The translations under genes were made by a program, and so were the position numbers. The notes under the pieces were generated by a model. It saw only the letters and a program-made list of their open reading frames with translations, did no database searches and had not been told where the DNA came from. Positions 1-33,542 of a DNA stretch of 33,542 bases are shown here, in pieces (position 1 is the stretch's first letter; each line of letters starts with the position of its first letter). The DNA comes from Candidatus Hydrogenedentota bacterium (GTDB taxonomy: Bacteria > Hydrogenedentota > Hydrogenedentia > Hydrogenedentales > CAITNO01), in NCBI GenBank assembly GCA_012730105.1, contig JAAYBJ010000123.1:1-33542 (forward strand). Reading direction: 5' to 3'.

Positions 1-88
1 GTTTCGCCCTCGCCCTCGGCAGGTGTTTCACCTTCGCCCTCGTCAGGGACTTCACCTTCACCTTCAACAGGCGGTTCGCCTTCGCCTT
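1..88 (-). repeat. C-terminal PxEGEGE-encoding tandem repeat (runs off the edge)
   Basis: After the FGE-like domain ends at GFRLAITTYDS, the frame continues as 8-residue units (PPVEGEGE, VPDEGEGE, TPAEGEGE) encoded by 24-nt repeats, up to position 1. In related proteins such linkers are usually followed by a C-terminal anchoring or sorting signal; that part is outside the window. Confidence 0.85.
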
Positions 89-2378
89 CACTATCGTATG
101 TTGTTATGGCAAGCCGGAAACCGATACTACGGTAGGCGAACGTCGGGGCATAGTGATCACGATAGGCCGAACGACAGTAGTAGAAAAAGCTGTACCAGCA
201 ACCACCCCGCCGAACGTGGTCCACGCCCGTATAAGGCCCCAACGGGTTCGTCATCGAACTGTCACCATAGTAGGTGTCCGAATACCAGTCGTTACACCAT
301 TCCAACACATTCCCGCTCATGTCATAAGCACCCGACGGACTCGCGCTGTCCACGGTGGGGATGTTCCCGTTCGGACTTACATTCACCCCGTCAAACCACC
401 CGACAGGCGACGTATTGGGATAGGCGGTCAAACCGAGGGGATTCAAACGAATATGACTGCCGTCTTGATACCAGCAACTATTGCATTGGTCAAGGGATGC
501 GTGCGTGTCCGACTGGAAACTGTATATCCAGTGTTTTGTGCCATCCCAGGCTGCCGCCCGTTCCCATTCCGCTTCCGTCGGCAAGCGGTAGCCGCCCGGG
601 ACCGGCGGCGCCACCATTAACGGCCATTGTGATGCGTTCATGTCATAGCAGGGCGTCCATCCGAGCATTTGGCTCAGCCAGTTGCAGAACGCCACCGAAC
701 CGTACCACGACACCAATACCATGGGGTGGTCCGCCATCGAGTAGACTGTCGTTTCCGGAAGTCCTGTTCGCATTTTGGGCACAAACACGCCGTCTGCGTA
801 CTGAATATTGCAGTCCACCGACGTAAAGGCCACAATTACATACGGGACACTCGCGCCGCCGGCATAAATGTCTCCCGAACCTGACCAGGCAGTTCCCGAC
901 GTATCGCTGTACAGCCAGCCCTGCGCCTTTGCCCAATTCAACACATCACAGTATTGCTGGTTAGTAACTTCGTATTTGCCCAATCCATACGCGTCCAGCG
1001 TTACTGAATGCGACGGGTCTTCATAGGTTAACCCATACAACGCATCATCGCCTGACGCGGTACGGCCCATGGTAAACGTTCCCGCCGGTATAGACACCAC
1101 TGCGGGTTCCAGGTAAATGGTGTCGCTTACCACCCCCGATTCACCCATTTCGTTGCGTACCTTGAAATAGACCCTCCGTGTAATCGCGCTCCCGGTAAAG
1201 GCAAGGAGGGGCTCCGTAGAATAGGGCAGCCATGACGCCCCCGTGAAACTCGACGACTCGCTCGCCATGTATTCGACGGGGTTGTTCATCACCGTATTGT
1301 TCAGCGTCACCATCGGGCCCAATGCCGAAACCGCATCGCCATCAAGCGTGAAGGAGGTAACGAGCGGTGTTTCGTTTTCACCTTCTGCAGGTGGTTCTCC
1401 CTCGCCTTCCATGGGTATCTCACCTTCGCCCTCAACAGGAAGTTCGCCTTCGTTTTCACCTTCACCCTCGAAGTTTTCCGGACATGCAATAAGGGCGTCA
1501 TAACAGCAGTCGCCAGCCTGCAGGCAGGCAGCGTCACAATAACACTGCGGGTCGCTGGGTGGTCCGACCATGGAGTCGCAGTAACCGATGCAGGAGGGCA
1601 GCGGACCGGGTGTTATCTCCAGCGTCACGGTTCGGGCCTGGGCTACGCCATTGGTGACGTCAGTGAACGTGACGGCCCCGGAATATTCGCCGGCCCGGAG
1701 TTCAGATGCGGACGGATTTACCGTCAAAACGACCGTGTTGCATGTATCGCTCTCCAGAACGCCGTCTTCCCCGGACAAATCCAGCCAGTCCAACCCGGCT
1801 GTCCTGGCGGCGGTCCAGGTCAGGGAAGATGCGCCCATATTGGTCAAGGTATATTCCTTTTCCGTCGGGCTGAACGGACCGCCCACCTCGCCGGAAATCA
1901 GAAAACGCGCCACAGGCTCCACGGCGAGGAACTCGGACGCTGTGCCGCTGACCACCAGCGAGAAGGGTTGTACGCCCTCCTCAAGAACACCCTTATGGGA
2001 CACTTTGAGGGTGTACAGACCGGGCGTCGGGGGCGCGGCGACATACACCTGCTCCACATTGTCCCGGGTATTGTCGCCACGGGCCGCAGGGCTGTCTTTT
2101 TTGGGGAGATAGGGATTCCAGAGGGTGGTGCCGTCAGGCCCGAGGATGCGCAGGTCCAGGTCATTGACGAGAGCCGGCACCGTTTCATCCACCCAGGTCA
2201 GCGCCTCGCCTGGGGGATCCGTCCAGCACAAGGTGGCCCGCAGGGGCGCATCGCCCTCAACGGCGATAACATAGGAACACACCGGATGTTCCGCGTCCAG
2301 ACTTCCCGCAATCAGTTTCGGCGCGCGGGGCGACCCGGCATGGGCGGCAATGAGATCCGCCGCCGCCTTGGTGTTCAT
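1..2378 (-). CDS. 3' part of the same gene: BACON-like, somatomedin-B-like, EGEGE linker and FGE-like domains (partial)
   Basis: Open on the minus strand without a stop from the frameshift site to the window edge; the first ATG in this frame is at 2378. Order: end of the subtilase domain and a beta-sandwich (2378-1940), a BACON-like repeat with FLISGEVGGPFSP and LTWTAARTAGLDWL (about 1910-1620), an eight-cysteine somatomedin-B-like module with QCYCDAAC and GDCCYDALIAC (about 1590-1475), an acidic PxEGEGE linker, an Ig-like segment, and a sulfatase-modifying-factor/FGE-fold domain (about 1100-95) with IPAGTFTMG, YEVTNQQYC, GYRLPTEAEWERAA, DMSGNVLEWCNDWY and RRGGCWYSFFYYCRSA. A second EGEGE linker runs out of the window. 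Of the FGE copper-binding cysteine pair only the second is kept (the first aligns with Ser), so genuine formylglycine-generating activity is doubtful. Confidence 0.85.
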   Translation of the reverse strand, partial: MNTKAAADLIAAHAGSPRAPKLIAGSLDAEHPVCSYVIAVEGDAPLRATLCWTDPPGEALTWVDETVPALVNDLDLRILGPDGTTLWNPYLPKKDSPAARGDNTRDNVEQVYVAAPPTPGLYTLKVSHKGVLEEGVQPFSLVVSGTASEFLAVEPVARFLISGEVGGPFSPTEKEYTLTNMGASSLTWTAARTAGLDWLDLSGEDGVLESDTCNTVVLTVNPSASELRAGEYSGAVTFTDVTNGVAQARTVTLEITPGPLPSCIGYCDSMVGPPSDPQCYCDAACLQAGDCCYDALIACPENFEGEGENEGELPVEGEGEIPMEGEGEPPAEGENETPLVTSFTLDGDAVSALGPMVTLNNTVMNNPVEYMASESSSFTGASWLPYSTEPLLAFTGSAITRRVYFKVRNEMGESGVVSDTIYLEPAVVSIPAGTFTMGRTASGDDALYGLTYEDPSHSVTLDAYGLGKYEVTNQQYCDVLNWAKAQGWLYSDTSGTAWSGSGDIYAGGASVPYVIVAFTSVDCNIQYADGVFVPKMRTGLPETTVYSMADHPMVLVSWYGSVAFCNWLSQMLGWTPCYDMNASQWPLMVAPPVPGGYRLPTEAEWERAAAWDGTKHWIYSFQSDTHASLDQCNSCWYQDGSHIRLNPLGLTAYPNTSPVGWFDGVNVSPNGNIPTVDSASPSGAYDMSGNVLEWCNDWYSDTYYGDSSMTNPLGPYTGVDHVRRGGCWYSFFYYCRSAYRDHYAPTFAYRSIGFRLAITTYDSEGEGEPPVEGEGEVPDEGEGETPAEGEGE
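1371..1469 (-). repeat. Internal PxEGEGE-encoding linker repeat
   Basis: Tandem 24-nt units encode E-G-E-G-E blocks separated by LPV, IPM and PPA. The block links the somatomedin-B-like module to the Ig/FGE-like part. Low-complexity acidic linkers of this kind are, to my recollection, typical of very large secreted proteins in Hydrogenedentota-like genomes. Confidence 0.85.
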
Positions 2379-3723
2379 CAGCCCCCCGGCCGAACTGAAA
2401 ATCCGGGCCTGCATCGCCCAGGTCGTCCGCCGTGTGGATAATCAGGCCCTTGAGCATGCTGGACCGCATGTCCTGCCCGGGAAAAAAGGAACGGTAGTAT
2501 TCGATGAGCAACAGCGCCGAGCCGGCCCCGTTGGCCGTGGCCGCGCTTGTTCCGGTCAAATATCCGTAAGAATCATCGTCAGACGGGTTCCACGACAGGC
2601 ACGAATACAGGCCGTACCCGTCCGCAACAAGGTCCGGTTTGAGGCGCCCGTCATTCACGGGTCCCCAGGAACTGAAATTGGTCATGTCGGCAGCGGCAAG
2701 GTCGCGTTGGCCCCCGCTGACCGCAGCGTCCACAGCGCCGACGGTGACCGCGTTTTTCGCGACACCATGATAGGAAATGGTGTTCCAGCCGCCATAAGCG
2801 CCGTCATCCAGCGGACAGGTGGAAGCGTGATAGACATCGGACTGCCAGGTATTCATGAACAGATAATAGAACGTGGCCCCCTCCCCGGGCGCATGGTCGT
2901 CCCGGTCGTTGCCGGCGGATTTGAAGGGGAGATAATAAGGCGCGCTGTAACACAAGGCGTCCCAGTCGCGCGCGTCCATGCCGTACAGGCCGAAGTCGGG
3001 ATCCTGCCGCTGGGTCTTGCCCCCGTAAAAATAAACACCCTCCCAGCCGGTCCCGTACCCGTAAGCATGATTGGACACGTAAATCTTATCCGGCTGGTTG
3101 GAGGCTGTCGCGGCGGCGGCCGTCATCTCGGCAAAGTCGGCGTCCCAGTCGTAACTGTGGAGGAGAACGGAAGGCGCCATACCGAGCGCTCTTGCGTCCA
3201 CCCCTGCCGCGCCAAGGGTGCCGCAGACCAGGGTGGCATGGTCGGTCATCCCGGTGCTGCCGTCCATGACGACGGCGCGCGCGCCAAACTCCTGGTGGAT
3301 CGGATTCGCCACCCCGTCGTCCCACGCCCCCACAATCAATCCCGATCCGCTCAAATTGTAGGGCGCCGTATTCCGAATTACATCGGTCGCCGTGGAAATG
3401 GCGGCGTTTTCATTGTGGGTAATGTAGTAAAGGGGTTCCCCGTCCTGCAGTTTCATCAGCTCAAAGACGGCGCCTTCCGCGGTCGTTCCGCGAACAGGCA
3501 ACCCCTTCGCCCCGGCTGCGGCAAGGGCCTTTTCTTGTTCTTGCTTCGATTCCGCTTTCAAGGCCTGTACGGTTTTCGTCCGCGCGGCCGCGCTGGACAA
3601 ATCAAGGACAGTCTCCCCGGAATAGGCATGAAGAGTAAACAGGACTGTTATCAGGAAAAAAACCACGCATTGGCGGACGCAAACCGTCATGTGACTCAAA
3701 GGACCGCGTATTTCGTTGCCCAT
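2257..3723 (-). CDS. Secreted subtilisin-like (S8) serine protease, 5' part of a frameshifted gene
   Basis: N-terminal 488 codons of a large secreted protein. Residues about 12-36 form a hydrophobic signal peptide, and residues 37-115 look like a propeptide. The S8 catalytic triad is visible: Asp135 in AWDDG, His162 in DHATLVCGT, Ser393 in GTSAATANGAG, with the oxyanion Asn272 in SAGND. An AAGGAG Shine-Dalgarno lies 7 nt before the ATG at 3723, which fixes the start. After residue 446 (FQFGR) the frame turns to nonsense and stops at 2257, whereas the next frame gives the expected subtilase end GLMNTKAAADLIAA. I infer one gene with the fragment at 1-2378, separated by a 1-base indel. Expected role: extracellular endopeptidase. 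The family call is firm; the substrate is unknown. Confidence 0.9.
   Translation of the reverse strand: MGNEIRGPLSHMTVCVRQCVVFFLITVLFTLHAYSGETVLDLSSAAARTKTVQALKAESKQEQEKALAAAGAKGLPVRGTTAEGAVFELMKLQDGEPLYYITHNENAAISTATDVIRNTAPYNLSGSGLIVGAWDDGVANPIHQEFGARAVVMDGSTGMTDHATLVCGTLGAAGVDARALGMAPSVLLHSYDWDADFAEMTAAAATASNQPDKIYVSNHAYGYGTGWEGVYFYGGKTQRQDPDFGLYGMDARDWDALCYSAPYYLPFKSAGNDRDDHAPGEGATFYYLFMNTWQSDVYHASTCPLDDGAYGGWNTISYHGVAKNAVTVGAVDAAVSGGQRDLAAADMTNFSSWGPVNDGRLKPDLVADGYGLYSCLSWNPSDDDSYGYLTGTSAATANGAGSALLLIEYYRSFFPGQDMRSSMLKGLIIHTADDLGDAGPDFQFGRGADEHQGGGGSHCRPCRVAPRAETDCGKSGRGTSGVFLCYRR
2382..2387 (-). other. Frameshift site in a C6 (G6 on the coding strand) homopolymer
   Basis: Five instead of six bases here would join the two open frames into FQFGRGLMNTKAAADLIAAH, a normal subtilase C-terminal end. 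The shift required is +1 from the upstream frame. A homopolymer sequencing or assembly error or a real null mutation is more likely than programmed frameshifting. Confidence 0.8.
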
Positions 3724-4623
3724 GGGACAACTCCTTTCTCATCCGCACTCGTATTCTTTCATTATATTTTTAAGGCAATTGGAACCGTATTATTTGCGTT
3801 GTTTTGTTTCCAGCAAAGACCATCATCTTCCCCGAGCACATTATCCGCGTGGACATACCCGACCGAGGCCTGAGATTCCCATGCACGCATTCCTTCTTCC
3901 GCAACCACGGATAGCGCCATTTGGATCGTTACTAGGACTAATCCAAGAGGCCGGCAGGAAAGAGAACGGGTGTCGTGGCCACCAGCAAGATCTAAAGTAT
4001 CCATGCAGTGAACCCTTTTCAGGCATGAACATAATTATAAAAGGTAATGCCCTTTGCGACAGAGACTAACCGCCATTTCACAATCATCAACCCCAATGGA
4101 AACCGTCATTATCATCGTGCCTCACATCTTTGAAAGATGCCCTATCCCAACCGATCCCGAAAACTATAGGAAATATGCTTTGTTAATACTACTATTTATG
4201 CCTCCATAGTTTTGATAATAATTACTTTTAATAATCATAGGTATTATTTTAGCACATCAGCAATAAAATTTATAGGTTTTTTTTAAACGGTAAAATTGAA
4301 AAAATCGTGCTAAAACAATACGGTAGGGTAAATGCCGCAACGCGTACGTTGCAGTAAAAGAATGTGCTACGGCTTTCTTCGACCTATCTCGGATGTGCCG
4401 ATGGTGGAAGGCGATAGTAACGAAAAAAAAGCGGCCCGTACCACCGCCTGCCGCTAAACTATACGGCGCAATCCACCTTATCTTCCCCTCGCTCGTATTC
4501 GTAGGACTGGAGTGTTTATGTAAAACCTATCTCAACCCTTCAGATGATAAGAATGGTTTCAAGACTGCAAAACAGCCATTCCCGTGTAGATATGTTCCGG
4601 GACCACTGCGCGACTGAAATGCG
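3724..4623. other. 900-base intergenic region, no convincing gene
   Basis: No open frame here has a credible product or ribosome binding site. On the minus strand a TATAAT hexamer (3761-3766) lies about 40 bases before the protease start, but no matching -35 is placed 16-18 nt upstream. 4180-4320 is strikingly AT-rich and contains a 9-bp inverted repeat, TTTTAGCAC at 4247-4255 and GTGCTAAAA at 4307-4315. Confidence 0.5.
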
Positions 4624-7600
4624 TTAGTTTCTTGGAACACTTGTCGTCTTGCTGTTGTTTAACCCCCAAAGAATCACGTCATCGCTGTTGACGTCACCGT
4701 TCATAATGTAATCGCCAAACTTGTAGAGGCCGTAGATGCCGTTTTGCTGCATCCAGAATGCCTGGTCATCCGCTGTAATATCGGTATCCGTATATTCACC
4801 GGAAGCCTGATCGCCATTGCCGCCGTACAGGGCATACACGCCGGGCAATATCTCTTTCTGCCCCACCCATCCGAAACCGAAGGGATCGTCGATATAACTT
4901 TGTTGGCTGCGGAAATCATAGGTCAGTGTATGGTCCACGACCGGCACCGGCTCATGGGACATGACAATCAAGTGGTTGTAGTGTTCAATGACAAGGTAGA
5001 AAGGCCCGGCCGGGTCCGCGCCGCAGCAGGGCAACGAACCGTCCACGAACTCGACGGCGCCATCATTATGCAGCAGGGCCGCCGCCTGCCACACCGGCCC
5101 GCCGTCGGCGGTGGCGCGCAGGGAAACCAGCACCCAGTCCACCACGGTGGGCGGATACCCGGCATCACCATTCAACAGGTTGCCGCCGGAATCAAATGCC
5201 ACGCCTTCCGTGCCGGTATAGAACCACGGCGCAGCACTGTAGGGCTGTCCCGGGGGTGAATAGACAATACCCAGGAAGGGATCTTCGAATGTCTGCCCCG
5301 GAAGAATGCGCAGATCATTGAGGGTGGCATGCATGGGTACGTTATAGACTACGGCGCCGCCTTGATCCATGGCCGCGCCTTCCAGGTACACCCAGGTGTG
5401 AATTTCCACCGTATCCTCCACAAAGTGTGCGGTTACGGTGGTGTTGTCGGTGACACCGGACAACAGATATTCATTGCCGCTTGTGAAGGCGATTACGCCG
5501 TTTGTGGCATCCACGTCTCCCACAGACCAGCCGGTGTTTGGAGTCACCTGCACCACCACGGAATCACCCGTTGCGCCCGCGTGTGCAATCGTTGTGTTCC
5601 CTGATACGGAACCGCCGGAGGACGGATCGGCAACGTACTGCACCGTATAGGTATTCGCCGTCCACTGGGCATACAGCGTGTGGGATGATGCGATCGAGAC
5701 AATCGTGGCCTCCGTAATCAGACTTCCCGAATCGGGCGCGGTAAACCAACCGTTAAAACCGTAGCCTGTACGCGCAGTCGTTGCGAGGGGACCGTAGGGC
5801 GCATTGTAGGTGACAGCCTTGCTTTCAGGCACAGGTGTGTTACCGCCCGTGGCGTCAAAAGCGACCGTATAGGTGTCGGCGGCGAAATTCGCGGTAACCG
5901 TGATATCACTGCTGACACTGGTGTCCTGACGGGCAGGCGTCGGCAAACCGTCACTCCAATTCACAAAATGATACCCGGCGTTCGGCGTCGCCATAACAGT
6001 CGTTCCATTGTCGCCGTAATTCACCGTCTGCGGCGTAGCGCCAACAATGGTTCCGCCCGTCCCGGCGTTGTAGGTCAGGGTGAAGGTCTTGATCAGGTAA
6101 TTCGCCGTCAGGGTCATATTTGACGTGACATTGGTTACGGTCAGGGTATTGTTGGAGGAGTAAGGCGACGCACCTGAAGTCCATTGGCTGAAAATATGGC
6201 TGACGGGACTGTTTGCCGTAACGGACGTGCAGGCGCTTCCCGAGCACACCGTCTGCGCCGTCGTTCCGCTCAGCGTGGCGCCTGGCGTGCCATCGGTCTG
6301 GAAATTGACGGTATAACTGGGCAGATCCACCGTCGTCACGCCAATGTCCCCGTAGCCCTGCCACGCGCTGTTGGCATAGGCTCGCACTTGGTAGGCGTAC
6401 TGTCCGCAGGTCTTGCTGCTTACCGTATAGGAGTTGGAAGGAACCGCGTTGTTGAGCGTCACCCAGTTGCCATAGCTGGCGATCTCTACGTTATTAATCG
6501 ATATATCGTCAATCCCGTAGCCGGCTGACGCGAAACCCGTCCAACCCGCCAGTTCCTCGAAATTTGTCACAAACCGGAGGATACAACTGTCGTTTGCGTT
6601 AATACCGGCAGCGTTTAGCGCCGCGTAATTGAAGGACCGCTGCGTCCAAGAAGAAACTAATCCCGCGTAGGTACCGAGCGTGATCCAAGTATTCCCATTG
6701 TCTTTGGAAATCTCACATTTGAGATAACCCGATCCAGCCTCCAGTTTGGACACCATGTAAAATGAGACGTTGGTGGTTGTTGTGATCTTGAAGGGCTTTC
6801 GCTGAGTGAGCGATTGTACCGAAGAGTACCAGCGGCTCGTCGATGTGTCATATAACTGCATAACGTAGCTGTAGCTACCCGTTCGGGCGCCGTCACTGCG
6901 GCGTTGGACCGTGCCGCTGAGATACCATTTGTCGAACATACCGTCTTCGGTTTCCGCTCCATCAGAAAAACTCGTCAGGGTAACAGGCGACCCTTCCTGT
7001 ATTTCATACTGGGTGGCATTCGTACAGGCGCCCCAGTTAACCGTGTAGCCCGATGTCGCCACGGTCTGGGTGTCCACAATAGGCTTGAGGGTGGACGCGG
7101 TGTAGGTCATGGTAGCGCTGGTAGCGGAGAACGTGTTCAAACGGTTGTAGGAGTAGTAGGCGCTGTTGTCGGGTCTGCTGTAGTCGGCCGTCTGGTAGCG
7201 CATGGCATTGGTATTTTGATTACCCGTCTGGTCACGAAACCCGCCCGCGAGACCGCTCGTATTTGACCACGCATCACCGGCCTGGCAATCTCTGTTGGCA
7301 CTCAATGAATTGTTGCCGTCAGCCTCTTCAATCTTGACTACGGGATGGGGCCAAGTACCCAGGTCGTTGTTCCCGCTCTTGCTGTCGATATGGTAGATAA
7401 GAATCCCCGGATATATTTCCGTTGTGTTGTCAAACCCGAACCTTGCCCGATTCTCCACCAGAAAATACTCGCCATTGGACATACCGTCCCGGTAAAAGTG
7501 CACAACAGGATTATCTTCAACCCGCGGCAGGGAAATGCCTGCCTTGGAATGCATCTGAACGGGCTGCACAAAACCGAGCATATATTTGGACCAGGCGCTG

Positions 7601-8799
7601 AAGTGAGCGGGACTCTTGCCGTCCGACCCATTCCAGGAACCGCTGGCCATGAGACCCCATTCCCCGATGCCCTCGGTGGTGTCGCTGTAGTCGTAGAGAT
7701 CCGGCAGACCGAAAAAATGACCCGTTTCGTGGCAGATCACGCCGATACGGATGATGCTGGTGCTTGATGTCAACCCCCGCAAGGCGGGTTCGGTGTGATA
7801 TGTCATCATGCTGACGCCGTCTTTGGTGGACGGACTGTTCAGACTCCATTGGTGAGACCAGATACAGTTCGCGGGATTCCCGGTATATTCCTCCCCGTGG
7901 CCAGAATGGATAATGGTAAAACAATCCACCCACCCGTCCGCATCCGAATCCCCCTGGGAAAAATCAAAACCGGCCGCATCCGCCGCATTGATGGCATCGA
8001 TAACCATTTGTTGCGGATTTTTATCATTACCGCTGACATTGGCGCCATAATAGGACTCATTATTCGGCAGCCGAACCCAGGCGGTAACAATCGAATCCAC
8101 CGTCAACTTGCCGTAGGACACCTGTGTATAATAATCCCGGACAGAGCCCACAGCGCCATCTGATGTATGACCGACCTCGTTGAAAAGGTTGTCGTATTCC
8201 GAAGCCGCGGTCCGACCGTAGCTGGCGCTGACAGTTCCGGTTGAGGTATTCCAATGGTCGTTAAAGCAGGCCAGTATCACAACGTTGCTTATGGTCTTGG
8301 TTCCCGAAACGGGAATGGGTTGGGGAGGCTGTTCAGGGCCTGTTTCTTCTTCGGCCGTCGTGGACGCTGTAGTTTGGGATAAGGCGCCTGTCGCCAAGTT
8401 GTCCTCAAGACCGCCCCGATGGTATCTTCCGCCTGATTCCATATGACGGCGTATGGCTACGGCCGGCGGCAATTCCCCGGCCCGCAAACCAAGGGCTTTC
8501 GGGTCCACCTTGCCCACCGCCGCCTCAGGAAGCAGCTCAAAGGCCGCCTTGTCGGTGGACGGGCGGGCATACTTCCAAGTACCGTCGCGCACATCGCGCG
8601 CAATCACATAGCCGTCCTCCGTTTCATGCCAGGAAAAGAATTCGTCCCCTTTCAGCCTTAACCCGAAACGGGTACCGTCCGGCTGTGCCACTTCCGTAAC
8701 GCCCGGCCAGGCAGGTACGGCATGCGCCGATGGAACCAGGCCCCCAATAAACCACGTAGACACCAGCATACACCCCAAGATGATCCTGCTTCTTTGCAT
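4624..8799 (-). CDS. Secreted M6-type (immune inhibitor A-like) metalloprotease with InlB-like repeats and dockerin-like tail
   Basis: 1391 residues with signal peptide 1-27 (…VPSAHA). AAAGGAG lies 7 nt before the ATG. The M6 zinc site is HETGH (His357, Glu358, His361) followed by FFGLPDLYD, with a Met-turn GEWGLMASGSW downstream. The middle holds a jelly-roll-like segment (…GMFDKWYLSGTVQRRSDGARTGSY…). Residues about 830-1110 are four Listeria-Bacteroides/InlB-type repeats ending in TANY, TANF, YAQW and TAHF. The last about 270 residues contain VVDWVLVSLRA and FYLVIEHYNHLIVMS, a region I recall near the C-terminus of many secreted FCB proteins, and finish with NGDVNSDDVILWGLNNSK, resembling half a dockerin calcium loop. 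Role: extracellular protein degradation. It lies next to the S8 protease on the same strand, but 900 bases apart, so operon membership is unlikely. Confidence 0.92.
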   Translation of the reverse strand: MQRSRIILGCMLVSTWFIGGLVPSAHAVPAWPGVTEVAQPDGTRFGLRLKGDEFFSWHETEDGYVIARDVRDGTWKYARPSTDKAAFELLPEAAVGKVDPKALGLRAGELPPAVAIRRHMESGGRYHRGGLEDNLATGALSQTTASTTAEEETGPEQPPQPIPVSGTKTISNVVILACFNDHWNTSTGTVSASYGRTAASEYDNLFNEVGHTSDGAVGSVRDYYTQVSYGKLTVDSIVTAWVRLPNNESYYGANVSGNDKNPQQMVIDAINAADAAGFDFSQGDSDADGWVDCFTIIHSGHGEEYTGNPANCIWSHQWSLNSPSTKDGVSMMTYHTEPALRGLTSSTSIIRIGVICHETGHFFGLPDLYDYSDTTEGIGEWGLMASGSWNGSDGKSPAHFSAWSKYMLGFVQPVQMHSKAGISLPRVEDNPVVHFYRDGMSNGEYFLVENRARFGFDNTTEIYPGILIYHIDSKSGNNDLGTWPHPVVKIEEADGNNSLSANRDCQAGDAWSNTSGLAGGFRDQTGNQNTNAMRYQTADYSRPDNSAYYSYNRLNTFSATSATMTYTASTLKPIVDTQTVATSGYTVNWGACTNATQYEIQEGSPVTLTSFSDGAETEDGMFDKWYLSGTVQRRSDGARTGSYSYVMQLYDTSTSRWYSSVQSLTQRKPFKITTTTNVSFYMVSKLEAGSGYLKCEISKDNGNTWITLGTYAGLVSSWTQRSFNYAALNAAGINANDSCILRFVTNFEELAGWTGFASAGYGIDDISINNVEIASYGNWVTLNNAVPSNSYTVSSKTCGQYAYQVRAYANSAWQGYGDIGVTTVDLPSYTVNFQTDGTPGATLSGTTAQTVCSGSACTSVTANSPVSHIFSQWTSGASPYSSNNTLTVTNVTSNMTLTANYLIKTFTLTYNAGTGGTIVGATPQTVNYGDNGTTVMATPNAGYHFVNWSDGLPTPARQDTSVSSDITVTANFAADTYTVAFDATGGNTPVPESKAVTYNAPYGPLATTARTGYGFNGWFTAPDSGSLITEATIVSIASSHTLYAQWTANTYTVQYVADPSSGGSVSGNTTIAHAGATGDSVVVQVTPNTGWSVGDVDATNGVIAFTSGNEYLLSGVTDNTTVTAHFVEDTVEIHTWVYLEGAAMDQGGAVVYNVPMHATLNDLRILPGQTFEDPFLGIVYSPPGQPYSAAPWFYTGTEGVAFDSGGNLLNGDAGYPPTVVDWVLVSLRATADGGPVWQAAALLHNDGAVEFVDGSLPCCGADPAGPFYLVIEHYNHLIVMSHEPVPVVDHTLTYDFRSQQSYIDDPFGFGWVGQKEILPGVYALYGGNGDQASGEYTDTDITADDQAFWMQQNGIYGLYKFGDYIMNGDVNSDDVILWGLNNSKTTSVPRN

Positions 8800-9309
8800 T
8801 GCCGGGCTCCTTTCGTTTCAGACCTGACTGGAATAACAGGGTTTCACAACTTACACGGCATGAACGCCACGTGTCCTATCCCAGGGTCTAAGTTTATCTT
8901 TCCACAACGCACGTTCCCAAAAACAGGTCAAACAGACCTCAAACCACAGCCCGTAAGACTGCCCCTTCTCTCAACCAGCAGATTGAAAGACCTGCTGTTC
9001 TCTGGTGTAATCGCTGCTACAAAGAGGGTCAAGATGATAGAATACCCAAAATGTTACGGTAGTCCTGTTCTACGACAAAAACAGTACCTTACTTTCAGAA
9101 CTTAATTCTAGCACAAATTACAGGTTAATTAACTACCCTTGTAAACAAGCGCATTGAAAATATTCCTGTTATAAATTTCAATTCTGTAGAGGGCACCCTG
9201 CCCGGATGGAATTTTCTAAAGTCAAAACATGTTTAGTCGCTTTAATCGTTATATTCTTTTCTTTACAAGTATTTCAATTATATAGCCTGACCCAATAAGA
9301 CCTTGATTC
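8800..9309. other. 510-base divergent intergenic region
   Basis: Separates the M6 protease (minus) from the HAD-lol operon (plus) and must hold promoters for both. I see no -35/-10 pair close enough to consensus to call. A small hairpin CAGCAG/CTGCTG occurs near 8973-9000. 9100-9300 is AT-rich. No gene is supported. Confidence 0.4.
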
Positions 9310-10002
9310 ATGTCCAATAAAGCCCTCCACGCAATCATCTTCGACTTTGACGGCCTGATACTCGACACGGAAAGCGCCCTGTTCGCATCGTGGCAGCACA
9401 TCTTCCATGAGTATGGGCACCCTTTTCCGCTCGAACGCTGGGCCGCCAATGTGGGCGGGTATCAGTATGATGTTTTTGACCCCCTGGCGCATCTCGACGA
9501 GCTGCTGGGAACGCCCGTTGACCGGGATGCCGTGAACAAAGCACGCAGAGAATGGTATTTGGAGCGGGTCCATCATCTTGAGGCCATGCCGGGTGTGCGG
9601 GAGGCCATAACAACCGCGCGATCCCGGGAACTGCGCCTGGCGATCGCATCGAGTTCCAGCCGCAACTGGGTATCGGGCCACCTGGAACGTCTGGGCCTGC
9701 TGCCGCAATTCAACGTAATCTGCTGCGGGGATGAGGTGGACAAAGTCAAGCCCGATCCTGCCCTGTATTACCTGGCGCTGGAGCGGCTGGGGCTGGGCCC
9801 CGATCAATTGTTCGTTCTGGAAGATTCGCCGAAGGGCATTGCAGCCGCCCGCGCCGCTTCGCTATACTGTGTCGCGGTGCCCAACCCGGTGACCCGGGTA
9901 TCTCCCCTCGACGGTTGCAGCCGCAGGATAGAAAGTCTGGCATCCGTGTCTTTTTCCCAATTGATAGACGAAACAGAGAAAGCGATATCCGGTGCGTTTT
10001 GA
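9310..10002 (+). CDS. HAD-superfamily hydrolase (beta-phosphoglucomutase-like phosphatase)
   Basis: 230 residues. HAD motif I is DFDGLILDTE with two aspartates, motif II the serine run ASSSS, motif III the lysine in KVKPDP, and motif IV EDSPKGIAAA. The helical cap after motif I (residues about 20-85) marks subfamily IA, the group of phosphoglycolate phosphatases and beta-phosphoglucomutases; the D-x-D-G-(L/V)-(I/L)-x-D-(S/T)-E form fits the phosphoglucomutase/YhcW side. Substrate cannot be told. The start ATG has only a weak upstream purine stretch. Its last 11 bases overlap the next gene, so it is the first gene of a translationally coupled operon with the lipoprotein exporter. Confidence 0.9.
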   Translation: MSNKALHAIIFDFDGLILDTESALFASWQHIFHEYGHPFPLERWAANVGGYQYDVFDPLAHLDELLGTPVDRDAVNKARREWYLERVHHLEAMPGVREAITTARSRELRLAIASSSSRNWVSGHLERLGLLPQFNVICCGDEVDKVKPDPALYYLALERLGLGPDQLFVLEDSPKGIAAARAASLYCVAVPNPVTRVSPLDGCSRRIESLASVSFSQLIDETEKAISGAF

Positions 10003-11245
10003 AACCTTTGTGGCCGCGCGTTACCTGCGGGGAAAACGCAAGACGCGCTTTATCAGCCTGATCACCTTCATCTCGGTGGCCGGCGTGAGCGTGGGCGTCA
10101 CCGCGCTGATCGTGGTCATGAGCGTGATGACCGGGTTCGACAACGCGCTGCGCGAGACCATCATCGGCAACCGGGCGCACCTGACCGTGATGAACCGCGC
10201 CGGCCTGCCCATGGAAGACCCGGAAGCGGTGATCGCCGACATGGAAGCCCTTTCCTCGGACGTGCTGGGCGCCGGGCCCATCATGCAAATGGAGGCGCTG
10301 ATCAAGCGGGGCGAATATACCACCGGCGCCTTTGTGCTGGGCGTGGACCCGGAACGGGAAGCGTCGGTCACCGACCTGCCGCGCAACCTCACCCGTGAGG
10401 GCGGCCGCATGTTCGGCGAGGGCACCATGCCCGGTGAAAAAGAGATCGTGCTGGGCTTCCGCCTCGCCCACCGGCTGGCGGCGCGGGTGGGCTCTGAAGT
10501 GGCGGTCATGACGGACAAGCCGACGGTCACCCCCTTCGGCATGCGCCCCGGCAACCAGGTATTTCTCACCGTCAGCGGCATTTCGCAGGCGAAGATGTCG
10601 GACTTTGACAATCTCTATGCCTTTGTGGACATCGACACCGCGCGCATGTTGAGCGGGCGGAAAGAGGTCGACGCCGTCCACATACGCTTGTCCGACGCAT
10701 TTCTCGCCGACAAGGTGGCAAGACTGGTGCATGAAAAACTGCCTTACCGCGCGGAAACCTGGTACGAAAGTCAGGAGGCCTTTTTCGAGGCGCTCAAACA
10801 GGAAAAAGTGGCCATGTTCATCATCCTGGTGTTCATTGTGCTCGTGGCTGCGTTCAACATCACCAGTACACTGATCATGATTGTCATGGAGAAGCAGCGC
10901 GACATCGGCATCCTGCGGACCCTGGGCGCCAGCGGCTGGTCCATCCTGAACATTTTCATCCTGGAAGGCCTGCTGATCGGCCTGAGCGGCACTATTATCG
11001 GCCTGGGCCTGGGCGTCACCCTGTCCTATTACATCAACCCCGTCGCCGAGGTGGTCGCGTGGTTCTTGGGCGTGGACCTGTTCAACAGCACCATCTATTA
11101 CTTCGACGGAATTCCCGTTGCTATTGTGTTTGCCGACCTGGTGTGGATCACAGTCTCCGCGGTGATTTTGACGCTCGTGTCGACCCTCTATCCCGCGTGG
11201 AGCGCCACGCGCCTGAACCCCGTGGACGCGTTGCGCTATGAATAA
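9992..11245 (+). CDS. lolC: Lipoprotein-releasing ABC transporter permease LolC/LolE family
   Basis: 417 residues starting with GTG, inside the end of the HAD gene. The N-terminus VRFETFVAARYLRGKRKTRF is the usual LolC/E start. TM1 covers about residues 19-46, a large periplasmic MacB/PCD-type domain follows to about 265, and three further membrane helices (about 271-298, 318-345, 372-402) form the FtsX-type core. The family works at the inner membrane, extracting outer-membrane lipoproteins and passing them to LolA. Only one permease gene is present, so it probably forms a homodimer (LolF-like arrangement) rather than the LolC-LolE heterodimer of Escherichia coli. It overlaps lolD by 8 bases. 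The choice between C, E and F names is not decidable here. Confidence 0.93.
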   Translation: MRFETFVAARYLRGKRKTRFISLITFISVAGVSVGVTALIVVMSVMTGFDNALRETIIGNRAHLTVMNRAGLPMEDPEAVIADMEALSSDVLGAGPIMQMEALIKRGEYTTGAFVLGVDPEREASVTDLPRNLTREGGRMFGEGTMPGEKEIVLGFRLAHRLAARVGSEVAVMTDKPTVTPFGMRPGNQVFLTVSGISQAKMSDFDNLYAFVDIDTARMLSGRKEVDAVHIRLSDAFLADKVARLVHEKLPYRAETWYESQEAFFEALKQEKVAMFIILVFIVLVAAFNITSTLIMIVMEKQRDIGILRTLGASGWSILNIFILEGLLIGLSGTIIGLGLGVTLSYYINPVAEVVAWFLGVDLFNSTIYYFDGIPVAIVFADLVWITVSAVILTLVSTLYPAWSATRLNPVDALRYE

Positions 11246-11930
11246 CACCCCCGATACCATCATCGCCTGCAGGGACGTGCGCAAGGTGTATAACGACGGC
11301 AGCCGGGAGTTGGTCGTCCTCGGCGGAGTGGATCTCGAAGTGCCCGAGGGCAAACTGCTCACCATCACCGGCCCTTCAGGGGTGGGGAAAAGCACGCTGC
11401 TTCACATCATGGGCACTCTCGACAAGCCCTCTTCGGGCGACGTTTTCTTCCGGGGAGAGAACCTCCGCTCCCTGGGCAGCGCCAAGATCAATCATATCCG
11501 GAACCGGGAAGTCGGCTTTGTCTTCCAGTTCTACCACCTGCTGCCCGAATTCACGGCCCTGGAAAACGTAATGATGGCCGCGCTCTGCAAGGGCGCACGC
11601 AGGAAAGACTGCCTGGCGCGGGCCGGGGAACTGCTGGAACAGGTCGGCCTGAGCGAACGGACCACCCACAAGCCAGGCCAACTCAGCGGCGGCGAGCAGC
11701 AGCGCGTAGCCATTGCGCGGGCCTTGTTCAACCGCCCCGCTGTGCTGTTATGTGACGAGCCGACCGGCAACCTGGACGAGCGTACGGGCGCAGGTATCGT
11801 GGAACTGCTCTGCGAACTTAACAAAAACGCGGGCGTCACGCTGGTCATTGTCACCCATGACGATTCCATCGCCGTCAAGGCGGACCATTGGGTCTCCCTC
11901 CACGCCGGCCACGCGCAAACGCGGAAATAA
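11238..11930 (+). CDS. lolD: Lipoprotein-releasing ABC transporter ATP-binding protein LolD
   Basis: 230 residues, full family length. Walker A is GPSGVGKST, the Q-loop FQFYHLLPEF, the ABC signature LSGGEQQRVAIARAL, Walker B VLLCDEPTGNLD and the switch His is in VTHD. The FYHLLPEFTALENVMM stretch after the Q-loop is characteristic of LolD/MacB-type ATPases that pair with FtsX-like permeases. The ATG overlaps the lolC stop (ATGAATAA), showing translational coupling. It is the last gene of the operon, and a 9-nt-period hairpin lies downstream before the convergent gene. Several lipoproteins encoded in this window would be plausible cargo. Confidence 0.95.
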   Translation: MNNTPDTIIACRDVRKVYNDGSRELVVLGGVDLEVPEGKLLTITGPSGVGKSTLLHIMGTLDKPSSGDVFFRGENLRSLGSAKINHIRNREVGFVFQFYHLLPEFTALENVMMAALCKGARRKDCLARAGELLEQVGLSERTTHKPGQLSGGEQQRVAIARALFNRPAVLLCDEPTGNLDERTGAGIVELLCELNKNAGVTLVIVTHDDSIAVKADHWVSLHAGHAQTRK

Positions 11931-11990
11931 CCTGCCATCACTTTCACGCGTGGATTACCCTCAAAACAACTCTGGATTTGAAGGTGTTTC

Positions 11991-12094
11991 CAAAACCAAA
12001 AGACTTAAAGGACATAAAAGACCAAAAGGACTGTGGAACGCGTTTCTGATCGGTGCATCCTTTATGTCCCTTAAGTCCTTTTTGTCCTTTTTTA
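11991..12094. repeat. 9-nt-period inverted repeat hairpin, copy A
   Basis: Left arm 11997-12032 is four 9-mers (AAAAGACTT, AAAGGACAT, AAAAGACCA, AAAGGACTG). The right arm 12058-12093 reads, on the other strand, AAAGGACAA, AAAGGACTT, AAGGGACAT, AAAGG. The arms pair in register around a loop of about 25 nt that ends in GGTGCATCC, also found in copy B. It lies between convergent lolD and the VCBS gene, and the right arm finishes in a T-rich run, so it could act as a terminator in either direction. Confidence 0.8.
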
Positions 12095-12124
12095 GGCGAA
12101 CTTTTCCAGATTCAACTGCCGTTT

Positions 12125-14548
12125 TCAGGATTGTCGTCCAACACGCTCAACCACGCCTATACTTATCCCTGTCCCCTCGGAGAAGATCTCGCACAGGTTC
12201 GCCTCCAGCGCGGGACGCCGGAAAAAATAGAACCAGCCGCTTTCCGCGCCGCAGACCAGGTCCAATTGGCCGGTGCCGTACCAGTCCACGGTGGCAAAGC
12301 TGTGTTCATGGGCGCTGAGCGTAATTTCTTTGCCCATACAGTGCAACCGCACCGCATCCTTGAATATCGGATCCGCGTTGGATCCCGCGTTCTCGTAAAA
12401 AGCAGGGCCGCCTTTTCCAAAATCGCCCGCCTGGCCGATGAGATCCCAATCCCCGTCGCTGTCCCAGTCACAGGCCTCCGGGTTCTTGGTTTTGAGGGGT
12501 GTCCCCGATTCATGCAGCAAGGGTGATCCGGGATGCAGCCGGAGTTGATCGTCTTCCCGATACCGTAAGAACAGGCACAGGCGCTCCTCCTTGTCCAGGG
12601 TCACCAGGTCCGTAAGCCCGTCACCCTCCCAGTCGGCGACCGCCGGCTGGCAGCGCCAAGCAAAGGCAAGCGCATCATCTTCCACGCGAACAAGTTCACT
12701 TCGGGTGAATTCCGGCGCCGAACGTGTACCCGTGTTCTCGAACCAGACCAGCCGGTTGGTGTTGTTACCCGTGAGCAGATCAAAATCACCGTCTGCGTCC
12801 CAGTCGGCGTACCGGGGCTTCGTCTGGCCCAGGTAGTATTCCGGGTTGCCGTCTTGGATATAGTGCCAGCGCATGACGCGTATGGGTTCGCCGCTCGCAT
12901 ACACCTGCTCCGCCGGAGCAAACACGGGGTCCGAATTGGCGCCGATGTTTTTAATCAGCCACATCAGTCCGAATTCATCGCCGGAGAGAATGTCCCAGTC
13001 GCCGTCGCCTTCAAAGTCCGCCACCTCCACCCCGCCAAAGCCTTGCACCGCGCAACGGGCGTTGTGCTGCATCAGAAATCCGCGGTCCTCATACCCAGGT
13101 ATTTCACCGGGCAGTTCCTTTCCCGTAAACGCCCGGTAACGTACCCGGTAGCCGTCCTGCAGGAACAATCCCTGATAGGCGGCATTGTCCACCTCCAGAA
13201 TGGTATAGGATCCCATATTCGTGCCGCTAGGGATGAGCATAGCCTTGCCGTAGACCGGCACGCCGCCTTTTTCCGCGGTGTTGGGCCAGTACACATACTG
13301 GGGAATCGAAGGAATCCGGTCCAGCGGCTGGTTGTTGCCGATAAGGTCCAGATCGCCGTCCCGATCCATATCACAAAATCCCGTAACGACACAGGCTTCC
13401 GTCCACAGCTCCCCGCCGCGCAACACCGGTTCTTCCCGGTCGAATACGGGAGTCTCATCGGGCCCCGCCCGGTTGACCTTGCGCCACAAGGCGCCCTGAA
13501 TAAAATTGCGCGGCGGCGGCCCTTCGTAGTCATAATGAACCCTGGAAAACATATAGAAGGCATCGCTGACACCGTCGCCGTCATGGTCAAGAATGCCGAT
13601 CAGGAAGCGGTACGGTTCTCCCTTCACCGAAAGGGCGGGCATATCGCAGAGCCGGGTCAGGACGGGAGCGCCCATCGGACCAACGGCGCCGGTATTCCGG
13701 TAGACGCCGTCGGAAGTGAGCAAATCCAACACTCCGTCACGGTCCCAGTCATACAACGCGCAGCCGCCGTAATGATTGTCGATGGGCTTTCCATCGGCAT
13801 ACAAAGGGACAAAATCCGCATAGACAGGCACCGCGTTCGTGCCGATGTTGCGCCAGAACCAGATGGTGAACCAAGGCTGTCCCCAGGTGCTGCTCCAGGA
13901 CGTCGGGCGGACCAGGTCCACCAGGCCGTCACCGTCGAAATCGGCGGACGCGGGCACGCCCGCCTCCATCGCCTGCAGGGGATCCGTCCCGCCCGGGCGG
14001 TTATATCGGAAATTATCGCCGATACCGATAAGCGGTATTGTCTCGGGTTGTGGATAGGGGCCGTTTATACGGCTATCAAAATAAACGCGATAGCGCAGGT
14101 GATCCGATTGTGTAATCACCCAAGAAACCATCCCCCGGGTTTCCCAGGCGAAGTCTTCCGACAGCGCATGCGGCACCAGTACCTCAGACCCATCATCCAA
14201 TACGCGCGTCACCAGCACGGACAAAGGCGCAAAGGCACCGTCCACACCGCCCGAACGGAGCAAGGCGGCGAAGTCCATTTCAATGGAAAAGGGCATGTAC
14301 GGCATAGTTACGGCATCGGGATGGATCCGGATTTCCACACGGCAGGAACGGCCGTGGACCCGGAAGGCCGCATCATCCCCCGCCGCGACAGATAGTCCGG
14401 CCCATGATGCAAGGCATAGAACCAATGCAATGAATTGAAGCCTCACGATGGGCTTGCGACCCGATTCCATTGACAAATGATTACGATGTTGGAATTTCCG
14501 ATCAGTCCGATCAGACAAATCGGTCTGATCAGATTTTTTATAAGACAT
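12125..14548 (-). CDS. Secreted VCBS/FG-GAP repeat protein (predicted beta-propeller)
   Basis: About 807 residues from the chosen start. After a hydrophobic signal segment (LQFIALVLCLASWAGLSVAAG) comes an approximately 150-residue beta-rich domain, then nine calcium-binding D-x-D-x-D-G-type loops: ADFDGDGLVDLV, YDWDRDGVLDLL, LDHDGDGVSDAF, CDMDRDGDLDLI, ADFEGDGDWDIL, ADWDADGDFDLL, ADWEGDGLTDLV, CDWDSDGDWDLI and the degenerate VDWYGTGQLDLV. Such loops mark integrin-alpha-like seven- or eight-bladed propellers, usually binding or surface modules. I chose ATG 14548 because AAGGA sits 9 nt upstream. ATG 14470 would give a more normal signal peptide but has no ribosome binding site; frames also stay open up to 14626. 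It is convergent with lolD. No enzymatic domain is seen. Confidence 0.85.
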   Translation of the reverse strand: MSYKKSDQTDLSDRTDRKFQHRNHLSMESGRKPIVRLQFIALVLCLASWAGLSVAAGDDAAFRVHGRSCRVEIRIHPDAVTMPYMPFSIEMDFAALLRSGGVDGAFAPLSVLVTRVLDDGSEVLVPHALSEDFAWETRGMVSWVITQSDHLRYRVYFDSRINGPYPQPETIPLIGIGDNFRYNRPGGTDPLQAMEAGVPASADFDGDGLVDLVRPTSWSSTWGQPWFTIWFWRNIGTNAVPVYADFVPLYADGKPIDNHYGGCALYDWDRDGVLDLLTSDGVYRNTGAVGPMGAPVLTRLCDMPALSVKGEPYRFLIGILDHDGDGVSDAFYMFSRVHYDYEGPPPRNFIQGALWRKVNRAGPDETPVFDREEPVLRGGELWTEACVVTGFCDMDRDGDLDLIGNNQPLDRIPSIPQYVYWPNTAEKGGVPVYGKAMLIPSGTNMGSYTILEVDNAAYQGLFLQDGYRVRYRAFTGKELPGEIPGYEDRGFLMQHNARCAVQGFGGVEVADFEGDGDWDILSGDEFGLMWLIKNIGANSDPVFAPAEQVYASGEPIRVMRWHYIQDGNPEYYLGQTKPRYADWDADGDFDLLTGNNTNRLVWFENTGTRSAPEFTRSELVRVEDDALAFAWRCQPAVADWEGDGLTDLVTLDKEERLCLFLRYREDDQLRLHPGSPLLHESGTPLKTKNPEACDWDSDGDWDLIGQAGDFGKGGPAFYENAGSNADPIFKDAVRLHCMGKEITLSAHEHSFATVDWYGTGQLDLVCGAESGWFYFFRRPALEANLCEIFSEGTGISIGVVERVGRQS
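14498..14539. repeat. 9-nt-period GATC palindrome followed by a T run
   Basis: On the plus strand, units TTCCGATCA, GTCCGATCA, GACAAATCG, GTCTGATCA repeat every 9 nt. GATCAGAC (14509-14516) and GTCTGATC (14523-14530) form a perfect 8-bp stem with a 6-nt loop, then T6 at 14534-14539. It lies in the 5' end or leader of the VCBS gene; if translated it encodes a three-residue period (SDQ, TDL, SDR, TDR). Confidence 0.65.
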
Positions 14549-14690
14549 ACAATGGGATCCTTGCAGAAAATAAAATCGGGGCATATCATCCCCATAAAGG
14601 CTTGGATGACACCGCGGAATAACCACCCTTGTTACATTATGTGGGAAAGGCTGCCCGGTACATCATCGGTTCTTAAGGATGCGCTTTGTC

Positions 14691-14834
14691 TTACACAAAA
14701 AAGGAAGCGATTCCCGAGAGCAATCCCGACAGGAACAGCGACCAGGCGCCTGTAGCGCCGATCACGGGCTCCAGCAGCCAGCCCAATACACCAAAAACCA
14801 GCGGAAACAAAATCAGTTCGAGCACGTTCAACAT
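14691..14834 (-). CDS. Possible 47-residue hydrophobic membrane protein
   Basis: A short frame starting at ATG 14834 with GGGAG 8 nt upstream and ending in TAA at 14691. The product is almost wholly hydrophobic: a first helix around LELILFPLVFGVLGWLLEPV, a Gly-Ala turn, then a second helix around WSLFLSGLLSGIASFFV, so a two-helix membrane miniprotein. It could not be assigned to a family. It precedes the VCBS gene on the same strand (about 140 bases), so a shared transcript is possible. The frame extends upstream to 14984, but that part looks non-coding. Judged real mainly on the ribosome binding site and amphipathic-free hydrophobicity. Confidence 0.45.
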   Translation of the reverse strand: MLNVLELILFPLVFGVLGWLLEPVIGATGAWSLFLSGLLSGIASFFV

Positions 14835-14963
14835 GGCCGGTTTCTCCCAGAATGGTTCAACCCTGTGATATTCCCAGTTATTGTCACCGGAAAACAGACT
14901 CAAGTCAACATTTACCGACGACAAGCAAATTTGGGGGGATGGGTCCTCCAGAGGTTCCAGAGG

Positions 14964-14993
14964 TTGTAGTATCCGTACCCGCACCTATATAAT
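14964..14993 (+). promoter_or_regulatory. Candidate promoter for the prepilin gene
   Basis: A perfect -10 TATAAT at 14988-14993 with a poor -35 TTGTAG at 14964-14969, 18-nt spacer. It would give a leader of about 70 nt before the AAAGGAG site. Confidence 0.4.
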
Positions 14994-15056
14994 TCACAGG
15001 TAGGCGTGTATTGTACAAGGGCTTCATAACGTTAATTTTTGTTCTCGGAACATCAT

Positions 15057-15073
15057 AAAGGAGTATTCCCATC
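15057..15073 (+). promoter_or_regulatory. Ribosome binding site paired with an AUC start codon
   Basis: AAAGGAG at 15057-15063, then 7 nt, then ATC at 15071. An in-frame TAA at 15056-15058 excludes any upstream start. The same AAAGGAG/AAGGAG-7-nt layout precedes normal ATG starts at 3723 and 8799, so the ATC stands exactly where ATG is expected. Confidence 0.7.
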
Positions 15074-16120
15074 AAACGGCACGGCTTTACGTTGATTGAA
15101 TTATTGGTTGTCATTGCTATTATCGGCATTCTGGCCGCTATTCTACTTCCCGCGCTGGCGCGGGCCCGCGAAGCGGCCCGCAGAAAATCCTGCCAGAACA
15201 ACCTGAAGCAATGGGGCACCATCTTCAAGTTGTATGCGGATGAACAAAAGGATTACTGGCCGCCCATACAGGACACCAATATTTTTAAGGAAGGGTGGCC
15301 GGGACCAACTGGCTTGTCAGGACTGACAGGACCCAGCGCCATGTTCGAAATCGCCTCCACGCCGCTGATAAGCGCGTGGTATCCGAACTACAACAGCGAT
15401 CCGTCCATCCTGATCTGTCCTTCGGACGCTGAAGACGATATTGATTCCCTCAAGGACGAGAACGGCGACTGGGATTTTTATAAGCCGGGAGAAAACTGGA
15501 AAGCCGGGCCCAGTTACGTCTATTTCGGATGGATTTCCGACCGCCTTCAAAAACCCGACCTGCCCCCGGTAAGCATCGATGAATTTACTTATATCACCGC
15601 CGGAGCCGGCATAGTCGGCTATGAAGCGCCGGCGGGCTGTTACGTTGCGCAACAATTCGGCGCGGCCCTTGACGGCGTGCTGAAAAACTTTGTCGATTAC
15701 GCCACCGGCGCCGGCCCCTATGGAAGCGATCCCGCCGGCATCGCCCTTCGTAAAATCGGGGACAATGACGTGAAAGTGACGCCCGGCCTCGGCAACGGCG
15801 GCGGCGATACCATTTACCGCATAAAAGAAGGCAATGAACGTTTCTTGATCACCGATGTGAGTAATCCCCAGACTTCCGCCATGGCGCAAAGTTCCCTATA
15901 TGCCATGATGGATTTCTTCGGCAACCGGGACGGCATCAAAATGTTCAATCATGTACCCGGCGGCTGCAACGTGCTTTTCATGGACGGGCATGTCGAATGG
16001 ATTGCCTATGTGCCGCCCGCCCCGGGACAGGACAATACGCCCGGCATGGACCTGGGCGCCACACAGCCCGTGCTTCCCAGCGTGGCCGCCATCATTGGCA
16101 TCTTCAGCGTGCAGATTTAA
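15071..16120 (+). CDS. DUF1559-type prepilin-like secreted protein with apparent AUC start
   Basis: About 349 residues. The N-terminus [20 protein letters not shown] is a class III/type II-secretion prepilin signal: basic leader, Gly-Phe cleavage site, Glu at +5, then a hydrophobic helix. The leader reads I(M)KRHG only if translation starts at ATC 15071; the next possible start, TTG 15092, would lose the cleavage site. The C-terminal segment [20 protein letters not shown] is the H-x9-DG motif of the DUF1559 family, which is expanded in Planctomycetes and Lentisphaerae-type bacteria. Such proteins are processed by a prepilin peptidase and are thought to be pseudopilins of envelope assemblies; the specific role is unknown. 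Gene context is no help: neighbours are on the other strand. Confidence 0.85.
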
Positions 16121-16204
16121 TACGAAAACACAATGCTGTGTCCCTGAAATAATGTAAAGTAACACAGGTTATTATGGGCTATTTCGCAGTCAGTCCCTTC
16201 TTTG

Positions 16205-16236
16205 CTTCTTCTTTTCTTCTTCTTTTCTTTTTCTTT
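16205..16236. repeat. Pure homopyrimidine tract (32 nt)
   Basis: An uninterrupted C/T run on the plus strand (TTCTTCTTTTC-type), extended to 16194 with a single G. It abuts the sialidase-like gene's stop at 16238 and lies between convergent genes. No other terminator is visible in this junction. Confidence 0.75.
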
Positions 16237-16237
16237 G

Positions 16238-17818
16238 CTATTCCAGTGGCTTCCATTCGATGCCCTCAGGCGTTTCCACAAAGCGTTTGGCGCGGATGCT
16301 TGAACCCGCGCCTTCTTCGTAATAAACAATAAGAATGGAGCCGTCTTTTAAGGTCACCATAGAAGGATAAGCCCCGCCGACACTGTCCACCGGCACGTTC
16401 TCACTCCAGGTCTGGCATTCATCGCGGCTGTAGTGCAGGCTGGTCTGCGGGAGGCGGTGCGCCATGTAGATGGTTCCACTGGGGGAACGGTGCAGGTAGG
16501 GGCAATGCCCGGGAAATCCCATCGCCAGGGAAACGCTCCACGTTTTGCCGCCGTCCTTTGAAACGGACCAACCCATGGTTTCATCGCGCCCTCGCTGCGC
16601 CGCGTACAGTGAGCCGTCTTTCAACTGGATAATATCGGTCTCGGCATCCAGGTTCATGCCGCCATTGTCGATGTCAATGACAGGACCCCAGCTTTCCCCG
16701 TTATCCTCCGAAAAGACCGCCGCGCCCCATCCTTTGCCGTCCTTCTCTCCGTACAACCCCAACACCAGACGTCCATCGGACAGTTGCCGTATGGGGGAAC
16801 TGCAGTAATAATCTTCGGAAATCAACCGGGGCTCGGACCACGTGGCGAGATTATCATCAGAATAGACCATCCAGGTTCCCAGCCCGTCCCAGGGCGGATT
16901 CTTCCCTTCCGCTTTGCGCAAGGTAAAGTAGTTACAGATAATCCGCCCGTTCTTCAGTTGGACAATGGAAGGATCGCGGTCGTCATCGGGCCCGTCGTAC
17001 AGCGTCTGCGCGGCTGTCCAAGTGCGCCCCTCATCAGTGGACAGGCAATAGGACACCCGGCCGCCCAGGGGCAGCTGTTCATTGGGCAGGGCCACATGGC
17101 CGTACCCCGCGTAAAAGACACTTATCAGCCTGCCGTCTTGAAGGCGGCAGACATCCGGAAAGGCCTCATAGCCCCCCGCGCCGGCATCTTCGCACACGAA
17201 GGTGTACGGCCGGGGCGGGAACGTCAGCGGCCCGGACGCGGGGCGCGCCTCCCCAGAAATTACAATATCCTTGACATGGGCGACCCCCTCCCCCGCGTAG
17301 AAGCCGACACGTCCCGAGGCCAGGGCCGCATCCTGAGCCTCGTACAACAGCACGTCGTTGAGAAACACGCGCAATCTGTCGCCCTGGCATTGGACTTCTC
17401 CCCGATGCCATACGCCCGCCGGCTTGTCAAGATTGCCCGCCCGCTTGATCTCATTCCAACCGTTATTCTCATCCGAACGGCACAGGATGGCCTGGCCGCG
17501 GTCATAATGCACATAGTAGTAGTTGCGCCCGTCTTTCGCGCGCACGATGAAACCGCAGGCCAGCACACCGGTTTCCGCGGACTCCACGAGGAAGGACGCC
17601 TTCAAGGACACATCAGTCCATTCTTGGGGCGTATAAAAGGCCCGTGGATTGGATTGGCGGCCGTCCAGCACCAGTTCACCCTGTTCTACGCGGGCATGGC
17701 CGTCGGGAAACATCCAGTTTGACCCGGAAGCCAACTCCACCCTGAGATCTTCCGCGCTCACCAGTGCCGCACAAACAATGAACACGAAAACGCAAACACG
17801 CGGACGCATGCCGAACAT
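16238..17818 (-). CDS. Secreted sialidase-like (BNR/Asp-box) propeller with N-terminal LamG/DUF1080-like domain
   Basis: 526 residues. Signal peptide about 1-22. Residues about 25-190 form a concanavalin-like domain of the DUF1080 (3-keto-disaccharide hydrolase-related) type, with the typical NYYYVHYDRGQAILCR, VWHRGEVQCQGDRLRVFLNDV and GRVGFYAGEG. The rest is a six-bladed sialidase fold with Asp-box motifs STDEGRTW, SDDNLATW, SEDNGESW, SKDGGKTW and the degenerate SRDECQTW. The classical RIP arginine motif of GH33 is not obvious (EAFPDVCRLQDGR in its place), so sialic-acid hydrolysis should not be assumed. AAGGAG lies 6 nt before the ATG. It follows the alpha/beta hydrolase by 62 nt on the same strand, probably one operon. 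Likely periplasmic or outer-surface glycan processing. Confidence 0.88.
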   Translation of the reverse strand: MFGMRPRVCVFVFIVCAALVSAEDLRVELASGSNWMFPDGHARVEQGELVLDGRQSNPRAFYTPQEWTDVSLKASFLVESAETGVLACGFIVRAKDGRNYYYVHYDRGQAILCRSDENNGWNEIKRAGNLDKPAGVWHRGEVQCQGDRLRVFLNDVLLYEAQDAALASGRVGFYAGEGVAHVKDIVISGEARPASGPLTFPPRPYTFVCEDAGAGGYEAFPDVCRLQDGRLISVFYAGYGHVALPNEQLPLGGRVSYCLSTDEGRTWTAAQTLYDGPDDDRDPSIVQLKNGRIICNYFTLRKAEGKNPPWDGLGTWMVYSDDNLATWSEPRLISEDYYCSSPIRQLSDGRLVLGLYGEKDGKGWGAAVFSEDNGESWGPVIDIDNGGMNLDAETDIIQLKDGSLYAAQRGRDETMGWSVSKDGGKTWSVSLAMGFPGHCPYLHRSPSGTIYMAHRLPQTSLHYSRDECQTWSENVPVDSVGGAYPSMVTLKDGSILIVYYEEGAGSSIRAKRFVETPEGIEWKPLE

Positions 17819-17880
17819 ACTCTTCTCCTTTACGTAGTATTGCCGGGACGGCCGAATCCGCCCCGCGTCTTCGATGCATA

Positions 17881-18768
17881 TTACTCCACACTGTGCCGCG
17901 CAAGAAAATCCCGCAGCGCGGAAATCATCTCACGCTTGTTCAGGGTGCTGTAATGGGTTGCCCCGGGAACGATGACGATTTCATGGTTGGCCAGGACCCC
18001 GGCCATATTGTCCACCCCCCGTTTCAGAGGGTCCACGTCCCCGACAATGGAAAGCACGGGCACGGCATTGCCGCGCAAGTCGGATGCCGCAAGTTCCAGT
18101 TCCGCCAGACTGCGCATGACATCAGCCACCGCCTGTTCATCATTGATACAACGAAAAAAACGGTTCATCACAACTATCTGGATACGCCCCAAACCCTTTT
18201 TGCGCACACCGACCTCTTCCAGCAACGATCCGTAATCGCCGTGTGATTCAAGGGCGTTCGCGATTGCCTCCAGCCGGCGCGAACCGTCTTCGTCCCGGTG
18301 TTCCCACCCCGCACCGCACGGCGCCGCGCTCAACAGCCGGTCCGGGTGTTCCGTCAGCAGCTTCAGCGTGATGAATCCACCCATGGAATACCCGATCACG
18401 TGGGCCTTTTCAATGCCCAGATGATCCATCAGGCGGACAACATCTTCCACCATCTCCAGGCCATAATGCTGTTGACCATGCGGTTTATCTGAAAGACCGT
18501 GGCCGCGATTATCAAAAGAGATGACTCGGTAGTTTTTCGCCAGCGCACGCGTAATACCCGGCCGGCGCCAGTTCAAATCCGCGTTCACCGCAACGCCGTG
18601 CACCAGGATGACGGGTGTTCCTTCCCCTTCGACTGTGTAATGCAGTGAAACACCCTTGGCGTCCAGATATTCTCCATGAACACGATGCGTCACACACCCA
18701 GTAGATAGTATGGCGATTATTAAAAACACAATGGGTAGTGTTAAGCGCACGTATTTCCAAGTTTTCAT
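17881..18768 (-). CDS. Alpha/beta-fold hydrolase, probable lipoprotein
   Basis: 295 residues from ATG 18768, chosen because GAGGAG lies 10 nt upstream; the earlier ATG 18786 has no such site. The N-terminus MKTWKYVRLTLPIVFLIIAI followed by LSTGC suggests a lipoprotein signal with Cys25, although Ser at -3 is not ideal. The alpha/beta hydrolase core is complete: HG oxyanion motif (LVHGVAV), nucleophile Ser128 in GYSMGG, acid Asp244 in IVGDVDP, and base His272 in GATHYST. A cap domain lies between about 145 and 225. The family covers esterases, lactonases, C-C hydrolases and haloperoxidase-like enzymes; the substrate cannot be called. First gene of a probable operon with the sialidase-like protein. 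Confidence 0.88.
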   Translation of the reverse strand: MKTWKYVRLTLPIVFLIIAILSTGCVTHRVHGEYLDAKGVSLHYTVEGEGTPVILVHGVAVNADLNWRRPGITRALAKNYRVISFDNRGHGLSDKPHGQQHYGLEMVEDVVRLMDHLGIEKAHVIGYSMGGFITLKLLTEHPDRLLSAAPCGAGWEHRDEDGSRRLEAIANALESHGDYGSLLEEVGVRKKGLGRIQIVVMNRFFRCINDEQAVADVMRSLAELELAASDLRGNAVPVLSIVGDVDPLKRGVDNMAGVLANHEIVIVPGATHYSTLNKREMISALRDFLARHSVE

Positions 18769-18825
18769 GGCAACCGTACTCCTCATCCGAGTTTAATCGG
18801 CGCTCCTGCGCAACTGAATAAGCGT

Positions 18826-18855
18826 ATCATAAACGTGGCATGGCATTTCTTTCAA
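18826..18855 (-). promoter_or_regulatory. Candidate sigma70-type promoter for the hydrolase-sialidase operon
   Basis: On the minus strand, TTGAAA (18850-18855), 18-nt spacer, TATGAT (18826-18831). Expected start near 18819, giving a leader of about 50 nt to ATG 18768. Confidence 0.5.
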
Positions 18856-19045
18856 TCGTAAATGCCCGCACAACAGGAAGCACCACGCCGCGGGGATACT
18901 GACAAAAACCACGCTTGACCTTTTCGGTATGGTTGGGAATAACATCCTTATTTCTAATACGTTAATACCCTGTGGGCTGTACTGGAGTCCGAGGCGCCCT
19001 GCAAAGGGTATTGCGTATTTTTCTTTGAAAAGCGCAAGAAATTAC

Positions 19046-19074
19046 TTGACAGAAAACGGCCGTAATGCTATACT
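19046..19074 (+). promoter_or_regulatory. Strong sigma70-type promoter for the porin
   Basis: A perfect -35 TTGACA (19046-19051), ideal 17-nt spacer and -10 TATACT (19069-19074). The best match to the vegetative consensus in the window, which fits an abundant outer-membrane protein. The remaining upstream part of this intergenic stretch (18856-19045) shows nothing I can name. Confidence 0.8.
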
Positions 19075-19080
19075 TGTTAG

Positions 19081-19282
19081 TAATAAATTGGGTTCGTAAC
19101 AAGAGAATAAAGCGAATCCGCGATTAGAAATAAATAAATTTAGAAATAAGCTCGTTGCCCTTGTATTGCGCAAGGGAGAATAAGAGATAAGTTACGACTG
19201 AAAGGCATCAACGCGCTTTACTCAGAATTGAATGTTGGCACTGTACCTGGAGAAACGACCCATAGGTTAAGGAGAGGCATCT
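19081..19282 (+). other. Long 5' leader of the porin mRNA
   Basis: About 200 nt lie between the predicted start of transcription and the ATG. The leader has an A-rich first part, a hairpin CCCTTG (19158-19163)/CAAGGG (19171-19176) with a 7-nt loop, and ends with AAGGAG 8 nt before ATG 19283. Length and structure would allow post-transcriptional control, for example by a small RNA, but no known riboswitch class is recognised. Confidence 0.5.
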
Positions 19283-20590
19283 ATGAAGCGGAACAGTTTG
19301 GTTCTCATCGTTCTTGTTGCGTCGTTGAGCGGCATCGCTTTTGCCGAGCTGCAAAATGTCGAGATCGGCGGCACTATCCGCATACGCGGGGACTATTTCA
19401 GCCGCGACAGCCTTGGAGACATGAGCTTTATCGAACAGCGCACCCGCCTGAATGTGAAAGCAGATTTCACGCAGGAGGTGAGCGCCTTCATTGAACTGGA
19501 CTCGTACGACGTATGGGGCGAAGATTTTCGTTCCATGTACCTCACAGGCAGCGATCTGCGCGGCAGCGACAATGTCGATCTGTACCAGGCCTATATCGAG
19601 GCCCGGAATCTATGGGACACCCCATTGACAGTCCGCGTCGGCCGCCAGGAACTGGCCCTCGGCAACCAGTGGCTGGTGGGGCTCAATGACACCTCTTCGA
19701 TGTTCTACGGCCTGTCCTTCGACGCCCTCCGCCTGACCTTCGCCAATGATGTGCTCAGCATTGACGCCATCGCCGCGAAACTGGCCGAAAACTACGGCGA
19801 TTTCATGGAAGACGATATCGATTTCTACGCCCTGTACGGCAGCTATACGGGCATTGATTCGGTGACCCTGGACGCCTACTGGATGTTTGTCCGGGATGAC
19901 GTGGGCATTTACGGCGCTGTAGTGGACGGCACCACGGCGGATCTGCATACGGTCGGCCTGCGCGGTTCAGGTGTCATCGGCGGTTTTGATTTCGAACTTG
20001 AGGCGGCATACCAGTTCGGCGATGTGGACGGCGTGCCCGCCTGTCCGCTGGGCTTCGGCGAGGCCGATGTCGAGTATGATTCCTTCGGCGTCAACGCGGA
20101 AGTCGGCTATACCTTCGACGCTTCCATACAGCCCCGTATTTTTGCCCGCTTCGCCTATCTTGGGGGCGGCGACACCGACGGCTGCTGGAGCAACGACCGC
20201 ACCCTCCCCTTCAACCGCCTGTTCTCGAATGTGGAGTACAGCGAATTCCTGGACAATTTCACCTATGACAACGGCGCCTTGTCCAATGTATTGGTTTACG
20301 GCCTCGGCATTCAGGCGTTGGTTACCGAATCGATTGAACTCAAACTGCTGGGCACCTATCTGCAGGCCGACAATGATTATGACGCCGGCGACACGCTGGG
20401 CTGGGAAGTCGGTTTTTACGGCGAATACCAATATACGGACGACCTTTCCGTGCGCGCGGGATACGCCCACTTCTTCGGCGATGACGCCCTGGAATCGACG
20501 CCGCTGGTATGGAACGCGATACGCGTCTGGGGCGGTGATGAAGATGACGATTATGACTACGTCTTCCTGGAAACGGAGATCGCCTTCTAA
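19283..20590 (+). CDS. Outer-membrane beta-barrel porin, alginate-export (AlgE-like) type
   Basis: 435 residues. Signal peptide about 1-21 (…SGIAFA). The mature protein alternates short beta strands: LQNVEIGGTIRIRGDYF, FIEQRTRLNVKADFT, VSAFIELDSYDVWGEDF, then LTVRVGRQELALGNQWLVG, the stretch most like the alginate-export porin family. Strands continue to the end, and the chain finishes with DYVFLETEIAF, a terminal phenylalanine as expected for recognition by the Bam machinery. Two acidic loops (EDDIDF, GDEDDDYDY) could bind cations. It should be a substrate channel in the outer membrane; the substrate is not determinable. Monocistronic, with its own strong promoter and terminator. Confidence 0.88.
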   Translation: MKRNSLVLIVLVASLSGIAFAELQNVEIGGTIRIRGDYFSRDSLGDMSFIEQRTRLNVKADFTQEVSAFIELDSYDVWGEDFRSMYLTGSDLRGSDNVDLYQAYIEARNLWDTPLTVRVGRQELALGNQWLVGLNDTSSMFYGLSFDALRLTFANDVLSIDAIAAKLAENYGDFMEDDIDFYALYGSYTGIDSVTLDAYWMFVRDDVGIYGAVVDGTTADLHTVGLRGSGVIGGFDFELEAAYQFGDVDGVPACPLGFGEADVEYDSFGVNAEVGYTFDASIQPRIFARFAYLGGGDTDGCWSNDRTLPFNRLFSNVEYSEFLDNFTYDNGALSNVLVYGLGIQALVTESIELKLLGTYLQADNDYDAGDTLGWEVGFYGEYQYTDDLSVRAGYAHFFGDDALESTPLVWNAIRVWGGDEDDDYDYVFLETEIAF

Positions 20591-20630
20591 AAATCAGACC
20601 GTGATACTTTAACCCGCAACCTGTATTTAC

Positions 20631-20660
20631 CCGCGACAGCATGCTGTCGCGGTTTTTTTT
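20631..20660 (+). terminator. Rho-independent terminator of the porin
   Basis: CCGCGACAGCA at 20631-20641 and its exact complement at 20642-20652 form a GC-rich stem-loop, followed directly by T8 (20653-20660). It lies 40 nt after the porin stop. Confidence 0.93.
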
Positions 20661-20710
20661 ATACATGATGGGTTGTCCCGTCCTGCGGCGCAGTTTCTTA
20701 CCCCTGTTTT

Positions 20711-20879
20711 AACCTAAAAACGGCAGTTGAATTCTGAAGCGGTTTTCAACCCAAAGGACTTAAAGGACATAAACGACCAAAAGGACAGTAAAACGTTATC
20801 CCGGTTGGTGCATCCTTTAAGTCCTTTCGGTCCTTTCTCTTAAGAGGCTTCCCCAGCGTTAACGCCCGTTTTTAGGTTT
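20711..20879. repeat. 9-nt-period inverted repeat hairpin, copy B, with outer terminal inverted repeats
   Basis: Left arm 20753-20788 is four 9-mers (AAAGGACTT, AAAGGACAT, AAACGACCA, AAAGGACAG). The right arm 20812-20837 reads AAAGGACCG, AAAGGACTT, AAAGGAT on the other strand. Outer arms AACCTAAAAACGG (20711-20723) and its complement near 20867-20879 bound the element. Loop and flanks share words with copy A (GGTGCATCC, CAACTGCCGTTTT), so the copies are homologous beyond the 9-mers. It sits between the porin and the convergent gene at 20893. Confidence 0.8.
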
Positions 20880-20892
20880 AAAGGCACAATCT

Positions 20893-21693
20893 CTACCGGT
20901 AATTTTTTGCGGTCGGGGTATCCGGTCCAACGGTAGCGAAGGTGACAAACATGGCGGGAACAGGCAGGCTGAGCAACGCGTCAGGCCATGGCGGATCCTC
21001 CCGTTCCATTTCCCGGTAAACACGCCCTATCCAGCCGTCCGACGCACGACCCTTCACGTTTTGAAGAGCATCAACGGAGGCAGGCCGAACCGCTCCACTT
21101 GACAGGGTCATCGGGGAAGACAGCGTATCCGGACGGGATACCATGGCATAGAACAAGCGGTCGTGCCTGCGTTTCATTTCCACCCTGAACTCCGCATCCA
21201 GAAAATTGAATGTCAGGCTGCTGGGGTCACTTTCGTAGATAAGCACGGAAACCGCATCGTCCGGCCCCCTCCATTGAAAAAGTTCCAGATTTTCAAATTC
21301 CTTTTCATCACCATCAAGCCATTCCTGCTTGGTACCGCCGCCGCTCGTCGGGCCGGAAAGATAGACGTGCGCCAGCGGCGCATCATAAGCAAAGCGGTCC
21401 CCCGGATCGGAAACATCCGCTTCATATACGAGAACGTGCAGGCTGCCGATGGGGCCATGGGGCGGATCGTCACCCTCGCCGTTATCCACCACGCCCGCCC
21501 AGGTAATCACAAGGCTGCCATAATCTTCACTCCTGTCCTGTACAACTTGTTCTGAAAAAGCGTAAAGGGAACAAGCCAACACAACAACTGTCATCGGCAG
21601 AAAGTTAACCAACACGAACAACCGCCGCGGACGCTGTGCACGCGGTCCTGTCCATGTGTTATTCGCTGGTGCTAAACCCTTTCTCATAATCAT
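20893..21693 (-). CDS. Uncharacterised secreted protein
   Basis: 266 residues; not recognised. A long basic N-terminal region (…GPRAQRPRRLF) precedes a hydrophobic stretch VLVNFLPMTVVVLACSLYAF that would serve as signal peptide or anchor. The mature part is predominantly beta-like and acidic: YGSLVITWAGVV, IGSLHVLVYEADVSDPGD, ELFQWRGPDDAVSVLIYESDP. The paired V-L-V/I-Y-E strands followed by acidic turns faintly recall a C2-type sandwich, but this is only an impression. Start ATG 21693 is the first after an in-frame stop; no good Shine-Dalgarno is seen for it or for the internal ATG at residue 34. Convergent with the porin; no operon partner. Confidence 0.6.
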   Translation of the reverse strand: MIMRKGLAPANNTWTGPRAQRPRRLFVLVNFLPMTVVVLACSLYAFSEQVVQDRSEDYGSLVITWAGVVDNGEGDDPPHGPIGSLHVLVYEADVSDPGDRFAYDAPLAHVYLSGPTSGGGTKQEWLDGDEKEFENLELFQWRGPDDAVSVLIYESDPSSLTFNFLDAEFRVEMKRRHDRLFYAMVSRPDTLSSPMTLSSGAVRPASVDALQNVKGRASDGWIGRVYREMEREDPPWPDALLSLPVPAMFVTFATVGPDTPTAKNYR

Positions 21694-21874
21694 GTTACCC
21701 GTAGATTCGCCTTTACTCCGGTTCTTTCACTTCAGCCCTCCTTGTATAGACTATCGTTTGCGGAAATCCGCTACGATTAAAAGTGGCATAAAATACGCTA
21801 AGGTAAACTTCCAAAATATCTGCAGGTGTAAGGATACCTTTTACGCGAGAAACCACAGGGCAAATATGCACTTC

Positions 21875-21903
21875 TTGACATAGTTGGAAAAAGCGATTAT
21901 GAT
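21875..21903 (+). promoter_or_regulatory. Sigma70-type promoter for the first tandem lipoprotein
   Basis: TTGACA (21875-21880), 17-nt spacer, TATGAT (21898-21903). Predicted leader about 140 nt. The rest of the gap 21694-21874 holds nothing else I can name. Confidence 0.75.
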
Positions 21904-22050
21904 AGCCGCCAAGGGAACAATGAAAATTGAAAGCAAATTAATATCATTATGAGAAAAACGAGATGAGTTAAAAAGTTGAGTTGTATGTTAAAGATAGGGG
22001 CATGCCCCATACGTTGGATAACACGAAGTTAACCCACAGGAGAAACGACA

Positions 22051-22593
22051 ATGAATTCATGGTTGAGAAAAGGAATGCTGCTGGGGATGCTGGCCGTAAT
22101 GGCGCTGACCGTCATGGGATGCCAGCAAAACCAATTGGTAGGCAAATGGGAGTGCATCGCCTATAATGAGGGCAATACTGCGGCAAATTTACTCAATGAA
22201 GTGTTTGTGTTCAACCAGGACGGTACCTTTACCTGGACATCGTCCATGGTCCTTCCGAGAAGAATCATTTACGGCACCTACACCACCAATGCCCAGGCAA
22301 ATCCTTTAACCATCGACGTTGTATTCACCAAGTACAGCATAAACGGCTTGGAAACAGACATTCAGGATGTTACCTCCCTGGGTGTGTACAAATTCACAGG
22401 GTCGGGCAACACGCAGCGCCTCTACATGAATCATTTCGGCGGGGCAACACGCCCCTCAGCCAGCACACTGGACAAGGAAGTGGGGCCAGTATGGGTCGGC
22501 AACAAGGTCAACGAAAAATGGCTTGACCTGGCTGAAAAAGGACTGGATATGCTTCTTGGGGCGTGGGGTGTTTCAGTCTTTGCGGGATCATAA
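22051..22593 (+). CDS. Small lipoprotein with lipocalin-like GKWEC domain, paralog 1
   Basis: 180 residues. A lipoprotein signal with lipobox VMGC (Cys24) is preceded by a positive n-region MNSWLRKG. The mature chain opens with LVGKWECIAY, then FVFNQDGTFTW and IIYGTYTTN, the usual order of bacterial lipocalin-like domains (G-K-W at the first strand, DGTF hairpin, Y-G-T-Y). The C-terminal 50 residues (GPVWVGNKVNEKWLDLAEKG) look helical. Function unknown; ligand binding or envelope maintenance are family-level guesses. AGGAG stands 8 nt before ATG. The next gene encodes a same-length paralog. Confidence 0.85.
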   Translation: MNSWLRKGMLLGMLAVMALTVMGCQQNQLVGKWECIAYNEGNTAANLLNEVFVFNQDGTFTWTSSMVLPRRIIYGTYTTNAQANPLTIDVVFTKYSINGLETDIQDVTSLGVYKFTGSGNTQRLYMNHFGGATRPSASTLDKEVGPVWVGNKVNEKWLDLAEKGLDMLLGAWGVSVFAGS

Positions 22594-22640
22594 CCAGCCA
22601 GCGTAGTTTCTGGCGGGCCGGTATAGTTGTTATATCAAAC

Positions 22641-22690
22641 GGGAACCGTAGCCGGGGCGGAAATTACGGTTGCGGTTCCTGTTTCATTTT
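22641..22690 (+). terminator. Probable terminator after lipoprotein 1
   Basis: GGAACCG (22642-22648) pairs with CGGTTCC (22673-22679), extended imperfectly by GCC/GGT bases, followed by TGTTTCATTTT. Stem is good, T tract interrupted. Confidence 0.5.
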
Positions 22691-22961
22691 ATCGAACGAA
22701 CACCCTGCCCATCGTTTTCCGCCAAGTCAACCACGAAATGAACCGGCACGGCAACTATATCCGGGAGCATACAGGACGTCATGTAGAACAGACGTGTTTC
22801 CCTGCCCGTGGGATCTTCTCAGTCAGTATGTTGATTCAAAACAAACAGCCCCTCAATAAACCCAAAGAACATTGTAATCAGAACTGTATGAAGCGCCAAC
22901 GGCTATGCATCTAAGCGTGCCATACAGTCACCAAATCCGGTCTGACCTGACAAAAGTACCC

Positions 22962-22990
22962 TTGATATTATCCTTTAAAACGATTACAAT
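22962..22990 (+). promoter_or_regulatory. Candidate promoter for the second tandem lipoprotein
   Basis: TTGATA (22962-22967), 17-nt spacer, TACAAT (22985-22990). Predicted leader about 155 nt. Together with the terminator-like hairpin upstream this suggests the two paralogs are transcribed separately. The remaining bases of the 560-nt gap show no gene. Confidence 0.6.
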
Positions 22991-23155
22991 TTTTTTATTA
23001 AGGGATAAAGACTGCAAACAAGGTGCAAGTATGCTTAAAAATATGTGCGAGCGTGCAACACACCCAAAAATATTTCGAAACCCTGATCCGCGGAAAGAAT
23101 CATGGGCGCCTTCATGTCCCGGGTAACATAAAGTCAATCAATAGGAAAAACATCA

Positions 23156-23698
23156 ATGAATTCATGGTTAAGAAAAGGAATGTTGGCGGCGTTGTTGGCT
23201 GTATTGTTGTTGACTGTGATGGGATGCCAGCAGAACCCGCTAATCGGCAAATGGGAGTGCATCGCTTATGCCAACGGCAATACAGCAGCGAACCTGCTCA
23301 ATGAAGTGTTTGTGTTCAACCAGGACGGCACCTTTACCTGGATAACCTCACGGTCACTCCCGAGAAAGACATTTTATGGCACTTACACGGTCAATACACA
23401 GGCAAATCCTTTCAGTATAGATGTTATCATCACCAAGTACAGCACAAACGGCTTGGAAACCGACATCCCGGATGTTAGCTCCCTGGGGGTGTATAAGTTT
23501 ACAGGCTCGGGCGACACGCAACGCCTCTATCTGAATCATACCGGCGGGGCAACGCGCCCATCCGCCAGCACGTTGGATAAAGAAGTGGGCCCGGTATGGG
23601 TAGGCAACAAGGTCAACGAAAAATGGCTTGACCTGGCTGAAAAAGGACTGGACACGCTACTTGGCGCATGGGGAGTTTCGGCTTTTTCAGGCTCATAA
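23156..23698 (+). CDS. Small lipoprotein with lipocalin-like GKWEC domain, paralog 2
   Basis: 180 residues aligning without gaps to the gene at 22051; I count 31 differences, about 83 percent identity. Lipobox VMGC (Cys24), LIGKWECIAY, FVFNQDGTFTW and FYGTYTVN are all kept. Differences concentrate in the signal peptide and in residues 63-130, while 130-166 are identical. The about 40 bases before each ATG are also similar, so the duplication included the ribosome binding region; here it is AGGA, weaker than the AGGAG of paralog 1. Same functional uncertainty as paralog 1. Confidence 0.85.
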   Translation: MNSWLRKGMLAALLAVLLLTVMGCQQNPLIGKWECIAYANGNTAANLLNEVFVFNQDGTFTWITSRSLPRKTFYGTYTVNTQANPFSIDVIITKYSTNGLETDIPDVSSLGVYKFTGSGDTQRLYLNHTGGATRPSASTLDKEVGPVWVGNKVNEKWLDLAEKGLDTLLGAWGVSAFSGS

Positions 23699-23740
23699 TC
23701 TGAAAAGGGATGCCAAGACTGAAATAGACTGCAAAAAAAA

Positions 23741-23826
23741 CCAAAAGGACTTAAGGGACTTAAAGGACGCACGAATCAGGAGTGCGTTCCGCCGTCCTTT
23801 GAGTCCTTTATGTCCTTTAAGTCCCT
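23741..23826. repeat. 9-nt-period inverted repeat hairpin, copy C
   Basis: Left arm 23744-23770: AAAGGACTT, AAGGGACTT, AAAGGACGC. The right arm 23793-23826 reads on the other strand AGGGACTT, AAAGGACAT, AAAGGACTC, AAAGGACGG. Loop about 22 nt. It lies just after lipoprotein 2, facing the convergent ATP-grasp gene. Confidence 0.8.
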
Positions 23827-23964
23827 ACGCTTCGTCCGGGACTTCGTCGGGAAGAAGGGGCGCCTTCGGTGCAACCAAAATGCAGTATCTCTGTCAGAAA
23901 GAAACACATGGAATACGCCTGTATCAACGTATTTCTCGTTTCCTTATAAACAACCTTAAGCACC

Positions 23965-24202
23965 GTCATTCCGGTTTTTTCGCGGCTGTTGACCTGCATC
24001 GAAGAATGGCACTGGACAAGGCGAAAAAGACCGGAATCCAGATTCAGCCTGCTACAATGAATACCCATCTTCCCTTCTTAAAAAATACAGATTACGTGGG
24101 TTGTTCTTCACACGCGGCTTCCGAAGATAGATTCCGGTCTTTTCGCGGCCTGGCACACCCTTCGATATACGCCCTTTTCTTACCGCGAAAAACCGGAATG
24201 AC
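23965..24202. repeat. Nested REP/MITE-like inverted repeat element
   Basis: GTCATTCCGG followed by TTTTTTCGCGG (23965-23985) is repeated inverted at 24183-24202. Inside, GCGAAAAAGACCGGAATC (24021-24038) matches inverted GATTCCGGTC plus TTTTCGCGG (24130-24148). Thus two hairpin units lie head to head. The pattern is analogous to the GTCATTCC…GGAATCCAG intergenic repeats common in Proteobacteria. No gene is supported in 23699-24316. Confidence 0.75.
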
Positions 24203-24316
24203 GCGTTGTTTCTGGGTTTTTGAACTAAATTAAAACATGACACCCCTCTTGGTTACGTATACTTAAAACAGAACGCGTAATTAATTGTCAGCGAAATGGT
24301 CTTTTAGTCCCCTGGC

Positions 24317-25252
24317 TTAAACAATACTTCCAGAACCCATCCCTGCTTTCAGGATCAGCAATTCGGCCAGCGGCCCGGCAATGTCCAGCCCGGTCTTTTG
24401 TTCAAACACGGCGAACATGGGCGAAGGATTACACTCGAGCACGCGAAAACCGTCTTTCCCGCGAATCAGATCCACACCGGTGAAGGCCATACCGCAGGCG
24501 CGGGAAGCCGTCACCGCAGCCCGTCTTTCTGCGACAGTCAGGCGAACCGGTGACACTTCACGCTCGTCCCGTCGGTAATCCACTTCTTCGGATCGGATTT
24601 CCGCGGCGGCAATGACACGCCCGCCGATCACGTAGGCGCGCACGGACACTCCTGCATAATATTCCTGAAACAAAACGGGGGCGAGTTTCAGCGCGTCCAG
24701 CCGTTCCCTGCTTAAATCCCGCGTTTCCAGCAGACGCACCGTGGCACCGCCGCTAAGCGGTTTATACACGCACGGCCCGACCGCCCGGGCGAAGGTGCGC
24801 ACTGCGGCAGGATCGTTGGTGGCCGTCCAGCGCGGCACCGGCAGTCCGGCATCCTGCAGCAGGCGCAACTGCCAAGGCTTACGGCTGTGCTGGCTGTTGG
24901 CTTCCAGGCTGTTTACAAATCGCACCCCTTGCCGTTCAAACGTCAGCAGCAGGGACTCAAGAAAAGAACGTTTTTCTTCACACTGCGCCAGAAAGCCACG
25001 CGGCCGTTCGGCCAGATCCTTTTCATTCCCGGGCATCAGGGGGTGGCATGCCAGGCCGCGCAGGTAGACCATTGTGGGTACGGAGAGTTCCCGGCTCCCC
25101 ATCCGGCAGATATCTTCACACTGTGACAACCGGGTCCGCCCCGGAAAGGCGGCCGTATCCAGGAACGAAAATATCGCCTTACGTTCCCGGAGCGCCTCCG
25201 CGGCGCGGCGCGCTTCGGCATCTTCCTTTCCGGCGACAATCAGAATGGACAT
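24317..25252 (-). CDS. ATP-grasp family ligase (RimK-like)
   Basis: 311 residues from ATG 25252, chosen because MSILIVAGKEDAEARRAAEAL is the natural first beta strand and helix; the frame opens at 25288. The order is an N-terminal Rossmann-like preATP-grasp region, then ATP-grasp elements: NSLEANSQHSRKPWQLRLLQ, the nucleotide-binding lysine in CVYKPLSGG, FQEYYAG with the hinge Gln-Glu, and the metal-binding end GVDLIRGKDGFRVLECNPSP with Glu and Asn. Relatives add amino acids to peptides or small molecules (RimK, GshB, CofF/MptN). No recognisable precursor peptide or partner is next to it, so the substrate is open. Divergent from the gene at 25482. Confidence 0.85.
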   Translation of the reverse strand: MSILIVAGKEDAEARRAAEALRERKAIFSFLDTAAFPGRTRLSQCEDICRMGSRELSVPTMVYLRGLACHPLMPGNEKDLAERPRGFLAQCEEKRSFLESLLLTFERQGVRFVNSLEANSQHSRKPWQLRLLQDAGLPVPRWTATNDPAAVRTFARAVGPCVYKPLSGGATVRLLETRDLSRERLDALKLAPVLFQEYYAGVSVRAYVIGGRVIAAAEIRSEEVDYRRDEREVSPVRLTVAERRAAVTASRACGMAFTGVDLIRGKDGFRVLECNPSPMFAVFEQKTGLDIAGPLAELLILKAGMGSGSIV

Positions 25253-25351
25253 GGCTTTTTCCGCCCCCGTTACCGGGCCCGAATCCAATTGGGAATCACG
25301 AACACCCGTTCATCAAGTGTAACACATTCGTTCCGCCAAGACGCCTGTTTC

Positions 25352-25380
25352 TTGATTCCCGGCGCCGGGTGAAGTATACT
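25352..25380 (+). promoter_or_regulatory. Candidate promoter with a palindrome in its spacer
   Basis: TTGATT (25352-25357), 17-nt spacer, TATACT (25375-25380), about 100 nt before ATG 25482. The spacer begins with the perfect 12-bp palindrome CCCGGCGCCGGG (25358-25369), a possible operator. Confidence 0.55.
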
Positions 25381-25481
25381 CATTTCCGATTTGCGCGCCG
25401 GCGGGGAGCCGGTTTACGAAATTGGTTGTTATCGTTTCCTTTACTTTTTGTCCTATCCGGACATGCCCGGGAGATTGTGTC

Positions 25482-26483
25482 ATGAAAAAAGGCTGTTTAA
25501 TTGTACTTGTCATACTGGCGGTGCTGCTGGCCGTGCTTGTCATCGGTGGCTTTGTCGCTTACAATATGGTAAATGAACGGGTGGGTTTGAGCCCGTCCCG
25601 CGTCATCAGCCATGAAGAACTGGTGGTGGGCGACACGCGCGTCCGCGCCGTGTTCAATCCCCTGTTGCTGGCGCCCTTCGCGGCCGATTACATTTCCCCC
25701 GAAATGAATCTACCGGTCAACGCGGAACAAGTCAAGCAATTGATGCCCTATGTCCTTCCCCGGGAAATTGCCCTGCTGGCACGCACCGACGTGCTCGGCC
25801 ACAAATTGAACCTGACCCTTTTCGCCAACGAACAGCGCGGCGGCAAATTCCTGAAGGAACAAATCAACCTCTCCCAGGCCCTTTCCCAGATAAAACAGAT
25901 CACCTGGACCGCCGAAGGGATCCAGCTGCCGGAACGGGGCAATCTCTTTGCGGAAGGCGCCATGGACATACCCGAGACCGTGGAGCAGGAGCTGCTTGAA
26001 TTATGGCCGACCGGCGCCAAAGAGGAGGCGGCCCGCATTGATGGCGGAAACCAGCTCGAGCTGGTGGTGGACAACCGCAACGGGGACATTCTGGCCATGG
26101 CGGCGGCTTTCACCCAGGCGGCCGGACAGAACTGGGAGCTGGTCCGGGGAAGCCAGTACGGCGCCACGGTCATCGGCATTGTCGAAAGTATTTACGTAGC
26201 CCGGCTCAAGGCAAACCTGACCGACAAGGACACGGCGGTGATTAACCTGCGCATTGATTCCGACGCGGAAAAGGGCCCCGGATTGCAGATGCTGATGGCC
26301 GGACTTGCCCTGCCGGCCCTGCGCGAAACGCTCAAAAAGAACTACAACCTTGATCTTGAGGGGGAACTGCCCTGGGATGCCGATCAAAACGCCGTTATCG
26401 GTGAATTAAGGCTGACCGGGCTGGAAGCCTTTATCCGGTCCAAAATCATCCAGGGTTCCGGGCCGGTTACTTCACCCGTATAG
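25482..26483 (+). CDS. Membrane-anchored protein of unknown function
   Basis: 333 residues from ATG 25482, which has GGGAG 8 nt upstream; the frame opens at 25422 but the longer form lacks a ribosome binding site. MKKGCLIVLVILAVLLAVLVIGGFVAYNMV is a single N-terminal transmembrane anchor, leaving about 300 residues outside the cytoplasm. The soluble part is mixed helix and strand with no cysteines and no motif I know: NPLLLAPFAADYISPEMNLP, LFANEQRGGKFLKEQINLSQ, QLELVVDNRNGDILAMAAAF. The alternating amphipathic strands might suggest a lipid-binding or LolA-like fold, but nothing in the sequence proves it. Its stop overlaps the convergent flavoprotein gene by 12 bases. Confidence 0.7.
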   Translation: MKKGCLIVLVILAVLLAVLVIGGFVAYNMVNERVGLSPSRVISHEELVVGDTRVRAVFNPLLLAPFAADYISPEMNLPVNAEQVKQLMPYVLPREIALLARTDVLGHKLNLTLFANEQRGGKFLKEQINLSQALSQIKQITWTAEGIQLPERGNLFAEGAMDIPETVEQELLELWPTGAKEEAARIDGGNQLELVVDNRNGDILAMAAAFTQAAGQNWELVRGSQYGATVIGIVESIYVARLKANLTDKDTAVINLRIDSDAEKGPGLQMLMAGLALPALRETLKKNYNLDLEGELPWDADQNAVIGELRLTGLEAFIRSKIIQGSGPVTSPV

Positions 26484-27047
26484 GCTTTTGGCCAGCCAGG
26501 CCAGGTTCCGCGCAAAATGGCACACCGTGTCGACGCCTTCGGCGTCTTCGGCCACTTCGCCCTGGAGCCGCCCGAAACCGATGTTCCAGTAGGAACTGCC
26601 CGGCACTACCATGTCCATGATCATGAACCAGAAGAGCAGCTGGGCCAGGGTGAAATTCTGTCCGGCCCGGCGCGCCACCACAATGGGACCGCCGAGCTTG
26701 CGTGAAAACACGTTGCCGTTGGCGCGGCCCACGTAGCCGGCGCGATCCAGCAGCGCCATCAGATCCGCCGTGGCCGAACCGAAATATACGGGGGAACCCA
26801 GCAGAATGATGTCGGCGGCGCGCATCTTGTCATAGACCTGCTGAAACGCGTCCTCCTGGATGATACAGGTGTTGTCACGGGTGTTGAAACAGGTGCCGCA
26901 GGCCTTGCAGGGCCTGATGGGGTTTTCCGCGAGCTGGATCAGCTCGCCGCTGATACCCGCCTCTTCCAGCACCTCAAGACAGGCGCGGAGCAGGGTGCTG
27001 GTATTGCCGTTGAGCCGCGCGCTTCCGTTAATGGCGACAGCATGCAT
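26472..27047 (-). CDS. Iron-sulfur flavoprotein / NADPH-dependent FMN reductase family
   Basis: 191 residues. AGGAGG stands 7 nt before ATG 27047. The N-terminal INGSARLNGNTSTLL is the FMN-phosphate loop of the flavodoxin-like fold. CKACGTCFNTRDNTC gives C-x2-C-x2-C-x6-C, the compact cysteine motif of iron-sulfur flavoproteins that bind [4Fe-4S]. LLGSPVYFGSATADLMALLDR is the second FMN-contact loop of the family. It starts 14 bases after metH ends, on the same strand, so co-transcription with metH is very likely. Inference: it may deliver electrons to MetH for reductive reactivation, in place of flavodoxin. Reasonable alternative: a general electron carrier or quinone reductase. Confidence 0.88.
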   Translation of the reverse strand: MHAVAINGSARLNGNTSTLLRACLEVLEEAGISGELIQLAENPIRPCKACGTCFNTRDNTCIIQEDAFQQVYDKMRAADIILLGSPVYFGSATADLMALLDRAGYVGRANGNVFSRKLGGPIVVARRAGQNFTLAQLLFWFMIMDMVVPGSSYWNIGFGRLQGEVAEDAEGVDTVCHFARNLAWLAKSLYG

Positions 27048-27061
27048 GACTGGTCCTCCTG

Positions 27062-30000
27062 TCACATATACCTTGCGTCCGGATGAAACGAAACAGCCGC
27101 AGCCGTTGTGCCCGTGGGCCGAAACTCGCCCGCATCGGTAACCTCGACGCCCAGCGCCGCGCCCGCATCCAGCGCTTCGAAAATCAGCGCATTCTGCATG
27201 ACGTCCTTCATACCCGGATACCCGGGCGACCAGCGCTGCCCGCAATCGGCGGCAACGCCCGCCGCCTCGCGCAACAGCCCGTGCAGGCAGTCGGCCATGT
27301 CTTCGGCAATGCGGTCGCTAAGCCCCTGCAGGAACAGGGCCGATTCAAAATCATCCTTGCTTTTGAAGATCTCGACCGCCGCTTCCACCTGCGGTCCGGC
27401 CGTGGTCAGTTGCAAGCCTATCATATCATACCCCCGCTCCCGGCGTGGCATGAAATATTGCGCGCCGGAAACCAGGTCTTCATTGCCTGCGCCGATAACC
27501 GTATTAAACGCGATCCGCACCAGCTCCCGTTCCGGATCGTCGGGATCGAGCACCACCACCCGGTCACCGTCACTATAACAGGGGAACAGCCCCATGACGC
27601 CCTGCGGCACCAGCCAGCCAGCCGCGTCGGCTTCACGCACCCATCGCTCCAGCAGGGCCTCCATCTCCTGGTCGCCCTGGCCGAAACGGCCGCGCCCCGC
27701 AGGCCCGCCGAATCGCCAGTTCAGGGAAAACAGGGTGTGCCGGTCAAGGCGGGAAGCGAATTCCGGCAGCGGGACACGGTGCACACGCCCGCGGAATCCC
27801 CGAATGTTGGAGCGGTCCAGCCCGTCATAGGCCACCCGGCGGCGTGGCAGCGTAGCGAGCAGATTCGCCTCCACCTCCTGGCGCCGCTGGGCCAGGCGAT
27901 ATTTGCGGATCAGCTTGCGCCGGTTGTCCTCGAAGAAGGCGGGGCCCGCACCGTCACCCTTTAGCTGGTTCATAATATTGACCCCGTCCATGGCGGTACG
28001 ACAATAGAACACATTGCCGCGCATCTGTTCGGGGTCCTCCCGCCCGGCCAGGGCCACGTAGGCGGCATGCCGGTCGCTCACCGGTGCGCCACCAATCAGC
28101 AAGGGCAGATCCAGCCCCTGTTCCTCCAGCATCTTCGACACGGTGATCATGTGGTTCGACGTCTGCACCAGCAGCGCCGACATGCCGATGGCGTCCGCCT
28201 TGTGCGCCACCGCGGCGTCGATAAACTGCTGTAGCGGCGTCATCACGCCCAGGTCAATCACTTTGTACCCGTAGTTTTCCAGCAGGGTGCGCGCCAGGTC
28301 TTTCCCGATGGAATGCACATCCTGGTACACTGTCCCCAAAACTACCACGCCCTTGTAGCGGATCTCCCCGGACAGCTCAGCGCCACTGTGGTTGTACAAG
28401 TACTGTTCAATGAACCCCATCACCTGGCGCATGACATCCGCCGAGCGCAGCAGGTGCGGCAGCGACACCTCCCCTTTAGCAAAACCATCGCCCAATTCCT
28501 GCATGGCCGCCATGAGCCGCTGATTCACGAAATCCAATGGTTCCCAGCGCTCCAGGGCGTCACGCACCTGCTCGACGATATGATCCTCGTAAATATAGGT
28601 ATGTCCCCGAAACTCGAACGCGCCCGGTTCCCGCTCCTTGTGGCCGTCCTTGATCTTTTCCGTAATCGCCGTGTCGGTGTCCAGCGTGTCGTACCGGACC
28701 TCGGCCTTTTTGGCGCCCCCCTTCTTGCTTTCGGCGATGCCCTCCAGTGTTTCAAAGGCTTCCATGTCATGCTCAAGGATTACGCGCAGGGCCAGCCGGT
28801 AGTGATCCGGGTCCAGGTCGGCCACGAAGAGGTAATGGTTTGGATTGATGATGGCGGCGTCCAGTCCGCGCTTGCGCGCTTCGTCGAGAAACACGGACGT
28901 GAGCACAAGCCGCATGTAGGGCTTGGCCGCGAGGCCATTGGTCAGGTTGCCCACGCCCAGGATGGTTTTCGCCCCGGGATACGTTTCCTTGGTTAGACGG
29001 ATACCTTCCAAGGTTTCCACGGCGAAATTGGCGTTCGGATCGCTTTCGGAACCGATGGGAAACACGTTCACATCCACAAAGATACGCTCAGACGCAATGC
29101 CATACCGTTCCCGGGCGCGATCCAGAATCCGCCCGGCCAGATCCAGCTTGTCAGGCGCCGTGGCCGCCGGGCCTTTCATATCCGTACACAGGGCAACGAA
29201 TACGGGATCGTGGCCGAGGGTCGCCTCGATGACCGCGTCCATTTTCAGCACACCCGGCGCCGTTTCCTCGAGGGAAATGGAATTGAGGATGGGACGGCCC
29301 GGGTATACCTTGACGGCTTCGGTCAGCGCGTCCACCTGGAACGAATCCAGGCTCATGGCGCCGGGAAAATCAATGGTCTGGCTGCGCACCACCTCGCGAA
29401 GGGTCTCCACCGTGTCCACCTGGTTGGAATCCATGCACACATCAATGATCTGGCAGCCCAGATCCCGCACCTGCTCACGCACCACCGCGTCAAGCACATC
29501 GTGGTTGATGCCCGTGTCGTTTTCTACGGCATCGCGCACCTTTTTCGAGCCCCGTATATTAAGCCGCTCCCCGAAGCGGATCAGGTTTTCCGCGCTGTCC
29601 AGGGCAATCGCCTCCTGGGGCCCGGAAACAAACACGGTCCGGGGCGGCGAACACGTTTTGGGAACGACTGATTTCAGCGCTTCCACCGTGCAGGCGATGT
29701 GCTCCGGCGTGGTGCCGCAGCAGCCGCCCACCACCCGCACGCCGAAGTCACGCACGAAATGTGTCAGGCTCTCGGCGAATCTTTCCGGAGGAAACTTGAA
29801 CACGGTTTTGCCCTGTTCGGATACGGGCAGCCCCGCATTGGGAACCACCGACACCGGTAACAGGGACAGGGCGCCCAGGCGCTCCGCCGTTTTCTCCATC
29901 AGATCGGGGCCGATGGAACAGTTGATGCCGAACACGTCCAACCCAATGCCCTGCACCGTGACCAGCGCCGCGTGGATATCCGTGTTGAACAGCTGCATCC

Positions 30001-30688
30001 GGCTGAACTGGTCCACCGTCACCTGGCCCATCACCGGCAGCATCCGGCCCCGCTCCTCCATAGCCCGGCGCGCGCCGAACACCCCCGCCTTCAGTTCCAG
30101 GATATCCTGCTGGGTCTCGAACAACAGCACGTCGGCGCCGCCGTCCAGCAACCCCAGCGCCTGCCGGTAAAAATTGTCCGCAATCGCGGCAAAGGACGTC
30201 CGCCGCAGGTTGGCCGTGGTGGCGGATATCACATGGTTGGAGGGCCCCAAAGAGCCCAGCACAAACAGATCCCGCCCGTCATAGCCGCTTTCTTCACGGT
30301 ACCGTTCAATCGCTTTGCAGGCCAGTTCGGCCGCACGCCGGCTCAGGTGATAGGACAGGCTGTCGGAATCGATCCCACGCAGTTCCAGGCCGTAGGGATT
30401 CGCCGCGAACTGGCTCGTGTTCAACAGGGAAAAGTCATACTCGGCCAGGCGCAGCGGCGAGGCCCCGAAAGTGTTGGTCTCCACCGCTTGCGCCCCAGCG
30501 CGCAAAAAGGCCAGGTGGATATCCACCACCGCCTCCGGAAGAGAAAAACACAGCAGGTCGCCCAGCATTCTAAAGGCCGGGCCGCCGTAAAAGCCGTCGT
30601 CAAGATCCAGCTTCTGTATCATGGTGCCCGTGGCCCCGTCAATGCACAACGGGCCCCGGCGCACCTGGTTTAAAAATTCGTGTGTCAT
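27062..30688 (-). CDS. metH: Cobalamin-dependent methionine synthase MetH
   Basis: 1208 residues with all four modules of the family. The homocysteine-binding domain carries the zinc ligands Cys257 (GINCSIGP), Cys323 and Cys324 (GGCCGTTP). The pterin-binding domain (about 350-640) contains NIRGSKKVRDAV and DVCMDSNQVDT. The B12 domain has the cap followed by D-x-H-x-x-G in DVHSIGKD with cobalt ligand His792. The activation domain ends the protein with the AdoMet motif RWSPGYPG. It transfers a methyl group from methyltetrahydrofolate to homocysteine through cobalamin in the cytoplasm. AAGGA lies 5 nt before the ATG. Followed 14 bases later by the iron-sulfur flavoprotein and preceded by the metB-like gene on the same strand. 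No cobalamin or SAM riboswitch is recognised upstream. Confidence 0.97.
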   Translation of the reverse strand: MTHEFLNQVRRGPLCIDGATGTMIQKLDLDDGFYGGPAFRMLGDLLCFSLPEAVVDIHLAFLRAGAQAVETNTFGASPLRLAEYDFSLLNTSQFAANPYGLELRGIDSDSLSYHLSRRAAELACKAIERYREESGYDGRDLFVLGSLGPSNHVISATTANLRRTSFAAIADNFYRQALGLLDGGADVLLFETQQDILELKAGVFGARRAMEERGRMLPVMGQVTVDQFSRMQLFNTDIHAALVTVQGIGLDVFGINCSIGPDLMEKTAERLGALSLLPVSVVPNAGLPVSEQGKTVFKFPPERFAESLTHFVRDFGVRVVGGCCGTTPEHIACTVEALKSVVPKTCSPPRTVFVSGPQEAIALDSAENLIRFGERLNIRGSKKVRDAVENDTGINHDVLDAVVREQVRDLGCQIIDVCMDSNQVDTVETLREVVRSQTIDFPGAMSLDSFQVDALTEAVKVYPGRPILNSISLEETAPGVLKMDAVIEATLGHDPVFVALCTDMKGPAATAPDKLDLAGRILDRARERYGIASERIFVDVNVFPIGSESDPNANFAVETLEGIRLTKETYPGAKTILGVGNLTNGLAAKPYMRLVLTSVFLDEARKRGLDAAIINPNHYLFVADLDPDHYRLALRVILEHDMEAFETLEGIAESKKGGAKKAEVRYDTLDTDTAITEKIKDGHKEREPGAFEFRGHTYIYEDHIVEQVRDALERWEPLDFVNQRLMAAMQELGDGFAKGEVSLPHLLRSADVMRQVMGFIEQYLYNHSGAELSGEIRYKGVVVLGTVYQDVHSIGKDLARTLLENYGYKVIDLGVMTPLQQFIDAAVAHKADAIGMSALLVQTSNHMITVSKMLEEQGLDLPLLIGGAPVSDRHAAYVALAGREDPEQMRGNVFYCRTAMDGVNIMNQLKGDGAGPAFFEDNRRKLIRKYRLAQRRQEVEANLLATLPRRRVAYDGLDRSNIRGFRGRVHRVPLPEFASRLDRHTLFSLNWRFGGPAGRGRFGQGDQEMEALLERWVREADAAGWLVPQGVMGLFPCYSDGDRVVVLDPDDPERELVRIAFNTVIGAGNEDLVSGAQYFMPRRERGYDMIGLQLTTAGPQVEAAVEIFKSKDDFESALFLQGLSDRIAEDMADCLHGLLREAAGVAADCGQRWSPGYPGMKDVMQNALIFEALDAGAALGVEVTDAGEFRPTGTTAAAVSFHPDARYM

Positions 30689-30744
30689 GGCTTCCTTAAA
30701 TGATCAACATCCAGCCTAAAAATGTCGGTATCGCTATCATATGA

Positions 30745-31076
30745 ATTTCGGGGACAGTACAACCAGCATGTTCCGCGCTCTAAGTCCTTTTTGAACAGAA
30801 GGTGGGGCAGACATTCCTCTCTGCCCGGCAAAAGAATGGCAGACAGGAATGTCTGCCCCACCTTCTTCTTGTTTCTCGAAACTAGACGTCAACGCAGGCG
30901 TTGAACAAAACCCGGGAAGTGTTTTAAAAGTATGTTGTTCACACTTCAGTGTGCCGGGCGCAGCATATCACCCTTTGGTTTCATTTGTACGCCTGGCACG
31001 CTAAAGCGTGAACAACGTACTTATTTTCAACGTTTAGGATGAATCCCTAGGGCTCTTAAAGCATTGTCCCCGAAAT
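30745..31076. repeat. Composite inverted-repeat element between metB-like gene and metH
   Basis: Outer arms ATTTCGGGGACA (30745-30756) and TGTCCCCGAAAT (31065-31076) bound three nested parts. First, a long hairpin with a perfect 22-bp stem (30797-30818 with 30845-30866, core GGTGGGGCAGACATTCC), extended by TCTGCC/GGCAGA. Second, an imperfect inverted repeat of about 27 bp at 30932-30958 and 30991-31017 around GTTGTTCAC. Third, inside this, the small hairpin CACGCT…AGCGTG. No protein is encoded. The left arm comes within about 60 nt of the metH start, so it may overlap the metH promoter (weak TTGTAC-15-TATGAT at 30736-30762, minus strand). Confidence 0.75.
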
Positions 31077-31098
31077 ATTCCTTGGCCCGGAGGCACGG

Positions 31099-32307
31099 TC
31101 ACTTCACGCGCAGGGCCTGGTCCAGGTCGGCAATGATATCGGAGGCGTCCTCGATGCCCACGGCCAGACGCAACAGCGTGTCGGTAATGCCCAGGTCATA
31201 GCGCTGCTTGCGGTTCAGATTGTAATAGCTGACCATGGCCGGATGGGTAATCAGGGTCTCCACCCCGCCCAGGCTGGGCGCGATGTAACAGAGTTTCAGC
31301 CGGTCGAGGAAGGCCTTGGCGTCCTTCAGCGCCCCTTTGATGTCGAAGGAAATCACGCCGCCGAAACCGCTCATCTGGGCCTTGGCGATTTCATAATGGG
31401 GATGGCTCTCCAGGCCGGGGTAATAGACCCGTTTTACCCGGGGATGGGCTTCCAGGAAACGGGCCACCTCCATCCCGGTCTGGTTGTGCTTCTCCATGCG
31501 CAACGCGAAGGTTTTCATGCCGCGCAGCAACAGGTAACAGCAATGGGGGTCGATCACGCCGCCGATGGCTTTGTGCAGGGCGCGAATCTCCTCGATCAGC
31601 TCCGTCTTGCCCAGCACCGCGCCCGCGAGAATGTCGTTATGGCCCGCCAGGTACTTCGTCGCGCTGTGCAGCACGATATCGATGCCGTAATCGAAGGGAC
31701 ACTGGTTATAGGGCGTGCTAAAGGTCGCGTCGATCAGGGTCAGCAGTTTGTAGCGCCGGCCCAGGTCGTGCAGCCGTTCCAGGTCGAAGATGTTCAGGTA
31801 CGGGTTGGTGGGCGATTCGCTCACGATAAAACGGGTGTTCGGGCGAATGGACTTTTCGAGCAGCGCGTAATCGCCGAAGGGGACAATGGTGCAGTCCACC
31901 CCGAAACGCTGCAGGTAGGAACTGCAGAACTCCAGCGTCTTTTTGTACGCGTCATCGGTGATGATGATGTGGTCGCCGCTGCTTACCAGCGCGAGGATTG
32001 TCGTTGTGATCGCGCTCATGCCCGAACTGAAAATGACGCAGTCCTCTGCCCGGCACATCATCGCCAGCCGGTCCTCCGCCACCTTTTCCGTTGGGTTGCC
32101 GTAGCGCCCGTATTCAAAATGGGCGTGGCCGTGACGCGTGTACGCCTCGATATGCTTGCTGTCCTTAAAGGCATAGGTCGACGTCTGCACGATCGGCGTC
32201 GTCACGGAATCGGCATAGCGAAAGCGCTCTTCGCCCGCGTGCACCGAAACCGTGGATATGCCCTTGCCCGGCGCTTTCCGGGCAGGCGATGCTTTGGATT
32301 TCTTCAT
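31099..32307 (-). CDS. metB: Cys/Met-metabolism PLP enzyme, cystathionine gamma-synthase type
   Basis: 402 residues. PLP-dependent fold type I of the cystathionine gamma-synthase/gamma-lyase group. Lys218 in SATKYLAGHND forms the Schiff base, Asp193 in LIDATFSTP contacts the pyridine nitrogen, Tyr67-Gly-Arg69 in FEYGRYGNPT binds the phosphate of the neighbouring subunit, SSGMSAI supplies the phosphate loop, and SLGGVETLITHPA is near the substrate site. GAGG precedes the ATG by 5 nt. Within this family synthase, gamma-lyase and O-acetylhomoserine sulfhydrylase are hard to separate by eye; the metH neighbour favours a role in making homocysteine/methionine, hence metB as the likely name. Reaction: joins cysteine with an activated homoserine. 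Confidence 0.88.
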   Translation of the reverse strand: MKKSKASPARKAPGKGISTVSVHAGEERFRYADSVTTPIVQTSTYAFKDSKHIEAYTRHGHAHFEYGRYGNPTEKVAEDRLAMMCRAEDCVIFSSGMSAITTTILALVSSGDHIIITDDAYKKTLEFCSSYLQRFGVDCTIVPFGDYALLEKSIRPNTRFIVSESPTNPYLNIFDLERLHDLGRRYKLLTLIDATFSTPYNQCPFDYGIDIVLHSATKYLAGHNDILAGAVLGKTELIEEIRALHKAIGGVIDPHCCYLLLRGMKTFALRMEKHNQTGMEVARFLEAHPRVKRVYYPGLESHPHYEIAKAQMSGFGGVISFDIKGALKDAKAFLDRLKLCYIAPSLGGVETLITHPAMVSYYNLNRKQRYDLGITDTLLRLAVGIEDASDIIADLDQALRVK

Positions 32308-32417
32308 GAATACCTCGACTCACATCAAGTTTACAGCGGCGCGCCCGTCCAGACCCATAGGGCAACACCGCGGAAAAGGGCCGGAAACAGGACTGAAACA
32401 GGTAATTATTCCCTATC

Positions 32418-32447
32418 AGTATACATCCCGCAGCCCACGGATGCCAA
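32418..32447 (-). promoter_or_regulatory. Candidate promoter for the metB-like gene
   Basis: On the minus strand, TTGGCA (32442-32447), 18-nt spacer, TATACT (32418-32423). The leader would be about 100 nt. No riboswitch is recognised in it. Confidence 0.6.
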
Positions 32448-32518
32448 ATAGATGCAGGGAGAGCATCACGCATTCTCAAACTGTAACATGCCCACGCGCG
32501 AACCCGTTCTGGTAAAAG

Positions 32519-32680
32519 TCCCAACAAAATCTTCAGGATGATCCCGCAGGGATTCAGGCCGTTAGCCGGTAGTTAAGCGCAACGACACCACCTCTGCTAA
32601 CAATCCCAACAAAATCTCCGGAAGAATCCCGGCAGGGATTCAAGCCATTAGCCGGTGGTTGAGCGCAGCGATACCACCGG
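32519..32680. repeat. Two tandem copies of an approximately 74-nt dispersed repeat
   Basis: Copy 1 (32519-32592) and copy 2 (32604-32680) share TCCCAACAAAATCT, GCAGGGATTCA, GTTAGCCGGT or ATTAGCCGGT, AGCGCA and ACCACC with a few substitutions. The end of copy 2 is read in one frame as VERSDTTG, a phrase I recall from spurious ORFs over intergenic repeats. Non-coding. Confidence 0.75.
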
Positions 32681-32700
32681 ACCTAGCCCCCCATCAGGTC

Positions 32701-32750
32701 CATCCCGGCAGGGATGGAGGAATCGTTTTGCCTTCATCCCTGCCGGGATG
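32701..32750. repeat. Perfect 16-bp inverted repeat beside the CRISPR array
   Basis: CATCCCGGCAGGGATG (32701-32716) and CATCCCTGCCGGGATG (32735-32750) are exact reverse complements, 18-nt loop. Each arm is itself nearly palindromic, so a cruciform is possible. Confidence 0.85.
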
Positions 32751-32785
32751 ATGACACAAAACCATCTTCAATCGGTGGTGTCGCT

Positions 32786-33542
32786 GTACTCAACGCCTTG
32801 CGGCATCAGAGGGGAAAACAAAATCTGGCCGATTACGGCACCGGGAGTGAAAATAGCGTGCTCAACGCCTTGCGGCATCAGAGGGGAAAACAAAAGTACC
32901 TTCGGCCGAAGGTGGCCCCGAACAACTAGTGCTCAACGCCTTGCGGCATCAGAGGGGAAAACAAAAAGTGTTGGATCAAACATCTGCTGAAGGACTTTTA
33001 GAGTGCTCAACGCCTTGCGGCATCAGAGGGGAAAACAAAAAATGAACCACTTACAGACGCTTGGACGGGTCGAAGTGCTCAACGCCTTGCGGCATCAGAG
33101 GGGAAAACAACGAAAAGCGCAGGCACCAAACTTAAGAATTTAAAGTGCTCAACGCCTTGCGGCATCAGAGGGGAAAACAATGGCGGTGGCGGTGCAATCT
33201 CTTTTGCCACTTCAAGTGCTCAACGCCTTACGGCATCAGAGGGGAAAACAAATCTACACGCGCTCACATGTCCCGGTATTGTGCCCCGTGCTCAACGCCT
33301 TGCGGCATCAGAGGGGAAAACAATTCAAAGGAAGATAACTTCTCATCTTTTGAAAAGAGTACTCAACGCCTTGCGGCATCAGAGGGGAAAACAAACAGCG
33401 GGATCGCCGGGATGCTCATCTTCTTCATCCTTGTGCTCAACGCCTTGCGGCATCAGAGGGGAAAACAAAAATCGTTTTTGCGGGTACACGCACTCCCAGA
33501 ATTGATGTGCTCAACGCCTTGCGGCATCAGAGGGGAAAACAA
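32786..33542. CRISPR. CRISPR array: 11 repeats of 36 bp, 10 spacers of 34-38 bp (runs to the edge)
   Basis: Repeats start at 32786, 32858, 32929, 33003, 33075, 33145, 33216, 33288, 33359, 33433 and 33507. The repeat begins GTGCTCAACGCCTTGCGGCA and ends TCAGAGGGGAAAACAA. Variants: position 3 is A in repeats 1 and 9, position 15 is A in repeat 7; all others are identical. All ten spacers differ. Positions 8-21 form a hairpin that is better in the minus-strand RNA (AUGCC-GCAA-GGCGU, including a G-U pair, GNRA loop) than in the plus. The left flank consists of dispersed repeats and is not AT-rich like a leader, so the leader and cas genes are more likely beyond the right edge; the array was probably transcribed leftwards. 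Subtype cannot be assigned without cas genes. Confidence 0.97.

What the first reader, a model, noticed from the sequence alone, without database searches (positions are those of the whole stretch)
32786..33542. CRISPR repeat forms a GNRA-capped hairpin only on the minus strand, and the loop variant keeps it
Positions 8-21 give AUGCC-GCAA-GGCGU in minus-strand RNA: five pairs with one G-U, GNRA loop. The plus-strand version has an A-C mismatch. Repeat 7 changes position 15, turning the loop into GUAA, still GNRA. This predicts leftward transcription with leader and cas genes beyond the right edge. Repeat 1, at the left end, has a substitution, as expected for the old end, although repeat 9 shares it.
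Basis: partly seen in the sequence, partly recalled or inferred. Interest (0 to 1): 0.5.

Follow-up and report, generated by a model that had tools for sequence, protein, structure and literature searches.

The report
Trailer end of a CRISPR array
This is the old end of an ordinary bacterial CRISPR immune array; its RNA hairpin shows which strand is read, and the matching cas genes were found on another contig of the same genome, pointing the predicted way.

Summary
Window 32786-33542 holds 11 repeats of 36 nt and 10 spacers, cut off by the contig end. Minus-strand RNA folds into GAUGCC-GCAA-GGCGUU; repeat 7 has GUAA; the plus strand lacks the hairpin.

The prediction (leftward transcription, leader and cas genes past the right edge) holds. 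The only other contig of this genome with the repeat, C150, ends in the array and carries cas6-cas3-cas8b/cmx8-cas7-cas5-cas4/1-cas2, an AT-rich leader and four repeats, all on one strand. The join C67/C150 is inferred, not sequenced. In all 13 loci, this one included, where cas genes of this kind and the repeat were both seen, the hairpin strand is the cas strand and the array follows the cas genes. Published work on Leptospira, whose repeat shares this 3' half, gives the same sense strand and Cas6 processing.

It is a new member of a known kind: type I-B, 'MYXAN' variant. The loop argument is weak: 4 of 12 loop substitutions keep GNRA, and family members carry UUCG or GUUA. Repeat 1 as 'old end' is right, but not because of its substitution. 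New in passing: repeat 1 is joined in register to half of a dispersed palindromic element. No protospacer was found.

The parts
32786..33542 (-). CRISPR array, trailer-end part: 11 repeats of 36 nt, 10 spacers; continues past the contig end
   Evidence: orientation from C150 and Rfam CRISPR-DR33 hits on the minus strand
32786..32821 (-). Repeat 1, trailer-most; position 3 G to A (3' end GAGTAC in the crRNA sense)
33216..33251 (-). Repeat 7; loop GUAA instead of GCAA
33359..33394 (-). Repeat 9; same substitution as repeat 1
33507..33542 (-). Repeat 11, at the contig end; with the base before it, an exact 37-nt overlap with the end of contig C150
32774..32794 (.). Junction: half of a dispersed palindromic element runs in register into the first 9 nt of repeat 1
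32508..32678 (.). Two tandem copies (about 86 bp) of the same dispersed element
   Evidence: (families D3, D4)
32701..32750 (-). Strong inverted repeat (20-nt arms) just past the trailer end; possible stop for array transcription, inferred only
   Evidence: I1; -46.1 kcal/mol for 32695-32785 minus strand, z -6.91

Best explanation
The feature is the trailer-proximal (oldest) part of the array of a type I-B 'MYXAN' CRISPR-Cas system. A promoter in the leader, between cas2 and the first repeat on contig C150, drives a pre-crRNA that runs leftward through the window. Each repeat folds into the GAUGCC-loop-GGCGUU hairpin; Cas6/Cmx6 binds it and cuts at its 3' base, leaving an 8-nt 5' handle UUGAGCAC on each crRNA, which is loaded into Cas8b-Cas7-Cas5-Cas6 Cascade and recruits Cas3. 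Shown here: repeats, hairpin, cas gene content, gene order, relative orientation. Inferred: join of contigs C67 and C150, promoter, cleavage position, activity.
For: Same-genome contig C150: four identical repeats in hairpin orientation follow cas2, all on the strand of the cas genes. Cas6/Cmx6 196 bits (cut-off 98.85), Cmx8 509 bits (cut-off 150), Cas1-MYXAN 456 bits (cut-off 358.05), Cas2. Leader 280 nt, 60% A+T. Only these two contigs carry the repeat, both end inside it, with a 37-nt exact overlap. Ten of 18 loci examined hold a cas2 match; in all 10 the hairpin strand equals the cas2 strand and the array lies downstream; the same in C150, in L094 (cas4/1) and in L133: 13 of 13. Rfam CRISPR-DR33 matches all 11 repeats on the minus strand with the same 6-pair stem. 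Leptospira: sense repeat ending GATGCCGTTAGGCGTTGAGCAC, transcribed, cut by Cas6 to 71-nt crRNA (PMC9372919).
Against: The join of the contigs is not sequenced: the array middle may be missing, or there could be two arrays. No protospacer was found, so neither PAM nor spacer sense could be tested. The DR33 hits stay below the Rfam gathering score (best 30.4 against 39). Cas7 and Cas5/DevS of C150 score below the curated NCBIfam cut-offs. No RNA data exist here.
Confidence: 0.93

Rival explanations
1. The window array is a separate array with the same repeat, not joined to the C150 cas locus, served in trans by its Cas proteins.
For: The join is not sequenced; genomes with two or more arrays of one repeat exist, e.g. 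Laspinema palackyanum D2a with L022, L024 and L030.
Against: Exactly two contigs carry the repeat, each with one open end inside the array, with complementary ends (a leader-side and a trailer-side fragment) and a 37-nt overlap. In relative G013 the array is split over two contigs in the same way.
Confidence: 0.08
2. The array is transcribed rightward (plus strand) from a leader on the left, beside the metC-like gene.
For: The flank left of the array is not coding, and repeat 1 differs from the consensus, as a leader-side repeat could.
Against: Left flank 45.8% A+T, and repetitive palindromes instead of a leader. No Cas protein among 18 window proteins. C150 orientation, 13 of 13 loci, Rfam strand, Leptospira data. 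Plus-strand repeat folds no better than shuffles.
Confidence: 0.02
3. The GNRA loop itself is a recognised feature kept by selection.
For: GCAA, GUAA and GAAA occur in this genome, G013, Synechocystis and others.
Against: G004 has UUCG in an otherwise identical stem; Leptospira has GUUA, GUCA and others; one substitution in 11 repeats is no test, as 4 of 12 loop changes keep GNRA.
Confidence: 0.15

Closest known systems
Synechocystis sp. PCC 6714 plasmid pSYLB type I-B (MYXAN/Cmx8) CRISPR-Cas, reconstituted Cascade (PMC11096372)
   Same: Same gene order cas6-cas3-cmx8-cas7-cas5-cas4/1-cas2-array; same repeat 3' part GATGCCGTAAGGCGTTGAGCAC but for the loop; same relative orientation.
   Different: Different 5' half of the repeat; Cas proteins 31-51% identical; an extra small ORF between cas5 and cas4/1.
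Leptospira interrogans subtype I-B arrays (PMC9372919)
   Same: Repeat 3' half identical but for the loop (GTTA instead of GCAA); sense strand and Cas6 processing shown by experiment.
   Different: Loop is not GNRA; several short arrays between two cas operons; different 5' half.
Rfam CRISPR-DR33 (RF01343)
   Same: Same strand, same 6-pair stem and handle in all 11 repeats.
   Different: Best score 30.4 bits, below the gathering score of 39; 5' half differs.
Relative G013 (same family, other genus)
   Same: 33-nt core repeat differs at two positions, one of them in the loop (GAAA); complete cmx8 system, 51-75% identical proteins.
   Different: Trailer flank has no dispersed element.

Membership tests
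Type I-B CRISPR-Cas, MYXAN variant with Cmx8 | Cas8b/Cmx8 large subunit | tested here: met
   TIGR04413, 509 bits, cut-off 150, on C150
Type I-B CRISPR-Cas, MYXAN variant with Cmx8 | Cas6/Cmx6 | tested here: met
   TIGR02807, 196.1 bits, cut-off 98.85
Type I-B CRISPR-Cas, MYXAN variant with Cmx8 | Cas4-Cas1 fusion of MYXAN type | tested here: met
   TIGR03983, 456 bits, cut-off 358.05, plus Cas4 domain
Type I-B CRISPR-Cas, MYXAN variant with Cmx8 | Cas7/DevR and Cas5/DevS | tested here: inconclusive
   Right order and significant E-values, but Cas7 42.6 against 72.75 bits and Cas5/DevS 108.5 against 111.5 bits; the general Cas5 model is met
Type I-B CRISPR-Cas, MYXAN variant with Cmx8 | Cas3 helicase-nuclease | tested here: met
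   Cas3 core TIGR01587 147.9 bits, cut-off 102.45
Type I-B CRISPR-Cas, MYXAN variant with Cmx8 | Cas locus physically linked to the window array | tested here: inconclusive
   Same repeat, complementary open ends, 37-nt overlap; no read across
Type I-B CRISPR-Cas, MYXAN variant with Cmx8 | crRNA production and interference | not testable with these tools
   needs RNA and plasmid assays
Rfam CRISPR-DR33 | Score at or above the gathering threshold (39 bits) | tested here: not met
   best 30.4 bits; none at gathering

The most novel reading that the evidence does not exclude
In this repeat family the stem and the handle are frozen while the four-base loop drifts, even between two stable tetraloop classes: GNRA (this genome, G013) and UUCG (G004, same bacterial family, with the other Cas8 variant Cmx1). 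Cas6 would then read stem and handle and ask of the loop only that it folds. Separately, the old end of this array may have been made by a microhomology deletion into a dispersed palindromic element that shares GCTCAAC with the repeat.
Probability: 0.45. Interest if true: 0.35.

Novelty: new member of a known kind. Interest (0 to 1): 0.2.

Why it matters
It shows that strand and the side of the cas genes can be read correctly from a repeat alone on a broken contig, and it links a cas-less array fragment to its cas operon elsewhere in a fragmented genome. The loop series GNRA/UUCG/GUUA on one constant stem is a ready natural test of what Cas6 of this subtype recognises.

Tried and rejected
Protospacers: BLAST of the whole array (10 spacers) against 50,697 phage and 72,556 plasmid records gave no convincing spacer match (best phage E 0.8 among the 20 of 23 records listed; several plasmid hits are other CRISPR arrays). 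Exact 19-21-nt seeds of 7 of the 10 window spacers (1, 2, 4, 6, 7, 9, 10) in IMG/VR: six gave none; spacer 9 gave 4 contigs, but over the full spacer only 22-24 of 38 bases agree. Spacers 3, 5, 8 and the three on C150 were not tested there. The array against 68 genomes of the phylum gave only other arrays and weak hits; a weak own-genome match on C208 (82%, E 0.00675) was fetched but not followed.

Rfam at the gathering threshold: nothing in the window; the DR33 match is below threshold.

Right half of the dispersed element on C150, as the other side of an insertion: none found. Empty site in three same-genus relatives: their metC flanks have neither array nor element, so they do not date the junction.

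Loop survey: the first set was chosen by a pattern that fixes the GCAA loop, so its loops are no evidence; G013, G004, the plasmids and the patterns with an open loop are.

Full report
What is there. At 32786-33542 lie 11 repeats of 36 nt (consensus GTGCTCAACGCCTTGCGGCATCAGAGGGGAAAACAA) and 10 spacers of 34-38 nt. Contig C67 ends with the last base of repeat 11. Repeats 1 and 9 carry position 3 G to A; repeat 7 carries position 15 G to A; the other eight are identical.

The hairpin. RNAfold gives -10.3 kcal/mol for it and -6.0 for the plus strand. Against 2000 dinucleotide shuffles the minus strand has z -1.95 (4.05% fold as well), the plus strand +0.52; a GNRA loop on 5 or more pairs arises in 0.2% of the minus-strand shuffles.

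Where the cas genes are. A search of the window's own genome (343 contigs) with the repeat core, up to 3 mismatches, finds it on two contigs only: C67 (the window, 11 copies) and C150 (4 copies, at the contig end). C150 carries upstream of those repeats, all on one strand: cas6/cmx6 (TIGR02807, 196.1 bits), cas3, cas8b/cmx8 (TIGR04413, 509 bits), cas7, cas5/devS, a cas4-cas1 fusion (TIGR03983, 456 bits), cas2, then 280 nt of leader (60.4% A+T) and the first repeat. Cas7 and Cas5/DevS score under their curated NCBIfam cut-offs (42.6 of 72.75; 108.5 of 111.5), so they are assigned by position and by weaker matches. The repeats on C150 read TTGTTTTCCCC...GAGCAC in the direction of the cas genes. 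Turned round, the end of C150 overlaps the end of the window by exactly 37 nt, a T and one repeat. The overlap is one repeat long, so it cannot prove the join nor tell how many units are missing. In relative G013 the array is broken in the same way: C64 holds 2 repeats beside the cas genes, C72 holds 32.

Does the rule hold elsewhere? I examined 18 loci with repeats of this family (15, plus Synechocystis L064 and G013 L068, L069). Ten hold a match to cas2 of C150; in all ten the hairpin strand is the cas2 strand and the array lies downstream of cas2; the other eight hold no cas gene match. The same layout is seen in C150 itself, in G004 (L094, array following cas4/1) and in Synechococcus NIES-970 (L133): 13 of 13, from 12 genomes (L024 and L030 are one genome). 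Eight of the 13 are cyanobacterial, so these are not 13 independent events.

Independent knowledge. Rfam CRISPR-DR33 matches all 11 repeats on the minus strand with the same six-pair stem; the scores (22.9-30.4 bits) are below the gathering score of 39, so I do not file it there. PMC9372919 (abstract, passages and sections 13-15 read) gives for Leptospira interrogans subtype I-B the sense repeat CTGAATATAACTTTGATGCCGTTAGGCGTTGAGCAC, transcription by RT-PCR, cutting by Cas6 to 71-nt crRNAs, and a predicted PAM ATG. PMC11096372 (passages and section 6 read) describes the Synechocystis PCC 6714 type I-B 'Myxan' Cascade with a crRNA of about 71 nt and PAM AYG; its locus has the same gene order and orientation as here. 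An 8-nt handle UUGAGCAC for the present array follows from these and from the stem position; it was not measured.

The loop across the family. GCAA: this genome and most loci, which were selected for it. GAAA: G013 and the WOR-3 contig L029. GTAA: Synechocystis PCC 6714, Synechococcus NIES-970 and one repeat on Picosynechococcus pAQ4. TTCG: the array of G004, 29 of whose repeats match the stem pattern and whose large subunit is Cmx1, not Cmx8. GTTA and GTCA: Leptospira plasmids. The stem GATGCC/GGCGTT hardly changes, so there is no covariation to count; the loop changes freely, into a second stable class and into non-GNRA forms. Paper searches for GNRA or UNCG loops in CRISPR repeats (listings only) showed no paper on that subject; the library lacks most subscription journals.

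The left end. Its substitution is no evidence of that: repeat 9 shares it. More telling is the flank. Positions 32774-32794 (GGTGGTGTCGCTGTACTCAAC) run in register with a dispersed element (consensus CCGGTGGTnTCGCTTCGCTCAACCACCGGCTAATGGCTT from 12 aligned copies). The pattern search gave 16 places in the genome: 3 in the window, 12 elsewhere with the element's flanks, and one (C186:17311) without them. At the array the element stops inside its loop, where it shares GCTCAAC with the consensus repeat, and the repeat goes on in place of its right half. A deletion by microhomology that removed older units is my reading. It is an inference from one junction: a local cluster (two complete copies at 32508-32678) makes coincidence less remote, the right half was not found on C150, and G013 shows no such junction. 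The three same-genus relatives have neither array nor element beside this metC-like gene. Just left of it, 32701-32750 is a strong inverted repeat (the stretch 32695-32785 folds at -46.1 kcal/mol, z -6.91), which could stop leftward transcription; that function was not tested.

Verdict. Observation confirmed; interpretation supported, with the contig join inferred. The system is an ordinary type I-B MYXAN CRISPR-Cas locus in a bacterium with two other cas1 loci (I-C on C256, I-G on C329). In its phylum it is rare: 2 of 68 genomes have cmx8.

Noticed in passing
window 32774-32794: The trailer-most repeat is joined in register to half of a dispersed palindromic element that shares GCTCAAC with the repeat.
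   Followed up: partly
L094 9019-11160 (G004:C38): A relative's array keeps the stem GATGCC/GGCGTT but has a UUCG loop; its large subunit is Cmx1 instead of Cmx8; the last repeat is degenerate at its 3' end.
   Followed up: partly
L106-L130 (IMG/VR contigs): 25 stretches of viral contigs carry the stem-loop-handle pattern, mostly once; L122 and L123 have four relaxed copies at irregular spacing with differing loops. Some may be chance, some solitary repeats carried by phages.
   Followed up: no
L036 (G000:C256) and L037 (G000:C329): The genome also holds a type I-C locus (cas1c, cas4, csd2, csd1, cas3) and a type I-G locus (cas4/1, csb2, csb1, csx17, cas3).
   Followed up: no
window 22051-22593 and 23156-23698: Two tandem, similar 180-aa predicted proteins with lipoprotein-like starts; the first was searched in Pfam with no match.
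   Followed up: no
window 32701-32750: Inverted repeat with 20-nt arms beyond the trailer end; very stable as RNA.
   Followed up: partly
G000:C208:6119-6163: Weak match (82%, E 0.00675) to the end of repeat 5 plus spacer 5 in the own genome; fetched, not examined.
   Followed up: no
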